A DNA stretch of 64,000 nucleotides from positions 124,001-188,000 of the forward strand of contig NZ_RXHS01000004.1 in NCBI RefSeq assembly GCF_004138125.1, given 5' to 3'. The DNA is from Seramator thermalis (lineage in GTDB: Bacteria; Bacteroidota; Bacteroidia; Bacteroidales; Dysgonomonadaceae). Shown in pieces: positions 1 to 64,000 of this stretch. The notes below the pieces were generated by a model, which saw only the letters and a list, made by a program, of their open reading frames with translations, made no database searches and was not told the origin of the DNA. The first letter of the stretch is position 1. Each line of letters begins with the position of its first letter. Made by a program: the position numbers and the translations under genes.

Positions 1-1220
1 TCGAGAACGATGGGATGATTTTCGTCGCAAAGCGTATCACCCGTGCGAATATCCTTGAACCCTACACCTGCACCGATATCGCCGCATCCAATAAATTCCC
101 TGGGATTCTGTTTGTTGGAATGCATCTGAAACAAACGCGAAATGCGTTCTTTTTTATCGGAACGAGGATTATATACATAAGAACCGGCTTCTAATTCTCC
201 CGAATAAACACGAAAGAAGCACAAACGGCCTACATAAGGATCGGTAGCAATCTTGAATGCCAATGCGCACAACGGCTCATTAGGATCGGGATGACGAACA
301 ATTTGCTTACTCGGATCTCGAGGGTCGGTTCCGACAATTGCTTCAGTATCTTCGGGACTAGGCAAATATGCACAAACCGCATCGAGCAAAGGTTGAACTC
401 CCTTATTTTTAAACGAAGAGCCACATATCATCGGGTTAATCTTCATTTCGAGAGTACCTTTGCGAAGAGCTCTTTTGATTTCTTCTTCCGTAATCGTAGA
501 TGGATCGTCGAAAAATTTCTCCATCAATACATCATCGAATTCTGCAATCGTTTCGAGCATTTTTTCTCTCCACTCTTCAGCTTCTTCCTTTACTTCTGAA
601 GGTATTTCCTCTACATCGTAATCTGCACCCATCGTTTCGTCGTGCCAGTAAAGAGCCTTCATTCTGATAAGATCGACAATCCCTCTGAATTTTTCTTCCG
701 CTCCAATAGGAATCTGAATCGGACAAGGATTTGCTCCCAGCATCTCTTTGACTTGACGAACAACTTCGAAGAAATTTGCACCCGAACGATCCATTTTGTT
801 GACATAGCCTATGCGAGGGACTTTGTATTTGTCAGCCTGACGCCACACGGTTTCGGACTGAGGTTCTACGCCACCTACAGCGCAGAAAGTAGCGACAGCT
901 CCATCGAGAATACGCAACGATCTTTCAACTTCGACCGTAAAATCCACGTGTCCCGGAGTGTCTATTAAATTTATTTTGTATGTTTGGTCGTTATATTTCC
1001 AACTCGTGGTAGTAGCAGCCGAAGTAATCGTAATACCTCGCTCTTGCTCCTGTTCCATCCAGTCCATCGTTGCCGCACCATCATGAACCTCGCCGATCTT
1101 GTGTGTAAGACCGGTATAATACAAGATTCGTTCCGATGTAGTAGTTTTACCGGCATCGATATGGGCCATGATTCCGATGTTACGAGTGAATTTTAATATG
1201 TCTTTTGAACCTCTTGCCAT
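1..1220 (-). CDS. fusA: Translation elongation factor G (3' end outside window)
   Basis: EF-G is the cytoplasmic GTPase that drives ribosomal translocation. The reading frame starts with ATG at 1220 ([16 protein letters not shown]) and stays open to the window edge, giving about 406 N-terminal residues of a family usually near 700. GTPase motifs are clear: AHIDAGKT (P-loop), DTPGHVDF (G3) and NKMD (G4), followed by the start of domain II. It follows rpsG by 18 nt on the same strand, the standard rpsL-rpsG-fusA order, so it is read from the rpsL promoter. Identity is certain; only the C-terminal domains are unseen. Confidence 0.97.
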
Positions 1221-1238
1221 CTTTTTTACCTTATTTCA

Positions 1239-1715
1239 TTAAAATCTGAAGTGCGCAAAAGCCCTGTTGGCTTCGGCCATTCTGTGCATGTCTTCTTTTC
1301 GCTTGTATGCTCCACCCTGGTTGTTATAAGCATCCACAATTTCGGCTGCCAACTTGTCGGCCATTGTTTTACCTCCTCTTTTACGTGCATAAAGAATGAG
1401 GTTTTTCATCGAAATGGATTCTTTTCTATCGGGGCGAATTTCGGTAGGCACCTGGAATGTAGCTCCACCTACTCGACGCGATTTAACTTCAACTTGAGGA
1501 GTAATATTGTCCAAAGCGGCTTTCCAAATCTCGAGAGCCGACTTTTCATCGTTAGGCAATTTAGCCTTGACTGTATTTAATGCAGAATAAAAAATATCGT
1601 ACGAAATACTTTTCTTTCCGTCATACATAAGGTGGTTAACAAATTTTGTTACCCTTACGTCACCAAAAACCGGATCAGGTAATACCTGTCTTTTTTTAGG
1701 TTTAGTTTTTCTCAT
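1239..1715 (-). CDS. rpsG: 30S ribosomal protein S7
   Basis: S7 binds the 3' domain of 16S rRNA and nucleates assembly of the 30S head. The 158-residue product has the usual length and motifs ([19 protein letters not shown] at the N-terminus, [16 protein letters not shown] in the middle, [19 protein letters not shown]-like tail). An in-frame ATG lies 48 nt upstream at 1763, but the conserved family N-terminus begins at 1715, so that start is chosen. It lies between rpsL (161 nt upstream) and fusA (18 nt downstream) in the str operon. Confidence 0.96.
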
Positions 1716-1876
1716 TGTTTTTTGATTTTTTGTGTTGTTTGGTTGTCTATTTACTGTCTTCAACGATTCCTCCGAATCATTTACTCAACCCTTAAAGTAG
1801 CTCATCCAAAAATATCAACAGCGAATTTAACTTGATTTACACTAAAATTTAAAAGTACGCCACTAAAAAAGGCAGC

Positions 1877-2290
1877 TTATTTTTTCTTTGCTCCCGGTTT
1901 TGCTGCAGTTGCTGCTCCCGGTTTAGGACGTTTAGCCCCATATTTCGAACGTCGTTGTGTACGACCATTTACGCCGGCAGTGTCGAGTGTACCTCGAACG
2001 ATGTGATAACGAACACCCGGCAGATCTTTAACACGACCACCACGAACCATAACGATTGAGTGTTCCTGCAAATTATGTCCTTCTCCGGGAATATATGCAT
2101 TCACCTCTTTTGAATTTGTCAAACGTACACGAGCCACTTTTCGCATAGCCGAATTCGGTTTTTTAGGTGTGGTGGTATATACCCTCACACACACACCGCG
2201 ACGCTGAGGACATGAATCCAATGCCGGCGATTTGCTTTTTTCAGTTAACTCCTGACGCCCTTTTCTTACTAATTGCTGAATTGTAGGCAT
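1877..2290 (-). CDS. rpsL: 30S ribosomal protein S12
   Basis: S12 sits at the decoding centre of the 30S subunit. The product is 137 residues, starting [13 protein letters not shown]. The loop [13 protein letters not shown] and the segment [12 protein letters not shown] both carry the wild-type lysines, so no classical streptomycin-resistance substitution is visible. The C-terminus has a short Lys/Ala/Pro-rich tail ([15 protein letters not shown]) that extends beyond the globular fold. It is the first gene of the str operon. Confidence 0.97.
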
Positions 2291-2421
2291 TTTTCTACTT
2301 TGTTGTTAATCTATGTTGTTCTTAATTTTTTTGTCATTGACTATTGTTTCTGTTGAGCGCAAATATCAGTGTGTCAAAAAATTATAGCCATTTTATTTAC
2401 GCTCCGCAGCTAAAAACGGCA

Positions 2422-2453
2422 CAAAATTACAAATATTCAACGGGATATACAAA
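2422..2453 (-). promoter_or_regulatory. Promoter of the rpsL-rpsG-fusA operon
   Basis: On the minus strand TTTG (2453-2450) is followed after 20 nt by TAATTTTG (2429-2422), a full match to the Bacteroidetes primary-sigma consensus TTTG-N20-TAnnTTTG. It leaves an untranslated leader of roughly 125 nt before rpsL, long enough for leader-based control, though no specific structure was identified. Confidence 0.7.
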
Positions 2454-2632
2454 CAAAATTCATCGTTTTTAAAAAATATTTTGATTGAAGACATTCATTG
2501 ACTGCCCATACCATCATATCCTATTGATAAACGAGCTTGCCAAAATTTTGACAACGTAAACAATACTGTTTCCATAAAAGAACACCTAAATATAACCGGC
2601 CTTTATTTCAAGAAAAATTGAAATAAAACAAA

Positions 2633-2640
2633 TATTTTTG
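2633..2640 (+). promoter_or_regulatory. Possible -7 box for the ECF sigma operon
   Basis: TATTTTTG matches TAnnTTTG 43 nt upstream of the sigma-factor ATG. No good TTTG at -33 is present, so this may be a weak or differently regulated promoter. Confidence 0.35.
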
Positions 2641-2682
2641 CACATTACTGTAACTTTTTGAATAGTCAACCGTCATCAAAAA

Positions 2683-3192
2683 ATGAATAGCGATATTTTT
2701 AATCAGTCCGTTCTTCCGCTCAAAGACAAGCTATACCGACTTGCTTTGAGCATTGTGAGAAATAGAACCGAAGCCGAAGATATCGTTCAGGACGTGTTTC
2801 TAAAGATTTGGAGCAAACAAGATGAGTGGGAATTAATAGATAATATGGAAGCTTATTGTTATCGATCGATTAAAAATCTTTCGTTTGACCGGCTGGAATC
2901 TATGGCAGCACGTTCTGCAGAAAAATATAATGCCGAGACGGAAAATATGATGTTTGTAGATACAAAAAATCCCCATTCGGCATTTGTCGAGAAAGAACAA
3001 ATAGACATCATATATAAATGCATCGAAAAGCTTTCCGAAAATCAGAAAATGGTTTTTCAGCTCCGAGAAATCGAGGGAATGAGTTATAAAGACATCGCAC
3101 AATCGCTCAATATGAGCGAAGAGCTGGTAAAAATAAGCCTGTATAGAGCCAGGAAAAAAATAAAAGAATTACTGGAGGAATTAAACAAATGA
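2683..3192 (+). CDS. ECF-type RNA polymerase sigma factor
   Basis: A 169-residue sigma-70 family protein of the extracytoplasmic-function type. Region 2 is seen near residues 8-75 (YRLALSIVRNRTEAEDIVQDVFLKIW) as a DNA-melting and core-binding helix, and region 4 near residues 105-160 (LSENQKMVFQLREIEGMSYKDIA and a helix-turn-helix). The stop overlaps the next start by 4 nt (ATGA), so it is translationally coupled to a protein with a single transmembrane helix that is probably its anti-sigma factor. No SusC/FecA-type receptor is adjacent, which argues against the usual iron or glycan trans-envelope signalling role. Its target regulon cannot be told from sequence. Confidence 0.9.
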   Translation: MNSDIFNQSVLPLKDKLYRLALSIVRNRTEAEDIVQDVFLKIWSKQDEWELIDNMEAYCYRSIKNLSFDRLESMAARSAEKYNAETENMMFVDTKNPHSAFVEKEQIDIIYKCIEKLSENQKMVFQLREIEGMSYKDIAQSLNMSEELVKISLYRARKKIKELLEELNK

Positions 3193-3758
3193 AACCTACC
3201 GAAGAAATCAATGCATTGCTTGTTAAATATTGGAAGGGTGAAACTTCACTCGAGGAAGAAGATTCGTTAACGAAATATTTCACCGGAAGAGATGTGGCAG
3301 ATGAATTAAAACCATATACTGCTCTGTTTCAATATCGCGAAAATCTTCGCTGTGCCACATTAAGCGATGATTTTGACAGAAAATTAAAAAAAGCCATTCA
3401 GCAAAAAAAGCGGGAAAACGATTATATCACCATTCGTATTTTTGTTCCGGCATTACGAATTGCTGCGTCGGTTGCCGTCGCACTAGCCCTTTCATTTGGC
3501 GTTTACATGATGATCGGCAAAAGCGACAAAACTTATTTTGCCGAAACCTACAGTGATCCCAATGCAGCTATGGAACACGCCGCTTTCGCATTGGACAAAC
3601 TATCGGAAGCACTGCAAAAAGGAGAAGAAGCATCCATCGAAAGTATCCAGGAACTCAATAAGGTAGATCTTGACTGGGAAATGTTGGATTCAATTACAGA
3701 GTCTGATATAAACTATCAAAAATCAACAGATAGTTTGCCCCTCGAAAATAACTTATAA
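3189..3758 (+). CDS. Probable membrane-anchored anti-sigma factor
   Basis: The 189-residue product has an N-terminal cytosolic region of about 90 residues (start MKPTEEINALLVKYWKGE, resembling the N-terminus of FecR-like anti-sigma proteins), one hydrophobic helix near residues 93-115 (LRIAASVAVALALSFGVYMM) and an acidic C-terminal part of about 75 residues that would lie in the periplasm. It lacks a recognisable FecR domain. Coupling to the upstream sigma gene (4-nt overlap) is the main support for the anti-sigma role; family membership is inferred. Confidence 0.6.
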   Translation: MKPTEEINALLVKYWKGETSLEEEDSLTKYFTGRDVADELKPYTALFQYRENLRCATLSDDFDRKLKKAIQQKKRENDYITIRIFVPALRIAASVAVALALSFGVYMMIGKSDKTYFAETYSDPNAAMEHAAFALDKLSEALQKGEEASIESIQELNKVDLDWEMLDSITESDINYQKSTDSLPLENNL

Positions 3759-3763
3759 AAAGC

Positions 3764-4297
3764 ATGAAAAAAACTGCGTTCATATTATTCTTTCTTTTGT
3801 CCACCGTATCCCTTTCGGCAGGCGATTTTGTCACACAATTTCTCGAAAAGTGTATTGAGGAAAAAAAGCCGGTGAATAATATAAACATCGGAAAATCGAT
3901 GCTCGAAAAAATGGCATCAAATACCGACGATGAGGATTTGAAAAAAACGTTCAGAAATCTGAACAGCATCCGCATTATCACTTGCGACAATATAAGAGAT
4001 TCGCGACTTTATTTCAAAAAAGCCAATAATCTTGCATTGGAAGAATTTAAGGACTATCAGGAGCTCGTTTCGCTAAACGAAAAAAATGCTAAAATCCACA
4101 TCTATTTCAAGCAGGAGAGCGAAAAATTACAAGATCTTATTTTCATCGGATTGGATGATGAAGAGAAACTTTCGATCATCACAATAACCGGGAAAATAGA
4201 TTTTGCATCCATTTCGAAACTTTCGGATTCACTGAATAAAGAGATGAAAATAGATAATCATGAAGCCCCCCCATCAATGGATAAAGGCACAAAATAA
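3764..4297 (+). CDS. Exported DUF4252-like protein
   Basis: A 177-residue protein with a signal peptide (MKKTAFILFFLLSTVSLSAG) and no further membrane helix. The segment around NINIGKSMLEKMASNTDDED and the later IFIGLDDEEKLSIITITGKI resemble DUF4252 proteins, which in Bacteroidetes often sit next to ECF sigma genes. It begins 5 nt after the putative anti-sigma gene and is followed by a strong terminator, so it is the last gene of a three-gene operon. It may be the periplasmic sensor or an effector of the sigma pathway; no activity is known to me. Confidence 0.6.
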   Translation: MKKTAFILFFLLSTVSLSAGDFVTQFLEKCIEEKKPVNNINIGKSMLEKMASNTDDEDLKKTFRNLNSIRIITCDNIRDSRLYFKKANNLALEEFKDYQELVSLNEKNAKIHIYFKQESEKLQDLIFIGLDDEEKLSIITITGKIDFASISKLSDSLNKEMKIDNHEAPPSMDKGTK

Positions 4298-4373
4298 GGA
4301 AACAAAATACAGACTGAATTAGACAACAGTGCAGACTGCTAATAACTTTTTTCTTTTTTATATTTAAACGATG

Positions 4374-4416
4374 AATAGACGGCCGAACGTGAGTTTAGCC
4401 GTCTATTGTTTTTTAT
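4374..4416 (+). terminator. Rho-independent terminator of the sigma-factor operon
   Basis: Perfect 10-bp arms (AATAGACGGC at 4374-4383 and GCCGTCTATT at 4398-4407) with a 14-nt loop are followed by GTTTTTTAT on the plus strand. Confidence 0.85.
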
Positions 4417-4507
4417 AAAAATTCGAACATTCATGCCGTCTTCCTAAAATGGGAATGTGGGTGAATTTTTAAATGTCGGGGAAATGTGAGGTTATTGAAC
4501 TTCAATC

Positions 4508-4696
4508 TTAATCCTCGTTATCATTATCGGTATTATCCACTGCAATGTTTGATTTCCCAACCGAATTTTGTTTTTCATAAGGGAAAAATTTATCCAAACC
4601 AAGTATGATGAGATAAAAAACCGTCATGAAAACGAAAACTCCGATTATGCCTATCCCTGCAATTTCAAATGCTTTGTCTAAAACAGATGATTCCAT
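4508..4696 (-). CDS. Small OadG-like gamma subunit of a sodium-pumping decarboxylase
   Basis: A 62-residue protein with one membrane helix (residues about 13-34, GIIGVFVFMTVFYLIILGL) and a short acidic cytosolic tail (VDNTDNDNED). Size, single helix and position fit the gamma subunit that links the beta pump to the carboxyltransferase. It lies 13 nt after the second beta-subunit gene. The cluster already has a larger LTD-type gamma subunit at 7637-8557, so this pair of small gamma plus second beta looks like an additional pump module. Assignment rests on size and context rather than a strong motif. Confidence 0.65.
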   Translation of the reverse strand: MESSVLDKAFEIAGIGIIGVFVFMTVFYLIILGLDKFFPYEKQNSVGKSNIAVDNTDNDNED

Positions 4697-4709
4697 GATT
4701 CAAAATATT

Positions 4710-5873
4710 TTATGCAAATAAGGGTACCAACGTCAAAATGATACCGCCAACAATTACCGATCCAATCTGGCCACCTACATTAGCGCTTATGGCCGGCATA
4801 AGCAGATAATTATACGGGTCTTCTTTCTGTCCCATCTGGTGAATAACACGAGCGGACATCGGAAAAGCCGAAATGCCACAGGCTCCGATCATCGGATTAA
4901 TTTTGTTCCCCTCCTTGCGGAAAAGATTCATAAACTTAGCGAAAATTACGCCTCCAAAAGTATCGAAAACAAATGCAAAAAGGCCTAACGCGATGATAAA
5001 AAGCGTATCAAGACGAACAAATCTTTCAGCCGTCATCGTACTGGCAATGGTGATGCCCAACAAAATAGTAACCAGGCTTGCAAGTTCGTTTTGAGCAGCA
5101 AGCGACAATTTGTTGAGCACCCCGCATTCGCGAATCAGATTACCAAACATCAAAAATCCGATAAGCGGCAGAGACGATGGGGCAATGATACCGGCAACAA
5201 TGGTAACAACAACTGGGAAAAGAATAAGTGAAGTCTTGGATATTTTCATATTGTAGTTTCCGGCCGATGTCATTCGTATTTGACGTTCTTTTTTTGATGT
5301 CAGCAGGCGAATAACGGGAGGTTGAATGATTGGCACCAATGCCATATAAGAATAAGCGGCTACCGATATCGGCCCTAATAAATTTGGAGCAAATCTTGTA
5401 GCCACAACGATGGACGTAGGGCCATCAGCAGCACCGATTATACCGATCGAAGCAGCTTCCCTCAAATCGTATCCCAACAGAACGGCGAAAATCATAGTCA
5501 TGAAAATTCCAAATTGAGCAGCAGCTCCAAATAGCAAGAGCGAAGGATTTCGAAACAAAGGCGAAAAATCAATCATAGCTCCAATGGCAATGAATATAAG
5601 CAATGGAAATATCTCGGTGGCGATGCCGGCTTTAAAGAAAGTGTCGAGCACACCCTCAACCATTTCTCCTGTAGCAGGATCGATTTGTGTAATAGCCGAA
5701 GTAAAAGGTATATTGACCAGGATAGCCCCAAATCCGATAGGAAGCAACAAAGTTGGTTCATATTCCTTCGCAATGGCCAAATAAATTAAAATAAGTCCGA
5801 TTGCGATCATCACCAGATCTTGCCATGTCATTCCGGCAATTGCAGGGAGCAGCTGTTGAAATTCTAATTCCAT
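4710..5873 (-). CDS. Sodium ion-translocating decarboxylase beta subunit (second copy)
   Basis: 387 residues, with about 9-11 hydrophobic segments. The family signature is clear: GIIGAADGPTSIVVATRFAP near residues 145-165 and AAYSYMALVPIIQPP following it, the region holding the Na+-site aspartate. This subunit decarboxylates carboxybiotin and couples this to Na+ export across the inner membrane. It lies 99 nt downstream of a paralogous beta subunit (5973-7130), which shares the same motifs (GGADGPTAIFLSSKLAP) but differs in its N-terminus and in much of the sequence. The intergenic stretch between the two is AT-rich and could hold a promoter of its own, so this copy may pair with the small gamma subunit after it. 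Confidence 0.9.
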   Translation of the reverse strand: MELEFQQLLPAIAGMTWQDLVMIAIGLILIYLAIAKEYEPTLLLPIGFGAILVNIPFTSAITQIDPATGEMVEGVLDTFFKAGIATEIFPLLIFIAIGAMIDFSPLFRNPSLLLFGAAAQFGIFMTMIFAVLLGYDLREAASIGIIGAADGPTSIVVATRFAPNLLGPISVAAYSYMALVPIIQPPVIRLLTSKKERQIRMTSAGNYNMKISKTSLILFPVVVTIVAGIIAPSSLPLIGFLMFGNLIRECGVLNKLSLAAQNELASLVTILLGITIASTMTAERFVRLDTLFIIALGLFAFVFDTFGGVIFAKFMNLFRKEGNKINPMIGACGISAFPMSARVIHQMGQKEDPYNYLLMPAISANVGGQIGSVIVGGIILTLVPLFA

Positions 5874-5972
5874 AATTAATCTACCAATTAAAACTATTTG
5901 TAAACTGTCCTCAAATTCAAATAAACAGAATTAAATATGAAGGAAGGTTACAAATAGTCGTATTATTTAAAT

Positions 5973-7130
5973 TCAGTATAAAAATCCGAGCATAATACCG
6001 GCAGCAACTGCCGATCCGATGACACCGGCCACATTGGGTCCCATGGCATGCATCAATAGATAGTTAGAAGGATCGTACTCCAATCCCAACACCTGCGAGA
6101 TGCGAGCCGAATCGGGAACGGCTGAAACCCCGGCATTTCCAATAAGCGGATTTATTTTGTTGTCCTTTGACAGAAACAAATTGAAAATCTTAACAAAAAG
6201 AATTCCGGCTATGGTTGCTATCACAAAAGACAAGGCTCCTATAGCAAAAACTTTTATTGACTGGCCTGTCAAAAAAGTAGTAGCTTGAGTAGATGCCCCT
6301 ACTGTAAGCCCCAACAATATTGTTACGATATCGATCATCGGCCCCCTTGCTGTTTCGGCCAACCTTCGAGTCACGCCCGATTCTTTCAACATGTTCCCGA
6401 AAAACAGCATACCAAGCAACGGCAATCCGGACGGAACAATAAATGCGGTGAGCAATAATCCTACTATGGGAAATAAAATCTTTTCCGTTTGAGATACAAC
6501 TCTTGGCACTTTCATTCGGATAACTCGCTCTTTTTTAGTCGTCAACAGACGCATAAATGGAGGTTGTATTATCGGGACCAGTGCCATGTAAGAATATGCC
6601 GAAATGGCAATTGCCCCCATCAGGTTTGGAGCAAGTTTTGAAGAAAGGAAAATGGCAGTTGGTCCATCGGCTCCACCAATAATCCCGATAGCTCCCGCTT
6701 GGTTAGGCTCAAATCCGGAATTAAGGGCGATAATGTATGCGCCAAAAATACCAAATTGACAAGCTGCTCCGATGAGAATAAGTTTGGGATTGGCTATCAA
6801 AGCCGAAAAATCTGTCATCGCACCTATTCCTAAAAAGATGAGAGGAGGATACCAACCTTGCAACACACCCTGATACAAAATATTCAACACCGAACCTTCT
6901 TCATAAATGCCGACTTTGAGATTTGCCGCTTCATTAAAGGGTATATTTCCAATTAGAATTCCAAATCCGATTGGGATTAATAGAAGAGGTTCAAATTCAA
7001 ACTTGATAGCCAAAAAGATAAATAAAAGGCCTACAAGGATCATGATTAAGTGTCCTGTTTCGACATTGGCGAATCCAGTGTATCCCCAGAATGTTTGCAG
7101 ATTATCTGTCAATGATAATAAGATGTTCAT
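5973..7130 (-). CDS. mmdB: Sodium ion-translocating methylmalonyl-CoA decarboxylase beta subunit
   Basis: 385 residues of polytopic membrane protein; the signature GIIGGADGPTAIFLSSKLAP followed by AYSYMALVPIIQPP identifies the OadB/MmdB/GcdB family. It accepts carboxybiotin from the carrier protein encoded 13 nt upstream (7144-7593), releases CO2 and exports Na+. Being next to the carrier, the LTD-type gamma subunit and MmdA, this is the beta subunit most likely to work with them. The N-terminus is longer by about 15 residues than the second copy, with FWGYTGFANVETGHL preceding the first helix. Confidence 0.92.
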   Translation of the reverse strand: MNILLSLTDNLQTFWGYTGFANVETGHLIMILVGLLFIFLAIKFEFEPLLLIPIGFGILIGNIPFNEAANLKVGIYEEGSVLNILYQGVLQGWYPPLIFLGIGAMTDFSALIANPKLILIGAACQFGIFGAYIIALNSGFEPNQAGAIGIIGGADGPTAIFLSSKLAPNLMGAIAISAYSYMALVPIIQPPFMRLLTTKKERVIRMKVPRVVSQTEKILFPIVGLLLTAFIVPSGLPLLGMLFFGNMLKESGVTRRLAETARGPMIDIVTILLGLTVGASTQATTFLTGQSIKVFAIGALSFVIATIAGILFVKIFNLFLSKDNKINPLIGNAGVSAVPDSARISQVLGLEYDPSNYLLMHAMGPNVAGVIGSAVAAGIMLGFLY

Positions 7131-7143
7131 TTTGATTGTGTGT

Positions 7144-7593
7144 TTATTCGATTACTACCAATTCGGCTCCCTCGAGAACAGAATCTCCTTTGTGAACCAG
7201 GATTTTAGAAATTTTACCATCCATGTTGGCCAAAATATTGTTTTCCATCTTCATGGCCTCGAGCACCATTAGCGTTTGTCCTTTTTTCACAACATCTCCT
7301 TCTTTACAACGGATGTCAAGAATAACTCCGGGTAGTGGAGACTGTATGGCGCTGTTGTTTTTTTTGTCGTCGGCAGGACGTGAAACAACGGGAGTTTGCA
7401 CCGTTTTTGGAGTAGGTGCGGAAGCAGCCTCAGAATTTGGGCGTTTTACGCCAGCCAGTGTTTTTTTAGATTTGGATTCCATCTCCACAACGTAAGGGGT
7501 ACCATTGACTTCCAACTCTACAACATCGTTTTCTATTTTGTTAACAGTAACACGATATGGAGTACCATTGATTTTATAATTAAATTCTTTCAT
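7144..7593 (-). CDS. Biotin carboxyl carrier subunit of the decarboxylase
   Basis: 149 residues. The C-terminal biotinyl domain (about residues 78-149) contains VLEAMKMENNI with the lysine that carries biotin. Before it is an Ala/Pro/Thr-rich flexible linker (residues about 55-75), and at the N-terminus a small domain starting MKEFNYKINGTPYRVTV. This is the usual layout of the mobile carboxyl carrier that shuttles between the MmdA carboxyltransferase and the membrane beta subunit. It lies between the gamma-subunit gene (43 nt upstream) and the first beta-subunit gene. Confidence 0.92.
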   Translation of the reverse strand: MKEFNYKINGTPYRVTVNKIENDVVELEVNGTPYVVEMESKSKKTLAGVKRPNSEAASAPTPKTVQTPVVSRPADDKKNNSAIQSPLPGVILDIRCKEGDVVKKGQTLMVLEAMKMENNILANMDGKISKILVHKGDSVLEGAELVVIE

Positions 7594-7636
7594 GTCTTTT
7601 CTGAATATTGTTTTTTGAATTTGTGTCAGATTGCTA

Positions 7637-8557
7637 CTATCTTCGCGGATTACGTCGCAAGGTTTGAGCTTTGAAGCTCCAGGGTGAATAATTTCTTTGT
7701 ATTTGTTGAATTGTCAATACACTCGATTCCACATCATGCTGATCATCCATTAATTCGTGGAGGGCTGCAGAAATTGCTGCAATCTCATCTCCCGTGATTG
7801 AACTATCAGTAGATATTTCGACATTTTTCTGATCAGACTTTCTTTCCTTCCTTTTTTTGGACAGGTTGCTGGCCGTATTTCCAATAGTATTGAAAATCAA
7901 GAAAAGCAAAATCAACCCTACAAACACAACGAGCATCGAAGTGATCGTTAACATCAAACCTTCTTGATCTGTTTCTTTCAGGGAAACAATCTTTGGATTT
8001 TCGCCAACTACCTGGTTGTTACTGCTTGGCGTTGCTCTATCGAGAACTTTTGCTAAAATATTTCCCGAATTATCATACTTCACTCCGTCTATTTCGTATC
8101 CATAGGTGCGATCAGCCTCCATACCGGCAGGAATGGTTATCTCATCCACCAAAGTTTTGCCATCTACATCATAAAGTGCGATATAGTTCTCCCGAGTGGG
8201 GTCGATCTTAAAATTAGTATGAAATGTACCGTGAAATGGCTCATTATCAGCCCAAAACAACCGATGTTGGTGCGGTTTTATCTGGGTTAAAACATCTCCA
8301 AGCGGAATCGCATACATTTTGGGATTGTTTTTGTCGGTAGTCAAAAACATTCCACCCACATTTTTCGTAGCTGCCGTGTTATTGTAAATTTCAATCCATG
8401 CATTTCGCTGTCCAAATTCGTCCATATAATTGCTCTCGTTGACAATCATCACCTCATTGATCACGAGTTGAGGATTTTTTATTTTTCCCCCACATGCAGT
8501 AAGAGAAAGTAATAAAAAAGCGCCAACGAAAAGAATGTTTCGTTTCAGTTTAATCAT
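7637..8557 (-). CDS. OadG-type gamma subunit with a lamin-tail-like extracytoplasmic domain
   Basis: 306 residues in an unusual layout. A lipoprotein signal (LLLSLTACGG, Cys22) is followed by a domain of about 150 residues with features of an LTD (lamin tail) fold (VINEVMIVNE, WIEIYNN, GGMFLTTD, FKIDPTRENYIALYD). A single helix near residues 201-225 (LTITSMLVVFVGLILLFLIF) follows, then a basic cytosolic linker and a C-terminal region (EIAAISAALHELMDD ... YSPWSFKAQTLRRNP) that resembles OadG tails binding the carboxyltransferase. It starts 11 nt after mmdA. I infer an outward-facing LTD domain tethered to the pump; its role is unknown. Similar fusions occur in Bacteroides decarboxylase clusters. 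Confidence 0.85.
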   Translation of the reverse strand: MIKLKRNILFVGAFLLLSLTACGGKIKNPQLVINEVMIVNESNYMDEFGQRNAWIEIYNNTAATKNVGGMFLTTDKNNPKMYAIPLGDVLTQIKPHQHRLFWADNEPFHGTFHTNFKIDPTRENYIALYDVDGKTLVDEITIPAGMEADRTYGYEIDGVKYDNSGNILAKVLDRATPSSNNQVVGENPKIVSLKETDQEGLMLTITSMLVVFVGLILLFLIFNTIGNTASNLSKKRKERKSDQKNVEISTDSSITGDEIAAISAALHELMDDQHDVESSVLTIQQIQRNYSPWSFKAQTLRRNPRR

Positions 8558-8568
8558 ATTTGCATCAA

Positions 8569-10131
8569 TTATAACGGTAAATTATCGTGTTTTTTGGGAG
8601 GATTTTCCAGCTTTTTGGTCTGCAATTGCTGCAAGGCGCGAATGATACGGAATCGGGTGTTACGGGGCTCGATGATGTCGTCGATATAGCCGTAGCGGGC
8701 AGCATTGTACGGGTTGGCGAACAAGTCGGTATATTCTTTCCTTTTTGCTTCGATCAAGGCAGTTCGCTTTTCGGGGTCTTTTTCTTCGCTTATTTCTTTG
8801 CTGAAGAGCACTTCTACAGCTCCTTCCGCACCCATCACCGCAATTTCGGCTGTGGGCCAAGCGTAGTTAACGTCGCCTCGAAGTTGCTTGCAACTCATCA
8901 CGATATGAGCACCTCCGTAGGATTTGCGCAGGGTAACGGTTACTTTCGGAACAGTGGCCTCGCCATAAGCATACAGCAATTTAGCTCCATGCGTAATCAC
9001 GCCACCATATTCCTGCCCTGTACCGGGAAGAAATCCGGGAACATCTACAAGCGATACTATCGGAATATTGAATGCGTCGCAAAAGCGCACAAAACGCGCT
9101 CCCTTACGTGAAGCATTGATATCAAGTACACCGGCAAGAAACTTAGGCTGATTGGCAACAATTCCGACAGATTGTCCGTTGAAACGGGCAAAGCCCACAA
9201 TGATGTTTTTGGCATAATCCGCATGTACTTCAAGAAATTCGCCTTTGTCTATAATAGCTCCAATCACCTGATACATATCATAAGGTTTGGTGGGGCTATC
9301 CGGTATGATCTCATTGAGAGAATCTTCAAGGCGATCGATGGGATCGTCGTTTTGAACTACAGGAGGCTCTTCAAGATTGTTTTGCGGCAAATAGCTCAAC
9401 AAGCGACGCATCAGTTTCAATCCTTCTTCTTCCGTTTGTACAGAAAATTGAGAAACACCCGATTTCGAACTGTGAACGTATGCCCCACCCAGATCTTCTT
9501 GTGTCACATCTTCGCCGGTTACCGTTTTCACAACTTTTGGGCCCGTCAGAAACATGTATGAAGTGCCTTCAGTCATCATGATAAAATCTGTGAGAGCAGG
9601 AGAATATACTGCTCCGCCTGCGCACGGACCGAAAATACCCGAAATCTGCGGCACTACTCCCGAAGCCAAAATATTGCGTTGAAAAATTTCGGCATATCCT
9701 GCAAGCGCATTTATGCCTTCTTGAATGCGAGCTCCACCCGAATCGTTGATTCCGATAATGGGTGCACCCATTTTCATGGCTTGATCCATAACTTTACAAA
9801 TTTTTTGCGATTGCATTTCGGAAAGAGAACCGCCAAAAACTGTAAAATCCTGCGCATATACGTACACAAGCCTACCATCGATAGTTCCGTAACCGGTTAC
9901 TACTCCATCGCCCAAAAATTTGGTTTTATCCATGCCAAAATTAGTGGAACGGTGCTCAACAAACATATCGAACTCTTCGAAACTGCCTTCGTCCAGAAGC
10001 ATGGCGAGACGTTCACGGGCCGTGTATTTTCCTTTCAGGTGTTGCGATTCTATTCTTTTTTCGCCTCCACCTAAGCGAGCTTTTTCGCGAAGCTGTATTA
10101 GCTCTTTAACTTTTTCGAGTTGACTGCTCAT
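8569..10131 (-). CDS. mmdA: Methylmalonyl-CoA decarboxylase alpha subunit (carboxyltransferase)
   Basis: 520 residues of the acyl-CoA carboxyltransferase family (MmdA/PccB). It transfers the carboxyl group of (S)-methylmalonyl-CoA to biotin, giving propionyl-CoA. Two crotonase-like domains are visible: [13 protein letters not shown] and [13 protein letters not shown] in the first half, and [16 protein letters not shown] plus [12 protein letters not shown] in the second. Length fits the family. Its neighbours (epimerase upstream; gamma, biotin carrier and membrane beta subunits downstream) favour the Na+-pumping decarboxylase over a propionyl-CoA carboxylase, which would need a biotin carboxylase subunit that is not present here. 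Confidence 0.93.
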
Positions 10132-10207
10132 AAAAATTTCTTGTATTTATTTGATTGTTTAATTTTTTTCTGTTACCTGTAATAAGTGAACTGCAAATAT
10201 TGAGGGT

Positions 10208-10624
10208 TTATTTGTCCTTATGGGGATGTTCACATAATTCGGTAAGTACTCCTCCGGTGGATTTTGGATGCAGAAATGCGATATTCAAACCTTCCGCGCC
10301 CGGACGTGATTCGGCATCGATCAGACGAATACCTTTCGCTTCAATTTCTTTCAGAGCCTCATTGACGTTGTTTGTGGCATAAGCGATGTGATGAATTCCT
10401 TCGCCTTTTTTTTCAATGAATTTGGCAATCGTACTTTCATCACTTGTTGGCTCGAGCAACTCGATTTTCGTCTCTCCAACCTTAAAAAAGGCAGTTTTAA
10501 CTTTCTGGTCTTCAACTGTTTCGATATTGTAGCACTTTAGACCAAGAACACCTTCATAATATGGGAGTTGTTCTTCGATACTTTTTACGGCAATACCGAT
10601 GTGTTCAATGTGTGTAATTTCCAT
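10208..10624 (-). CDS. mce: Methylmalonyl-CoA epimerase
   Basis: 138 residues of the VOC (glyoxalase/epimerase) fold. It interconverts (R)- and (S)-methylmalonyl-CoA, feeding MmdA encoded 76 nt downstream. The start MEITHIEHIGIAVKSIEE matches the family N-terminus; an in-frame ATG six codons upstream (10642) is less likely. Metal ligands are suggested by HIGIAV (His), IELLEPT (Glu), GIHHIAYAT (His) and a C-terminal GVLTELCE (Glu). It heads the decarboxylase cluster, consistent with propionate formation from succinate. Confidence 0.93.
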   Translation of the reverse strand: MEITHIEHIGIAVKSIEEQLPYYEGVLGLKCYNIETVEDQKVKTAFFKVGETKIELLEPTSDESTIAKFIEKKGEGIHHIAYATNNVNEALKEIEAKGIRLIDAESRPGAEGLNIAFLHPKSTGGVLTELCEHPHKDK

Positions 10625-10675
10625 TTTTTTATATGATATCATTAAAAATTATACTGAAAAATTGTGTATGGTGTG

Positions 10676-10705
10676 CAAATTTAAATTTCAAACAGAAAAA
10701 TCAAA
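10676..10705 (-). promoter_or_regulatory. Promoter of the mce-mmdA cluster
   Basis: Minus-strand TTTG (10705-10702) and TAAATTTG (10683-10676) are separated by 18 nt, close to the Bacteroidetes consensus, about 52 nt before the mce start. Confidence 0.55.
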
Positions 10706-10711
10706 TCGAAT

Positions 10712-11695
10712 TTATATCGAGGAAATTCGCAAAACTTCCAGTAATTCGTCACTTATCTCGCGTTCTTTTTTGATAGCGCGTTTAAAAGGGATATACACAA
10801 TTTCGTTTTCATGAATACCGATCATAACGTTTCGTTGATCTTCGAGCAAAGCCCTGATAGCAGCGATCCCCATACGTGAAGCGAGGATTCGGTCCTGAGC
10901 CGAAGGCGAGCCTCCACGTTGCAAGTGCCCAAGAATGGAAACTCTTACATCATATTGCGGGTACTCGGTTTTCACACGTTCGGCTAACTTGAGCGCTCCA
11001 CCGGTGATTTCACTTTCGGTTACCAACACCAAACTACTGTTTTTCGATTTTCTGAAGCCTTGTTCGATGAGTTCGCTCAATTGGTCTTTTTCGATACTGA
11101 TTTCGGGGATGATAGCAGCTTCGGCACCCGATGCGATAGCGCTGTTTAGAGCCAAATAGCCACAATTGCGGCCCATTACTTCTATAAAAAACAATCGCTC
11201 GTGCGAAGTAGCCGTATCGCGTATCTTGTCCACAGATTGCATAATAGTGTTAAGAGCGGTATCGTACCCGATCGTAACATCTGTTCCGTAGAGGTCATTG
11301 TCAATAGTACCTGGAAGCCCAACGATAGGCACATCAAATTCGTTTGCGAAAATATTAGCTCCTGTAAGCGAGCCATCGCCACCTATTACAACAAGCGCGT
11401 CTATTTCTTCACGCTGCATCGTTTCGAAAGCAATTTTTCGGCCTTCAGGTGTTAAAAATTCTGCACAACGTGCGGTTTTAAGGATTGTACCACCTTGCTG
11501 AATGATATTGCTGACACTGTTGGTCTTAAATTCGCTAATTTCGCCGGAGATCAACCCTTTGTAGCCTTTGAAAATACCTTTTACGCGAATGCCATTAAAA
11601 ATTGCAGCACGAGTAACCGACCTGATAGCCGCATTCATACCCGGAGCATCGCCTCCGGAAGTGAGAACACCTATACATTTAATGTTTGAAGCCAT
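10712..11695 (-). CDS. pfkA: ATP-dependent 6-phosphofructokinase
   Basis: 327 residues. It phosphorylates fructose 6-phosphate to fructose 1,6-bisphosphate in glycolysis. Motifs seen are [19 protein letters not shown] (ATP loop), [23 protein letters not shown] (catalytic Asp in TIDND) and [10 protein letters not shown]. The Gly in GGDGS points to use of ATP rather than pyrophosphate. The start at 11695 (MASNIKCIG) was preferred over one 15 codons upstream because family alignment begins here and a promoter lies at 11754-11784, between the two options' usual spacing limits. Likely a single-gene transcript. Confidence 0.95.
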
Positions 11696-11753
11696 AATGG
11701 ATGATTTTGTCGTCGAGGAAGATAACCTCTTTCCAAACACATTTTATGAGCTG

Positions 11754-11784
11754 CAAAGGTATGACTTTTTTTATTTTATTCAAA
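11754..11784 (-). promoter_or_regulatory. Promoter of pfkA, overlapping the ispH terminator
   Basis: Minus-strand TTTG (11784-11781) is followed after 19 nt by TACCTTTG (11761-11754). The -33 box lies inside the T-run that follows the ispH terminator hairpin. Confidence 0.6.
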
Positions 11785-11810
11785 AAAAGCTGCTTAAAAA
11801 GCAGCTTTTT
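11782..11810 (-). terminator. Terminator of the cmk-ispH transcript
   Basis: Perfect 12-bp arms (11784-11795 and 11799-11810, AAAAAGCTGCTT and its complement) with a 3-nt loop; on the minus strand the hairpin runs into seven T. The ispH stop codon lies inside the hairpin. Confidence 0.8.
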
Positions 11811-12687
11811 CTATCGGAGAAGAAGAGATTTTCGAATGTATTAAGTTTGCCACGGCCTCCATCTGCCACTGAGGCGTGGAAGTGGCCCCGCAAATGCCAA
11901 TTGACACATCATTGGAAATAAGTGACAGATCCACTTCTTCGGGTGTGTGGATGAGATACGAATTTGGATTGATTTTTTTGCATTCGGCAAAAAGAACTTT
12001 TCCGTTGGAACTTTTTTCTCCGGCGATAAAAAAGATGATGTCATGTTGTCTGGCAAATTCTTTAATGTTTGGTACGCGGTTTGAAACCTGACGACATATC
12101 GTATCGAAAAATTCAAATTTAGCTTCACCCTGCATTCTCGATTCGATGATTTTGGCAATTTCCAGAAAGCCTTCCAACGGTTTTGTCGTTTGCGAAAACA
12201 GGTTTATATCACGAGTGAAATCAAGTTTGTCGAGGTCTTCTTTATTTTCGATAATAATAGCCGTTTCTTCTGTTTGGCCTATCAACCCGTTTACCTCTGC
12301 ATGACCTTTTTTCCCGTAAATGACGATTTGTGGTCGATGATCGGATGTTTCGTTGTATTTTCTTTTGATTCGTTTTTGTAGTCCAAGTACAACGGGACAC
12401 GAAGCATCTATGATTTCGATATTATTTTCACGAGCAATTTCATACGTGCTCGGAGGTTCACCGTGTGCACGCAGAAGCACACGCTCATTTTTCAATTGTT
12501 TGAATTGCTCATGGTCAATGGTTATCAGTCCCAATTTGGAGAGGCGTTCGACCTCGAGACTGTTGTGAACCAGATCTCCCAAACAATACAATGTACCGCC
12601 CTTTTTCAATTCCTCTTCCGCTTTACTGATGGCTTTGGCTACGCCAAAACAGCATCCCGACTGACGATCAATTTCTATTTTATTCAT
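11794..12687 (-). CDS. ispH: 4-hydroxy-3-methylbut-2-enyl diphosphate reductase
   Basis: 297 residues. This Fe-S enzyme makes IPP and DMAPP in the last step of the MEP isoprenoid pathway. The three cluster cysteines are seen in SGCCFGVAKAI (near residue 12), DASCPVVLGLQ (near 95) and the FDTICRQVSNRVP / SIGICGATSTPQW segments; the substrate-binding GEKSSNGKVLF and ATSTP motifs are present. It overlaps the end of cmk by 8 nt (ATGAATAA), so the two are coupled. Its stop codon is embedded in the terminator hairpin. Confidence 0.95.
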   Translation of the reverse strand: MNKIEIDRQSGCCFGVAKAISKAEEELKKGGTLYCLGDLVHNSLEVERLSKLGLITIDHEQFKQLKNERVLLRAHGEPPSTYEIARENNIEIIDASCPVVLGLQKRIKRKYNETSDHRPQIVIYGKKGHAEVNGLIGQTEETAIIIENKEDLDKLDFTRDINLFSQTTKPLEGFLEIAKIIESRMQGEAKFEFFDTICRQVSNRVPNIKEFARQHDIIFFIAGEKSSNGKVLFAECKKINPNSYLIHTPEEVDLSLISNDVSIGICGATSTPQWQMEAVANLIHSKISSSPIEKAAF

Positions 12688-13372
12688 TCCCTTTTGTGAT
12701 TTTGTTAAACATATCGATCGCCCATCGAAGCTGACCTTCGATTGAGAGATTCGAGTTATCTAATTCGATGGCGTCGTCGGCTTTGCGCAATGGACTTTCA
12801 GCTCGGTTTGTATCGCGATAGTCGCGTTCCCTGACATTGGAGAGCACTTCATCATAGGAAGGGTTTTCTCCTTTGGATTTCATTTCGTCAAAACGTCTTT
12901 GAGCTCGAATTTCGGGCGAAGCTGTAAGAAATATTTTTAATTCTGCATCCGGAAACACAACGGTTCCTATATCACGACCATCCATCACAACTCCTTTGTC
13001 TTTACCCATTTGTTGTTGACGACGCACCAATTCCTCTCGAACAAACTTAAGCGTGCTGACTCTGCTGGCAGCGTTGGCAACTTCAAGTGATCGAATTTCT
13101 TTTTCAATATTTTCGCCATTCAAATAAATATCTTGTCCCCCCTGTGAGTTGGGTTCGAAGGATATATGGATTTCGTGAAGATGCTTTTTCAATGCTTCTT
13201 CATCGATATTTGTTTCATTCATCCATCCATTGCGTAGTGCATACAGAGCCACTGCCCGATACATTGCCCCGCTATCTATATAAGTATATCCCAATGCTTT
13301 TGCCAACCCTTTGGCTAAAGTACTTTTTCCGCAAGACGAATATCCATCTATGGCGATATTGATTTTTTTCAT
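12680..13372 (-). CDS. cmk: Cytidylate kinase
   Basis: 230 residues. It phosphorylates CMP and dCMP in pyrimidine nucleotide recycling. The P-loop GYSSCGKSTLAKGLA, the CMP-binding DSGAMYRAVALYA and the DGRDIGTVVFPDAELKIFL segment are all present, followed by the Arg-rich lid. The ATG at 13372 is taken as the start (MKKINIAIDGYSSCG); a TTG one codon upstream is unlikely. Coupled to ispH by an 8-nt overlap. Confidence 0.95.
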   Translation of the reverse strand: MKKINIAIDGYSSCGKSTLAKGLAKALGYTYIDSGAMYRAVALYALRNGWMNETNIDEEALKKHLHEIHISFEPNSQGGQDIYLNGENIEKEIRSLEVANAASRVSTLKFVREELVRRQQQMGKDKGVVMDGRDIGTVVFPDAELKIFLTASPEIRAQRRFDEMKSKGENPSYDEVLSNVRERDYRDTNRAESPLRKADDAIELDNSNLSIEGQLRWAIDMFNKITKGNE

Positions 13373-13527
13373 CAAGTCAATCTTTTCCGAATTGTTTAAA
13401 CAAAATAAAACGTCATATTGTTTTGGCCTGCTTAATTTTCACAGATTATTTCTATTTGCATTTTGATTAGAAAAATATTTATAATAAACTGAATTATAAT
13501 TATCTATGACAAAATGTTTACAAAAAT

Positions 13528-13555
13528 ATTTCCATGCGATTGATCTCATGGAAAT
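13528..13555. repeat. 9-bp inverted repeat upstream of a promoter
   Basis: ATTTCCATG (13528-13536) and CATGGAAAT (13547-13555) are perfect inverted arms with a 10-nt spacer, ending 25 nt before the TTTG box at 13581. The geometry would suit a dimeric regulator; no T-run follows, so it is not a terminator. Confidence 0.4.
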
Positions 13556-13580
13556 TAATCTAAAAAAAGTTTGTTATTTG

Positions 13581-13612
13581 TTTGCTATTTTTCGAAGTTA
13601 TTCTTAATTTTG
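13581..13612 (+). promoter_or_regulatory. Promoter of the exported TIM-barrel gene
   Basis: TTTG (13581-13584), 20-nt spacer, TAATTTTG (13605-13612): a full match to the Bacteroidetes consensus, about 90 nt upstream of the ATG at 13703. Confidence 0.65.
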
Positions 13613-13702
13613 TGGACGAGCACATTTATTGATTTATATCGACGTCATCCTGACAAATGCCGAATGAAAGGTCGATTTTCGTTTTATAAAAATGAAAAAA
13701 AT

Positions 13703-14542
13703 ATGAGAAAAACACTTCTTTTTGTTGCGGGAATATTGATTTCCGTATTGACAATGGGGCAAAACCGCCCTGATCCGAAACCGGCAGCGGATACCTTCGA
13801 AAAATTCAAGGTTGCAATGGCCGGATATACATTTGCCAAGTTTGATCTCGACAAAACGCTCGAAACGATGCAAAAATGCGATGTGCACTATCTTTGCATT
13901 AAAGATTTTCATTTGCCGCTAAACAGCACAGACGAACAGATTGCGGCTTTTCATGCCAAATTGCAGTCGAAAGGTGTTACGGGATATGCTGTCGGGCCTA
14001 TCTACATGCGGTCGAAAGAGGAAATTGACAAGGCATTCGAATATGCCAAACGCGTCGGGGTGAACATGATAGTGGGCGTACCCAATTACGAACTGCTACC
14101 GTACGTCGATCAGAAAGTAAAGGAATATAATTTTCATTTTGCCATTCATTTGCATGGCCCCGATATGCCGCTGTATCCTGATGCGGAGGATGTATGGAAT
14201 CATGTAAAAGATCTGGATCCCCGTATCGGCATGTGTCTGGACATTGGTCATGATACGCGGAATGGCAAAGATCCGGTGAAAGATCTCGAAATGTATCATA
14301 CGCGCGTGTTCGATATTCATATAAAGGACGTTACGGGTAATACTAAGCAAGGTTATTCCGTGGAAGTAGGTCGCGGTATCATCGATTTTCCTGCTTTCGT
14401 AAATATGCTCCGCAAAGTGGGTTATACCGGCAAATGCAGTCTGGAACACGAACGCAACATGGACGATCCGTTTATCGGAATTGCCGAATCGATTGGCTAT
14501 TTTAGAGGTGTGATTGCCACAACGGCAAAGCACAACAAATAG
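13703..14542 (+). CDS. Exported sugar phosphate isomerase/epimerase-like TIM-barrel protein
   Basis: 279 residues starting with a signal peptide (MRKTLLFVAGILISVLTMGQ), then an AP-endonuclease-2/xylose-isomerase-like barrel. Probable metal ligands are seen at strand ends: CIKDFHLP, FAIHLHGPD, GMCLDIGHDTRNG, VFDIHIKDVTG and CSLEHERN. A frame extends upstream to 13571, but that part lies across the promoter and would bury the signal peptide, so ATG 13703 is chosen. Family members act on many sugars; the substrate cannot be told. It is a single-gene unit between a strong promoter and a terminator. Confidence 0.8.
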   Translation: MRKTLLFVAGILISVLTMGQNRPDPKPAADTFEKFKVAMAGYTFAKFDLDKTLETMQKCDVHYLCIKDFHLPLNSTDEQIAAFHAKLQSKGVTGYAVGPIYMRSKEEIDKAFEYAKRVGVNMIVGVPNYELLPYVDQKVKEYNFHFAIHLHGPDMPLYPDAEDVWNHVKDLDPRIGMCLDIGHDTRNGKDPVKDLEMYHTRVFDIHIKDVTGNTKQGYSVEVGRGIIDFPAFVNMLRKVGYTGKCSLEHERNMDDPFIGIAESIGYFRGVIATTAKHNK

Positions 14543-14567
14543 GTTTAAACTCTCTCAATTTTTCTTG

Positions 14568-14606
14568 CGGGATTGAATTCGTCGATGAATTTGATCCCGT
14601 TTTTTG
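14568..14606 (+). terminator. Terminator after the TIM-barrel gene
   Basis: CGGGAT (14568-14573) pairs with ATCCCG (14594-14599), extended inward by GAATTC/GAATT pairing, and is followed by seven T (14600-14606). Confidence 0.8.
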
Positions 14607-14679
14607 TATTTTTGAGTGAAGTTATCTTCGAAATGAGGAATGCTGTGGCGGACAGAATTTTTGTTTGACTTATTTTCTT

Positions 14680-14687
14680 TACTTTTG
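14680..14687 (+). promoter_or_regulatory. Possible -7 box of the rhomboid gene
   Basis: TACTTTTG matches TAnnTTTG. Transcription from it would start near 14695, which excludes start codons before that point and supports the GTG at 14716. Confidence 0.45.
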
Positions 14688-14715
14688 CACTCTCTCACAC
14701 GTAAAAAATCGAATT

Positions 14716-15372
14716 GTGATTACACTATTTATTATCGTCATAACCGTTTTTGTTTCGATTGCTGCATTCCGAAACCGACAGTTGATGAACCAACTGATTT
14801 TTTATCCTCCGGCTGTTCGCCAGGGACAAGGCTATCGGCTGTTTACCTATGGTTTCCTTCATGCCGATTACATGCATCTGCTGTTCAATATGTTCACGTT
14901 CTATCTTTTTGGAAGTGAGATAGAACGAGTATGGCAAGCTATACTTGGGAAGGAAGTCGGTTCAATTGCGTTTATCGTATTATATGCATCGGCCATCGTG
15001 ATCTCCATTTTGCCAACCTACCGACACGAACGCGACAACGATCACTATTTTGGTCTTGGAGCTTCCGGAGCCGTTTCGGCTGTAGTTTTTGCGTATGTAT
15101 TGATCAATCCGATGAGTTATATGGGGATCATGTTTATTCCGATTTGGTTTCCGGCGTTTCTTTTTGGTTTCATGTTTATCGCTGTTTCCGTATATCTCGA
15201 TAAAAAACAGGCCGGAGGCATCAATCATTTGGCGCATGTGGCCGGAGGAATTTACGGTATTCTGTTTACGGTAATTGTCTTTCTGGCTTTTGCCGACATC
15301 AATTTGTTGAGTTCGTTTATCGATCAGATTCATATTCGCTCGATTGGCGATTTAATCCGTTTCGGATATTAA
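14716..15372 (+). CDS. Rhomboid family intramembrane serine protease
   Basis: 218 residues, about six membrane helices, cleaving membrane proteins within the bilayer. The catalytic Ser117 is in GLGASGAVSAV, and His174 is in NHLAHVAGGIYG; the conserved HADYMHLLFNMFTFYLFG stretch forms the L1/TM2 region with its His and Asn. The frame is open further upstream, but a promoter box ends at 14687, no ATG is available, and GTG 14716 gives a normal rhomboid N-terminus (VITLFIIVITVFV). The start is therefore inferred. Natural substrates are unknown. Confidence 0.88.
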   Translation: MITLFIIVITVFVSIAAFRNRQLMNQLIFYPPAVRQGQGYRLFTYGFLHADYMHLLFNMFTFYLFGSEIERVWQAILGKEVGSIAFIVLYASAIVISILPTYRHERDNDHYFGLGASGAVSAVVFAYVLINPMSYMGIMFIPIWFPAFLFGFMFIAVSVYLDKKQAGGINHLAHVAGGIYGILFTVIVFLAFADINLLSSFIDQIHIRSIGDLIRFGY

Positions 15373-15404
15373 TTTCAGGCGCAACCCAAAAATTTTTATC
15401 TTTG
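15373..15404 (+). promoter_or_regulatory. Promoter of the methyltransferase-murB-murA genes
   Basis: TTTC (15373-15376, one mismatch to TTTG), 20-nt spacer, TATCTTTG (15397-15404), 19 nt before the ATG at 15424. Confidence 0.5.
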
Positions 15405-15423
15405 CAGGATTAAGAAGAGAAAA

Positions 15424-16134
15424 ATGGACGCATCCTCACTTTATCTTATTCCAGTTACATTAGGCGATTCACCGCTTCAAAAAGTTTTGCCGGAATATAA
15501 TGTGCAAATCGTTTCATCCCTAAAGTTTTTTATTGTTGAAAATGTGCGTGAGGCGCGGCGATTTTTGAAAAGATGCAATCGAAATATCGATATAGATGCG
15601 CTCACTTTTTTCGAACTTAACGAACACACCGATCGGAAGGTCATTCGGCCGTTTCTCGACCCATTGCGGCGAGGAAATAACATGGGGCTGATATCGGATG
15701 CAGGATGTCCTGCCGTTGCCGATCCGGGAGCCGATATTGTAGCTATTGCTCAGGACGAAGGTTTTAAGGTAGTTCCGCTGGTCGGCCCATCCTCGTTGTT
15801 GATGGCATTGATGGCATCGGGATTCAATGGTCAGCGCTTTGCATTCAACGGATATCTTCCGGTGGAAGCCGGTGAGCGTGCAAAAAAACTCAAACAGATG
15901 GAGTCGAGGGCTTATCAGGAAGATCAAACACAGATTTTTATAGAAACGCCCTACCGTAATCAGAAACTGGTGGAAGATATTTCACTTCATTGCCGACCTC
16001 AAACCCGATTGTGCATTGCCATGAACATTTCGCTCGATGATGAGTTTATAGTAACAAAGAGCGTGAAAGCATGGAAAAACCATCTGCCGGAGATGCACAA
16101 AAAATGTTGTGTTTTTCTTTTATTTCACGATTAA
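15424..16134 (+). CDS. RsmI-like SAM-dependent methyltransferase (tetrapyrrole methylase family)
   Basis: 236 residues of the tetrapyrrole (corrin/porphyrin) methylase fold. Conserved pieces are MGLISDAGCPAVADPG, VVPLVGPSSLLMALMASGF, FAFNGYLPVE and QIFIETPYRNQKL. These resemble RsmI (16S rRNA C1402 2'-O-methylase), but the N-terminal GTPIGN-type motif is replaced by YLIPVTLGDS and the C-terminal extension is absent, so this is more likely the RsmI paralogue common in Bacteroidetes. The target is unknown. murB starts 5 nt after it. Confidence 0.8.
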   Translation: MDASSLYLIPVTLGDSPLQKVLPEYNVQIVSSLKFFIVENVREARRFLKRCNRNIDIDALTFFELNEHTDRKVIRPFLDPLRRGNNMGLISDAGCPAVADPGADIVAIAQDEGFKVVPLVGPSSLLMALMASGFNGQRFAFNGYLPVEAGERAKKLKQMESRAYQEDQTQIFIETPYRNQKLVEDISLHCRPQTRLCIAMNISLDDEFIVTKSVKAWKNHLPEMHKKCCVFLLFHD

Positions 16135-16139
16135 GCTAT

Positions 16140-17153
16140 ATGAACAAAAATAATTTGGCCATCCACCGCAACGTTTCGCTCAAACCTTACAATTCTTTTC
16201 GGACGCAGGCAACAGCCACTTTTTTTTGCCAACCGAAAACAGATGAAGAATTGATGGTGGTTTTGAAGGAATTTTCAGACGAGAAAATGCTTGTTCTCGG
16301 CGCCGGATGTAATTTGTTTTTTACGAAGAATTTTGACGGCCTGATTATTAAACCGGATATGACCGGAATCAGGATACTGAATCAAACGCCCGAATTTGTG
16401 GAGCTTGAAGTAGGAGCAGGAGAAGATTGGGATAAATTTGTGGAATTTTGTGTCGAAAAGGGATACGCGGGCATTGAGAACCTTTCGCTTATTCCCGGAA
16501 AAGTGGGCGCATCACCCGTCCAAAACATTGGTGCGTATGGTACAGAGGCAAAAGATGCTATCGTAAAAGTGAATGCAATTGACTTGAATACATGCGACTC
16601 CATTTCGTTTTCAAATGAGGAATGTGCGTTTGAGTACCGCGACAGCATTTTCAAACATAATCGTCAATTTATAATCACTTCAGTAGTTTTCCGATTGAAT
16701 AAAAATTTTCGTTACATCGAAAAGTACGCCGATCTCAATCACGAAATGAAAGATGTTCACCAACCTTCACTCCAACAAGTACGACAAGCAATCATCAAAA
16801 TCCGCAGGCAGAAATTGCCCGATGTAAATGTACTGCCAAATGCCGGCAGTTTTTTCAAAAACCCGATTTTAACTAAACAGGAGAAAGACGATCTTCTCGG
16901 CAAATTGCCTGATGCGCCATTTTATCCGGTCGGAAACGAGGCATTCAAAACATCAGCTGCTTACCTCATCGAAAAAGCCGGATATAAAGGCCGAAGAAAC
17001 GGAGCAGTGGGAATATACGAACATCATGCACTGATAATCGTAAATTATGGCACTGAAAATGGTTGCGACATCGTAAATTTTATGCACGAAGTGCAGCAGG
17101 CGGTTGAAGAAAAATTTGCGATTCGGCTGTTGCCGGAAGTTCAAATATACTGA
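16140..17153 (+). CDS. murB: UDP-N-acetylmuramate dehydrogenase
   Basis: 337 residues. This FAD enzyme reduces UDP-GlcNAc-enolpyruvate to UDP-MurNAc in the second step of peptidoglycan precursor synthesis. The FAD-binding region shows LVLGAGCNLFFTK and LSLIPGKVGASPVQNIGAYG; FEYRDSIFK supplies the Tyr-Arg pair of type I MurB, and NAGSFFKNP holds the catalytic Ser237. The closing LLPEVQIY has the conserved Glu. A frame extends 23 codons upstream into the previous gene, but MNKNNLAIHRNVSL is the family N-terminus. murA follows after 23 nt. Confidence 0.94.
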   Translation: MNKNNLAIHRNVSLKPYNSFRTQATATFFCQPKTDEELMVVLKEFSDEKMLVLGAGCNLFFTKNFDGLIIKPDMTGIRILNQTPEFVELEVGAGEDWDKFVEFCVEKGYAGIENLSLIPGKVGASPVQNIGAYGTEAKDAIVKVNAIDLNTCDSISFSNEECAFEYRDSIFKHNRQFIITSVVFRLNKNFRYIEKYADLNHEMKDVHQPSLQQVRQAIIKIRRQKLPDVNVLPNAGSFFKNPILTKQEKDDLLGKLPDAPFYPVGNEAFKTSAAYLIEKAGYKGRRNGAVGIYEHHALIIVNYGTENGCDIVNFMHEVQQAVEEKFAIRLLPEVQIY

Positions 17154-17176
17154 CAAAAAATCATCACTCATCATCC

Positions 17177-18484
17177 ATGTCATCATTTATCATCGAAGGA
17201 GGTCACCGCCTCAAAGGCGAAATACTACCGCAAGGCGCAAAAAACGAAGCTTTACAGGTGATTTGTGCAACTCTGCTTACCGACGAAGAGGTAATCATTG
17301 AAAATGTTCCCGATATTCTCGATGTAAACAACCTAATTTGTCTGCTCCGAGATTTGGGCGTCGAAGTCAAATCGATGGGTAAAAGTGTATGGTCGTTCAA
17401 AGCCACACATATCGATTTGCAGTTTATCAAAACCAACGAGTTTATTCGCAGAAGCGAAGCTCTTCGAGGGTCGGTGATGATTGTCGGTCCTCTTTTGGCC
17501 CGATTCGGTGAAGCTATGGCTCCAAAACCGGGCGGCGACAAGATTGGTCGACGGCGCATTGATACCCACCTCAACGGTATGATGAAGTTGGGCGCTCGAC
17601 TGGAATACGACGAGCAGCGGCTTTCGTATCATTTGACGGCCGACAAGCTCAAAGGTCAGTTTATTCTGCTCGACGAAGCATCGGTGACGGGAACAGCCAA
17701 TTTGATCATGGCATCGGTTTTTGCCGAAGGCGAAACGGTGATTTACAATGCGGCATGCGAGCCTTATGTGGAGCAGTTGAGTAAAATGCTGGTGCGCATG
17801 GGTGCCAAAATTGAAGGAATTGCTTCCAATCGGCTCACCATTACGGGCGTGAGTGTATTGCATGGCTGCCGCCATCGACTATTGCCCGACATGATAGAAA
17901 TCGGGAGTTTTATCGGAATGGCAGCTATGACCGGTTCCGAAATCACCATCAAAAACAGTTCGGCAGAAAACCTGGGTATTATTCCCGAAAGCTTTCGCCG
18001 TATGGGTATCGAAATCGTGCAACAGAATGACGATTTATTCATTCCGCAACAGAATCATTATACGATCGAGTCTTTTATGGATGGCTCCATTCTTACCATT
18101 GCCGATGCACCTTGGCCGGGACTCACACCCGACCTGTTGAGTGTGATGCTGGTGGTGGCAACCAAAGCCGAAGGCTGTGTGCTGATTCACCAGAAAATGT
18201 TCGAAAGTCGTCTCTTTTTTGTGGATAAACTCATTGATATGGGTGCACAAATTATTCTTTGCGATCCGCACAGGGCAACGGTCATCGGGCTTGGCGACCG
18301 TTTCCGATTACGAGGAATGACCATGACTTCACCCGATATTCGGGCCGGAATTTCGTTGCTGATTGCAGCGATGAGCGCTTGCGGAAAAAGTACCATTCAC
18401 AACATCGATCAAATCGATCGGGGTTATCAAAATATAGACACGAGACTCAACGATTTGGGGGCTTATATCCAACGCGTTGAGTAA
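17177..18484 (+). CDS. murA: UDP-N-acetylglucosamine 1-carboxyvinyltransferase
   Basis: 435 residues. It transfers enolpyruvate from PEP to UDP-GlcNAc, the committed step of peptidoglycan synthesis. The substrate-binding GAKNEALQVI segment and the EPT-fold repeats (TGTANLIMAS, DIRAGISLLIAAM) are clear. The catalytic loop reads PGGDKIGRRRID, with Asp121 where most bacteria have Cys (Cys115 in E. coli), a natural variant also known from Chlamydia and Mycobacterium that is insensitive to fosfomycin. Directly downstream of murB, the preceding and following steps are thus co-expressed. Confidence 0.95.
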   Translation: MSSFIIEGGHRLKGEILPQGAKNEALQVICATLLTDEEVIIENVPDILDVNNLICLLRDLGVEVKSMGKSVWSFKATHIDLQFIKTNEFIRRSEALRGSVMIVGPLLARFGEAMAPKPGGDKIGRRRIDTHLNGMMKLGARLEYDEQRLSYHLTADKLKGQFILLDEASVTGTANLIMASVFAEGETVIYNAACEPYVEQLSKMLVRMGAKIEGIASNRLTITGVSVLHGCRHRLLPDMIEIGSFIGMAAMTGSEITIKNSSAENLGIIPESFRRMGIEIVQQNDDLFIPQQNHYTIESFMDGSILTIADAPWPGLTPDLLSVMLVVATKAEGCVLIHQKMFESRLFFVDKLIDMGAQIILCDPHRATVIGLGDRFRLRGMTMTSPDIRAGISLLIAAMSACGKSTIHNIDQIDRGYQNIDTRLNDLGAYIQRVE

Positions 18485-18519
18485 TTTGAAGTACAAAAGT
18501 GCTTTATATTCAAAAAAAA

Positions 18520-18551
18520 TTTGTTTTGTCCATAAGTGTTTTGTTACTTTG
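18520..18551 (+). promoter_or_regulatory. Probable promoter of korAB
   Basis: TTTG (18520-18523), 20-nt spacer, TTACTTTG (18544-18551, one mismatch to TAnnTTTG); leader of about 100 nt before korA. Confidence 0.45.
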
Positions 18552-18660
18552 TACCCGAAAAAGAAAAAAACCACATTCGTTCAAAATAATGACCAATTCA
18601 TTTTTTTTGAAAAGTTACTGTTAACTAAACATCCATTCAATTAATCCATTTACATTTGTT

Positions 18661-20523
18661 ATGAATAATGACATTGTCGTTAAGGACATTAAACAAGTAA
18701 CGGTTCGCTTTTCGGGAGATTCCGGCGACGGCATGCAACTCTCCGGGACATTGTTTTCCACATTGTCCGCAATTTTCGGTAACGAAATTGCCACTTATCC
18801 CGATTATCCGGCCGAAATTCGTGCACCTCAAGGTTCGCTTCAGGGAGTATCCGGTTTTCAGGTGCGTATCGGTTCGAAGGACATCTACAATTCGGGCGAC
18901 AAAACCGATGTGTTGGTGGCTATGAATCCGGCCGCTCTGAAAGTCAACGTCTCGAATCTCAGAAAAGACTCAATAGTGATCTACGATACCGATTCGTTTC
19001 AGAAAAAGGATCTCGAAAAAGCTTTATTTCAAACCGATGACCCCTTTGCCGAACTCAATTTAACATCGGTACAACCCATTCCCGTTGCCATCACGACAAT
19101 GACAAAGAATGCACTCGAAGGGCTGGATCTCGATAATAAACAAGTGTTGCGTAGCAAAAATATGTTTGCTCTGGGAATTGTTTGCTGGCTGTTTAATCGA
19201 CCACTCGAAATTGCGGATCAACTTCTCGAAGAAAAATTTGCAAAGAAACCTTTACTCGTTCAAGCAAACATCAAGGCGCTCGCCGCAGGCTATAATTACG
19301 GCAGCAATACACATCTCACTGCCACAACTTATCGCATAGAGAGTATTGAACATTCCAAGGGATTTTATACCGACGTTAATGGTAATCTGGCAACTGTTTA
19401 CGGTTTGATTGCGGCTGCCGAAAAAGCGGGCCTGAAGCTTTTCTTGGGTTCGTATCCCATCACACCGGCTACCGATATTTTGCACGAACTATCGAAACGT
19501 AAAGATTTCGAAGTAAAAGCATTACAAATGGAAGACGAGATTGCGGGTATTACCTCTGCCTTAGGCGCGAGTTTTGCCGGATGTTTGGCAGCCACCTCTA
19601 CTTCCGGACCGGGCATGTCGCTCAAAAGCGAAGCAATCGGTTTGGCTGTTATGACCGAACTTCCATTGGTAATCATCGATGTGCAACGAAGCGGTCCATC
19701 TACCGGTATGCCGACAAAAAGTGAGCAGACGGATCTCAACCAAGCGCTCTATGGCCGAAACGGTGAGAGCCCGGCTGTAGTGATTGCTGCAACATCTCCT
19801 ACCGATTGTTTCGATAGCGCATTTTGGGCATCAAAACTGGCTATCGAACACATGACTCCGGCCATTCTTCTTACCGACGGATATATTGCCAACGGCTCTT
19901 CGGCATGGAAAATTCCTAATATGGAAGACTATCCCGATATTAAGCCTCATTATGTGCAGGAATACTACAAAGGCGATCCGACTGTGTGGCGTCCTTATTT
20001 TCGCGATGAAGAAACAAAAGTGCGTTATTGGGCTGTGCCGGGAACTCCGAGATACATGCATCGTGTTGGTGGTTTGGAAAAAGATAGCCAAACGGGAATT
20101 ATCTCTACAACTCCGGAAAACCATCAATTGATGGTAAATTACAGAAAAGAAAAAATCGAGAAAATAGCCGATTTCATCCCCTTGCAGGAAGTTATTGGAG
20201 ATCAAGATGCCGACACTCTCATCGTAGGTTGGGGTGGCACTTATGGACATTTGCTCGAAACTATGATTCGAATACAGGCTAATGGGAAAAAAATCGCTTT
20301 TACTCATTTCCGATTTATTTCGCCACTTCCCAAAAATACCGAAGAAATTCTTTCGAAGTTCGACAAGATTATAGTGGCCGAGCAAAACAATGGTCAATTT
20401 GCTTCGTATCTGAAGAGTAAGATCGATCGTTGCCTGCCTATCTACAGATTCAATCGTGTGGAAGGACAACCCTTTATGGTTGAAACATTAGTCGATGAGT
20501 TCATCAAAATAATGGAAAAATAA
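18661..20523 (+). CDS. korA: 2-oxoglutarate:ferredoxin oxidoreductase, fused gamma-alpha subunit
   Basis: 620 residues. The N-terminal gamma domain (about 1-190) starts VTVRFSGDSGDGMQLSG; the alpha pyrimidine-binding domain (about 205-440) includes GSYPITPATDILHELSKR and QMEDEIAGITSALGAS; a C-terminal transketolase-like domain contains IVGWGGTYGHLLE. With the beta subunit encoded 8 nt downstream it makes or carboxylates 2-oxoglutarate using ferredoxin, feeding reduced ferredoxin to systems such as the Rnf complex encoded later in this window. A related 2-oxoacid specificity cannot be excluded from sequence alone. Confidence 0.9.
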   Translation: MNNDIVVKDIKQVTVRFSGDSGDGMQLSGTLFSTLSAIFGNEIATYPDYPAEIRAPQGSLQGVSGFQVRIGSKDIYNSGDKTDVLVAMNPAALKVNVSNLRKDSIVIYDTDSFQKKDLEKALFQTDDPFAELNLTSVQPIPVAITTMTKNALEGLDLDNKQVLRSKNMFALGIVCWLFNRPLEIADQLLEEKFAKKPLLVQANIKALAAGYNYGSNTHLTATTYRIESIEHSKGFYTDVNGNLATVYGLIAAAEKAGLKLFLGSYPITPATDILHELSKRKDFEVKALQMEDEIAGITSALGASFAGCLAATSTSGPGMSLKSEAIGLAVMTELPLVIIDVQRSGPSTGMPTKSEQTDLNQALYGRNGESPAVVIAATSPTDCFDSAFWASKLAIEHMTPAILLTDGYIANGSSAWKIPNMEDYPDIKPHYVQEYYKGDPTVWRPYFRDEETKVRYWAVPGTPRYMHRVGGLEKDSQTGIISTTPENHQLMVNYRKEKIEKIADFIPLQEVIGDQDADTLIVGWGGTYGHLLETMIRIQANGKKIAFTHFRFISPLPKNTEEILSKFDKIIVAEQNNGQFASYLKSKIDRCLPIYRFNRVEGQPFMVETLVDEFIKIMEK

Positions 20524-20531
20524 CTATTAAA

Positions 20532-21563
20532 ATGGAAACAGAACTTAAATATCAAAAATACACTGCCAAGGATTACAAAAGTGAAAATGCTGTTCGCTGG
20601 TGTCCCGGATGTGGTGATCATGCCATCTTGAGTTGTCTCTACAAAGCGATGGCCGAATTAAATATCGAACCTCACCAAACGGCCGTCATTTCAGGTATTG
20701 GTTGCTCATCACGATTGACCTATTATATGAACGCTTACGGCATTCATGGCATTCATGGCCGCGCTTTGGCTATCGCTACCGGAGTGAAAGTTGCCAATCC
20801 CAAACTGAGTGTTTGGGTAGCCACCGGCGATGGCGATTCTTTGGCAATCGGGGGAAATCATTTTATTCATGCCATTCGTCGTAATGTGGACATCAATGTA
20901 TTGTTGTTCAACAACAAAATCTACGGACTGACGAAGGGACAATACTCTCCTACTTCCGACCGCGGATTTGTTTCGAAATCCTCACCTTTCGGAACTGTTG
21001 AAGACCCTTTTATTCCTGCCGAACTTTGTTTTGGTGCGCGTGGCAATTTCTTTGGAAGAGCCATCGACGTCGATCTGAAAAACACAACCGATTTGATGGT
21101 CGCCGCAGCTCGACACAAAGGAACATCCATCGTAGAGATTCTTCAAAACTGTGTCATCTTCAATAATGGTATCCATAATAAGATTTCAGATAAAACATTT
21201 CGCTCCGAAAAAACCATTTTGTTGAAACATGGCGAAAAAATGATTTTTGGTGCTAATAACGATAAAGGAATCGTTGCCGAAGGATGGAATTTGAAAGCCG
21301 TTACGATCGGACAGGACGGATATACATTGGATGACATTTTGGTACACAATGCCACAACTGTAGATAGCACATTACATCTAAAACTTGCCATGATGGGTTA
21401 TGAAAATGATCTTCCTGTGGCTCTGGGCGTAATCCGTTCTGTTGGTGCTCCAACTTTCGAAGCTGAAATCGAAAAGCAGATTGCCGAAGTACAACAAAAA
21501 AAACCGAAACAAACGTTTACCGATTTTTTGTTGCATTCGTCGAATGTGTGGGAAGTGAAATGA
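20532..21563 (+). CDS. korB: 2-oxoglutarate:ferredoxin oxidoreductase beta subunit
   Basis: 343 residues, the thiamine diphosphate and [4Fe-4S]-binding partner of korA. The N-terminal RWCPGCGDHAIL supplies cluster cysteines, and VATGDGDSLAIGGNHF followed by NNKIYGLTKGQ is the TPP/Mg2+ motif. A third cysteine is in ISGIGCSSR. Both subunits are translated from one transcript that ends at the terminator at 21588-21629. Confidence 0.92.
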   Translation: METELKYQKYTAKDYKSENAVRWCPGCGDHAILSCLYKAMAELNIEPHQTAVISGIGCSSRLTYYMNAYGIHGIHGRALAIATGVKVANPKLSVWVATGDGDSLAIGGNHFIHAIRRNVDINVLLFNNKIYGLTKGQYSPTSDRGFVSKSSPFGTVEDPFIPAELCFGARGNFFGRAIDVDLKNTTDLMVAAARHKGTSIVEILQNCVIFNNGIHNKISDKTFRSEKTILLKHGEKMIFGANNDKGIVAEGWNLKAVTIGQDGYTLDDILVHNATTVDSTLHLKLAMMGYENDLPVALGVIRSVGAPTFEAEIEKQIAEVQQKKPKQTFTDFLLHSSNVWEVK

Positions 21564-21587
21564 AATATGATATACTGTAGTAATGAT

Positions 21588-21629
21588 AAAGAGGTTGCCT
21601 CACTTTTGAGACGACCTCTTTTCTTTTTT
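21588..21629 (+). terminator. Terminator of korAB
   Basis: Arms AAAGAGGTTG (21588-21597) and CGACCTCTTT (21612-21621, one G-T pair) with inner CTCA/TGAG pairing, followed by TCTTTTTTC. Confidence 0.8.
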
Positions 21630-21839
21630 CCCTTTTTCGCAGCAAATCCTGTTTTGGTAAAAATTGTAACCCTATTCTGTTTCGCAATCAGGAGACAGCG
21701 TCTCATCATATTCTTTGAAAAGAGCCGGTCCATTTGCCCGATAACAATATAAAATTAAGTTATAAATTCGCCTATATTGTAAATATATCTTTATTAAACC
21801 TATGATTTTTCGGTAATCTCCATGCTGAGTACATACACA

Positions 21840-21883
21840 CCAAGTCCGTATTTGCGTCGTACTTGGGTCGTACTTGGGTCGTG
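21840..21883 (-). repeat. 11-bp tandem repeat, four units (minus-strand orientation)
   Basis: Read on the minus strand, four consecutive 11-nt units are CACGACCCAAG, TACGACCCAAG, TACGACGCAAA and TACGGACTTGG. The third unit is identical to one in the six-unit array at 55838-55903, so both arrays belong to one repeat family. Confidence 0.8.
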
Positions 21884-22006
21884 TCCCACCAATTTATTAA
21901 TATATATAACTAAAACAAATAAATAGTTAATATGATAAGAGGTCGTTTATGGTTGGAATGATTGCGAAACATGCCCGGAAAATCCCCTTCGAAAGCACAA
22001 TTGAAA

Positions 22007-22031
22007 CGGGGAAAGCGATACACTTTCCCCG
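22007..22031. repeat. 9-bp inverted repeat after the susD gene
   Basis: CGGGGAAAG (22007-22015) and CTTTCCCCG (22023-22031), 7-nt loop. It may end the minus-strand pectin transcript, but only a weak T-rich stretch follows on that strand, so the terminator role is uncertain. Confidence 0.4.
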
Positions 22032-22131
22032 CACAAAAAAAATGATACATGACACCAGTTAGCAAGTCGATAAACTAAATTTATCAGGCTTACGTTTTAA
22101 TTACACATACATTCAATTCGAAATAAATTTA

Positions 22132-23826
22132 CTATTGAACATATCCTTCGTTTTGTGTAAATTCATCCTTGTTGAATACTGCATCCAGTTGATTTCTGGG
22201 AATAGGTCGAACGATGTGCCAGGTCTTAACATTATTCGCAGCATCAGGATTTCCTGCTTTTATTCTTTCAACAAATTTATCTTTACCAAAACGTTTTAAA
22301 TCGAACCACCGCAATTGCTCTCCTCCCAACTCTCTTGCTCTTTCATCAAGAATAAAATCCACCGTCATGTCGCTTTTTGTGATCATCATTTCAGAGGCTT
22401 TGCCCGAAATTGCTCTTTTTTCCCTCAATTGATTCATGTAAGACACAGCTTTGTCAGGATCTGATCCCATTAATGCCTCCGCAGCAATCAAATACATTTC
22501 AGAAATTCTGAAAACAAAGGCATCACGTATACTCCTGTCCTCATCCATCGTAGCACGCGTTGGATCATCGAATTTACTTAATTGAAAAGTACGCAATCGG
22601 TTAATTTTCGCGGGTGTATTATCTCCATATAAATCATTGAAATCTAATAATTGGTATTTAGTTGCAACAGCTGCCTTTTGTTCAGCAGAAGCGATTCCTT
22701 TATACAGATAGATAGCCGTATCCGTCATATTTACGTACTTCCCTTTATTTGCCGGATTATTCATCATCCAAAGCTGTTTGAAAGAACCATTCCAACGTTG
22801 GTCTATCGTTTCATCGAATAAATTGACATAATAAAGGGTAGGTAAATATCGATTGAAAGGGCGTCCATTCGCAACATCGCGTTTCATCCCCGGTTGGTCA
22901 TCATATTTCATGCAAAAAAGTAAATGCCCGTTATGCCCCCCATTACGAATAGTATAATCATCGTATTCCGGTTTATTGTATAAATGATCGTTCGAAAATT
23001 CCACATACCAAATTACTTCCGAATTATTGAGCCCATCGGCATTAGACATACTCCAAATCGATTTGTAATCAGGATTCAGAGAGAACAATTTACTGTCAAT
23101 AATTTCGATGGCCAAATCGGCGGCTTGTTTATACAGAGCTGCATTGTTGGTTTGTGAGGCTCTCGTCAGACTCAGACGTGCTTTAAGAGCCTTGGCCGCC
23201 CAAATAGTAACTCTGCCATCGTTACTCCTTTTGGTGGAAAGATTGCTATTGATGCAGGAATCCAAATCGGCAAAAATTTGTTCATAAATTATTTCAGGTT
23301 CTGTTTTGTTTGCAGCAGTCTGCACTCCGATCGTTTCTTCGGTTGTAAAATGAGTGGGACCCCACGTTTCCACTATGTGCCAATAATAAAAGGCTCGAAG
23401 AAAACGCGCTTCGGCGACTCGTTGACGCCGAACTTCCGGGGTGATAGCTGCATCTTTGGCTCTGCCAATCGCCGCATTACACGAATTGATCCCTCGATAG
23501 AGATATTTCCAATAATTACTTAATGGAGTGTTGGTACCATTGAATGCTATTGGGTCATAGTCATTGAGTGTTGTATTGGTGTTGCCGGCAGCCTTGGTGA
23601 AAAGATCAGTGCCGGTTTCGGTAATACCATAAGCATCTTCGCGGCCGTACCATAGTCGCAGCGGCGTATAGCATGAATTGATCAGACTTTCGTATCCGCT
23701 TTGTGATTTATAAAACGGATCGGATGTCAGACTGTTTCGGTTTTCTTCATTCAGAAAATCGCTACACGAAAACAGAAAAAAGATTGATCCTATAATAAAA
23801 AAGAAATGGATTATTTTAGTTTTCAT
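22132..23826 (-). CDS. RagB/SusD family nutrient-binding outer membrane lipoprotein (downstream pair)
   Basis: 564 residues. A lipoprotein signal (IGSIFFLFSCSD, Cys21) precedes the helical TPR-like SusD fold; conserved pieces are AEARFLRAFYYWHIVETWG, KARLSLTRAS, RISEMYLIAAEALMG and LDERARELGGEQLRWFDLKRFG. SusD caps the SusC barrel at the cell surface and captures oligosaccharides. It follows the susC gene at 23854-26826 by 27 nt. That susC carries an in-frame stop codon, so this intact SusD may lack a working partner unless readthrough occurs or another SusC is used. It is the last gene of the pectin transcript. Confidence 0.9.
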   Translation of the reverse strand: MKTKIIHFFFIIGSIFFLFSCSDFLNEENRNSLTSDPFYKSQSGYESLINSCYTPLRLWYGREDAYGITETGTDLFTKAAGNTNTTLNDYDPIAFNGTNTPLSNYWKYLYRGINSCNAAIGRAKDAAITPEVRRQRVAEARFLRAFYYWHIVETWGPTHFTTEETIGVQTAANKTEPEIIYEQIFADLDSCINSNLSTKRSNDGRVTIWAAKALKARLSLTRASQTNNAALYKQAADLAIEIIDSKLFSLNPDYKSIWSMSNADGLNNSEVIWYVEFSNDHLYNKPEYDDYTIRNGGHNGHLLFCMKYDDQPGMKRDVANGRPFNRYLPTLYYVNLFDETIDQRWNGSFKQLWMMNNPANKGKYVNMTDTAIYLYKGIASAEQKAAVATKYQLLDFNDLYGDNTPAKINRLRTFQLSKFDDPTRATMDEDRSIRDAFVFRISEMYLIAAEALMGSDPDKAVSYMNQLREKRAISGKASEMMITKSDMTVDFILDERARELGGEQLRWFDLKRFGKDKFVERIKAGNPDAANNVKTWHIVRPIPRNQLDAVFNKDEFTQNEGYVQ

Positions 23827-23853
23827 AATGACAATATTTTATCGATGAGTAGA

Positions 23854-26826
23854 TTAAAAATCGAGATTAAGACCTAAAACAAGTTGCCTTGTCATGGGGA
23901 AAGACTCGCCTCCCCCTCTTTCGGGATCGTAATCTTTAATTTTACTAAATGTTAGAAGATTTTGTGCGGTAGCATAAAGTCTCAATTGATTGATATGCCA
24001 TTTGTTAACCAGACTTTTGGGAAATGTATATCCAAGATTGATATTTTTTATTTTTAAAAACGATCCATCAACGATACCTAACGTACTAAAATACAATCGA
24101 CTAGTCTGCACTACACTTGCATCCGGACGTGGAAAATCATTCGAGGGATTTTCGGGCGTCCAATAATTGACATTCGAACCATTTTCCAAGCCTTGAGCTT
24201 TGTAACTTGTATTGTAGGTGTAATTTATATACTGCCCTACACGAGCATAAGCAAAGATGGAAAAATCTACATTCTTGATTACAAGCTAGTTATTCATTCC
24301 TATGGTGAAATCGGGACGCTGTTTAAACATAACTCTGTCCTTCACATCAATCGTTCCTTTTTTATCCACATCTTCTACTTTTATTTCACCCGGTTTGCTA
24401 CCATATTTGGCAGCCTCTTCGGCTTCATCCAACTGCCATATTCCGATCTTCTTGTAATCGTAAAGAACTTTGATGGGAGAGCCTACGAACCATTTATTTT
24501 CGACATCCTCTGTTACACCCGACGAAAGTTGTGTGATTTTCTCTTTACTGGTAGAAAAGTTAATATCGGTTGACCATTGAAAATTTTGATTCCTGATGTT
24601 AAGCGTATTAAGTGTAACGTCTAATCCCATATTTTCCGTTTTCCCAATATTTTGCATAATACTGTTGTATCCGCTTGACATAGGCAACACACGCGACAAG
24701 AGTAAATCAGAAGTAAACGATTTATAAACATCCGCTGTGAGTGCAATTCTATTTCCGAAAAGGCCTAAATCCAATCCGACATCATACACATCCGTCGTTT
24801 CCCAACCCAAATCGGGATTCGAAACCAATTTCGGATAGTAACCCAATGCCAATTTATTGTTGAAAGAATATTGCGAAGAACCAAGTCCACCGAGCGTACT
24901 ATAAGGATCGATAGCGCTGTTACCTGATTTTCCCCAACTCAAGCGTAGTTTTAAATTGGAAATATTGGTTGCATTGGACATAAAAGATTCTTCGTTGATG
25001 CGCCATCCTGCTGCTATAGACGGATATGTTGCCCATTTATGTCCTGACGCCAGGACCGACGATCCGTCTCTACGCAATGAAGCCGTGAGCAGATAACGTT
25101 CGTTAAACTTGTAATTTATTCGCCCAAAGTAGGAGAAAGTATTTGTTTTTAAATAGTCACTGCCGATTCTTATTTCCTGTGTATTCGACTCCAGGTAATG
25201 ATACAATGTGTATGCCGATGGCTGATTTCGGCCGCTCGCAGTATAATATTCATACGTATTACTTATGAGTGAGGTTCCAATCATGGCTTGTAAATCATGC
25301 AGTTGACCAAACCTTTTGGTGTAATTCAGCGTATTTTCCCATGTAATATTCGAATTAGAAGAAATATTTGCACCCGAACTCGAAGCCACACCGGCGCCAT
25401 CGAGCGTCATTTTATCGTAAAAAAAGCCTTCGCGCTCATTTGCAAAATCAATACCTATATTCGACCTGAATTTCAAATTCTTAATTATATCCCAATCGGC
25501 ATAACTTGTAGCAAAAAATCTTTTTGCAAGGACATTATCTTTCGTTGCTCCCGGAACATCGTCAAGCAAAGGATTCATCTGTGAAGGATAACCCGGTGCC
25601 GGATATGGATTAACAGTACCATCGTCATTATAGGCCTTTGCAATAGGGATAATCTTATTGGCCATATTCAGCGGGTCACGTCGTTTATCCTGATCCTTAT
25701 ATGTAAACAAAACATTGGCTCCTATTCTGAAATTATCAAAAATATTATGATCTAAAGTAAGACGTCCGTTATACCTGCCATACTGATCATTTACTTTGAA
25801 AATGCCTTTTTCATTCATGAACCCAAACGAGAGGGAATAAGATGTTTTGGCATTTCCTCCTGACATGGAAAGCTCATAGTTTTGTACGTATCCATCATTG
25901 ATTAGTAAACGGGGAAAATCTTCCATTTGTCCATTGTTCAGATATTCTAATTCTACTGGCGAAAATATTTTGGAATCGTCCTCGTTTGAATTCCATTTTC
26001 CGGTGGTGCGATTAGCCTCTCGTTTCAAAGCAGCATATTCGTATCCATCCATATAATCGGGATAAGTCGAAACAGTATTCAATCCGCCATAGGCATTGAA
26101 TGATATTCGCGTTTTACCTTCTTGTCCACGTTTGGTGGTGATAATAATTACTCCATTAGCTCCCTTCGAACCATAAATTGCGGTGGAAGACGCATCCTTA
26201 AGGATTTCGATCGATTCGATGTCAGAAGAATTAATATCTATGTTGCTTCCATAAGGTATTCCATCCACAAGAATTAGAGGAGCATTGCTCGCAGTAATAG
26301 ATCTCTCACCCCGAACAGTAAAACTTAGTCCGGCGCCTGCCTGTCCACTCGATTTGGTGAGATCAACACCTGATACTCGACCTTGTAGCGACTCCAAAGC
26401 ATTTGTTGTAACAACCGATGTAATGTCTTTTGGTTTAATAGTGGAAATTGATCCTGTCAAATCACTTTTCTTTTGCACTCCATATCCAACAACTACCAGT
26501 TCGTCAATCATCTTAATGTCTTCGAACAATTGAATGGCCAAACTGGTATTGCTGCCAACACTGATTTCCTGACCTTTGTAACCTATATAGGTAATTTCGA
26601 GTACATCATTTGGCGTGACTTGCAAAGAAAACCGACCGTCCATATCAGTTACAGTGCCCGATTGCGTGTTCTTGATTTTGACTGTTGCGCCAATAATAGG
26701 TTCTCCATTCATATCAGTTACAGTTCCCGTAATCATTTTTGTTTGAGACCAGCCCAAACTACTTAATGCCAATGCAAATACCAAACATATTATGTACGGT
26801 ATTCTTTTTTTGTGTTTGTTCATCAT
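23854..26826 (-). pseudogene. SusC/RagA family TonB-linked outer membrane transporter interrupted by an in-frame amber codon
   Basis: The frame encodes a signal peptide (about 1-27), a carboxypeptidase-regulatory-like domain (GTVTDMNGEPIIGATVKIKN), a plug (VVVGYGVQKKSDLTGSIS; IEILKDASSTAIYGSKGANG) and the barrel. After 846 codons a TAG occurs at 24288-24286 (context IGMNN-stop-LVIKN). The same frame continues for 143 more codons with typical SusC sequence (VDFSIFAYARVGQY, FLKIKNINLGYTFPKSL, RQLVLGLNLDF). No frameshift is needed. Without readthrough the last barrel strands and the C-terminal aromatic residue needed for barrel insertion are lost. It may be a pseudogene, a recent mutation, or a sequencing error. 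Confidence 0.85.
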
Positions 26827-26868
26827 AATCTGACCAATTAAAATTGTTTTTAAATTATTATAAATAAA

Positions 26869-28752
26869 TCATTTAATCGAAATCAACTCGGAGCACATTT
26901 TTTTGTAATATATCGAGGCTTCACTTTCTGTTAACTGGCGTGTCCATGATACGCGATGAGAAATATCGCTTCCTTTCCCTGTGTTTTGATATTCTACAAA
27001 TATTGCTGTTTTTTCGTTTTCCGGATTCCCCCAATTGTCCCATCCTTCAGGTTTAATCACTTCACCCAAATCACATGCAATAAACGCAACATGGGCGTAT
27101 GGTCTCCATGGTCGGCCAAGATAAAAAGCATGCTCTTTTTCGCCGCTTACTCGGCAATGATAAAAAACATACCCATATTTTGCTTCCTGAGGAGTGGAAG
27201 CTGCGGTTATATATCCCGTATCCTTACAGAAAATTTCACACTTATCGAAAAAAGCAGTAGATGATCCAAAAATAAAATCTACCGTTCCTTCGATATAACA
27301 GTTTTCATAATATTGTTTACTGAAAGGCTTATGTGTGTACAAGGTATCTTGAAATCCAATAAAACGACAATTAATAAAGCACGCATTATCGCTCCTTACA
27401 ATAATAGCAACAGCCTGACCAACAGGACCTGCAGCATTCTCAAACGTTAGATTTTGCGCAGTGAAATGATCGGGGCATACATAGATGCTCGCCGAACCCG
27501 ACGTACCTATCTCGTCTCCTAACCCGCTCTTTTTCGACGCAAAATTATTATAAGAAATTATGGTTTGATATTTATCTTCCCCTATCAGGAATAACGATTG
27601 TTTGGTATCGGGAATAACAATTTTTTCATGATAAAAACCCTTGCGAATAAATATCCTCGTCGGTCTTTTACGAAAATCGGGAACCGCATTGATGGCCTCT
27701 TGAATCGTCGTGAAATCTCCGCTACCATCTTGTGCAACAATGATATCGTAGGTCTCATTAATCTCACCTGATGGCTTATCGAACATCTTACGAAGAAAAT
27801 TCGCGGCATACCCTACGGTTGTCAAATGCCAAGGATGAAAATGCCAAAAAGTATGAGGTGTTTCATCAAAAACATGCACTTCGGAATAAATCCCAAGGCT
27901 ATCCAATCGGTGAATATAATCCTCTCTGCCATTATGGAATCGCGGAATGGAACTATTGATGAAACAAACTGGTGCCGAATTGCCATTAACCCCATACAAC
28001 GGGGAAGCATCTTTCCATATTTCCGAGATTTCTTCATAAGTACCTCCCAACCACAAAGCATCTGCAGGTGTTTTCTCTCCTTGTTCTTTGGCTTTTTTTG
28101 CCCTGTTGATTGTTTCCGGTTCAATAAAAGTAGAGATACCGTCGATATTAATCACTGCTTTGATTAGTTTATCTCTATTTTTGGTACCTATTAGCGCAGC
28201 CAATTGCCCTCCGGCTGAACACCCCGATACAGCGATTTTGTTTTTATCGATTTTGTATTCATCTGCATGACGATAAAGCCATAAAACGGCATCATTCAAA
28301 TCGTCCACAGCAGCCGGATATTTTGCTTCAGGACTAAGACGATATTCAACTGTGGCAGTAACAAAACCCTTCTGGGCAAGGCGTAAAGCCAACGCTTTTT
28401 GCATTTCGGGAGAACCCGAGTTCCATCCTCCTCCATGTATCATCAATACAACAGGATAAGTTATGGCATCATTCGGACGGTAAATCGAAAGATAAAGATT
28501 TCGCTTCCCATAGGGTGTTTCAGAAAGTGTTTTATATACGACTTGTTCCCTCACCTCCAAATTTTTCGGCACTATTGTATCTGCTAACCGAATAAAAGGA
28601 AAATGTTTTTTCTCTTTCTGATTGCAACTGTACAAGGTATAGCTTGTATCACGGGGCACTCCGTTTATCATTACCGTTTGCGAAAAAACGAGGGAACAAT
28701 TCGCATATAAACATACGATCACGAACAGAATATGCGAAAAAAATGTTTTCAT
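26869..28752 (-). CDS. Alpha/beta-hydrolase esterase fused to CE8 pectin methylesterase
   Basis: 627 residues, exported (MKTFFSHILFVIVCLYANCS). The N-terminal half (about 60-330) is an alpha/beta hydrolase with MIHGGGWNSGS (oxyanion hole), SGCSAGGQLAAL (nucleophile Ser) and a His near ETPHTFWHFH. The C-terminal half (about 335-627) is a right-handed beta-helix pectin methylesterase with QDGSGDFTTIQEAI, NLTFENAAGPVGQAVA, EGTVDFIFGSS (catalytic Asp) and YLGRPWRPY (Arg). The fusion could strip acetyl or other esters and methyl esters from the same homogalacturonan chain. It starts 22 nt after the GH43 gene. A start 15 codons upstream would hide the signal peptide. Confidence 0.9.
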   Translation of the reverse strand: MKTFFSHILFVIVCLYANCSLVFSQTVMINGVPRDTSYTLYSCNQKEKKHFPFIRLADTIVPKNLEVREQVVYKTLSETPYGKRNLYLSIYRPNDAITYPVVLMIHGGGWNSGSPEMQKALALRLAQKGFVTATVEYRLSPEAKYPAAVDDLNDAVLWLYRHADEYKIDKNKIAVSGCSAGGQLAALIGTKNRDKLIKAVINIDGISTFIEPETINRAKKAKEQGEKTPADALWLGGTYEEISEIWKDASPLYGVNGNSAPVCFINSSIPRFHNGREDYIHRLDSLGIYSEVHVFDETPHTFWHFHPWHLTTVGYAANFLRKMFDKPSGEINETYDIIVAQDGSGDFTTIQEAINAVPDFRKRPTRIFIRKGFYHEKIVIPDTKQSLFLIGEDKYQTIISYNNFASKKSGLGDEIGTSGSASIYVCPDHFTAQNLTFENAAGPVGQAVAIIVRSDNACFINCRFIGFQDTLYTHKPFSKQYYENCYIEGTVDFIFGSSTAFFDKCEIFCKDTGYITAASTPQEAKYGYVFYHCRVSGEKEHAFYLGRPWRPYAHVAFIACDLGEVIKPEGWDNWGNPENEKTAIFVEYQNTGKGSDISHRVSWTRQLTESEASIYYKKMCSELISIK

Positions 28753-28774
28753 GTTAAAATCGATCTTTTCAGGA

Positions 28775-30394
28775 TTATTCCACTTTAAACCAATCAATTT
28801 CTACCCTTCCGCCATCATTATTCCTCACAGGACGAGAACAAAAGAATCCCATTTTTGCGCCTATCCATTTGCCTTCTTTAGCCGTAAACGGTTTTCCGAG
28901 TGTTTTGAAACTCTTCCCTTCCAAACTGCAACTGAATACGCAACGTGCTTCAGAAGACACGCGAACCCGAAGATAAAGAGTGGAATCTGTCAATGTCCGT
29001 TTTTCATTGACGATTTCTTTCCCTCTTTTTTCGGCTTGCAGGCATTCAATTTGAGAAAGGATGAATCCGTCTTTCGTTTTCTCCAGAGACAACATACCGT
29101 AATCCATTCCCATGATTACCAAACCGGTTCTTTCCCCGTCAATAGCAGTCGAAGGGTGAAAGGTCAGCTTCGCCGTAGCCGTAAAATTATCGGAAGGAAA
29201 TTTTTGCAGCAATAAATTGGGAATATCCCATAAATTGACATAATTATCGGGAATGGGAACAGCATATAAAGACAATAAACCGGTTCGTGAATTGGCAAAA
29301 TACCACCATTCACAAGGATTGGCGTGCCATTGCCATTGCAATCCGAGTGTAGGCAAATTGAAATCATCACTTTCAGGAGGGGTTGCTGTCGCGTAATTTT
29401 TGTCTGTTTTCGGCTTTCTGAAGGTCATGACCGGTTCGCCACAACCATCATTATCTTTATCCTCGCCAATAATCGGCCAATCGTTTTTCCATGTCATGGG
29501 TTGCAAATGCACTACGCGTCCGAAAGGCCCTTTATCCTGAAAATGAACAAACCAATCCTCATTAGCCGACGTCGTTACCCATCCACCCTGATGAGGACCG
29601 TTTACCGAGGTATTTCCCTGAGACATGACCATCTTTCTTTCGTAAGGGCCGAAAACGTTTTCAGCCCTCAATACGACTTGCCAGCCGGTTGAGACGCCTC
29701 CGGCAGGTGCAAATATGTAGTAGTAGCCGTTTTGCTTATAGAATTTAGGGCCTTCAATGGTAGGGTCAATATCGTGTCCGTCGTAAACAATTCTACTTTG
29801 CCCAATAACCTCTGTACCTTCGGCGTTCATCTCCTGAACGGCTAACAAACTTTTTATACCGGCGCGACTACCTGCATAAGCATGGACTAAATATACCTTT
29901 CCATCATCATCCCACAAAGGACACGGGTCGATCAAACCTTTCCCCTTCTTTACCAACAATGGTTTCTCCCATTTCCCGGCCGGATCTTTACTTTTAACCA
30001 TGAAAATACCATAATCGGGGTCGCCATAATAAATATAAAATTGTCCATTGTGATAGCGAATGGATGGAGCCCAAACACCATTGCCATGCTGCGGTTTTGA
30101 GAAAATACTATCGGGTTCCAATTTGTCGATCGCATAACCGATAATCTCCCAATTTACGAGATCATTTGAATGAAGAATCGGCAAACCGGGAATGCAATTG
30201 AAACTTGAAGCTGTCATGTAATAATCGTTTTCTACACGACATATATCGGGGTCGGAATAATCGGCATGTAGTATGGGATTTTTATAATAGCCATTCCCCA
30301 AATCAGCTACCCACGACTTCGATATCTTGTTCTGGGCAATAAGAGGAACCGATATGAACAATAAATATGGAAATATTTTTTTGAAAAGTCTCAT
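28775..30394 (-). CDS. Glycoside hydrolase family 43 protein with C-terminal lectin-like domain
   Basis: 539 residues, exported (MRLFKKIFPYLLFISVPLIAQ). The five-bladed propeller carries the GH43 catalytic base in ILHADYSDPDICRV and other family landmarks (GLPILHSNDLVNWE, WAPSIRYHNGQFYIYYG, DPCPLWDDDGKVYLVHA, IEGPKFYKQNGYYYIF with the acid Glu). Residues from about 350 form a concanavalin-like domain (DDFNLPTLGLQWQWHANP). Members cleave arabinosyl, xylosyl or galactosyl side chains; here side chains of pectin are the likely substrate. A 95-nt gap separates it from the CE8 gene upstream. Confidence 0.88.
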   Translation of the reverse strand: MRLFKKIFPYLLFISVPLIAQNKISKSWVADLGNGYYKNPILHADYSDPDICRVENDYYMTASSFNCIPGLPILHSNDLVNWEIIGYAIDKLEPDSIFSKPQHGNGVWAPSIRYHNGQFYIYYGDPDYGIFMVKSKDPAGKWEKPLLVKKGKGLIDPCPLWDDDGKVYLVHAYAGSRAGIKSLLAVQEMNAEGTEVIGQSRIVYDGHDIDPTIEGPKFYKQNGYYYIFAPAGGVSTGWQVVLRAENVFGPYERKMVMSQGNTSVNGPHQGGWVTTSANEDWFVHFQDKGPFGRVVHLQPMTWKNDWPIIGEDKDNDGCGEPVMTFRKPKTDKNYATATPPESDDFNLPTLGLQWQWHANPCEWWYFANSRTGLLSLYAVPIPDNYVNLWDIPNLLLQKFPSDNFTATAKLTFHPSTAIDGERTGLVIMGMDYGMLSLEKTKDGFILSQIECLQAEKRGKEIVNEKRTLTDSTLYLRVRVSSEARCVFSCSLEGKSFKTLGKPFTAKEGKWIGAKMGFFCSRPVRNNDGGRVEIDWFKVE

Positions 30395-30489
30395 GATACA
30401 ATTTTTAAATTTAATGGGCGATTAAAAGCCAAAATCAGTGATGACAAAGCGTTGAATTTCACAGAAAACACTTGATTATTATCAACTTT

Positions 30490-31482
30490 TTATGGCATAA
30501 AAAACGATACTATTTTCACAAAATCTTCTTTTAATACCTTTTCAATCGTAATTTGTACCGCTTCTTCTTCGGGGGTCAATATTTTTGCCCACTTCACGCG
30601 TTGTTCTGTTTTGGCGCCTTCACCGGCATTATTAAACTCAGCATAACGAGCCGTTTTCTCATTTTCCGGATTTCCCCAATTGTGCCACCCCGACGGATGA
30701 ATCCCTGCCGGAAGTTCACAATTCATAAACACGGTCATGGCATAAGGCCGCCACGGTCTTCCAAGATAAACCGACGTCACACCCTCGCCCAATGTCACCT
30801 TGCAACGATTGAATATATACCCATATTCAACGTTTTGAGGGGTACTTGCTGCAGTGATATACGAATTCTTTTTGCAATGAAGTAAGCATTCTTCAAACCA
30901 TGCGGTAGCCGAACCGAAAATAAAATCGGTAGTCCCTTCAATGTAACAATCAAAAAAACAAAGACGATTACCTTCTCCACCGGTATAAACCGTATCCTGA
31001 TTTCCCAACAGACGACAATTCTTTATGATGATGCGATCGCCCTCCGTATGCAGAGCAACAGCCTGGCCTACAGGTCCTGCGGCATTTTCAATCGTAAGAT
31101 TTTCGAGCCGGATATCGTTCCCTCTCACTTGCAGTGTATAGGTACGAAAAGTCCCCATGTTCTCTTTTCCTGCATAATCATCATAGCTAATGATGGTTTT
31201 TTCCTTGTCTTCGCCTATAATTGCTATGTTGCATACATAATCCGGAATCACAATTTTCTCACGATAAATGCCGTTTTTTACATAAATGGTGGTTGGTCCC
31301 TCCGGATCGAACGCTCTTACCGAATGGATCGCCTCCTGCAAAGAAGTAAAATCACCACCTCCGGATTTATCAACCACAATTTTTTTGGTTATTCCGTTTT
31401 TAGTCCCGGAATTGGCACAAGCCACCAAAGAGAAAAATGTAAACCCCATTAAAAAAACAAATACATTAACATACTTACTCAT
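30490..31482 (-). CDS. CE8 pectin methylesterase (lipoprotein)
   Basis: 330 residues. The signal ends in FFSLVACANS (lipid-anchored Cys22). The CE8 beta-helix has DKSGGGDFTSLQEAIHS, NLTIENAAGPVGQAVAL, LGNQDTVYTG (Gln and Asp), GTTDFIFGSATAWF (second Asp) and YLGRPWRPYAM (Arg). It removes methyl groups from homogalacturonan so that pectate lyase and polygalacturonase can act. It is a paralogue of the CE8 half of the fusion at 26869-28752 within the same operon. Confidence 0.92.
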   Translation of the reverse strand: MSKYVNVFVFLMGFTFFSLVACANSGTKNGITKKIVVDKSGGGDFTSLQEAIHSVRAFDPEGPTTIYVKNGIYREKIVIPDYVCNIAIIGEDKEKTIISYDDYAGKENMGTFRTYTLQVRGNDIRLENLTIENAAGPVGQAVALHTEGDRIIIKNCRLLGNQDTVYTGGEGNRLCFFDCYIEGTTDFIFGSATAWFEECLLHCKKNSYITAASTPQNVEYGYIFNRCKVTLGEGVTSVYLGRPWRPYAMTVFMNCELPAGIHPSGWHNWGNPENEKTARYAEFNNAGEGAKTEQRVKWAKILTPEEEAVQITIEKVLKEDFVKIVSFFMP

Positions 31483-31509
31483 ATTTTTTTTCGATTTAAA
31501 TTATTCCTC

Positions 31510-32889
31510 TCATGGCATGAGATGAGTCACCAAACTATTTAAATACATTTCGAGATAGGTATAACCCTCATTGGTTTTGTCCTCTGCCCTTTTTCCCGGA
31601 TAATTTTTTTCCAACCATCCATCGGGAATACCGTCCTGATTGGAATCCCTTTTTAAATTACAGGTCTTATACTCAGGCCATCCACCAACATCTTCCTGAC
31701 TGTCTATCAGTCCGAAGGTACTCCCGTTTGATCCTTCATACGTATATGTCCTGTTTATCACTTCTCGTACATAACGCACATCCACTCTATCCCTTACCAA
31801 AGAACAACCACTATATTGTAAAACCATCTTGTAAGCCTTTTCTGCCGAATAAGTGGTAACGTAGAAACCTGGAAATTCTTGCGAAACAAGAATATCCGAC
31901 AGCTTGACCTGCGGCGCATATTTTTCGAAAGAAGAACCCATCTCAACTCCCAATGCATTGTTGGAGGTTACGGCAGCATTTCCATCTAAATAATTTCCTG
32001 ACACAAAAAACCTGCCGTAAGTACCCGCAGGTTGACTGTTTTCTCCATTATCGGCGTCAGGATTCACTATTCGGTTCTTTGAACCGCTGCTTGTCGCCGG
32101 TCCGGGTTTATAATAATTATTGATGATGTTGTAACTACCCCCTTCGGCTCCATACACGTTGTTTGAGCCCCAATTGTAAATCACGTTGTTCCGGAAATCC
32201 ACTTTTTCTAAATCCGGCCTGTTGGTATAACGGCTTCCACAAAACCTCGGATTGCGACTGTCGTTATGGAGAAATAGGTTGTGATGAAACGAAACATTTT
32301 GTCCACCCCATATTCCGCCATAGCCATGTTTCCCTTTGGTATGAGCAGAATTTCGTAAGGCCTCGGAAATGATGCACCATTGAAGGGTAAAGTTGCTGTT
32401 GTCGTAAAAAGAAGAAACTTCATCTACACTCCAACTCATGCTGCAATGGTCGATTATAATGTTTTCATGCCCTTTTCCCGAAAAGGCGTCTATCCCCTCT
32501 TTTGCTCTGTCTCCCAATCGAAAGTGAAGAAAACGGATAATGACGTTATCGGCACTGATAATGGTTTCGTGATCGCTAATGCAAATACCATCACCAGGCG
32601 CCGTCTGACCGGCAATGGTTAAATCGCCATTGTCGATTTTTAAAGGACGGTTAAGACGAATCAATCCCGATACCCCGAACACAATCGTCCTGGGGCCTTT
32701 TTGTTTGATAGCCCATCGCAAAGTACCGGGCATTTCGGTATCCTCCAACGAAGTCACATAAAGCACCTTTCCTCCGCGTCCGCCGGTAGCATACATGCCT
32801 GCACCCTCGGCACCGGGAAAAGCAGGAATTTGGGCAGAGGCTATCACCATCGATGACCATATAAAAAATAACGACAAATAGGTTTTCAT
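31510..32889 (-). CDS. Pectate lyase, polysaccharide lyase family 1
   Basis: 459 residues with a signal peptide (MKTYLSLFFIWSSMVIASA). The mature start IPAFPGAEGAGMYATGGRGG is typical of Bacteroidetes PL1 lyases. The beta-helix core contains IIIDHCSMSWSVDE, VSFHHNLFLHNDSRNPR and VDFRNNVIYNWG, with likely Ca2+ ligands and the Arg near NPRF. A Ca2+-binding-like loop (DSNQDGIPDGW) is near the C-terminus. It cleaves de-esterified pectin by beta-elimination, producing unsaturated ends that the neighbouring GH105 removes. The remnant at 42607-43431 is homologous to its C-terminal half. Confidence 0.92.
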   Translation of the reverse strand: MKTYLSLFFIWSSMVIASAQIPAFPGAEGAGMYATGGRGGKVLYVTSLEDTEMPGTLRWAIKQKGPRTIVFGVSGLIRLNRPLKIDNGDLTIAGQTAPGDGICISDHETIISADNVIIRFLHFRLGDRAKEGIDAFSGKGHENIIIDHCSMSWSVDEVSSFYDNSNFTLQWCIISEALRNSAHTKGKHGYGGIWGGQNVSFHHNLFLHNDSRNPRFCGSRYTNRPDLEKVDFRNNVIYNWGSNNVYGAEGGSYNIINNYYKPGPATSSGSKNRIVNPDADNGENSQPAGTYGRFFVSGNYLDGNAAVTSNNALGVEMGSSFEKYAPQVKLSDILVSQEFPGFYVTTYSAEKAYKMVLQYSGCSLVRDRVDVRYVREVINRTYTYEGSNGSTFGLIDSQEDVGGWPEYKTCNLKRDSNQDGIPDGWLEKNYPGKRAEDKTNEGYTYLEMYLNSLVTHLMP

Positions 32890-32918
32890 TTCTTTACTTG
32901 TGGAAAACAATTAATACA

Positions 32919-34088
32919 TCATTTATCGAGCAATATGCTCACTTTAATGAAAGGAGCAACAGCCTTTGGGTCGTTATCGCGTCGCGGCGTGGAGATGTAA
33001 TATGCATAACTACCGTCACGATATTCTTTTTCTCCGCCCAAACCGGCTACTTCACAGGCATCCGTTACGGTAATAGTGCCATCCGGATTTTCTTTTACAA
33101 ACCGCTTCACATATTGATCATAGGCTGCTCGCCCTTTTTCTTCGAATACTTTAGGTAAAAAACCGTTTTGCGCACCCTTAACCCAGGTATAAATAAACAT
33201 GGCCGAACCCGACGATTCCAAGTAGTTTCCCTCTGCACCAACTTTATCCGTTACCTGATACCACATACCGGTGGCCGGATCGCGATATTTTTCGATAGTG
33301 GTGGAAATGTCGTTTAAAATACGAATGATTTCTGTCCTTCGAGGATGATTTTCGGGCATGAAATCCAATACATCTACCAATGCCATCATATACCATCCTA
33401 TGGCTCTCGACCAAAAATTTGGCGATCTGCCGGTTTCAGGGTCAGCCCAACGTTGTTGCCGGCTCTCATCCCAACCGTGATACAACAAGCCGGTTTTTTC
33501 GTCTTTGGTCACCTTTTCTGTACCAATTATCTGATGAGCAACCTCATCGAACAATCGAGGTTCACCAAACGTGGCTCCATATTGGGCCAAGAAAGGGCAA
33601 CCCATATAAATACCGTCCAACCACACCTGATGTGGATAAATTTTTTTATGCCAAAATAAACCATTCGATGTTCTTGGATGAGTATTCATTTGGCTTCTCA
33701 ATAAAGCCATAGCCAACCGATACTTTTCGTCCTTTGTTTCTTCGTAAATCGGGAAAAGCATTTTTCCGGAATTCAACCGGTCGATATTGTATTCTTCCAA
33801 TCGATAGGTTTTTATCGTACCATCCTCGTTAACAACACTATCGGCATAACTCTCGGCATAATCGAAATATCTTCGATTACCGGTTTTATTCCAAACATCC
33901 AATATCGCTCCCAATTCCAAACCATGACAATAATTCCATTTCAATTCTTTCGAAAAATCAACCATCCAACTTTCAGGATTACGTTTCATTTCTGAATCAG
34001 CCATCCTTACGTAATAAGGATCGGCTGATTGAGTACAAACAGAAATAGAAAATGTCAATACTACCATAAATATTCCAATTTTTCTCAT
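32919..34088 (-). CDS. GH105 unsaturated uronyl hydrolase
   Basis: 389 residues with a signal peptide (MRKIGIFMVVLTFSISVCTQS). The (alpha/alpha)6 barrel of YteR/RhiN-type enzymes is indicated by WNYCHGLELGAILDVWN, HQVWLDGIYMGCPFLAQYG (catalytic Asp in WLDG), SPNFWSRAIGWYMMALVDVL and NYLESSGSAMFIYTWVKG. It removes the 4,5-unsaturated uronic acid left by lyases, on galacturonan or rhamnogalacturonan oligomers. It sits 43 nt after GH28 and 29 nt before PL1. Confidence 0.92.
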   Translation of the reverse strand: MRKIGIFMVVLTFSISVCTQSADPYYVRMADSEMKRNPESWMVDFSKELKWNYCHGLELGAILDVWNKTGNRRYFDYAESYADSVVNEDGTIKTYRLEEYNIDRLNSGKMLFPIYEETKDEKYRLAMALLRSQMNTHPRTSNGLFWHKKIYPHQVWLDGIYMGCPFLAQYGATFGEPRLFDEVAHQIIGTEKVTKDEKTGLLYHGWDESRQQRWADPETGRSPNFWSRAIGWYMMALVDVLDFMPENHPRRTEIIRILNDISTTIEKYRDPATGMWYQVTDKVGAEGNYLESSGSAMFIYTWVKGAQNGFLPKVFEEKGRAAYDQYVKRFVKENPDGTITVTDACEVAGLGGEKEYRDGSYAYYISTPRRDNDPKAVAPFIKVSILLDK

Positions 34089-34131
34089 TGATTGTTTTTT
34101 TTGAAAAGTGTTTGTTTTAATAAATCCTTTT

Positions 34132-35811
34132 CTAGTCCTGACTTATCTTTATTTGATTTTTATCTATTTCCGGGCTTATTTCTATTTTATCTTCCAAAAA
34201 AGGTAATAATTCCACAGTTGATGTTCTGCTTCCTTTTACCCTCATAACTTCCTCGGTTGTGTTTTTATCGAAATAAAGATTTACTCCCTTGAAATTTTTC
34301 ACGTTATTCAATATGTAAAAAGGACCTTCTTCGGCAATTACCGTAACATTATCGAAAACAATATCTTTAGCCTCAGAAAGCTCGGCGCCATAGCGAGCAG
34401 TAATGAAAGCATTTTCAAGCCGAATATTTTCAATATTCATCTCGGGTAATCCATTAAAAAACATGGCTCTGCGAGCATTGCGCGAAACAAGATTCTTAAC
34501 GAAAATATTCCTAAACACCGGTGTTTCTTCCGTTACGGGATAAAGTTTCTCATCATCTGCACCCGTGTAACCTTCTTCCAATGCTTCGGAAGCCGATCTA
34601 CCTCCGTAGAAAAGATCAAACAAAAAAGAATCCGTCAAAATATTAAACATATAAATATCCGAAATATAGATGTTTTCCACTATTCCACCACGTCCTCGCC
34701 TGCTTTTGAAACGCAAGCCTACATCGGTTCCTAAAAACTGACAATTACTTACCGATATGTTCCTTACTCCTCCCGACATTTCACTTCCTACTACAAACCC
34801 GCCGTGTCCTTGAAACACTTTGCAATTATCCACTATTACATTTTCCGTAGGTCGCCCGCGTAATCTCCCCTGTTCGTCTTTCCCCGATTTGATGCAAATA
34901 CCATCGTCGCCCACATCAAACAGGCTGTTAACAATAATGGAATTCACGCACGATTCCAAATCCAGTCCGTCTCCATTTTGAGCATAAGCCGGATTGCGTG
35001 AAAAAATGCCATCGATGATCACATTCTCACACATCAAAGGGTGAATATTCCAAGCAGGAGAATTTTCGAAAAGAACGCCTTGCAAATAAACGTTTTTGCA
35101 TTCAATAAAATTCACCATCACAGGTCGCAGAAAATCTTTAATTTCCAGCCATTCCTCTTCTGACAAATTACTCGCGGGAACATTCATATCACTCATCTCG
35201 GCACCCTTGAACGCACCTTCCGAGGGATACCAACTATTCCCCTTGACTACGCCTCCCGAAGCCACAACTTTTTTCCAATGGCTTTCCGTAACTTTGCTTT
35301 TTTTAAGCGGGCGCCATGCTTCACCTGAGCCATTTATCGAACCTTCGCCCGTAATAGCGATATTTTCCAGATTTCTTCCCGAAATAGGTGATTGACATCT
35401 ACGCGTATCCAGACCTTCAAATACCGTTTTTACAAGAGGATACAAATCGAAATCGGGTGAAAACAAAATTAAAGCCCCTTTTTCGAGATGCAAATTGATA
35501 TTTGATCTGAAAACAATCGGGCCCGTAAACCAAATACCTTTAGGTACAACAAGTGTTCCTCCTCCTTTCTCGGAAAGACTTTGCATGGCTTTTTCGAAAG
35601 CCTCCGTATTAAGGGTAATGCCATCCGGTTTTCCTCCAAAATCCAGTAGGTTTACTCTATATTTCGGGAAAATAGGTATTTCGATTCTCGGCATCTCGAA
35701 AGACAGGTCTTCGTATAGATATTGATATTTGTAAGGCAATTTATCCGCAGCGCTATGACTACAAGACAACATTAGGAACGCGAAAAAAAGTAGTACGAAA
35801 TTTTGTTTCAT
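34132..35811 (-). CDS. GH28 polygalacturonase (lipoprotein)
   Basis: 559 residues; the signal ends LFFAFLMLSCSHS (Cys17 lipobox), so it is probably anchored to the outer membrane. The GH28 beta-helix motifs are YAQNGDGLDLESC, LFDVGDDGICIKSGKDE (catalytic Asp pair) and GHGGFVVGSEMSGGVRN (His), with RFKSRRGRGG as the RIK-like motif. It hydrolyses alpha-1,4-galacturonosyl bonds. It is the first enzyme gene after the sus genes and is preceded by a 16-bp hairpin (35844-35894). Confidence 0.92.
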   Translation of the reverse strand: MKQNFVLLFFAFLMLSCSHSAADKLPYKYQYLYEDLSFEMPRIEIPIFPKYRVNLLDFGGKPDGITLNTEAFEKAMQSLSEKGGGTLVVPKGIWFTGPIVFRSNINLHLEKGALILFSPDFDLYPLVKTVFEGLDTRRCQSPISGRNLENIAITGEGSINGSGEAWRPLKKSKVTESHWKKVVASGGVVKGNSWYPSEGAFKGAEMSDMNVPASNLSEEEWLEIKDFLRPVMVNFIECKNVYLQGVLFENSPAWNIHPLMCENVIIDGIFSRNPAYAQNGDGLDLESCVNSIIVNSLFDVGDDGICIKSGKDEQGRLRGRPTENVIVDNCKVFQGHGGFVVGSEMSGGVRNISVSNCQFLGTDVGLRFKSRRGRGGIVENIYISDIYMFNILTDSFLFDLFYGGRSASEALEEGYTGADDEKLYPVTEETPVFRNIFVKNLVSRNARRAMFFNGLPEMNIENIRLENAFITARYGAELSEAKDIVFDNVTVIAEEGPFYILNNVKNFKGVNLYFDKNTTEEVMRVKGSRTSTVELLPFLEDKIEISPEIDKNQIKISQD

Positions 35812-35843
35812 TAGTTCATTTTTTTTTAAATATTCTGTAAGAC

Positions 35844-35894
35844 ATAATCCGTTTAAATTAGTACCTAAGAAGAGGACAAATTTAAACGGATTAT
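35844..35894 (-). other. Perfect 16-bp hairpin between sus genes and enzyme genes
   Basis: ATAATCCGTTTAAATT (35844-35859) and AATTTAAACGGATTAT (35879-35894) are perfect inverted arms around a 19-nt loop, located between the stop of the surface lipoprotein gene and the GH28 start. On the minus (transcribed) strand no T-run follows, so it is not a normal terminator in that direction. It may protect the 3' end of the upstream sus mRNA or partly attenuate transcription. Confidence 0.7.
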
Positions 35895-35904
35895 ATGTTT
35901 TTAG

Positions 35905-37461
35905 TTACTGTAACCAACGGGGATCACCTATGCCTTTAGCTTTCAGCAATTCGTTTGTTACGGTAAAATCGCCACCGGCAACATTCACAAACCCGGGATT
36001 TTCGCTTGAAGCGGAATCATCAAAGATTAGTGATGACGTACTGCCGCCAGTAAACAGACCGGGAGCATTGAAGTAATTGTTATTTCCAAAAGTAGGAATA
36101 GGTGTACTACTTTGATTCGAGAATATTGCCGTAGTTTCAGCAACAATATTATTCGTAAAGGAAATTTCAGTCCCCTTAAAGCGCACGTATAACAATCTTT
36201 TTCCGCTGTTGGCAACTCCATACAATGTATTGTGGTCCACGAATATTTTTGATGTTAGTCCCGGGAATGAAGAGGACTTGTCATCGTATCGTATTAAATC
36301 ACGTGCCAGGACACTGTTGTAGACAGTCGTGTTTGAGAGTGTAATTGTCTTGATAGCTCCTGCACGGGAATCCATAAAGTCGCCGCCGTTACACTCAATA
36401 TTATAAATCAGACAATTATTAATGGTGATTGATTCTACTACAGAAGCAACATTCAAATAATAGAGCCCCTTTACGTAGTTTTTAATGTCACATCCGTCTA
36501 TCCTCAAATTTCCATAATTTACACCTGCCGTATTGAAAACGACAGATTGATTACCGTCAGCCAATCCTGTTCCGTCAAGCGTGACATCTTTCAACAGTAA
36601 AGCAGCTCCGTCTTCAAGTGATATGTACCCGTTCAGTATCGGTTTATCATACGGATACACACCTTTGATTTCGATACTCTTATTAACTGAAAATTTACTT
36701 GCATCCCCATATGTTCCAGGGAAGAGGGCGAAGGCATCGCCGTCGTTGGCAGCGGCCAGCAGGGCGAGGAAGTCATCTTCCGGATGAACGGCAATGGCGT
36801 TACCGATGTCAACCAATGTCATAAACTCCAAAATACCCCTGGTTTTTGCCCCATTTTTCAAGGTGACGGTATAGTTGGTCTCACTGGTAAGCCCTTCGAT
36901 GGTAGCGCTACCGGCGGCTATCTCGTCGGCAGTAACCGTGTGCACAATGCCTCCCGGTTCGATTTGGATGCTGGTCAATGTTCTGCCGGGTATCCAACGC
37001 AGGGTAACCGCCGTTGCCTCCACATCTCCATCCTGGAAGGGAAGGAAGATGTTCTCTGTTCCGGTCTTGAAGGTGACGCCACTCCATTTCGAGTCGGTTT
37101 TCCCTGCAGCCACAGCTTTTATACGCACTGAGTACTGCGTGTCACCATCCAGTTCGCGGATGTAGAAGGGAAGCTGATCACCTGTCACGTCGTTATAAGT
37201 TCTCACCGGCGTACCGACAAAGGTGAGACTGTCGTCGGCAAACACCTCCAGGGAGTAGGACTCCGCATCGTCGTTAAGAGCCCAGGTCAGCCGTACGTCG
37301 GTACGGTTAATCACGACCGCTTCAATCTTAATGGGAGAGAAGAGTCTATCGTAATCGATCGAAGTAAGCTCTTCCGATCTATCGTCTGTACAGCTGAAAT
37401 TAAAAATAGCTATCGCTGAGAGAGCGTATAGAATGATATATGTTTTTCGTCTCATTTTCAT
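35905..37461 (-). CDS. Surface lipoprotein with FN3-like and DUF4957/DUF5123-like beta-helix domains
   Basis: 518 residues with a lipoprotein signal (IAIFNFSCTDD, Cys24). Residues about 45-215 look like two fibronectin type III-like domains (DVRLTWALNDDAESYSLEV; TAVTLRWIPG), and residues about 225-518 a right-handed beta-helix (SIEIKGVYPYDKPILNGYIS, VESITINNCLIYNIEC, ISFTNNIVAETTA) of the type labelled DUF4957/DUF5123. Position after susCD suggests a SusE/F-like glycan-binding role; the helix resembles pectin-active folds but no catalytic residues could be assigned. GC is high in the FN3 half and lower in the helix half, with the change near 36700. Confidence 0.75.
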   Translation of the reverse strand: MKMRRKTYIILYALSAIAIFNFSCTDDRSEELTSIDYDRLFSPIKIEAVVINRTDVRLTWALNDDAESYSLEVFADDSLTFVGTPVRTYNDVTGDQLPFYIRELDGDTQYSVRIKAVAAGKTDSKWSGVTFKTGTENIFLPFQDGDVEATAVTLRWIPGRTLTSIQIEPGGIVHTVTADEIAAGSATIEGLTSETNYTVTLKNGAKTRGILEFMTLVDIGNAIAVHPEDDFLALLAAANDGDAFALFPGTYGDASKFSVNKSIEIKGVYPYDKPILNGYISLEDGAALLLKDVTLDGTGLADGNQSVVFNTAGVNYGNLRIDGCDIKNYVKGLYYLNVASVVESITINNCLIYNIECNGGDFMDSRAGAIKTITLSNTTVYNSVLARDLIRYDDKSSSFPGLTSKIFVDHNTLYGVANSGKRLLYVRFKGTEISFTNNIVAETTAIFSNQSSTPIPTFGNNNYFNAPGLFTGGSTSSLIFDDSASSENPGFVNVAGGDFTVTNELLKAKGIGDPRWLQ

Positions 37462-37465
37462 TTTA

Positions 37466-39232
37466 TTAGTTTGTTAGTTGTCCGTTACTGCTGTCGATGA
37501 AGGTTTGCCAGATAGGCCAAAACTGATTCTGATCAGGATTGTTCTGGTAAAGGGCGTTGATCAGTTCCTGTGTCAGGTCGTTCGGGTCGAACCAGGTGGC
37601 GCTCCCTTCATAGCCGAGGCTGGCACCGATCTCATCGCTGTCACCGTGATTTAGGCCATATATGATCAGCGTCTCATTGTCCTCCGCAGTCTTGAAATAG
37701 AGTTTCTCCGGCAGATCGGCATAAGGACCTTCGCGGTTGATCAGCTGTGTCATCTTCATCTTGGCTTCATCCAGCTTGGTCTTTAGCAGATTCCAGCGGA
37801 TCAGGTCTGCCTTGCGGAGGCTCTCGCCTGCAAACTCCAGTGCACGTTGGTCGACGATTGCATTGAAGAAGGCATCCTTGCTTGCGGTGGCCTGGGTCAT
37901 GCAGGCGGTCACCTTCGCTGCCGGCAGTGCCCTGTCGAGGATGGGCTTCAGGTAGGGTGCCGCTGCTGCAGGACCGTCCAGCTCGTTGATTGCCTCAGCA
38001 GCCATCAGGTATACATCGGCCAGACGCATGTATTGCCAGTTGATGCCGTCGTCGTTGGTAGAGGTAACGTAGCGATTCATCCATTCATAGCGTAATTTGC
38101 CGAAACACCAGTTGTCGATACTGCGGAGCTGCTGACGACTCGGGTTGGAGTTTGACCATTCATAGGGTACGCAGGTGATGTCTCGCCGCACATCCTCCAC
38201 ATCGTAGTCGTAGAAGAGATAGGGGAGGGGACCGTTCACGCCTCCCTTGTTCTGTCCCGTGTACTGGTCGACGGCCCTATGTTGAACGCCCAGCGTGTAT
38301 AGTACGCGTCCGCGGCTGGCAGAAAAGGGGATCTCCCAGAGTGATTCCTTACCGGCAGTCACATCATCCTGGCAGAGCAGTCGGAAGTTCTGTTCGAAGG
38401 AGCCCAGCGTGTTAGAACCCTGTCGGATCACATCGAGGGTCTTCTCCTTCGCCAGCGCGTACATCTTGTCGGCACTCAGCTCCGGATCGGTGCTGCGACG
38501 CACGCCGTCTGCCCGCTGCGAGTAGCCGCCAGCATAGAGGGCGATGCGTGCCATCAATCCCTTCACAAAAGCCTTGTTAACACGCTCGGTGCTGGCGGTA
38601 ACATCGGTCTCGTTGGGCCATGCCACAAGTTCCTCTGCTTCATCCAGATCGGCCAATAGTTGTTTGTAGATAAGGTCCCGGTCGCTGCGCGGCAGGTAGA
38701 GCGTTTCAGTGGAGATCGGCTCAAAGCGTGCCGGCACATCGCCCCACGCCTTCACCAGGTCGAGGTAGATCACTGCACGCAGGGTAAGAGCTTCGCCCAG
38801 CAGTTGTGCCATGCGGGGATTCTCATCCACCTTGCCATAGTTGCGTAACCCTTCAATGGCCTTGTTGGCCCTTTCGATTCCTTCGTAGAACTTGGCCCAG
38901 GCATTGTTGTCGGTGTTCATCAGCGTGTTGGTGGGAGAGGCGGCATAGGTGACCAGTTCATACTTGCCTGCGTCGTTCAGCTGGGTGGGATTGATGCCGT
39001 TAAGCCACTCCACATCGCTGTTGATACCGTAGTAAGGGAGATAGCGTCCTCGGTAGGAGTTGGTCTCTCCAAAGGATTGGTGGATGCCCATCACCGCTCC
39101 CTCGGCCAGTGCCTCGATGGAGAAGATTACCGATCCTTCAGCTGCCGATTGGGAGGGGGCATCCAGGTCGCAGGAGCTGAAGAAGAGTCCGAATGTCAGA
39201 AGAATCAGACAGAGATTTGTTATTTTTTTCAT
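37466..39232 (-). CDS. RagB/SusD family nutrient-binding outer membrane lipoprotein (upstream pair)
   Basis: 588 residues. The ATG at 39232 places a lipoprotein signal (TFGLFFSSCDLDAP, Cys21) at the N-terminus; a frame opening 30 codons earlier would not. SusD landmarks are LLGEALTLRAVIYLDLVKAWGDVPAR, RLADVYLMAAEAINELDG and QRALEFAGESLRKADLIRWNLL. It captures pectic oligosaccharides at the surface for the SusC encoded upstream, and is followed after 4 nt by the FN3/beta-helix lipoprotein gene. GC content is distinctly higher than in neighbouring enzyme genes. Confidence 0.92.
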   Translation of the reverse strand: MKKITNLCLILLTFGLFFSSCDLDAPSQSAAEGSVIFSIEALAEGAVMGIHQSFGETNSYRGRYLPYYGINSDVEWLNGINPTQLNDAGKYELVTYAASPTNTLMNTDNNAWAKFYEGIERANKAIEGLRNYGKVDENPRMAQLLGEALTLRAVIYLDLVKAWGDVPARFEPISTETLYLPRSDRDLIYKQLLADLDEAEELVAWPNETDVTASTERVNKAFVKGLMARIALYAGGYSQRADGVRRSTDPELSADKMYALAKEKTLDVIRQGSNTLGSFEQNFRLLCQDDVTAGKESLWEIPFSASRGRVLYTLGVQHRAVDQYTGQNKGGVNGPLPYLFYDYDVEDVRRDITCVPYEWSNSNPSRQQLRSIDNWCFGKLRYEWMNRYVTSTNDDGINWQYMRLADVYLMAAEAINELDGPAAAAPYLKPILDRALPAAKVTACMTQATASKDAFFNAIVDQRALEFAGESLRKADLIRWNLLKTKLDEAKMKMTQLINREGPYADLPEKLYFKTAEDNETLIIYGLNHGDSDEIGASLGYEGSATWFDPNDLTQELINALYQNNPDQNQFWPIWQTFIDSSNGQLTN

Positions 39233-39341
39233 ATGATTAAAACGATTTATTTTCAAATGTGTCATATGCAACTTGCAATTAGTCATCCACTTGTGTGAGA
39301 AAGGTTTATTTGCCGGTTTCATTTTTGATCATCTTTAAGGG

Positions 39342-42300
39342 TTAAAAATTCAGGTTCACACCAAATACAAGCTGACGGCTTCTCGGGTAGGCGGAGTAAT
39401 CGACACCCGGTGAGAGGTTGGTCCTTCTGATTGTTGATACTTCGGGATCGTAGCCGCTATAGTTGGTCCAGAGAGCTACATTGTAGCCGGTCACATAGAG
39501 ACGCAGACTCTCAATCCTGGCCTTGTTCAACAGGCTCTTCGGGAGGGTATAGCCCAGCGTGAGGGTGTTGAGACGCAAGAAGCTGCCATCTTCCACTGCC
39601 CAGTCACTGAAGATCATGCGTGAGGTGAGCGGTGACCACATGGTGGTGTTGGCATTCATGGCGGCCAGCTCATCGGGATTGTTGCTGATGGTGCCATCCT
39701 CGCGCAGGTTGGTCCATCGCTTGCCCGTCTCCATGGTGGTGATCATGTTGCGGAACTGGTACTTCCCGGTGTGGGAAAACTCGATCTTATTGGCGTTGTA
39801 GATGTCGTTCCCATAGCTCCAGTTGAAAGCTGCAGCGAGGTCGAAACCATGGAAGGTAGCGTTGAGGGTGAACCCGCCGGTGTGCACCGGGTTGGCATCG
39901 CCGATGATCTCCCGGTCTTCCACACCAATGACACCATTACCATCCAGGTCTTTCAGTTTCATGGATCCCGGGCGGATGTTGCCCACCACGCCGGAGGCGT
40001 CGGCAACACCTTCCTTGAGGTTCCAGCTGTTGGCCGTTTCGTTGTAACCAGTGAAATCATCCACTTCATAGCGGCCGTCGGAACGATAGCCAAACATCTG
40101 CCCCACGGCCCCCCCCTTGGCGATCCAGTAGTCATAGCCAATCTCGGAGGAGGCCCAGTAGGTCTCGTAGCCAAAGTCGTTCATGATGCCCAGGCTCTGA
40201 ATCTCGGTCTTGTTAAAGCCGATGTTGCCGCTGAAGCTGAGGGTGAAATTTTTCTTGTTCACAGCATACCAGTTGATGGTTGCTTCTATTCCTTCATTTT
40301 GGTTCTCTCCCATGTTGCGGTATTGGGTATCATATCCTGTTCCGGCTACCGGAAACTCGATAAGCAGGTCGCTGGTGGTATTACGGTAAACTTCCAAAGT
40401 TCCGCTCACTCGTCCGCTCAGCAACGTAAAGTCAATTCCAAGGTTGCGGGTGATAGTGGTCTCCCATTTCAAGTCGGGGTTGGCCATCGTCTTAGACGGT
40501 GCCCAATAGTTGGAAAAACCGTTTATCCAAGAAGTAGCTTTCGATTCAAACATTTGCACCAGCTGACCAGAAGGGATGTTGTTATTTCCGGCGGTCCCGT
40601 AACTGGCACGCAGCTTCAGATCTTCGAGCCAGCTTTTGCTTCTTTCCATGAAAGGCTCAGATGAGATGCGCCAGGCTACGGCAGCTGAAGGGAAATAGCC
40701 CCATCTGTTCTCTTTGCTGAATTTGGAAGAGGCATCGGCACGGAAGGTAGCACTCAACAAATACTTGCTCTGGTAGTCGTAGTTAGCACGTCCAAAGTAG
40801 GATAGCAGCTTGTCATCCTCGTTGTAGTAGTTGTCGATGGTATAGGGCATGCCCTGCGAGGAGAGCCTCCAGGCATCCTTGGCGGTAAAGGTTGCGGGGA
40901 AGCCGTGTACCTCATCAGTGAGGGTGTTCCCCTTGCGGATGATGTACTCGTGACCCGCCATCATGTTCAGGCTGTGGTCTTCACCAAGGTACTTCCTGAA
41001 ATCGTAATTGATCGTATTGGTGTTTCTCATCGCCTGTCGCTCCCTGTTCACCAGGCGGATGGCCGGCTTTCCCTGGTTGTCGACCGATGGGTAGTTCTTG
41101 ATATAATAGGTGGTCAGCCCCCAGTAGCGCTGATCGCCGTCGTCCTGGTGATCCATGCCTACCTCGGAGCGCAGCTTCAGGTTGTCGATCACCTCCCAGG
41201 TGGCGCTGCCCGCCATGTTGAGCCGCTTTTGTGACTTTTCGCGTGCGTTGTCACTGATGGAAACCAGCGGGTTGTAGAGGTTACCCAGCTCGTCATCGGA
41301 ACTCCCGGCCGAGGCATCGAGGTTCTTCAGCGGTATAGGGGTGTAGATCACCGAGTACTTTAGCCGCTTGTCGGTGTCGAGCGTGCTGGTTGCATCATTG
41401 GTACCACCGCCGTTAATCTTAGTGTCGGTGTAGCGCACCGAGAAATCGAGAGAGATGCGATCAGTAGCCTTGTTGTTCAACTTCAGGCTCATGCTGTTTC
41501 GCTTGTAGTCAGATTCTTCCATGATCGCTTTGTCAGAGAGATGGGAGAAGTTGAAGGCGTAGGTCATCTTGTCGCTTCCGCCGTTGAGGCTCAGGCTGTG
41601 GTTCATGGAGCTTCCGGGACGGCCGAAGGTGAGATCCTGCCAGTCGTTGTATGGGACGTTACGGTAGAGATCCAAATCCTGGTAGTTACCGAAGAAGGAG
41701 ATGTAGTCCTCAATGGCGGCATTACCTCTGAGAGCTGCTAGTTCATACTGCCAGGAAGTATAGTCGTAGGGAGAAAGTACATCCAGCGTTTTTGCAATCT
41801 TCTTCACACCAAAGTAGGTGTTGTAGCTGAGCCGTAGCTTGCCTGCCTGTCCTGACTTGGTGGTGACAATCACCACACCATTGGCACCGCGCGATCCATA
41901 TATGGCAGTAGAAGAGGCATCCTTCAGTACGTCAATCGACTCAATGTCGGTGGGTGGGATGTCGGAGATGGTGCTCACAGGGAACCCATCCACAATGAAG
42001 AGGGGATCGTTGCTCTGCGTGATGGAACCGCCACCACGAACACGGATGCGCATCTCAGCATCTGGCGAACCCTCCGTGGTGATAACCTGCACACCGGCCA
42101 TTTTGCCGGTGATCGCCTCCAAGGCAGAGGCAACCGGCACGGCGGCCAGTGTCTCGGCATTTACAGACGATACCGAGCCGGTGAGGTCTCGTTTTCTCAT
42201 GGTGCCGTAACCGATCACCACCACCTCATCCAGGTTGGAGACATCTTCTTCCATAGTGATATCTACGACGTTACCGGTGATAGGGACTTCCACTTCTTTC

Positions 42301-42548
42301 ATACCGATGTAGGTTGCAACTAATGTATTGGCCGATGCTGGAACAACAAGAGTATAGTTGCCATTTATATCTGTGGCTGTACCAATTGTTGTATTCTTCA
42401 CTCTCACATTGGCCCCGATGACAGGCTCGCCTGATGTGTCTTTCACTACTCCTCTGATTGTTCTCTCTTGGGCAGTTATTATCAACGTACAGAGAACGAA
42501 TAGCAGAGTGAATAATAGTTTTAGTTTTACTCTTTTTGAATTGCTCAT
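39342..42548 (-). CDS. SusC/RagA family TonB-linked outer membrane transporter (upstream pair)
   Basis: 1068 residues, complete. After the signal peptide comes a carboxypeptidase-regulatory-like domain (IRGVVKDTSGEPVIGANVRV), a TonB-box/plug region (LDEVVVIGYGTMRKRDLTG; SIDVLKDASSTAIYGSRGANG) and a 22-strand barrel ending RSRQLVFGVNLNF with the terminal Phe. It imports oligosaccharides using TonB energy. It is the first gene of the pectin gene cluster on this strand, divergent from the hybrid regulator about 1.2 kb away. No TTTG/TAnnTTTG promoter is evident in the 58 nt before it, as expected if an activator is required. GC about 52% in rows counted by hand. Confidence 0.93.
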   Translation of the reverse strand: MSNSKRVKLKLLFTLLFVLCTLIITAQERTIRGVVKDTSGEPVIGANVRVKNTTIGTATDINGNYTLVVPASANTLVATYIGMKEVEVPITGNVVDITMEEDVSNLDEVVVIGYGTMRKRDLTGSVSSVNAETLAAVPVASALEAITGKMAGVQVITTEGSPDAEMRIRVRGGGSITQSNDPLFIVDGFPVSTISDIPPTDIESIDVLKDASSTAIYGSRGANGVVIVTTKSGQAGKLRLSYNTYFGVKKIAKTLDVLSPYDYTSWQYELAALRGNAAIEDYISFFGNYQDLDLYRNVPYNDWQDLTFGRPGSSMNHSLSLNGGSDKMTYAFNFSHLSDKAIMEESDYKRNSMSLKLNNKATDRISLDFSVRYTDTKINGGGTNDATSTLDTDKRLKYSVIYTPIPLKNLDASAGSSDDELGNLYNPLVSISDNAREKSQKRLNMAGSATWEVIDNLKLRSEVGMDHQDDGDQRYWGLTTYYIKNYPSVDNQGKPAIRLVNRERQAMRNTNTINYDFRKYLGEDHSLNMMAGHEYIIRKGNTLTDEVHGFPATFTAKDAWRLSSQGMPYTIDNYYNEDDKLLSYFGRANYDYQSKYLLSATFRADASSKFSKENRWGYFPSAAVAWRISSEPFMERSKSWLEDLKLRASYGTAGNNNIPSGQLVQMFESKATSWINGFSNYWAPSKTMANPDLKWETTITRNLGIDFTLLSGRVSGTLEVYRNTTSDLLIEFPVAGTGYDTQYRNMGENQNEGIEATINWYAVNKKNFTLSFSGNIGFNKTEIQSLGIMNDFGYETYWASSEIGYDYWIAKGGAVGQMFGYRSDGRYEVDDFTGYNETANSWNLKEGVADASGVVGNIRPGSMKLKDLDGNGVIGVEDREIIGDANPVHTGGFTLNATFHGFDLAAAFNWSYGNDIYNANKIEFSHTGKYQFRNMITTMETGKRWTNLREDGTISNNPDELAAMNANTTMWSPLTSRMIFSDWAVEDGSFLRLNTLTLGYTLPKSLLNKARIESLRLYVTGYNVALWTNYSGYDPEVSTIRRTNLSPGVDYSAYPRSRQLVFGVNLNF

Positions 42549-42606
42549 GTTAATTACATTTAAAAATTAAATAATAAAAATAATTTCAAGTGTTTTAACA
42601 GATATT

Positions 42607-43431
42607 TCAGTAATATCTGTCTAATTCCTGATTAAGAAAATTTTCCATAACAAGACTGTTTAAATAGATCTCCAAATTGGCGTATCCTTCTTTGCTTAAA
42701 TTGGTCTCGTTCCCGTCTGATTGATCAAAAGGATTAAGATTGTTCATTAATTCCCATTTATCGGGCATGCCGTCTCCATCGGAATCAATTATAGAATAAT
42801 CCTTTGAATTATCGTCGCTTAATTCAGGCCTGGCAGAGACAGCACCATACGGTTTTACATCATCTTGTGAGTCTATAAGTCCCGGATAATTCACTGCGTC
42901 CAAAGATCTGCTTCCCAAATATGAAGCTGTGCCGTTTCTCACTTCTTCTACAATACGGGCGTCGATATCATCCCGAAACCTGGAACAGCCGGCATAAGCA
43001 AGAACCAGTTCATATGCCTTTTGCCCAGAATGAGTAGTAACGATATCGGTTTCCAATGGTACAGAGAGGCGAATATCCTTTTTTACCTGCTCCGTAAAAG
43101 TATTATCATTGTTCTCGCCGTCAATCTGCTCATAAATACCTTTTGTCCAATTATCATTCGTAACCTCCTCATTCCCCTCGATAACATTTCCATCTACATA
43201 TAATCTGCCCCAGATATGCTCCATCGGTTTCCATGCATTTTCCTTGCTGGTACAATATTCAGTGGTACGCACACCAATTGCTGCAATTCGATAGCTGATC
43301 TTATTTTTAGGAGTTGCCGGTCCGGGTTTGTAATAATTATTCACAATATTGACTTTCATCCCTTCGCCCCCGTAACACCCCGCTCCTGCCCAATTATAAA
43401 ATACATTGTTTCTCATATCCACATATTCTTT
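42607..43431 (-). pseudogene. C-terminal remnant of a PL1 pectate lyase
   Basis: About 270 codons homologous to the second half of PL1 lyases and to the intact copy at 31510-32889: VDMRNNVFYNWAGAGCYGGEG, NIVNNYYKPGPAT, HSGQKAYELVLAYAGCSRFRDDID, PGLIDSQDDV and a Ca2+-loop-like DSDGDGMPDKW. The signal peptide and the N-terminal half of the beta-helix are absent. Homology starts at KEYVD just after an in-frame TAG (43434-43432); only a GTG at 43422 could start translation. No export signal is possible. It is best read as a remnant of a deletion or recombination at the edge of the locus. Confidence 0.8.
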
Positions 43432-43610
43432 CTAATTATGTTTTTGTTTCCTTCTTTATCAGATTCTTTTGTTTAAAGTCTAAGGCCGTTCCACTATCTC
43501 AAAACAAAATACATTTCAATTTCAAGGTAAAATGTCAATTGACAAATTAATAAAATTATGGCATGATTATTAAAAAATAATATGCAATATTAGGTTAATT
43601 AGATTATTAC

Positions 43611-43639
43611 TTAAGGGGTATTTTTGGTTTTTAAGGGGT
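43611..43639 (+). promoter_or_regulatory. TTAAGGGGT direct repeat, candidate regulator-binding site
   Basis: TTAAGGGGT at 43611-43619 and again at 43631-43639, a 20-bp period (about two helix turns), placed 52 nt before the regulator's -7 box. Direct repeats with about 20-21 bp period are what AraC-family DNA-binding domains often contact. Confidence 0.5.
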
Positions 43640-43690
43640 GTCAAATTGCTTTAAATTTTGAAAAATTGATATTGAAAAAATAATTACGAT

Positions 43691-43698
43691 TATATTTG
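43691..43698 (+). promoter_or_regulatory. -7 box of the hybrid regulator gene
   Basis: TATATTTG matches TAnnTTTG, 88 nt before the ATG at 43787. No clear TTTG at the expected -33 distance, so activation by a regulator is possible. Confidence 0.45.
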
Positions 43699-43786
43699 TA
43701 GTATAATTTTTAGTTATTGCTTTTTTCATTGTTAAGAGGATTCATCGGTATTTTTTTGATAAAAAACAAAAGGGGATACTAATAAA

Positions 43787-46700
43787 ATGGGATTGAATGC
43801 AAAAATAATATATTGGACTTTCTGCCTTAGTGTCGTCGTGCACATATTTATCAGTAAAGCCATTGCTCAACCGGAATGCTATTTCGAGCACTTTGGCGTA
43901 GAAGATGGACTGCCGCAACATACCGTCATGGATATCCTTCAGGATAAAAAGGGCTTTATGTGGTTTGCGACATGGAATGGGTTATGCAAATTCGATGGGT
44001 ACAAATTCGTAACTTATCGACTCTCTCCCGATATAAATCCGGAAGGGAAAAGCAATCGATTCGATCAAATTTCAGAAGATCAATACAATAACATTTGGGC
44101 GCTTTCTTATGACGATCAGGCATATTTATTTAATCCTCAAACCGAACTTTTCACAGGTGTTCAATCACTGGAATACTACAATAACAGGCCTTTTTATACG
44201 ACCAAAATACTACACACCAAAAGTGGAAAGACATGGCTAATTTCTGAAGAAAATGGATGTATTTGCGTGAAAGATTCTATTTTTGGGGCCGACATCTTTA
44301 CGATCGAAAATCACAATCTGACTGACAATTTCGTAACAACGGTTTATGAAGACAAATCGCACAATGCATGGATTCTCACTCGGAGTGGAATAACTTTTTT
44401 GTCGCCTGATCACAGACGAAGAATTATATACTTTAATCCTGCATCTGAAACACCATACAAAAAAAACCTACCATTTTTTTGCGGACATGAATTCGGTGGC
44501 GAAATTTGGTTCGGTTCGTCCGAAGGCTCTATCTGGAAATTCAATATCGATAAAAAAACATTTACTGAACTGAGAACAGATGTGTTATCGAATATCGTTG
44601 CTATTAAAAAAATTTCTTCCGAAAAAATCCTTATCATTTCCGAAAATGATGGATTCATGATATACAACACCTTTGACGCAAGCATCGATAAATATAATTC
44701 TCGAACGCTTGCCGACATGGAATCCGACCAAATTCTGAATTCTTATATCGATAAATCGAACAATGTATGGTTGGAAACAAATCGGTTGGGAGTTTCTAAA
44801 TTTAATCCCTACACAAAAAAAATGACTCATTTTACCCCTTTAATCGAAAGTACCGAATCCAATGTTTTCCCGCCTAATTTTTTTATCTTCGAAGATAAGG
44901 AGGACCGCTTATGGGTGCATCCACGCGGAGGAGGTTTTTCCATCTACGATAGTACAAACGATCAATTAATCCCATTTTACGATGAGCCATTCTCATCTAA
45001 CTGGATGTTTTCCAATATGTTGCATTCTGCATATTCAGATAAGCAAGGCAATCTGTGGCTTGCCACGCGATCTTATGGATTAGAGAAGGCCATCTTTTAT
45101 GATCCGAATTTCAAAAATATACTTGTAAACGAAAATGTACACTCTGCCGTCAATAATGATGTTAGACCGATTTTTCAGGATTCGGAAAAAAATATTTGGA
45201 TTGCAACAAAAGATGAAAAGATACACATATACGACGAGAATTTGATAAAAAAGGGAATATTAACCCAAGAGGGAACCATAGGAAAAGGTCAGTCACTCGA
45301 GGGAAGCGCTTACTGCATCATCGAAGACTCAAAAAAAAATATCTGGATCGGGACGAAAGGCAGAGGTGTTTATAAACTCACTCGAAAATCAAACTCTAAC
45401 TCATTCGAAATTCATCATTTATTCCATCGCGAAGATGATATCTACTCCTTATCGAATGATAACATCTATTCCATTTTCGAGGATCGAAAAGGAAACATTT
45501 GGGTGGGAACTTATGGTGGCGGATTAAATTTGATTCCCGAAGGGAAAGAAAATTCCGAAATAATCAACACCAATAATCGTCTCAAAAACTATCCCGCAAA
45601 ACAGGGAGCACAGGTGAGAATCATTGCATCCGACAAAAACGGGAATCTTTGCGTAGGAACAACTTTTGGTTTTATCATGTTTAAAGAACAATTCGATATG
45701 CCGGAACATATCGAGTTTCATGTTTTCAGGAAAAATTTTGATCCCGGTTCGATAGGTGCAAATGATATTTTAGACATCTGCACAACCCGTTCGGGAAACA
45801 CCTATATTGCCACTTTTGGCGGCGGAATCAGTAAAATCGAGAAAACCGATGCACAGGGTTTTCCCATCTCTTTCAAAACTTATAGCACCACAAACGGACT
45901 TCCATCAGACATTATTCTGTCACTGCTGGAAGATCTGGACGGTAATCTGTGGATAGCAACCGAGGAAAATCTGACAAAATTTACTCCAAAAAAAGAAACT
46001 TTCGAAAATTTTAGCGAAATAAAACGCTTGATGAAGAAAAACAGTTTTTCGGAATGCTCACGTTTTCGAATTAAAAATGGAAACATGCTATTCGGATTTT
46101 CACATGGAATAGTGGTTTTCGATCCTCAAAATATTAATATCAATACTTTTAAGCCTTATTTGGCGCTGACTCAATTAAAGGTTTTTAATAGACAGGTTCC
46201 CTTGTCCGAAAAAGGTATTTTACAGAAAAATATCAATTATGAGAATCACCTGACCCTGAAACACAATCAAAATTTTTTCAGCATCGAATTTGCAGCGTTG
46301 GATTACATAGATCCCAACAACATCCTCTACGCATACAAACTTGACGGCTTCGATAAAGATTGGATTTTTACCGGGAGCAACAGGATTGCCAATTACACCA
46401 ATCTATCAAAAGGAAAATACACGTTTCGCGTGAAATCAACAAATAGTGAACGAGTATGGGTGGACAACGAACGCATACTCAACTTAGAAGTTTTACCTCC
46501 TTTTTGGGATACTTCCTTAGCCCATTTCATATACATTATGCTATCTTTCATTTTGATGTATGTATTATTCAAATTATTGCATACTTTCTACGAAATGCGT
46601 AACAAAATTATTTTGGAACAAAGAGAATCTGAAATAAAAACTTCGTTTTTCACTAATATCTCACATGAAATCAGAACCCCATTGACGATGATTGTTTCAC

Positions 46701-48220
46701 CAATTGAAAACATCATTCAAAATGAAAGCACACCCGAAACTATCAAAAAACAACTCAAATTAGTTTCTAAAAACGCAAATCGTCTTCTCAATATGGTAAA
46801 TCAAATACTTGATTTCCAAAAAATAGAACAATCCAACACTCTCAGCATTACGAATATCGAAATTGGTCCGTATGTCGAAAATATTTTCAGCAACTACCAA
46901 AATAACGCCGAATTACAAAACATCTACTATTCCTTCGAAAACAAAGTCGGATCGGAAACTATATGGGCTGATCCCGAAGCCGTCGAAAAGATCATCGTGA
47001 ATCTGCTATCCAATGCCTTTAAATATACGCCAAACGGAAACTCAATACAGGTATTGGTTTTCGATCAAGGCGACAAAATCGCTGTTCGAATAAAAGACAC
47101 CGGGCAAGGAATCGAAAAAGAGAAACTCTCGCGCATATTTAAACGTTTTGAATCTTTCAACGACGACAAAAGTAAACCAAGCACAGGCATTGGACTTTCC
47201 ATCGTGAAGGAGTTAGCAGACAAACATCGCGCAGAGATCCTTGTGGAAAGCGAAAAGAATAGAGGAACGACCTTTACCGTTCTGTTTCGCAAAGGAATAT
47301 CACATTTCGATTCGGATGTCCAAGTAAAAGATACTGAAGAAATATCGAAAGAAAGCAGAGAATGGATGATCGCAGACGAATGTCCTGTTAACGACGAAAC
47401 CGCCTCGCAGGAAAAACCTGTAATACTCGTCGTTGAAGACGACGACGATTTACGACAGTTCATAAAATCCATATTAGAAAACGAATACGATGTATATGAA
47501 GCCTCTAACGGAAAGGAAGGAATGGTCAAAGCGCTCAGTCTGATTCCGGACTTCATAGTGAGCGACATTATGATGCCCGAGATTGACGGTATCAAATTTC
47601 TTGAAAACGTTCGCAAGAACATTCAAACAAGTCATATTTTATTTTTGTTATTGACGGCAAAAACCACCATTGACAGCAAACTCGAAGGATTTGAACACGG
47701 TGCCGATGAGTACATAACCAAACCATTCAGCGTCTCTTATTTTCAGACAAGAATCAAAAATTTATTGACTCGTCGCGATGAAATACAAAAGTATTATCGA
47801 ACCAAAGGCAAAAGCATCTCGAATATCAAAACTTTCAATCAAACAGCTTTCAGTCCAAATTTAATTAACGCTCAGGACTCGGATTTCATCAAAACAATTG
47901 ACGCATTCATCGACAAACGATTGGGAGATTGCGAATTTGTAGTAGAAGATTTGGCCAAAGAAGTAAATATGAGTCGATCTGTATTCTTCAAAAAAATGAA
48001 AGGCCTCACCGGTTTATCGCCCATCGAATACATTCGCGAAAGAACAATGCAAAAAGCAGCAGAATTATTAACATCGGGCGAATATAGCGTAAAAGAGGTT
48101 TCATTCATGCTTGGCATCTCTGACACGAAATATTTCTCGAGAAATTTTAAAAAGAAATTCGAAATGACTCCGGGAGAATTCAAAAAAAGATATACAAACA
48201 AATTATCAGAACGAATATGA
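43787..48220 (+). CDS. Hybrid two-component system sensor kinase/response regulator (HTCS)
   Basis: 1477 residues spanning the inner membrane. Order: signal peptide (1-28); periplasmic two-propeller sensor with repeated NIWIGT/GLPxxxI-type blades (about 30-820); Y_Y_Y domain (about 845-900, YAYKLDGFDKDWIFTG); membrane helix (about 910-932); HisKA with FTNISHEIRTPLTMI (His960); HATPase (NLLSNAFKYTPNG; GIGLSIVKELAD); receiver (VVEDDDDLRQF, Asp1260 in SDIMMPEIDGI, KPFS); AraC-type HTH (about 1375-1475). HTCS proteins bind a glycan fragment in the periplasm and switch on the matching polysaccharide locus. Neighbours imply a pectic signal. It is in one transcript with the uronate genes (4-nt overlap with the next start). 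Confidence 0.95.
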   Translation: MGLNAKIIYWTFCLSVVVHIFISKAIAQPECYFEHFGVEDGLPQHTVMDILQDKKGFMWFATWNGLCKFDGYKFVTYRLSPDINPEGKSNRFDQISEDQYNNIWALSYDDQAYLFNPQTELFTGVQSLEYYNNRPFYTTKILHTKSGKTWLISEENGCICVKDSIFGADIFTIENHNLTDNFVTTVYEDKSHNAWILTRSGITFLSPDHRRRIIYFNPASETPYKKNLPFFCGHEFGGEIWFGSSEGSIWKFNIDKKTFTELRTDVLSNIVAIKKISSEKILIISENDGFMIYNTFDASIDKYNSRTLADMESDQILNSYIDKSNNVWLETNRLGVSKFNPYTKKMTHFTPLIESTESNVFPPNFFIFEDKEDRLWVHPRGGGFSIYDSTNDQLIPFYDEPFSSNWMFSNMLHSAYSDKQGNLWLATRSYGLEKAIFYDPNFKNILVNENVHSAVNNDVRPIFQDSEKNIWIATKDEKIHIYDENLIKKGILTQEGTIGKGQSLEGSAYCIIEDSKKNIWIGTKGRGVYKLTRKSNSNSFEIHHLFHREDDIYSLSNDNIYSIFEDRKGNIWVGTYGGGLNLIPEGKENSEIINTNNRLKNYPAKQGAQVRIIASDKNGNLCVGTTFGFIMFKEQFDMPEHIEFHVFRKNFDPGSIGANDILDICTTRSGNTYIATFGGGISKIEKTDAQGFPISFKTYSTTNGLPSDIILSLLEDLDGNLWIATEENLTKFTPKKETFENFSEIKRLMKKNSFSECSRFRIKNGNMLFGFSHGIVVFDPQNININTFKPYLALTQLKVFNRQVPLSEKGILQKNINYENHLTLKHNQNFFSIEFAALDYIDPNNILYAYKLDGFDKDWIFTGSNRIANYTNLSKGKYTFRVKSTNSERVWVDNERILNLEVLPPFWDTSLAHFIYIMLSFILMYVLFKLLHTFYEMRNKIILEQRESEIKTSFFTNISHEIRTPLTMIVSPIENIIQNESTPETIKKQLKLVSKNANRLLNMVNQILDFQKIEQSNTLSITNIEIGPYVENIFSNYQNNAELQNIYYSFENKVGSETIWADPEAVEKIIVNLLSNAFKYTPNGNSIQVLVFDQGDKIAVRIKDTGQGIEKEKLSRIFKRFESFNDDKSKPSTGIGLSIVKELADKHRAEILVESEKNRGTTFTVLFRKGISHFDSDVQVKDTEEISKESREWMIADECPVNDETASQEKPVILVVEDDDDLRQFIKSILENEYDVYEASNGKEGMVKALSLIPDFIVSDIMMPEIDGIKFLENVRKNIQTSHILFLLLTAKTTIDSKLEGFEHGADEYITKPFSVSYFQTRIKNLLTRRDEIQKYYRTKGKSISNIKTFNQTAFSPNLINAQDSDFIKTIDAFIDKRLGDCEFVVEDLAKEVNMSRSVFFKKMKGLTGLSPIEYIRERTMQKAAELLTSGEYSVKEVSFMLGISDTKYFSRNFKKKFEMTPGEFKKRYTNKLSERI

Positions 48221-49425
48221 GAAAAAAACATTTACTATTTTTAGTATTTTTTATTTGCTGCTGTGGAATAATTCAGGCCCAACAGATAGAAGTAAAAAAT
48301 TCATCTATCCACAATTTATACAACTACGTAGTAGAAATACCTATTGAGAAGTTGAATCTTAAGGAGGCTAATTATGTAATTGTGACGAATAAAGGTCAAG
48401 AACTGCCGCTCGAAGTTGTTGCCGACATCAATGGCAATCAGAAAGCAATTTTTCCGGTAGATTTTTTCCCTGCACATACTACTTTGACCTTTACGATAAA
48501 AAAAGGTTTTGCCAATAACTACCCCAAACGCACATATGCCGAACTAGCTCATAAAATTGGAGGAAAATTCGAAAACAAAAAATATGTCGGCGACTTTTCA
48601 TGGGTAAAAACCAATTACTTACGCGTTCCAGACGGGTTCACCGATCATGCTTATTACATCAAATACGAAGGACCGGGATGGGAAAGCGACAAAGTTGCTT
48701 TTCGGTTTTATCTCGATTGGCGCAATGGCATCGATGTATTTGCAAAAAAAACACCTCAAATTGTCTTACCTTTCGTAGGAGTGGACGGTTATGAAAGCTA
48801 TCACAGCATGGCGGTATGGGGCATGGACAACATGAAAGTCGGCAACACTCTCGGTTTGGGGTCAATTGCCTCTTGGGATGGCAACAAAGCCGTGAGAGTC
48901 GAAAAAAGAGACAGCGTGATCTGCCTGATTCCTACCGATGGAAAAATTCGTTCGCAAGTATTTACAACATATTATGGCTGGGAAACTAACGGAACCAAAT
49001 GCAATCTGCAATCATTGATCTCTATTGATGCCGGAAGTCGTGCTTCGCGAATGGAATTAAAAGCAGACAAAAATATCGATAACATTGCTACGGGAATTAT
49101 CAAAGACAACAATGCCGAACTCATCATTCCAAAACAAACATCAGGCGAATGGTCTTATATGGCTACTTTCGGCAAACAAAGCCTCAACAACGATATGATG
49201 GGATTGGCAGTTTTTTATAAAACCAAACAGCTTGTCAAAATAACCGAAGATAACCTCAACCATGTTATTATTTTGAAACCGCTTAACGGACAAGTGGAAT
49301 ATTATTTTATGCCAACTTGGGAACTTGATTGGGAACAGGTTAAGGACAAAGCGGCTTTCGAAAAATGTATCGACGAAGTATTAAACAGATTAAACAATCC
49401 TGTTTCATACATCATCCATCCGTAA
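48217..49425 (+). CDS. Exported DUF4861 family protein
   Basis: 402 residues with a signal peptide (MRKKHLLFLVFFICCCGIIQAQ). The body is predicted to be mostly beta-strand (YLRVPDGFTDHAYYIKYEGPG, WGMDNMKVGNTLGLGSIASW), matching DUF4861. Members sit in pectin and other uronate-utilisation loci of Bacteroidetes; I know of no proven activity, and a role on unsaturated or keto uronates is only suggested by context. The start ATG overlaps the regulator's stop by 4 nt, and uxaC follows after 26 nt. Confidence 0.75.
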   Translation: MRKKHLLFLVFFICCCGIIQAQQIEVKNSSIHNLYNYVVEIPIEKLNLKEANYVIVTNKGQELPLEVVADINGNQKAIFPVDFFPAHTTLTFTIKKGFANNYPKRTYAELAHKIGGKFENKKYVGDFSWVKTNYLRVPDGFTDHAYYIKYEGPGWESDKVAFRFYLDWRNGIDVFAKKTPQIVLPFVGVDGYESYHSMAVWGMDNMKVGNTLGLGSIASWDGNKAVRVEKRDSVICLIPTDGKIRSQVFTTYYGWETNGTKCNLQSLISIDAGSRASRMELKADKNIDNIATGIIKDNNAELIIPKQTSGEWSYMATFGKQSLNNDMMGLAVFYKTKQLVKITEDNLNHVIILKPLNGQVEYYFMPTWELDWEQVKDKAAFEKCIDEVLNRLNNPVSYIIHP

Positions 49426-49451
49426 TCAACTGAAACAAAAATTATATAGTT

Positions 49452-50861
49452 ATGAGAAAAAGTTTTATTCACGAAGATTTTATGCTTCAAAACGATGCGG
49501 CACGCGAATTGTATCACAATCATGCCGAAAAAATGCCGATCATCGACTATCACTGTCATCTCAATCCCGAATTTATTGCCAAAGACCGTAAATTCGACAA
49601 CCTGGGCCAAATCTGGTTAGAAGGCGATCACTACAAATGGCGGGCTATGCGCACAAATGGTGTGGACGAACACTATTGTACAGGAAAAGACACATCGGAT
49701 TGGGAAAAATTCGAAAAATGGGCCGAAACAGTACCTTATACGATGCGCAATCCATTGTATCATTGGACACATCTCGAACTAAAAAGAGCTTTCGGTGTTG
49801 ATGAACTACTTAGTCCGAAAACGGCCAGAGAGATTTTTGACACTTGTACCGAGAAACTTCGTACTCCGGGATATTCGGCTCGTGGACTTATGAAGATGTT
49901 CAATGTTGAAACCGTTTGTACTACGGATGATCCTGTTGATTCACTCGAATATCATTTGGCTCTGAAAAAAGAAGGGTTCGAAGTAAAAGTACTACCCGCA
50001 TGGCGTCCCGACAAAGCAATGGCAGTTGAAAATCCCGCCGAATATCGTGCTTATGTGGAAAAACTCTCAAAAGTTTCAGGCGTAACCATCAGCAAATTCT
50101 CCGACCTTATTGAAGCCTTGCGCAAACGTCACGATTTTTTTGCGAGTGTGGGATGCAAGTTGTCCGATCACGGGATAGAAGAATTCTATGCCGAACCCTA
50201 TACCCAAACAGAAATCGAATCCATATTCAACAAAGTATATGGCGGAACGGAACTATCGAAAGAAGAAATGCTGAAATTCAAATCGGCAATGCTGTACGAA
50301 GGTGCGATTATGGATTGGGAAAAAGGATGGACGCAACAGTTTCACTTTGGAGCTATTCGTAACAACAACACCCGATTGTTCAAACAGTTGGGACCCGATA
50401 CCGGATTTGACTCCATAGGCGATTTCACGGTGGCAAAAAACATGAGTCGTTTTCTCGATCGTCTGGATGTGGACAACAAACTGGCCAAAACGATTATCTA
50501 CAACCTCAATCCAAGAGACAACGATCTTGTGGCCACAATGACAGGAAACTTTCAGGACGGATCTGTTCCCGGTAAAATCCAATTCGGCGCCGCATGGTGG
50601 TTCCTCGATCAAAAAAACGGCATGGAAGCACAAATGAATTCGCTTTCGAATCTGGGGCTGTTGAGCCGTTTTGTGGGAATGCTCACCGACTCGCGCAGCT
50701 TTCTTTCATATCCCCGTCACGAATATTTCCGCCGAATCTTATGCAATCTTATCGGCAACGATGTTGAAAACGGATTACTTCCGGCTTCGGAAATGAATTT
50801 TCTGGGGCAAATGGTCGAAAATATTTCCTATTACAACGCAAAAACATTTTTTAATTTTTAA
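49452..50861 (+). CDS. uxaC: Glucuronate (uronate) isomerase
   Basis: 469 residues. It converts D-galacturonate to D-tagaturonate and D-glucuronate to D-fructuronate in the cytoplasm. The amidohydrolase-like metal motif is MPIIDYHCHLNPEFIA; other family segments are WRAMRTNGV, PLYHWTHLELKRAFG, VCTTDDPVDSLEYH, LPAWRPDKAM, QFHFGAIRNNNTRLF and LTDSRSFLSYPRHEYFRRILCN. Length is normal. With the UxaE-type epimerase 21 nt downstream it handles the galacturonate released by the pectin enzymes of this locus. Confidence 0.95.
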   Translation: MRKSFIHEDFMLQNDAARELYHNHAEKMPIIDYHCHLNPEFIAKDRKFDNLGQIWLEGDHYKWRAMRTNGVDEHYCTGKDTSDWEKFEKWAETVPYTMRNPLYHWTHLELKRAFGVDELLSPKTAREIFDTCTEKLRTPGYSARGLMKMFNVETVCTTDDPVDSLEYHLALKKEGFEVKVLPAWRPDKAMAVENPAEYRAYVEKLSKVSGVTISKFSDLIEALRKRHDFFASVGCKLSDHGIEEFYAEPYTQTEIESIFNKVYGGTELSKEEMLKFKSAMLYEGAIMDWEKGWTQQFHFGAIRNNNTRLFKQLGPDTGFDSIGDFTVAKNMSRFLDRLDVDNKLAKTIIYNLNPRDNDLVATMTGNFQDGSVPGKIQFGAAWWFLDQKNGMEAQMNSLSNLGLLSRFVGMLTDSRSFLSYPRHEYFRRILCNLIGNDVENGLLPASEMNFLGQMVENISYYNAKTFFNF

Positions 50862-50882
50862 ATTCCACAAACATCATTCATT

Positions 50883-52133
50883 ATGAAAACATTATCCAAA
50901 TATAGTTTAGGAGTCGGAGATCGTTTCTCTCACGAAGGGAAAGCACAACTCAAAGCAATTATGAAAGCAAACAAGGCCGGATTGGAGATCGTTCCGGTAT
51001 GGAACAAATCGAATCGCGAACATACCTACGTGCATTCGACACCTGTCGATACGCGCAAAGAAGCAGACGAAGCAGTAAAAGCATTGGGTTATAAAGGGCA
51101 ATATCTGGTAGATGCCGATCATATTAATCTCAACACCGTTGCACCATTCGTACCAGTTTCGGATTTCTTCACGCTTGATGTGGCTGCTTATATCGGCAAG
51201 GAGAGTCCTAAAACAGAAATCGAAGCATTCCTATCTTCGTGCCAAAATTATATCGGACGGCTTTCTATTCCCGGCATGGCTGAACCACTTGATATCACGC
51301 GCGAATTGATTGAAGAAATTGCCGGTAAATTTCTGGCGGCCACCCAACAAGCTTCGGAAATTTACAATTATTTGAGAAAAGAAAAAGGCGAAGGCAATTT
51401 CATTACCGAAGTATCGATGGACGAAGTAGAAACTCCGCAAACACCCATTGAATTACTCTTTATCCTGAAAATGCTTGCAGATAAGGGAGTTCCGGCACAA
51501 ACTATTGCACCAAAATTTACAGGTCGTTTCAACAAAGGAGTTGATTATGTAGGAAATCTTGATCAATTTGCCAAAGAATTCGAGGAAGATGTACTCGTGA
51601 TCGACTATGCCGTTAAAGAATTCGGGCTTCCGAAAGAATTGAAATTGAGCGTGCATTCCGGCAGTGACAAATTTTCGATTTACCCGATCATGGCTAAAAT
51701 TATCAAAAAGTATGATAAAGGCCTTCACCTGAAAACAGCCGGAACAACCTGGCTCGAAGAAGTGATCGGATTGGCCATTGCAGGCGATGACGGCCTTGAT
51801 GCTGCAAAGAAAATTTATGCCGCTTCGCACGATCGAAAAGAAGAATTGTGCGCTCCCTATGCCGATGTGATTGATATCGATGCTTCGAAACTACCTTCAA
51901 TAGATGAGGTGAAAGAATGGTCGGGCGAAAAATTTGCCAATACGCTTCGTCATATTCCCGGACATCCAGATTACAATCCCAATTTTCGCCAGCTTATCCA
52001 CGTTGCTTACAAAGTAGCAGCCGAAATGGGAACAGAATATACCTCGCTGCTCGAAAAATATGCCGACGTGGTGGGCAATTGTGTCGAAGAAAATCTGTAC
52101 GACAGACACCTCAAACGCCTGTTCGATCTATAA
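50883..52133 (+). CDS. uxaE: Tagaturonate epimerase (UxaE-type)
   Basis: 416 residues. It resembles UxaE proteins, first characterised in Thermotoga, which epimerise D-tagaturonate to D-fructuronate and so bypass the NADH-dependent altronate branch (UxaB/UxaA). Recognisable parts are YSLGVGDRFSHEGKAQLKA, DADHINLNTV, APKFTGRFNKGVDYVGN and LSVHSGSDKFSIYPI. It directly follows uxaC, and the operon ends in a terminator at 52156. UxuB/UxuA for fructuronate to KDG are not in the window. Assignment is from family resemblance and context. Confidence 0.85.
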   Translation: MKTLSKYSLGVGDRFSHEGKAQLKAIMKANKAGLEIVPVWNKSNREHTYVHSTPVDTRKEADEAVKALGYKGQYLVDADHINLNTVAPFVPVSDFFTLDVAAYIGKESPKTEIEAFLSSCQNYIGRLSIPGMAEPLDITRELIEEIAGKFLAATQQASEIYNYLRKEKGEGNFITEVSMDEVETPQTPIELLFILKMLADKGVPAQTIAPKFTGRFNKGVDYVGNLDQFAKEFEEDVLVIDYAVKEFGLPKELKLSVHSGSDKFSIYPIMAKIIKKYDKGLHLKTAGTTWLEEVIGLAIAGDDGLDAAKKIYAASHDRKEELCAPYADVIDIDASKLPSIDEVKEWSGEKFANTLRHIPGHPDYNPNFRQLIHVAYKVAAEMGTEYTSLLEKYADVVGNCVEENLYDRHLKRLFDL

Positions 52134-52155
52134 TCGGATAAAAAAATTACAGGAT

Positions 52156-52188
52156 AAGGCTTGCGCGAGTAAGCCTTTCTTTGTTTTT
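52156..52188 (+). terminator. Terminator of the regulator-uronate operon
   Basis: AAGGCTT (52156-52162) pairs with AAGCCTT (52171-52177), 8-nt loop, followed by TCTTTGTTTTT. It reaches the end of the convergent gene on the other strand. Confidence 0.7.
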
Positions 52189-53287
52189 AAGCCAACGAAC
52201 CGGTTCTTTTGCGTTTGCAAAAAAGCAGAACAGTGTTTTTCAAGTATTCGTATTCCATTTCGAAACACTCACAAAACAAATTGTTGCCCAAATTATCTTC
52301 AATCTGAGCTTTTGTCCATAATTTGCCATCTTGAAGTTGAAGACTGTTAAACATATCTTCGGTTTCAATCTCGGACACATACAAAAAAATCAATCGCTTA
52401 GTGGTCGCATTTTCAAAAACATACTTCAGCAAAAATCGCAGGGGAATCTCATCGTTCTTTGTTTCGGAAGCAATTGCGTCATGCACCGCACGATCCAAAT
52501 CGTCATCGAAGTTCATATATTTTTCGAAGGGATAATCCAACTTGCCGGGGTCGAGAATGCGATTATTCTTCCGTTTAGTTAAATATATCTTGCCATCGAA
52601 AATCAGCGCCACTCGCACCACCGGGTGCATAAACTTGTTTTTCAGATCTTTCGTAACCGATTTGGCAATTTTTCCCGTTATATCTCCTTTTTCGTTGACC
52701 ACCGGCAGCCAATCCTCGTGCTTGAGTTTATTATCAAAAATATTCAATCTTAAAGATTCGAGGCACATAATTCCCAATAAAATAAGTTGCGCCGTAATTT
52801 TTACTATAGGTATTTCGATTAACGAAAGTCCGTCGACTGAAAACAGAAACAATGCCAATACGATGAGCAAATGAATCGAAAGCCCATATTGACTAAGAAA
52901 TGCCACTCGAAACGATTCGTTCAAGTAATTTCTTGCTGAAGGATTATCATTCCTCGCCAAACGCAAAATGATTTTGGAACGAGACAATCGTAAGACGATG
53001 AGAGAAAGCACAAAAATAACCTCTACTGCGACAAAAATTCCGGTGGAATCGATTTTCGATCCGAGAAGAACGATGAGCGGAAAAGACAATAAAAATGTTA
53101 CCATCGAAATGTCGTACAACAAACGACTATGACGCTTCACCAATAAAAATCCCGCAACCGAAAGCGAAAAAGCAATCAGATGAGAAACATACATATCGGT
53201 CCACCCAATCAGAAACGAAAAAACGAAAAGCGGAATGAGACCAAATGCGGGGTTTTTCAATATTTTCTGTAAAATACTCTTCTCCAT
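52187..53287 (-). CDS. Membrane protein with degenerate Nudix-like C-terminal domain
   Basis: 366 residues. The first 195 or so residues form about six hydrophobic helices (FGLIPLFVFSFLIGW, HLIAFSLSVAGFLLV, IFVAVEVIFVLSLIVL, ITAQLILLGIMCL). The cytosolic C-terminal part starts DWLPVVNEKGDITGKI and has a Nudix-like pattern (HPVVRVALIFDGKIYLTKR), similar to IPP-isomerase/Nudix folds. The catalytic Nudix box is not intact: the usual REXXEE stretch reads RAVHDAIASE. It is therefore probably not a hydrolase and may bind a nucleotide or isoprenoid ligand. An in-frame ATG at 53323 would add 12 residues. No functional partner is adjacent. Confidence 0.65.
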   Translation of the reverse strand: MEKSILQKILKNPAFGLIPLFVFSFLIGWTDMYVSHLIAFSLSVAGFLLVKRHSRLLYDISMVTFLLSFPLIVLLGSKIDSTGIFVAVEVIFVLSLIVLRLSRSKIILRLARNDNPSARNYLNESFRVAFLSQYGLSIHLLIVLALFLFSVDGLSLIEIPIVKITAQLILLGIMCLESLRLNIFDNKLKHEDWLPVVNEKGDITGKIAKSVTKDLKNKFMHPVVRVALIFDGKIYLTKRKNNRILDPGKLDYPFEKYMNFDDDLDRAVHDAIASETKNDEIPLRFLLKYVFENATTKRLIFLYVSEIETEDMFNSLQLQDGKLWTKAQIEDNLGNNLFCECFEMEYEYLKNTVLLFCKRKRTGSLA

Positions 53288-53470
53288 ATCTCCTAAGAAT
53301 GATGCAAAATGGGCAAAACGCATTTGATAAAAATCAACTTTCGCAGAAAAGCGCGTGAAATAGAATAATTTATGTCATTATCATCATCTTGCACCTATAT
53401 AACAACATTTTTCTCGTTTTGTTTATTCATAGAATTTGAGAAGGGCCTCCATAACTATTTTAACGTATAT

Positions 53471-53512
53471 AAAAATCCCCGGCATAAGTGAATATTCATG
53501 TCGGGGATTTTT
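53471..53512 (-). terminator. Terminator after the dipeptidyl peptidase gene
   Basis: AAAAATCCCCG (53471-53481) pairs with CGGGGATTTTT (53502-53512), extended by GCAT/ATGT near the loop. Symmetrical A/T flanks allow action on both strands; the gene ending next to it is on the minus strand. Confidence 0.85.
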
Positions 53513-53533
53513 AATAAGACGAGAGCTATCGGA

Positions 53534-55693
53534 TCAGAGATTTTTCTTGTAAAAATCAATCACTTTTTTGTACAAATAACTTCGTGTATTCCCACCATAA
53601 ATGGAGTGATTTTTGTCCGGGAATACAAACATCTCGAATTGTTTGTCGGCTGCCACAAGTGCGCGTGTATATTCCATCGCATTCTGAAAATGCACGTTAT
53701 CGTCGGCTGTGCCGTGAATCAGAAGCAGATTCCCCTGCAATTGTTTGGCAAGTTTGAGCGGAGAACCATTGTCGTAGCCCGATTGATTTTGTTGTGGCGT
53801 TCGCATGAAACGTTCGGTATAAACCGAATCGTAAAAACGCCAATCGCTTACGGCCGCAATCGCCACGCCTGCCTTGAAAACACCGTTGCCACGGCTCATA
53901 CTCATCAGCACATTGTATCCGCCATAACTCCAGCCCCATATACCGATACGTTTGCCATCCACATAAGGCAATGTCGCGAAATATCGAGCGGCAGCTACTT
54001 GATCATCCGACTCCAAAATGCCGAGTTTCATGTAGGTTTGTTTTCGAAACTCTTCGCCCCGCGCGCCTGTACCTCGTCCGTCCACGCAGGCAACCAGAAA
54101 TCCTTCGTTAAGCAAAGCGTACTCCCAATCAATTCCAAATCGATCAGTAACTTCCTGAGAGTTTGGTCCACTATATTGAACCATAACCAAAGGATATTTT
54201 TTTGAGGCATCAAAATTTGCCGGCTTCAATATCCATCCGTTCAACTCGGTTACACCGTCGGCAGCAGTCACCACAATAAACTCTTTTTGAGGCAATCGGG
54301 CTTCGACAATCTTTTGAGCCGTTGCCTGATTGTCTTCAAGCATGCGAAGCAGCTTGCCATTGGCGTCATGAAGGGAAATTTGCGTAGGTGTGTGAATATC
54401 GGAATGACGCAAGACAAAAAATTTCCCGTTATTACTAAACGTGGCCGAGTTATAGCCTTGTTCGGCCGAAAGTTTTATCGAATTGCCTTTTTCCATATTC
54501 ATCTTATAGATATTGCGGCGCAAAGGGCTTTCATCGGCTGATTCATAAAACACATTGTTCGTTTGCGGATCGACAGCCAACAAACGTGTTACATCGAAAG
54601 CACCTTTGGTGAGCTGCTTTTGCAATGCTCCCGTTTTGCCGTACAGATAAATGTGACTATACCCATCTTTTTCGGAGATATATGTAAACCTGCCATTTGC
54701 GAAAACGATAGAAGTCAGAAAATCGGAATCGATATAATATTTGTTTTCGTCGCGCAGCACAAGTTTGGCAACAGTGGTTCGAGGATTTACGAAATACATA
54801 TCAAACCGGTTTTGATCTCGATTGAGCGTCATCACTGCCAATTCGTCGGGACTGTCGGTGAATGCAATCCGCGGAATATAACCATCCTTATCAAGGGGTA
54901 CCGCCATAGTGCGTGTGGTGCGTGCTTCGATATCGAAAACACGACATTCCACAGTCGAATTCATTTCGCCCGGTTTTGGATATTTATACGTATAAAAATC
55001 GGGATATAGTTTTTCGTCGAAAGTTTGAAAACGATATTGCGGAACTTTCGATTCGTCGGTACGCACAAAAGCGAGCATCTTGTTATCGGGCGAAAATTCC
55101 ATCAACCGAGTCGTGCCGAACTCTTCTTCATACACCCAATCCGTAGCGCCATTCATAATTGCATTGAATTCGCCATCCTTTGTAATTTGTGATTCGGTAT
55201 CAAAATCGAATTTAGCCAGCCAAATATTGTTATCGCATACGTAAGCGAGCATTTTCCCGTCAGGGGAAAAAGTCGGAATCATTTGTTTACTTTTGTTTTC
55301 GGTAAGTTTCCTCACCAAATTCCTCCGCACATCATGATAATAATAGGTAGCGCGAAACGAATGCCTGTAAATTTGTTCGCGATCACGACAGACCAATACC
55401 CGATTCTCGTCGGGACTCACGAGGAACCCTTCGAATGTGTCGAAAGAGCATTCGCGTGCCTTGCGTGTGTTGAACAACGTATCTACAGCTTTCCCCGTTT
55501 CATACGAAAACTTAATGACAGCCGTCCGCTCATCATTCATTTGGTAATAACTCATTCCATCAGCAGACGAAACCGGTGGCTTGACGCCACGTTCCGAAAA
55601 TTTACCACTCACGATATCCTGTAAGGTATAATTTTGGGCAGATAGTCCACCTAAACAGATACCGAAAAGAATAGGAAGAATTGTCTTTTTCAT
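53534..55693 (-). CDS. Dipeptidyl peptidase IV (S9 family)
   Basis: 719 residues, exported (MKKTILPILFGICLGGLSAQ). The N-terminal eight-bladed propeller carries DWVYEEEFG, the Glu pair that binds the substrate amino group. The catalytic domain shows GIWGWSYGGYNVLM (Ser589), IHGTADDNVHFQNA (Asp) and FPDKNHSIYGG (His). It removes Xaa-Pro or Xaa-Ala dipeptides from peptides in the periplasm. The start at 55693 gives the signal peptide directly; a frame reaching 55741 crosses the promoter. It appears to be a single-gene transcript. Confidence 0.93.
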   Translation of the reverse strand: MKKTILPILFGICLGGLSAQNYTLQDIVSGKFSERGVKPPVSSADGMSYYQMNDERTAVIKFSYETGKAVDTLFNTRKARECSFDTFEGFLVSPDENRVLVCRDREQIYRHSFRATYYYHDVRRNLVRKLTENKSKQMIPTFSPDGKMLAYVCDNNIWLAKFDFDTESQITKDGEFNAIMNGATDWVYEEEFGTTRLMEFSPDNKMLAFVRTDESKVPQYRFQTFDEKLYPDFYTYKYPKPGEMNSTVECRVFDIEARTTRTMAVPLDKDGYIPRIAFTDSPDELAVMTLNRDQNRFDMYFVNPRTTVAKLVLRDENKYYIDSDFLTSIVFANGRFTYISEKDGYSHIYLYGKTGALQKQLTKGAFDVTRLLAVDPQTNNVFYESADESPLRRNIYKMNMEKGNSIKLSAEQGYNSATFSNNGKFFVLRHSDIHTPTQISLHDANGKLLRMLEDNQATAQKIVEARLPQKEFIVVTAADGVTELNGWILKPANFDASKKYPLVMVQYSGPNSQEVTDRFGIDWEYALLNEGFLVACVDGRGTGARGEEFRKQTYMKLGILESDDQVAAARYFATLPYVDGKRIGIWGWSYGGYNVLMSMSRGNGVFKAGVAIAAVSDWRFYDSVYTERFMRTPQQNQSGYDNGSPLKLAKQLQGNLLLIHGTADDNVHFQNAMEYTRALVAADKQFEMFVFPDKNHSIYGGNTRSYLYKKVIDFYKKNL

Positions 55694-55715
55694 TCTGAGA
55701 ATATGTTTTATGTTG

Positions 55716-55723
55716 CAAATATA
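55716..55723 (-). promoter_or_regulatory. -7 box of the dipeptidyl peptidase gene
   Basis: Minus-strand TATATTTG (55723-55716) matches TAnnTTTG, 23 nt before the ATG; a matching -33 box is not clear. Confidence 0.45.
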
Positions 55724-55837
55724 GCCATTTTGTCCGAACAATTTTTTATTATTATCCTATCGCATACCACACAGCGAGGCTGCCAAATAAGGAAGAATAA
55801 CGGGGCAAAGGATCGTTTAGTGTTCATTCGAACCATG

Positions 55838-55903
55838 TACGGCGCAAATACGGCGCAAATACGGCGCAAATACGACGCAAATACGACGGAAATACGACGG
55901 AAA
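55838..55903 (+). repeat. 11-bp tandem repeat, six units
   Basis: Units in order: TACGGCGCAAA three times, TACGACGCAAA once, TACGACGGAAA twice, without gaps. The unit is close to one DNA helix turn and puts an AAA(T) tract on the same face each time. The same family occurs inverted at 21840-21883. Confidence 0.9.
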
Positions 55904-56036
55904 CATGCAACGATCAGAAAATTATTTTAAACGTAAAATAGGGGAATGAATAAACCCTATTTCCTGTTTTTGCGGCAAAAAAATAAAATAACACGAGCAG
56001 ATTAAATTGTTTTTTTTACAACCAAAAAATTATCAT

Positions 56037-56044
56037 TATCTTTG
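56037..56044 (+). promoter_or_regulatory. -7 box of the rseC-rnf operon
   Basis: TATCTTTG matches TAnnTTTG, 44 nt before rseC. Upstream at the -33 distance lies a T-run instead of TTTG. Confidence 0.5.
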
Positions 56045-56088
56045 CGCCGTCATTTCAAATTGTCATTCAAAGGAAAATCAGACTATTC

Positions 56089-56520
56089 ATGATTGAACAC
56101 GAAGGCATCGTTGAAGAAATAAGCGACAATAATCTTACGGTACGCATTTTGCAACAATCTGCTTGCGGAACATGCAGTGCAAAAGGCTATTGTTCTGCAG
56201 CAGAATCAAAAGACAAGCTTATCCATATTACAGATTCTACCGAAAAAATTCAGGTACATGATAAAGTTATCGTCCTTGGTACTGAATCTATGGGGTACAA
56301 AGCTGTATTTTGGGCTTACATAGCACCGTTAATTCTTATTCTGTTTACAGTTATTCTGGCTACAACTGTATGGAAACTCACCGAAATACAGAGCACATTC
56401 GTTGCCATTCTTTCTCTCATCCCCTATTATATTTGTCTGTACCTGTTGAAAAACAAAATGACTCGTAACTTCCAATTTACTATAAAAAAAACCGACACAA
56501 CAAACCCATCCGAAATATGA
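56089..56520 (+). CDS. rseC: RseC/SoxR-reducing-system family membrane protein
   Basis: 143 residues. The N-terminal cytosolic part has the cysteine motif [18 protein letters not shown], and two membrane helices follow (about 80-103 and 108-127). RseC homologues accompany Rnf genes and are thought to modulate or assist the Rnf/SoxR-reducing complex. Its stop overlaps the rnfB start by 4 nt (ATGA), making it the first gene of the rnf operon, the usual arrangement in Bacteroides. Confidence 0.88.
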
Positions 56521-57374
56521 ATGTAATTTTGACAGCCGTTGCCGTACTATGTGTTATAGGGGCAGTAAGTTCTGCGATTTTATACATCATCAGTCAACGA
56601 TTCAAGACAATAGAAGATCCGCGCATCGAGCTGGTGCAGGAAGCTCTTCCCGCCGCCAATTGCGGAGGGTGCGGATTTCCCGGATGCAACGGTTTTGCTT
56701 CTGCAATTGTGAAGTCGGACACGATGGATGGTTTTTACTGTCCGGTGGGAGGGCAAACAACGATGGATAACATAGCCCGTATTTTGGGAAGAACGGCTGA
56801 CGTATCGATAAAAAAAATAGCGGTTGTTCGATGCAACGGAACATGCGAAAATCGACCCAGAACGAACATTTACGACGGAGCATCCAATTGCACTATTGCA
56901 GCTGCATTATATGGTGGCGACACAGGGTGTTCGTTCGGATGTCTGGGGCTGGGAGATTGCGTTGATTCATGTCTTTTCGATGCTATCCATATCAATCCCG
57001 AAACCATGCTCCCTGAAGTAGTCGAAGACAAGTGCACGGCCTGTGGTGCTTGCGTGAAAGCCTGTCCCAAAAATCTGATCGAATTGCGCAAACAAGGGCC
57101 TAAATCACGACGCATCTACGTGAGCTGCATGAACAAAGATAAAGGAGGCGTAGCTCGAAAATCGTGTGAAGTTGCCTGTATAGGGTGTAGCAAGTGCCAA
57201 CAGGTATGTCCGTTTGATGCGATCACGATAGAAAACAATTTGGCCTACATCGACGACGATAAATGTCGATTGTGTCGGAAATGTGTCCCGGTTTGCCCGA
57301 CAAATTCGATTTTGGAACTCAATTTTCCGCCAAGAAAAGAGCCGAAAGAAGAAACGGCCAAAGCAGAAGCATAA
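56517..57374 (+). CDS. rnfB: Rnf electron transport complex subunit B
   Basis: 285 residues. One N-terminal membrane helix is followed by the [4Fe-4S] domain [18 protein letters not shown], and then by ferredoxin-type motifs [24 protein letters not shown] and [12 protein letters not shown] plus a variant GDCVDSC. It is the entry point for electrons from reduced ferredoxin. The number of cluster motifs is greater than in the short gamma-proteobacterial RnfB, as is usual for anaerobes. The C-terminus is a short charged tail ([12 protein letters not shown]). Confidence 0.93.
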
Positions 57375-57451
57375 TCCGAGAAAAAAACCATAATATACGG
57401 ATTTTCTCAAAATTGTTACCGATATTGGGAATATCCACAGAAAATTGTTTT

Positions 57452-58783
57452 ATGTTGAAAACATTTCGAATAGGAGGAATTCATCCGGCCGAAAATAAAC
57501 TTTCAGCAGGCAAAAAGATTGAAAATGCTGCTCTACCTGCTCAAGTCATGATTCCACTCGCTCAACACATCGGAGCACCCTGCCAGCCCATTGTAAAAAA
57601 GGGAGACAAAGTAAAGGTCGGAACGCTCATCGGCAAAAGTGTGGGATTTGTTTCGGCCAACATTCATTCATCGGTTTCAGGCACTGTCAACAAAATCGAT
57701 AAAGTGACGGATGTCAGTGGATACAAACGTGATGCCGTCATCATCGACGTTGACGGAGATGAATGGGAACCAACGATTGACAGATCCGACACGCTGAAAA
57801 GAGAGTGCCGTTTGTCCTCGAAAGAAATCGTCGAAAAAATTGCAGGGGCCGGAATTGTCGGCATGGGAGGAGCAACCTTTCCAACACACGTGAAACTTAC
57901 ACCCCCTCCGGGATTAAAGGCCAATATACTTATTATCAACGGAGTGGAGTGTGAGCCTTATCTCACCTCCGACCACGAATTAATGTTAGAAAAGGCTGAA
58001 GAAATTTTTGTGGGAACAGAAATTCTGATGAAAGCCATTGATGTGAAGAAAGCCGTTATAGGCATCGAGAACAACAAAAAAGATGCCATAGCAAGATTTG
58101 CGGAAATTTCTAAATCTTATCCGGGAATTGAAGTTCAGCCTCTCAAAGTTAAATATCCGCAAGGCGGAGAAAAACAATTGATCGACGCCATTACCGGCAG
58201 ACAAGTACCCGGTGGAGCACTGCCCATATCGGTAGGAGCCATAGTTCAGAACGTAGGAACGACATTTGCGGTGTATGAGGCGGTTCAAAAAAACAAACCT
58301 CTTTTCGAACGTATCGTTACGGTTACCGGAAAAGAGGTCAAAAACCCATGCAACGTACGGGCCAGAATTGGAACTCCTTTCAAAAATTTAATCGATATTG
58401 CAGGAGGACTTCCCGGTGATACCGGAAAAGTCATCAGTGGCGGACCTATGATGGGAAAGGCATTACCCGACATCGATATTCCGGTTGCGAAAGGATCATC
58501 GGGGATTCTTATCATCCCCTCGTCGGAAGCAAAGCGCAAAGCAATGAAAGATTGCATACGATGCGCCAAATGCGTAAATGTGTGTCCGATGGGTTTGAAT
58601 CCCACATTACTTATGGATCTCACCGAATTTCAGATTTGGGATAGGGCCGAGAAACAAAAAATAACCGATTGCATAGAATGTGGTTCTTGCAGCTATACAT
58701 GCCCTGCAAATAGGCCTTTGCTCGATTACATTCGACTTGGCAAAGGAAAAGTAACCGGAATTGTAAGAGCAAGAAAAAACTAA
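57452..58783 (+). CDS. rnfC: Rnf electron transport complex subunit C
   Basis: 443 residues. The peripheral subunit binds FMN and NADH and carries two [4Fe-4S] clusters. Seen: the glycine-rich GAGIVGMGGATFPTHVKL, the INGVECEPYLTSDHELM segment, SLBB-like region PCNVRARIGTPF, and CIRCAKCVNVCPMGLNP plus CIECGSCSYTCPANRPL. A frame extends back to 57263 inside rnfB, but the conserved start MLKTFRIGGIHPAENK is at 57452, 77 nt after rnfB. Confidence 0.93.
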   Translation: MLKTFRIGGIHPAENKLSAGKKIENAALPAQVMIPLAQHIGAPCQPIVKKGDKVKVGTLIGKSVGFVSANIHSSVSGTVNKIDKVTDVSGYKRDAVIIDVDGDEWEPTIDRSDTLKRECRLSSKEIVEKIAGAGIVGMGGATFPTHVKLTPPPGLKANILIINGVECEPYLTSDHELMLEKAEEIFVGTEILMKAIDVKKAVIGIENNKKDAIARFAEISKSYPGIEVQPLKVKYPQGGEKQLIDAITGRQVPGGALPISVGAIVQNVGTTFAVYEAVQKNKPLFERIVTVTGKEVKNPCNVRARIGTPFKNLIDIAGGLPGDTGKVISGGPMMGKALPDIDIPVAKGSSGILIIPSSEAKRKAMKDCIRCAKCVNVCPMGLNPTLLMDLTEFQIWDRAEKQKITDCIECGSCSYTCPANRPLLDYIRLGKGKVTGIVRARKN

Positions 58784-58874
58784 GAATTTTTGTCGCGATC
58801 CTATTCATTCCGGCAAGACCGAAAACAAATCAAATTACAACAATCGATATCTTCCTTTATTGGAATATGTTTTT

Positions 58875-59837
58875 ATGGAAAATAAATTAATCGTATCACC
58901 CTCACCACACATACACAGTGGTGACAGCATTCCGAAAAACATGTATGGAGTGCTTATAGCGCTGATTCCGGCATTTTTGTTATCGCTATACGTATTCGGA
59001 CTCGATGCACTTATATTAACATTAGCCTCCATATTGTTTTGTGTGGTGTTCGAGTATTTTATCTCCAAGTTCATATTAAAAAGCGAGCCCACTATAAGCG
59101 ATGGATCTGCTATCATCACCGGAGTACTGCTCGCATTCAACGTGCCATCAAATCTGCCGATATGGATTCTTGCTATCGGAGCATTAGCAGCCATCGGCAT
59201 TGGAAAAATGTCTTTCGGCGGCTTGGGCAAAAATATCTTTAATCCCGCGCTCGTAGGACGAATATTTTTACTCATTTCGTTTCCGGCGCAAATGACAACC
59301 TGGCCGGCACCGGTCTTGGAGTCCGCTACCGATGCAATTTCATCAGCAACCGTACTCTCGCAACTCAACCTTAGCAGTGCTCTTCCAACGCTTTCATCCA
59401 TGTTTGTGGGTACAGAGAGTGGATCGCTGGGTGAAACAAGTGCGATTGCACTGCTGCTTGGATTAATCTATATGCTCTGGAAAAAAATCATCACCTGGCA
59501 CATTCCTATCTCCATTTTGGTTACCGTTGCGATTTTCACAGCGATCTTATATATTTTTGATCCGCAGCCACAGTACAATCCGATCATTCATCTCGCGTCG
59601 GGAGGATTAATGTTGGGTGCCATTTTTATGGCAACCGATTATGTAACGTCGCCCCTAACAAAAAAAGGAATGGTGATTTATGGATTTTTCATCGGAATCA
59701 TCACGGTATGCATTCGTTTGTGGGGAGCCTATCCTGAAGGAGTTTCGTTTGCAATTGTACTTATGAATGGATTCACACCACTCATCAATTATTACACAAC
59801 ACCTAAACGTTTTGGGGAGAAACAAAAAAATGGCTAA
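58875..59837 (+). CDS. rnfD: Rnf electron transport complex subunit D
   Basis: 320 residues, nine or so membrane helices, homologous to NqrB. SPSPHIHSGDSIPKNMYGVL is the conserved N-terminus, and SDGSAIITGVLLAFNVPSNLP the conserved core. RnfD covalently binds FMN through a Thr in the SGAT-type motif of other species; here the equivalent region is likely TDYVTSPLTKKG. The ATG at 58875 is used rather than a TTG five codons before. Its last 8 nt overlap rnfG. Confidence 0.92.
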   Translation: MENKLIVSPSPHIHSGDSIPKNMYGVLIALIPAFLLSLYVFGLDALILTLASILFCVVFEYFISKFILKSEPTISDGSAIITGVLLAFNVPSNLPIWILAIGALAAIGIGKMSFGGLGKNIFNPALVGRIFLLISFPAQMTTWPAPVLESATDAISSATVLSQLNLSSALPTLSSMFVGTESGSLGETSAIALLLGLIYMLWKKIITWHIPISILVTVAIFTAILYIFDPQPQYNPIIHLASGGLMLGAIFMATDYVTSPLTKKGMVIYGFFIGIITVCIRLWGAYPEGVSFAIVLMNGFTPLINYYTTPKRFGEKQKNG

Positions 59838-60459
59838 ACTCGAATCAAATTTCAAAAATATGTTTCTGTCACTGTTCACAATCTGTCTTGTGGTGGCAGC
59901 ACTTTTGGCTCAAGTGAATAAAATGACAGCCAAACCCATTGCCGAAGCAAAAGCAATGAAACTTGTGAATGCCATCAGAGAGGTTGTTCCTCCGTTTGAC
60001 AACGATCCGGTGGCAGAAGCCTATAAAATGCCAGATGGACAAGGAGATTCATTGACGGTTTATCCTGCAAAAAAAGGCGACGAAATCGTGGGTTTTGCGG
60101 TCAACAGTAGTTCCAATAATGGTTTCGGAGGAAATATTCAAATAATTGTAGGATTCGACACCGAGAACAAAATCGTAAATTATTCCGTTCTGCAACATTC
60201 CGAAACACCCGGATTGGGATCGAAAATGACCCAATGGTTCAAAGACACCACAAAACCCAATCAATCCATTATCGGACGAGACTTATCATCAGGTCCATTA
60301 AAAGTATCCAAAGACGGAGGCAATGTAGATGCCATTACGGCATCCACTATCACATCCAGAGCATTTCTGGAAGCCGTGAACAAGGCCTACGCCGTTTATA
60401 AAGAAAGCGATGCCGATTCGGGCGCAATCACTAAAGAGGAGAAAGGAGAAAGCAAATGA
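59830..60459 (+). CDS. rnfG: Rnf electron transport complex subunit G
   Basis: 209 residues: one N-terminal helix (MFLSLFTICLVVAALLAQV) and a periplasmic FMN-binding domain with HSETPGLGSKM and DAITASTITSRAFLEAV, whose Thr in TASTIT is the expected covalent FMN attachment site. Overlaps rnfD by 8 nt and rnfE by 4 nt, consistent with coupled translation of the membrane subunits. Confidence 0.92.
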   Translation: MAKLESNFKNMFLSLFTICLVVAALLAQVNKMTAKPIAEAKAMKLVNAIREVVPPFDNDPVAEAYKMPDGQGDSLTVYPAKKGDEIVGFAVNSSSNNGFGGNIQIIVGFDTENKIVNYSVLQHSETPGLGSKMTQWFKDTTKPNQSIIGRDLSSGPLKVSKDGGNVDAITASTITSRAFLEAVNKAYAVYKESDADSGAITKEEKGESK

Positions 60460-61049
60460 GCAACAATCTGAAAGTTTTGATTAACGGATTAGTCAAAGAA
60501 AATCCCATTTTTGTTTTGCTGCTGGGGATGTGTCCCACATTGGCCACAACCAGCTCGGCCCTTAATGGAATGAGTATGGGATTGGCTACAATGTTTGTGT
60601 TGGTATGTTCAAATATTGTAATTTCTCTCATTAAAAATCTGATTCCCGACAAAGTACGTATTCCTGCGTTTATCGTAGTCATAGCCACTTTTGTAACGTT
60701 GGTGCAGATGATGATGAATGCCTACGTTCCGGCATTAGCCGACAGTTTGGGGATTTTTATTCCGCTGATCGTGGTCAATTGTATTGTCTTGGGACGTGCA
60801 GAGGCATTTGCTTCAAAAAACGGAGTATTCTCTTCATTTTTCGATGGAGTTGGAATAGGACTTGGTTTTACCGGCGCACTCACACTGCTGGGAGCCATAC
60901 GCGAACTTCTCGGAACAGGAAAAATATTTTCAATGACCATTTTCCCCGAAAATTTTGGCGCACTGCTTTTCGTTCTCGCTCCTGGAGCTTTCATTGCGTT
61001 GGGTTATATGATCGCCATTTTCAATAAACTTCAGAAAAAAACCAACTAA
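60456..61049 (+). CDS. rnfE: Rnf electron transport complex subunit E
   Basis: 197 residues with six predicted helices, homologous to NqrD. Conserved features are ENPIFVLLLGMCPTLATTSS with the membrane-buried Cys (GMCPTLA) and LIVVNCIVLGRAEAFASKNG with the second Cys; these ligate the intramembrane iron centre shared with RnfA. Starts 4 nt inside rnfG. Confidence 0.93.
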   Translation: MSNNLKVLINGLVKENPIFVLLLGMCPTLATTSSALNGMSMGLATMFVLVCSNIVISLIKNLIPDKVRIPAFIVVIATFVTLVQMMMNAYVPALADSLGIFIPLIVVNCIVLGRAEAFASKNGVFSSFFDGVGIGLGFTGALTLLGAIRELLGTGKIFSMTIFPENFGALLFVLAPGAFIALGYMIAIFNKLQKKTN

Positions 61050-61061
61050 AAATCGCTTGTT

Positions 61062-61646
61062 ATGGAAATCATTGGAATTATTATAGTAGCCATATTGGTG
61101 AACAACGTTGTTTTTTCGCAGTTTTTAGGAATATGTCCTTTTCTGGGCGTTTCAAAAAAACTGGATACAGCCATAGGGATGAGTGCAGCCGTAACTTTCG
61201 TATTGACACTCGCCACGTTGGTTTCATTTCTGATTCAGAAAGGTATCCTGGAACCATTTGGCCTTGAATACCTTCAAACTATCACCTTTATTCTCGTGAT
61301 CGCTTCACTGGTTCAGATGGTAGAAATCATCATCAAAAAAATATCACCCCCTCTTTATCAAGCATTAGGGGTATTCTTACCTCTGATCACCACCAATTGC
61401 GTAATATTGGGGGTTGCCATATTGGTGATTCAGAAAGACTACAATCTTTTGGAATCGATAATTTACGCAATTTCTACGGCTATCGGTTACGCAATGGCAC
61501 TTATCATCTTTTCGAGCATACGCGAACAACTTACACTGACAAAAATACCAAAAGCCATGCAGGGAGTGCCAATCGCACTCATCACTGCCGGAATACTGGC
61601 CATGGCTTTCATGGGTTTCTCGGGCATCGACCAGGTTTTTAAATAG
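61062..61646 (+). CDS. rnfA: Rnf electron transport complex subunit A
   Basis: 194 residues with six helices, homologous to NqrE and to RnfE. NNVVFSQFLGICPFLGVSKK and LPLITTNCVILGVAILV hold the two cysteines of the shared iron centre. It closes the operon rseC-rnfB-C-D-G-E-A, which couples ferredoxin:NAD+ electron transfer to Na+ or H+ export, and ends in a strong terminator. Confidence 0.94.
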   Translation: MEIIGIIIVAILVNNVVFSQFLGICPFLGVSKKLDTAIGMSAAVTFVLTLATLVSFLIQKGILEPFGLEYLQTITFILVIASLVQMVEIIIKKISPPLYQALGVFLPLITTNCVILGVAILVIQKDYNLLESIIYAISTAIGYAMALIIFSSIREQLTLTKIPKAMQGVPIALITAGILAMAFMGFSGIDQVFK

Positions 61647-61672
61647 GCCAACCTTGTCCTTCATCGAGATTA

Positions 61673-61714
61673 ATTAAAAGCGCTGCAGCCAAAGGGTTGC
61701 GGCGCTTTTAATAT
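61673..61714 (+). terminator. Terminator of the rnf operon
   Basis: ATTAAAAGCGC (61673-61683) and GCGCTTTTAAT (61702-61712) form perfect 11-bp arms, with additional pairing of GCAGCC to GGGTTGC inside. Confidence 0.85.
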
Positions 61715-61830
61715 AACGAACGGATTATCAATAATGTAATAACGCCATCGCTTTCCGTATTAAACTATTTCAAAAACATTCTGTCTTAACTACAAACAAC
61801 AAGATGTTGAATCGGATAAAACTTCTCGAA

Positions 61831-63096
61831 ATGAAAACATTAAAACACATATTGATCGCAGCTGTCGGAAGCATTGCTATTATAGCATTGACAGCAGCTT
61901 CATCGAATCGAGCATCGGCCCAAGAATACCCATATTACAATAATAGGTATGATGTCCAGTATTATAACGACGAATATTACGATACTAATCTTAACTTTCA
62001 GGTATTCTATCGCGAATTGTCTCCCTATGGCCAATGGATTCGGACCGTCGAATTTGGTATGGTATGGATACCCCGAGTGGGAAGAGATTTTCATCCCTAC
62101 GCCACAAATGGCTACTGGACAATGACAAACTATGGCAACACATGGGTTTCTAATTACAGTTGGGGATGGGGTCCATTTCATTATGGCCGTTGGTATTACG
62201 ATAATTCTTACGGTTGGGCATGGATTCCGGGCTATGAATGGGCACCTGCCTGGGTAGTATGGAGAAGCGGAAGCGGATATTACGGCTGGGCACCAATGGG
62301 TCCGAGAGTAAATGTAAGCATTCATGTGGACATCCCCTCCATTTTTTGGATTTTCTTACCCAATCGATACATGTATCATCCAAGTATGCACCGATACTAC
62401 AAGCACTACTCACCAACAATCTTTCATAACACGACATACATTCACAACACCTATATCTACAATAACAGCAGATATTTTTACGGTCCGAGAGACGAAGATC
62501 ACTATAAAGCTACCGGCAAACGAGTAAGCGTACGCACCTTGCAGCCATCCACAAAACCCGGACGAAGCTCGGTCAACAGCCGTTCGGTAAGCATCTATCG
62601 TCCCGAAGCCACCTCTCGATCGACTAATTCTTCGAGAAATAGTTCAAACTCCAGTATAAATCGTTCGGAGACAAACCGAAACGGGAACAATGTTTCGACC
62701 ACAAGAAGTGTATCTGCCGACTCTCCACAAAATGGCAGGAATGCAAACAATTCGATCAATACCAATTCCGGTCGCGTTTCGACAAACGCTACTGTCAGAA
62801 GCACGAATACATCTCAGGACAACAAAAGTCAGGCCAAAGATATGGGAATTCAAAATCGAAGAAGCGACATAAACAATGCGAATCGGATGACAATCCCAAG
62901 AAGTACAGAAAAAAACTCAAGCTCAATGAATCGTTCATCCTCCGGATCGAAAAGCATACAAAGCTCCACCGCAAACTCAAGATCCACCCAATCGACTGCA
63001 CAACAATCACAAAATCAGAATAAAAGAGAAAAATCAGCCGGAAACTCCACGCAACGGTCGTCTCGGCAATCGAATTCGAATCGTAGCAGCAGATAA
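61831..63096 (+). CDS. Exported DUF6600-like protein with Ser/Asn/Arg-rich tail
   Basis: 421 residues with a signal peptide (MKTLKHILIAAVGSIAIIAL to ASAQ). Residues about 30-165 form a Tyr/Trp-rich domain (LSPYGQWIRTVEFGMVWIP, WGPFHYGRWYY, GWAWIPGYEWAPAWVVWR, YYGWAPMGP) as in DUF6600 proteins. From about residue 215 to the end (over 200 residues) the chain is low-complexity Ser, Asn, Arg, Gln and Thr and is probably disordered; its basic character could bind polyanions at the envelope. An ATG nine codons upstream (61804) is possible. Function is unknown. Confidence 0.75.
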   Translation: MKTLKHILIAAVGSIAIIALTAASSNRASAQEYPYYNNRYDVQYYNDEYYDTNLNFQVFYRELSPYGQWIRTVEFGMVWIPRVGRDFHPYATNGYWTMTNYGNTWVSNYSWGWGPFHYGRWYYDNSYGWAWIPGYEWAPAWVVWRSGSGYYGWAPMGPRVNVSIHVDIPSIFWIFLPNRYMYHPSMHRYYKHYSPTIFHNTTYIHNTYIYNNSRYFYGPRDEDHYKATGKRVSVRTLQPSTKPGRSSVNSRSVSIYRPEATSRSTNSSRNSSNSSINRSETNRNGNNVSTTRSVSADSPQNGRNANNSINTNSGRVSTNATVRSTNTSQDNKSQAKDMGIQNRRSDINNANRMTIPRSTEKNSSSMNRSSSGSKSIQSSTANSRSTQSTAQQSQNQNKREKSAGNSTQRSSRQSNSNRSSR

Positions 63097-63152
63097 AAAT
63101 AGACGAACACATTGCTCATAACGTCCGATCGAGAGGTGTGTTACACATTGCG

Positions 63153-63190
63153 AAAGGCCGCCTAAATATGAGGCGGCCTTTCAACTTTTA
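63153..63190. terminator. Bidirectional terminator between the DUF6600 gene and rny
   Basis: AAAGGCCGCCT (63153-63163) and AGGCGGCCTTT (63171-63181) are perfect 11-bp arms around a 7-nt loop between two convergent genes. Confidence 0.75.
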
Positions 63191-63223
63191 AGAACAATAC
63201 GTAGAAATTATTCGTTTGAGTTA

Positions 63224-64000
63224 TCACTTTGCAAAGCTCACAGCACGCGTTTCGCGAATAACCGTGATTTTGACCTGACCAGGATAAGTCATTTCGGTTT
63301 GGATTTTGCGTGCAATTTCTGCAGAAAGTTTTTCGGTTTCGGCATCATCAATCTTATCGGCACCAACGATAACACGCAATTCACGACCTGCCTGAATGGC
63401 ATAAGTTTTTATCACACCGGGATACGACAAGGCCAAATTTTCAAGATCGTTCAATCGTTTGATATATGCTTCTACAATTTCGCGGCGAGCGCCCGGACGT
63501 GCGCCGGAGATTGCGTCGCAAACCTGAACGATGGGAGAAATGAGCGATGTCATTTCCACTTCGTCGTGATGAGCACCGATAGCATTGCAAATATCGGGTT
63601 TTTCCTTGTATTTTTCAGCCAGTTTCATGCCAAGCACTGCGTGTGGAAGCTCGGGCTCATCGTCGGGCACTTTGCCAATATCGTGCAGCAATCCGGCTCG
63701 CCTCGCTTTTTTGGGATTCAAGCCCAACTCCGAAGCCATGATAGCGCAAAGATTGGCTACTTCTCGAGAATGCTGAAGCAGATTTTGCCCATAAGACGAA
63801 CGATATTTCATTTTTCCTATCATGCGCACCAGTTCGGGATGCATGCCGTGAACACCGAGATCGATGACGGTACGTTTACCGGTTTCAACGATTTCTTCCT
63901 CAATCTGTTTACGCACCTTCGATACCACTTCTTCGATGCGTGCGGGATGAATGCGGCCGTCAGCCACAAGTTGATGTAGCGAAAGCCGTGCTATTTCGCG
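63224..64000 (-). CDS. rny: Ribonuclease Y, C-terminal part (5' end outside window)
   Basis: The frame enters from the window end ([25 protein letters not shown]) and runs 258 codons to the stop at 63224. The HD domain is clear: [37 protein letters not shown] and [12 protein letters not shown], with metal-binding His-Asp, and a conserved C-terminus ([20 protein letters not shown]). RNase Y is a membrane-attached endoribonuclease that starts mRNA decay. The N-terminal membrane anchor, coiled coil and KH domain would lie outside the window. Confidence 0.93.

Follow-up and report, generated by a model that had tools for sequence, protein, structure and literature searches.

The tandem array at positions 55838-55903 of the DNA analysed here, a 64,000-nt stretch of Seramator thermalis referred to below as the window, is probably a member of a dispersed repeat family that is specific to the genus, intergenic in location and built on a minisatellite core. 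At this particular site it most likely has no dedicated role in regulating the dipeptidyl peptidase gene or the rseC-rnf genes that flank it. Among the 101 genomes of the taxonomic family and the 393 of the order that were surveyed, the repeat is abundant only in this genus, which is represented in the comparison by two genomes, one of them 83% complete. The features of the site, and of a second array in the window, are as follows, with identities given relative to the sister species (genome G001).

53534-55741, minus strand: dipeptidyl peptidase ORF, taken from its first TTG (Pfam DPPIV_N, 1.7e-100; Peptidase_S9, 1.2e-56)
55703-55930, plus strand: accidental 75-aa open frame spanning the array, broken in the sister species
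55716-55723, minus strand: TAnnTTTG consensus box before the dipeptidyl peptidase gene
55801-55826, plus strand: leader of about 26 nt, weakly common to copies at unrelated places; 65% identical to the sister species here
55827-55837, plus strand: diverged first (seventh) unit TTCGAACCATG, in phase with the array; present in most copies
55838-55903, plus strand: six 11-bp units TACGRCGSAAA, from the letters and TRF
55904-55917, plus strand: short tail CATGCAACGATCAG (common form in the repeat family, CATGAACGAAGAA); 14 of 14 positions identical in the sister species
56037-56044, plus strand: TAnnTTTG consensus box upstream of rseC
56089-56520, plus strand: RseC/MucC-like gene (Pfam PF04246, RseC_MucC, 3.5e-28), with rnf genes downstream as named in the sequence-only reading
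21851-21883, minus strand: second array of the repeat family, 3 units, between convergent genes

The sequence-only reading from which this work began had described six gapless 11-bp units between two divergent promoters, crossed by an open frame of no coding significance, and each of these points stands. Re-reading of the letters gives TACGGCGCAAA three times, TACGACGCAAA once and TACGACGGAAA twice, all on the plus strand, and the TRF score of 97 (period 11) is the highest in the window, against best scores of 78 at any period and 46 at period 11 in 40 dinucleotide shuffles of the window. The flanking genes diverge from the array and match DPPIV_N/Peptidase_S9 and RseC_MucC, with boxes on both sides that fit the promoter consensus TAnnTTTG; the likely ATG of the dipeptidyl peptidase ORF, judged by eye, lies near 55693. 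The sister species lacks 44 bp of the frame that crosses the array, and because 44 is not a multiple of 3 the frame is accidental; a peptide-coding repeat was rejected on account of this break. A 14-nt inverted pair (79%; 55811-55824 and 55902-55915) brackets the array, its left arm not being kept in the sister species. The neighbours of the second array converge upon it and encode a TPP-enzyme resembling 2-oxoacid oxidoreductases and a SusD protein; this array is degenerate in the sister species.

That the array might belong to a repeat family had been suggested, together with a search of this genome and of related Bacteroidales, and the suggestion is amply borne out: the array is not confined to this site, and about 30 similar ones were found. 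The two-unit pattern TACGRCGSAAATACGRCGSAAA has 18 exact matches in the genome and its reversed control none, while a 17-mer at up to 2 mismatches has 50 matches, at 28 places, against 2 for the control. One of these places (C36:160195, beside a tRNA gene, L089:7046) was dropped as a chance occurrence, leaving 27 arrays. A sequence profile built from 16 copies of the same genome gave at least 34 matches at at least 33 places (the 27 pattern arrays and six weak copies, the window array being matched twice), and at least 14 matches in the sister species; the profile searches scored the best 150 of some 500-1400 first-look candidates per genome, so that weak copies may be missed. Most arrays comprise 3-4 units and lie in long gaps beside unrelated genes. 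All but one of the 27 are situated between ORFs of at least 100 aa, the exception (L071) falling inside a 106-aa ORF judged spurious.

Copies at unrelated places share an anatomy that extends beyond the repeated core. A typical copy consists of a leader of about 25 nt, a diverged first unit (TTCGAACCAWR in most copies), as a rule another 2-3 units of 11 bp, and a short tail; the gapless units are set between a leader and a tail common to the copies. Across 16 copies, chosen for their alignable four-unit arrays, 23 of 70 columns are invariant. In a set of 20 copies the base at -1 is always A and that at -12 is G in 17; the 20 nt immediately preceding the array carry 0.41-0.45 bits of information per column and the ten before them 0.17, with 0.1 bits or less beyond -30 and beyond +50. 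The TACG letters are kept in 59-60 of the 60 units of these copies and the A at position 10 in all 60, while positions 5, 7, 8 and 11 vary. Of the 13 exact occurrences of TTNATTCGAACCA in the genome, 12 are at arrays, and the one that has no array beside it appears by eye to be coding sequence. Tails read CATGAACGAAGAA or, elsewhere, TATGATTCGAACAATGG, or resemble neither. Five copies (L071, L075, L078, L091 and L093) carry a different leader of about 190 nt with a common left edge some 180-205 nt before the array. BLAST with the L078 leader found three places, each with an array, and missed the leaders of L075 and L093, the most diverged, so that solitary diverged leaders could likewise be missed.

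Unit number, whose tabulation between relatives had also been proposed, differs at the same site in the two species of the genus. The window site has two units in G001 and six here, the difference being an exact 44-bp gap, with the position of the leader, the first unit and the tail kept; L079 shows an 11-bp gap relative to the sister species, and L089 a 10-bp gap as aligned. Counterpart regions in G001 were located for 21 of the 27 arrays, seven through G001's own arrays and 14 of the 20 that were sought by their flanks. An array is present at 12 of these 21 sites, in two of them (L086 and the window array at 21851) in degenerate form. The remainder comprise one uncertain case (L070), five in which the array is absent or replaced (L071, L073, L080, L083 and L084) and three that are unreadable in G001, L075 lying at a contig end and homology at L074 and L078 stopping before the array. 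Viewed from the other genome, 12 of the 14 profile matches in G001 fall at sites that have an array here (10 at pattern arrays, two at the weak copies L173 and L174), and those on G001 contigs C5 and C19 have no counterpart among the loci compared. Since these 12 matches and most of the readable sites are common to both species, the dispersal is largely older than the species split, with losses and possibly some gains in the time that followed. No clean empty site was seen among the site pairs read, the array-less sister sites differing by large replaced stretches. At L084, just past the leader side of the array, there is an alpha-galactosidase-like gene fragment (identified by eye) that is absent from the sister species.

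Beyond the genus the repeat is scarce. A related pattern at up to 2 mismatches was positive in 4 of the 101 genomes of the taxonomic family, with 42 and 11 matches in the two genomes of the genus and single matches in G002 and in G009; for the reversed control there were 5 matches in 4 genomes, none of them in the genus. Among 393 genomes drawn evenly from the order, the positives were the source genome itself, G140 (3 matches at two sites) and G422 (1 match), and the reversed control gave 5 matches in 5 genomes. The single matches in G002, G009 and G422 are therefore at the level of the control, and only G140 stands out. This genome belongs to another Bacteroidales family, and its two sites (contigs C5 and C26; L200 and L201) match the profile at E values of 4.8e-8 and 7.3e-6, eight other genomes giving nothing better than 0.026. 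Both sites lie between ORFs, and their units, which number two to four and are in part degenerate, are of 11 bp and nearly identical to those here; one array is followed by TTCGAACAAAATGG, which is close to the tail of the longer copies here. Within the taxonomic family, profile matches occurred in G001 (at least 14) and G009 (one), and none was found in six other genomes among the best 150 candidates scored in each. The G009 match deserves caution: although that genome is assigned to another genus, 3.4 kb of its contig C253 (L104) is 98.7% identical to the S. thermalis genome (L173), and misbinning or a recent transfer is for that reason the probable explanation. Exact matches in a collection of one genome for each of 84,980 species, a sampling that may leave out near relatives of the window, came from an uncultured Bacteroidales MAG (CALUNA010000026.1) and one Chitinophaga contig (L105). 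Carriage by phages or plasmids was considered and rejected, the exact two-unit pattern occurring in 0 viral contigs and a 401-bp query matching 0 plasmid records.

The sequence-only reading had laid emphasis on the particular promoter pair between which the window array lies, and this emphasis finds no support in a survey of the other copies. Of 26 classified arrays (L071 and the weak copies L171-L176 being outside this set), 12 lie in tandem, 10 in divergent and 4 in convergent gaps, which is not significantly different (chi-square p 0.21) from the share of bases in other gaps (57% tandem, 24% divergent, 20% convergent). The gaps that hold arrays are long (median 582 bp); the median of the 47 other gaps of at least 80 bp in the same loci is 176 bp. 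Of the 26 arrays, 21 have 100 bp or more between them and the ORF on each side. A Pfam scan of the 54 proteins flanking the 27 arrays revealed one integrase, no transposase and no common function; they include MutS2-like protein, thymidine kinase, CTP synthase, TonB receptors, two glutathione peroxidases, Hsp70 and PFOR. Judged by gap class, and by function as read by eye from Pfam names, the arrays are not placed near the promoters of a coherent gene set. Because the same element adjoins unrelated genes elsewhere, dedicated regulation of dipeptidyl peptidase and rseC-rnf was set aside as the main reading. Several redox-stress genes were noticed by eye among the neighbours, and L072 also adjoins a DPPIV gene, there downstream of the gene, which we take as coincidence. 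The reverse strand of the leader resembles, by eye and with one base too many, the Bacteroidales -33/-7 promoter pair. A leader acting as a promoter that reads away from the array was rejected, no preference for gene starts appearing on that side: genes start toward the array in 16 of 26 cases on the leader side and in 16 of 26 on the tail side.

The history that best accommodates these observations would run as follows. Many copies were in place before the split from the sister species, as is seen at comparable sites. Unit number has changed since, at the window site by exactly four units, presumably through unequal recombination or slippage in replication. In their middle triplet the arrays of the two genomes differ as if those of each had drifted together, presumably by gene conversion between arrays. 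The first spread of copies may have come about by non-autonomous transposition of the BrickBuilt kind or by template switching between repeats.

Porphyromonas gingivalis, the host of BrickBuilt, likewise belongs to the Bacteroidales. BrickBuilt is built of 23-nt minisatellite units flanked by a leader and a tail; its inverted ends are IS5-like, it has 19 intergenic copies, whole units come and go from strain to strain, and target duplications are reported (PMC4596501). The element described here resembles it in its spacerless tandem units between leader and tail, intergenic location, neighbours of mixed function, turnover of whole units, combination of conserved and variable unit positions and restriction to one or two species (PMC4596501). 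The two differ in unit (11 bp here, 23 in BrickBuilt), copy number (about 30 against 19), array length (up to 6 units after the first against up to 22.8) and leader (about 25 nt in most copies against up to 285 nt), and the IS5-like terminal inverted repeats and target duplications of BrickBuilt have no demonstrable equivalent here (PMC4596501). A second parallel is offered by the TAACTGA heptamers, direct repeats of Beggiatoaceae, Cyanobacteria and some Bacteroidetes that are proposed as sites of a post-transcriptional regulator (PMC4679880). They too are short direct repeats that form many intergenic sets, with no pattern in downstream functions and a patchy distribution; their unit is of 7 bp and in the main genome studied they lie mostly just upstream of start codons, whereas the arrays here occupy the middle of gaps and have a leader and tail (PMC4679880). 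For the unit string itself the literature gave papers with unrelated titles, and among those listed on dispersed or tandem repeats these two were the nearest. The attraction of the present repeat is that of a compact, countable family in a Bacteroidales genus, whose spread, gain and loss of units and concerted change can be traced from one species to the other at each site; its 6 units against 2 also make the window site a possible typing marker.

The most durable of the competing explanations regards the arrays as phased operators, in which TACG....AA would be presented on one face of the helix and bound cooperatively, from the TTCGAACC unit onward, by a putative protein of PhoB/OmpR or nucleoid type that organises the chromosome or controls scattered genes. 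We hold this to be possible, if unlikely. PhoB/OmpR-type operators are 11-bp direct repeats near the promoters of a coherent regulon, and the arrays recall them in the spacing of their direct repeats by one turn of the helix and in the pairing of a conserved with an A+T-rich portion; they depart from them in that neither promoter placement nor a coherent regulon was found. The fixed polarity, fixed first unit and constancy of TACG and A10 beside variable positions 5, 7, 8 and 11 all favour binding, as do the two arrays with unit TACGGCGCAAA in another Bacteroidales family. So does the distribution of interspecies differences: among 29 aligned units there are 47 differences, of which positions 1-4, 9 and 10 take 11, against 25.6 expected on a uniform model (p 4e-5, the units not being independent), and addition of two weak and two degenerate sites, the latter found by flanks only, gives 22 of 78 against 42.6 expected in 43 units. 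This bias looks like binding-site selection, and counts against the preferred reading of a dispersed minisatellite, unless gene conversion explains it; isolated conserved positions in the leader, such as the G at -12 (17/20), are also more suggestive of contacts than of a transposon in decay. Weighing on the other side, the whole array is no more conserved than its flanks, its orientation bears no relation to the direction of neighbouring genes (16 of 26 on either side), those neighbours lack a common function, most arrays (21/26), in gaps whose median length is 582 bp, keep 100 bp or more away from each flanking ORF, and of 21 sites compared, five are without an array and two degenerate in the sister species. 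Over 13 site pairs the arrays are 82.4% identical (408/495), the leaders 80.2%, the tails 75.3% and the flanks 82.9% and 73.3%, so that the element is not specially conserved as a whole.

A shift of the middle triplet between lineages is the remaining argument for binding. Differences of A and G at position 5 comprise 10 A-to-G and 1 G-to-A in ten pairs (Fisher p 0.005), 11 against 2 in twelve pairs (p 0.010) and 12 against 2 in fourteen (p 0.006), compared with 116 A-to-G and 129 G-to-A in the flanks. Of the units counted here, 40 of 65 have ACG as their middle triplet (45 of 79 when weak copies are added by hand, with GAG in 3), while 33 units of the sister species have GAG 12, GCG 6 and ACG 6 times. 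In both statistics the units are not independent, and since the arrays of the S. thermalis genome were found with ACG-favouring patterns and with a profile trained on that genome, the triplet shift may be partly a matter of ascertainment. Taken at face value, the two shifts are what would be given either by gene conversion among arrays or by sites that follow a changing protein. An extension of the latter idea, which we regard as distinctly unlikely, has a putative genus-specific protein loading at TTCGAACC and polymerising along the 11-bp units on one helix face, so as to tether some 30 intergenic sites, the change from ACG to GAG or GCG reflecting co-evolution of protein and site. A new protein that organises the chromosome or regulates genes would be implied, were the binding reading true.

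Very unlikely, in our estimation, is a transposon of MITE kind, in which copies with the leader of about 190 bp would be near-intact, the short copies would be remnants and a transposase would act in trans. It draws on the common left edge of five copies, some 180-205 nt before the array, on the BLAST matches of the L078 leader, whose three places all have an array, on the occurrence of leaders and tails in several combinations, and on a perfect 11-bp inverted pair (ACCGGCAAAAA/TTTTTGCCGGT) in L078 with its left arm at the common edge. Against this, homology between L078 and L080 continues for about 24 bp beyond the putative right end, and neither a target-site duplication nor, among the 54 flanking proteins, a transposase was seen. 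Neither the ends of an element nor target-site duplications nor any consistent terminal inverted repeats could be demonstrated; around 30 arrays, inverted repeats exceeded every shuffle in 5 of 60 tests, which is about the level of chance with 12-30 shuffles per test. Having a unit different from that of BrickBuilt and no demonstrable ends, the element is therefore classed as a variant of the dispersed minisatellites and not as a MITE.

A structured RNA or attenuator read from the array is scarcely credible, for while one folded sequence, the minus strand of the window copy, does better than most of its shuffles (z -2.46, equalled by 2 in 200), five other folded strands have z between -0.85 and 1.01, RNAalifold, given the array strand in alignments of 15 and of 16 copies, detects no conserved base pair, and Rfam gives no match in 11 other loci at gathering scores nor at the window site at E up to 1. 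As to the proposal that the phased A-tracts bend the DNA, the predicted bend is indeed above that of shuffles, a wedge model with assumed angles giving 70 degrees over 77 bp against 27.6 +/- 14.2 for 500 mononucleotide shuffles (2 as large); the bend is not above what the period alone gives. Random permutations of the unit, repeated seven times, bend by 66 +/- 31 degrees and 21% of them reach the 93 degrees of the true unit, so that the predicted bending is a consequence of the 11-bp period, and curvature as a selected property is weakened by this control.

The genome seems, partly by eye, to be rich in short intergenic repeats in general. Other dispersed repeats adjoin the arrays at L071, L072 and L073, among them a CTGCC..GGCAG..CCCCTTATCTTAAGGGG piece and runs of AATTACGAATTGCGAATTAC type, and the second-best tandem repeat of the window is a 23-bp sequence in two copies at 27583-27626, with a TRF score (67) within the range of the shuffles.
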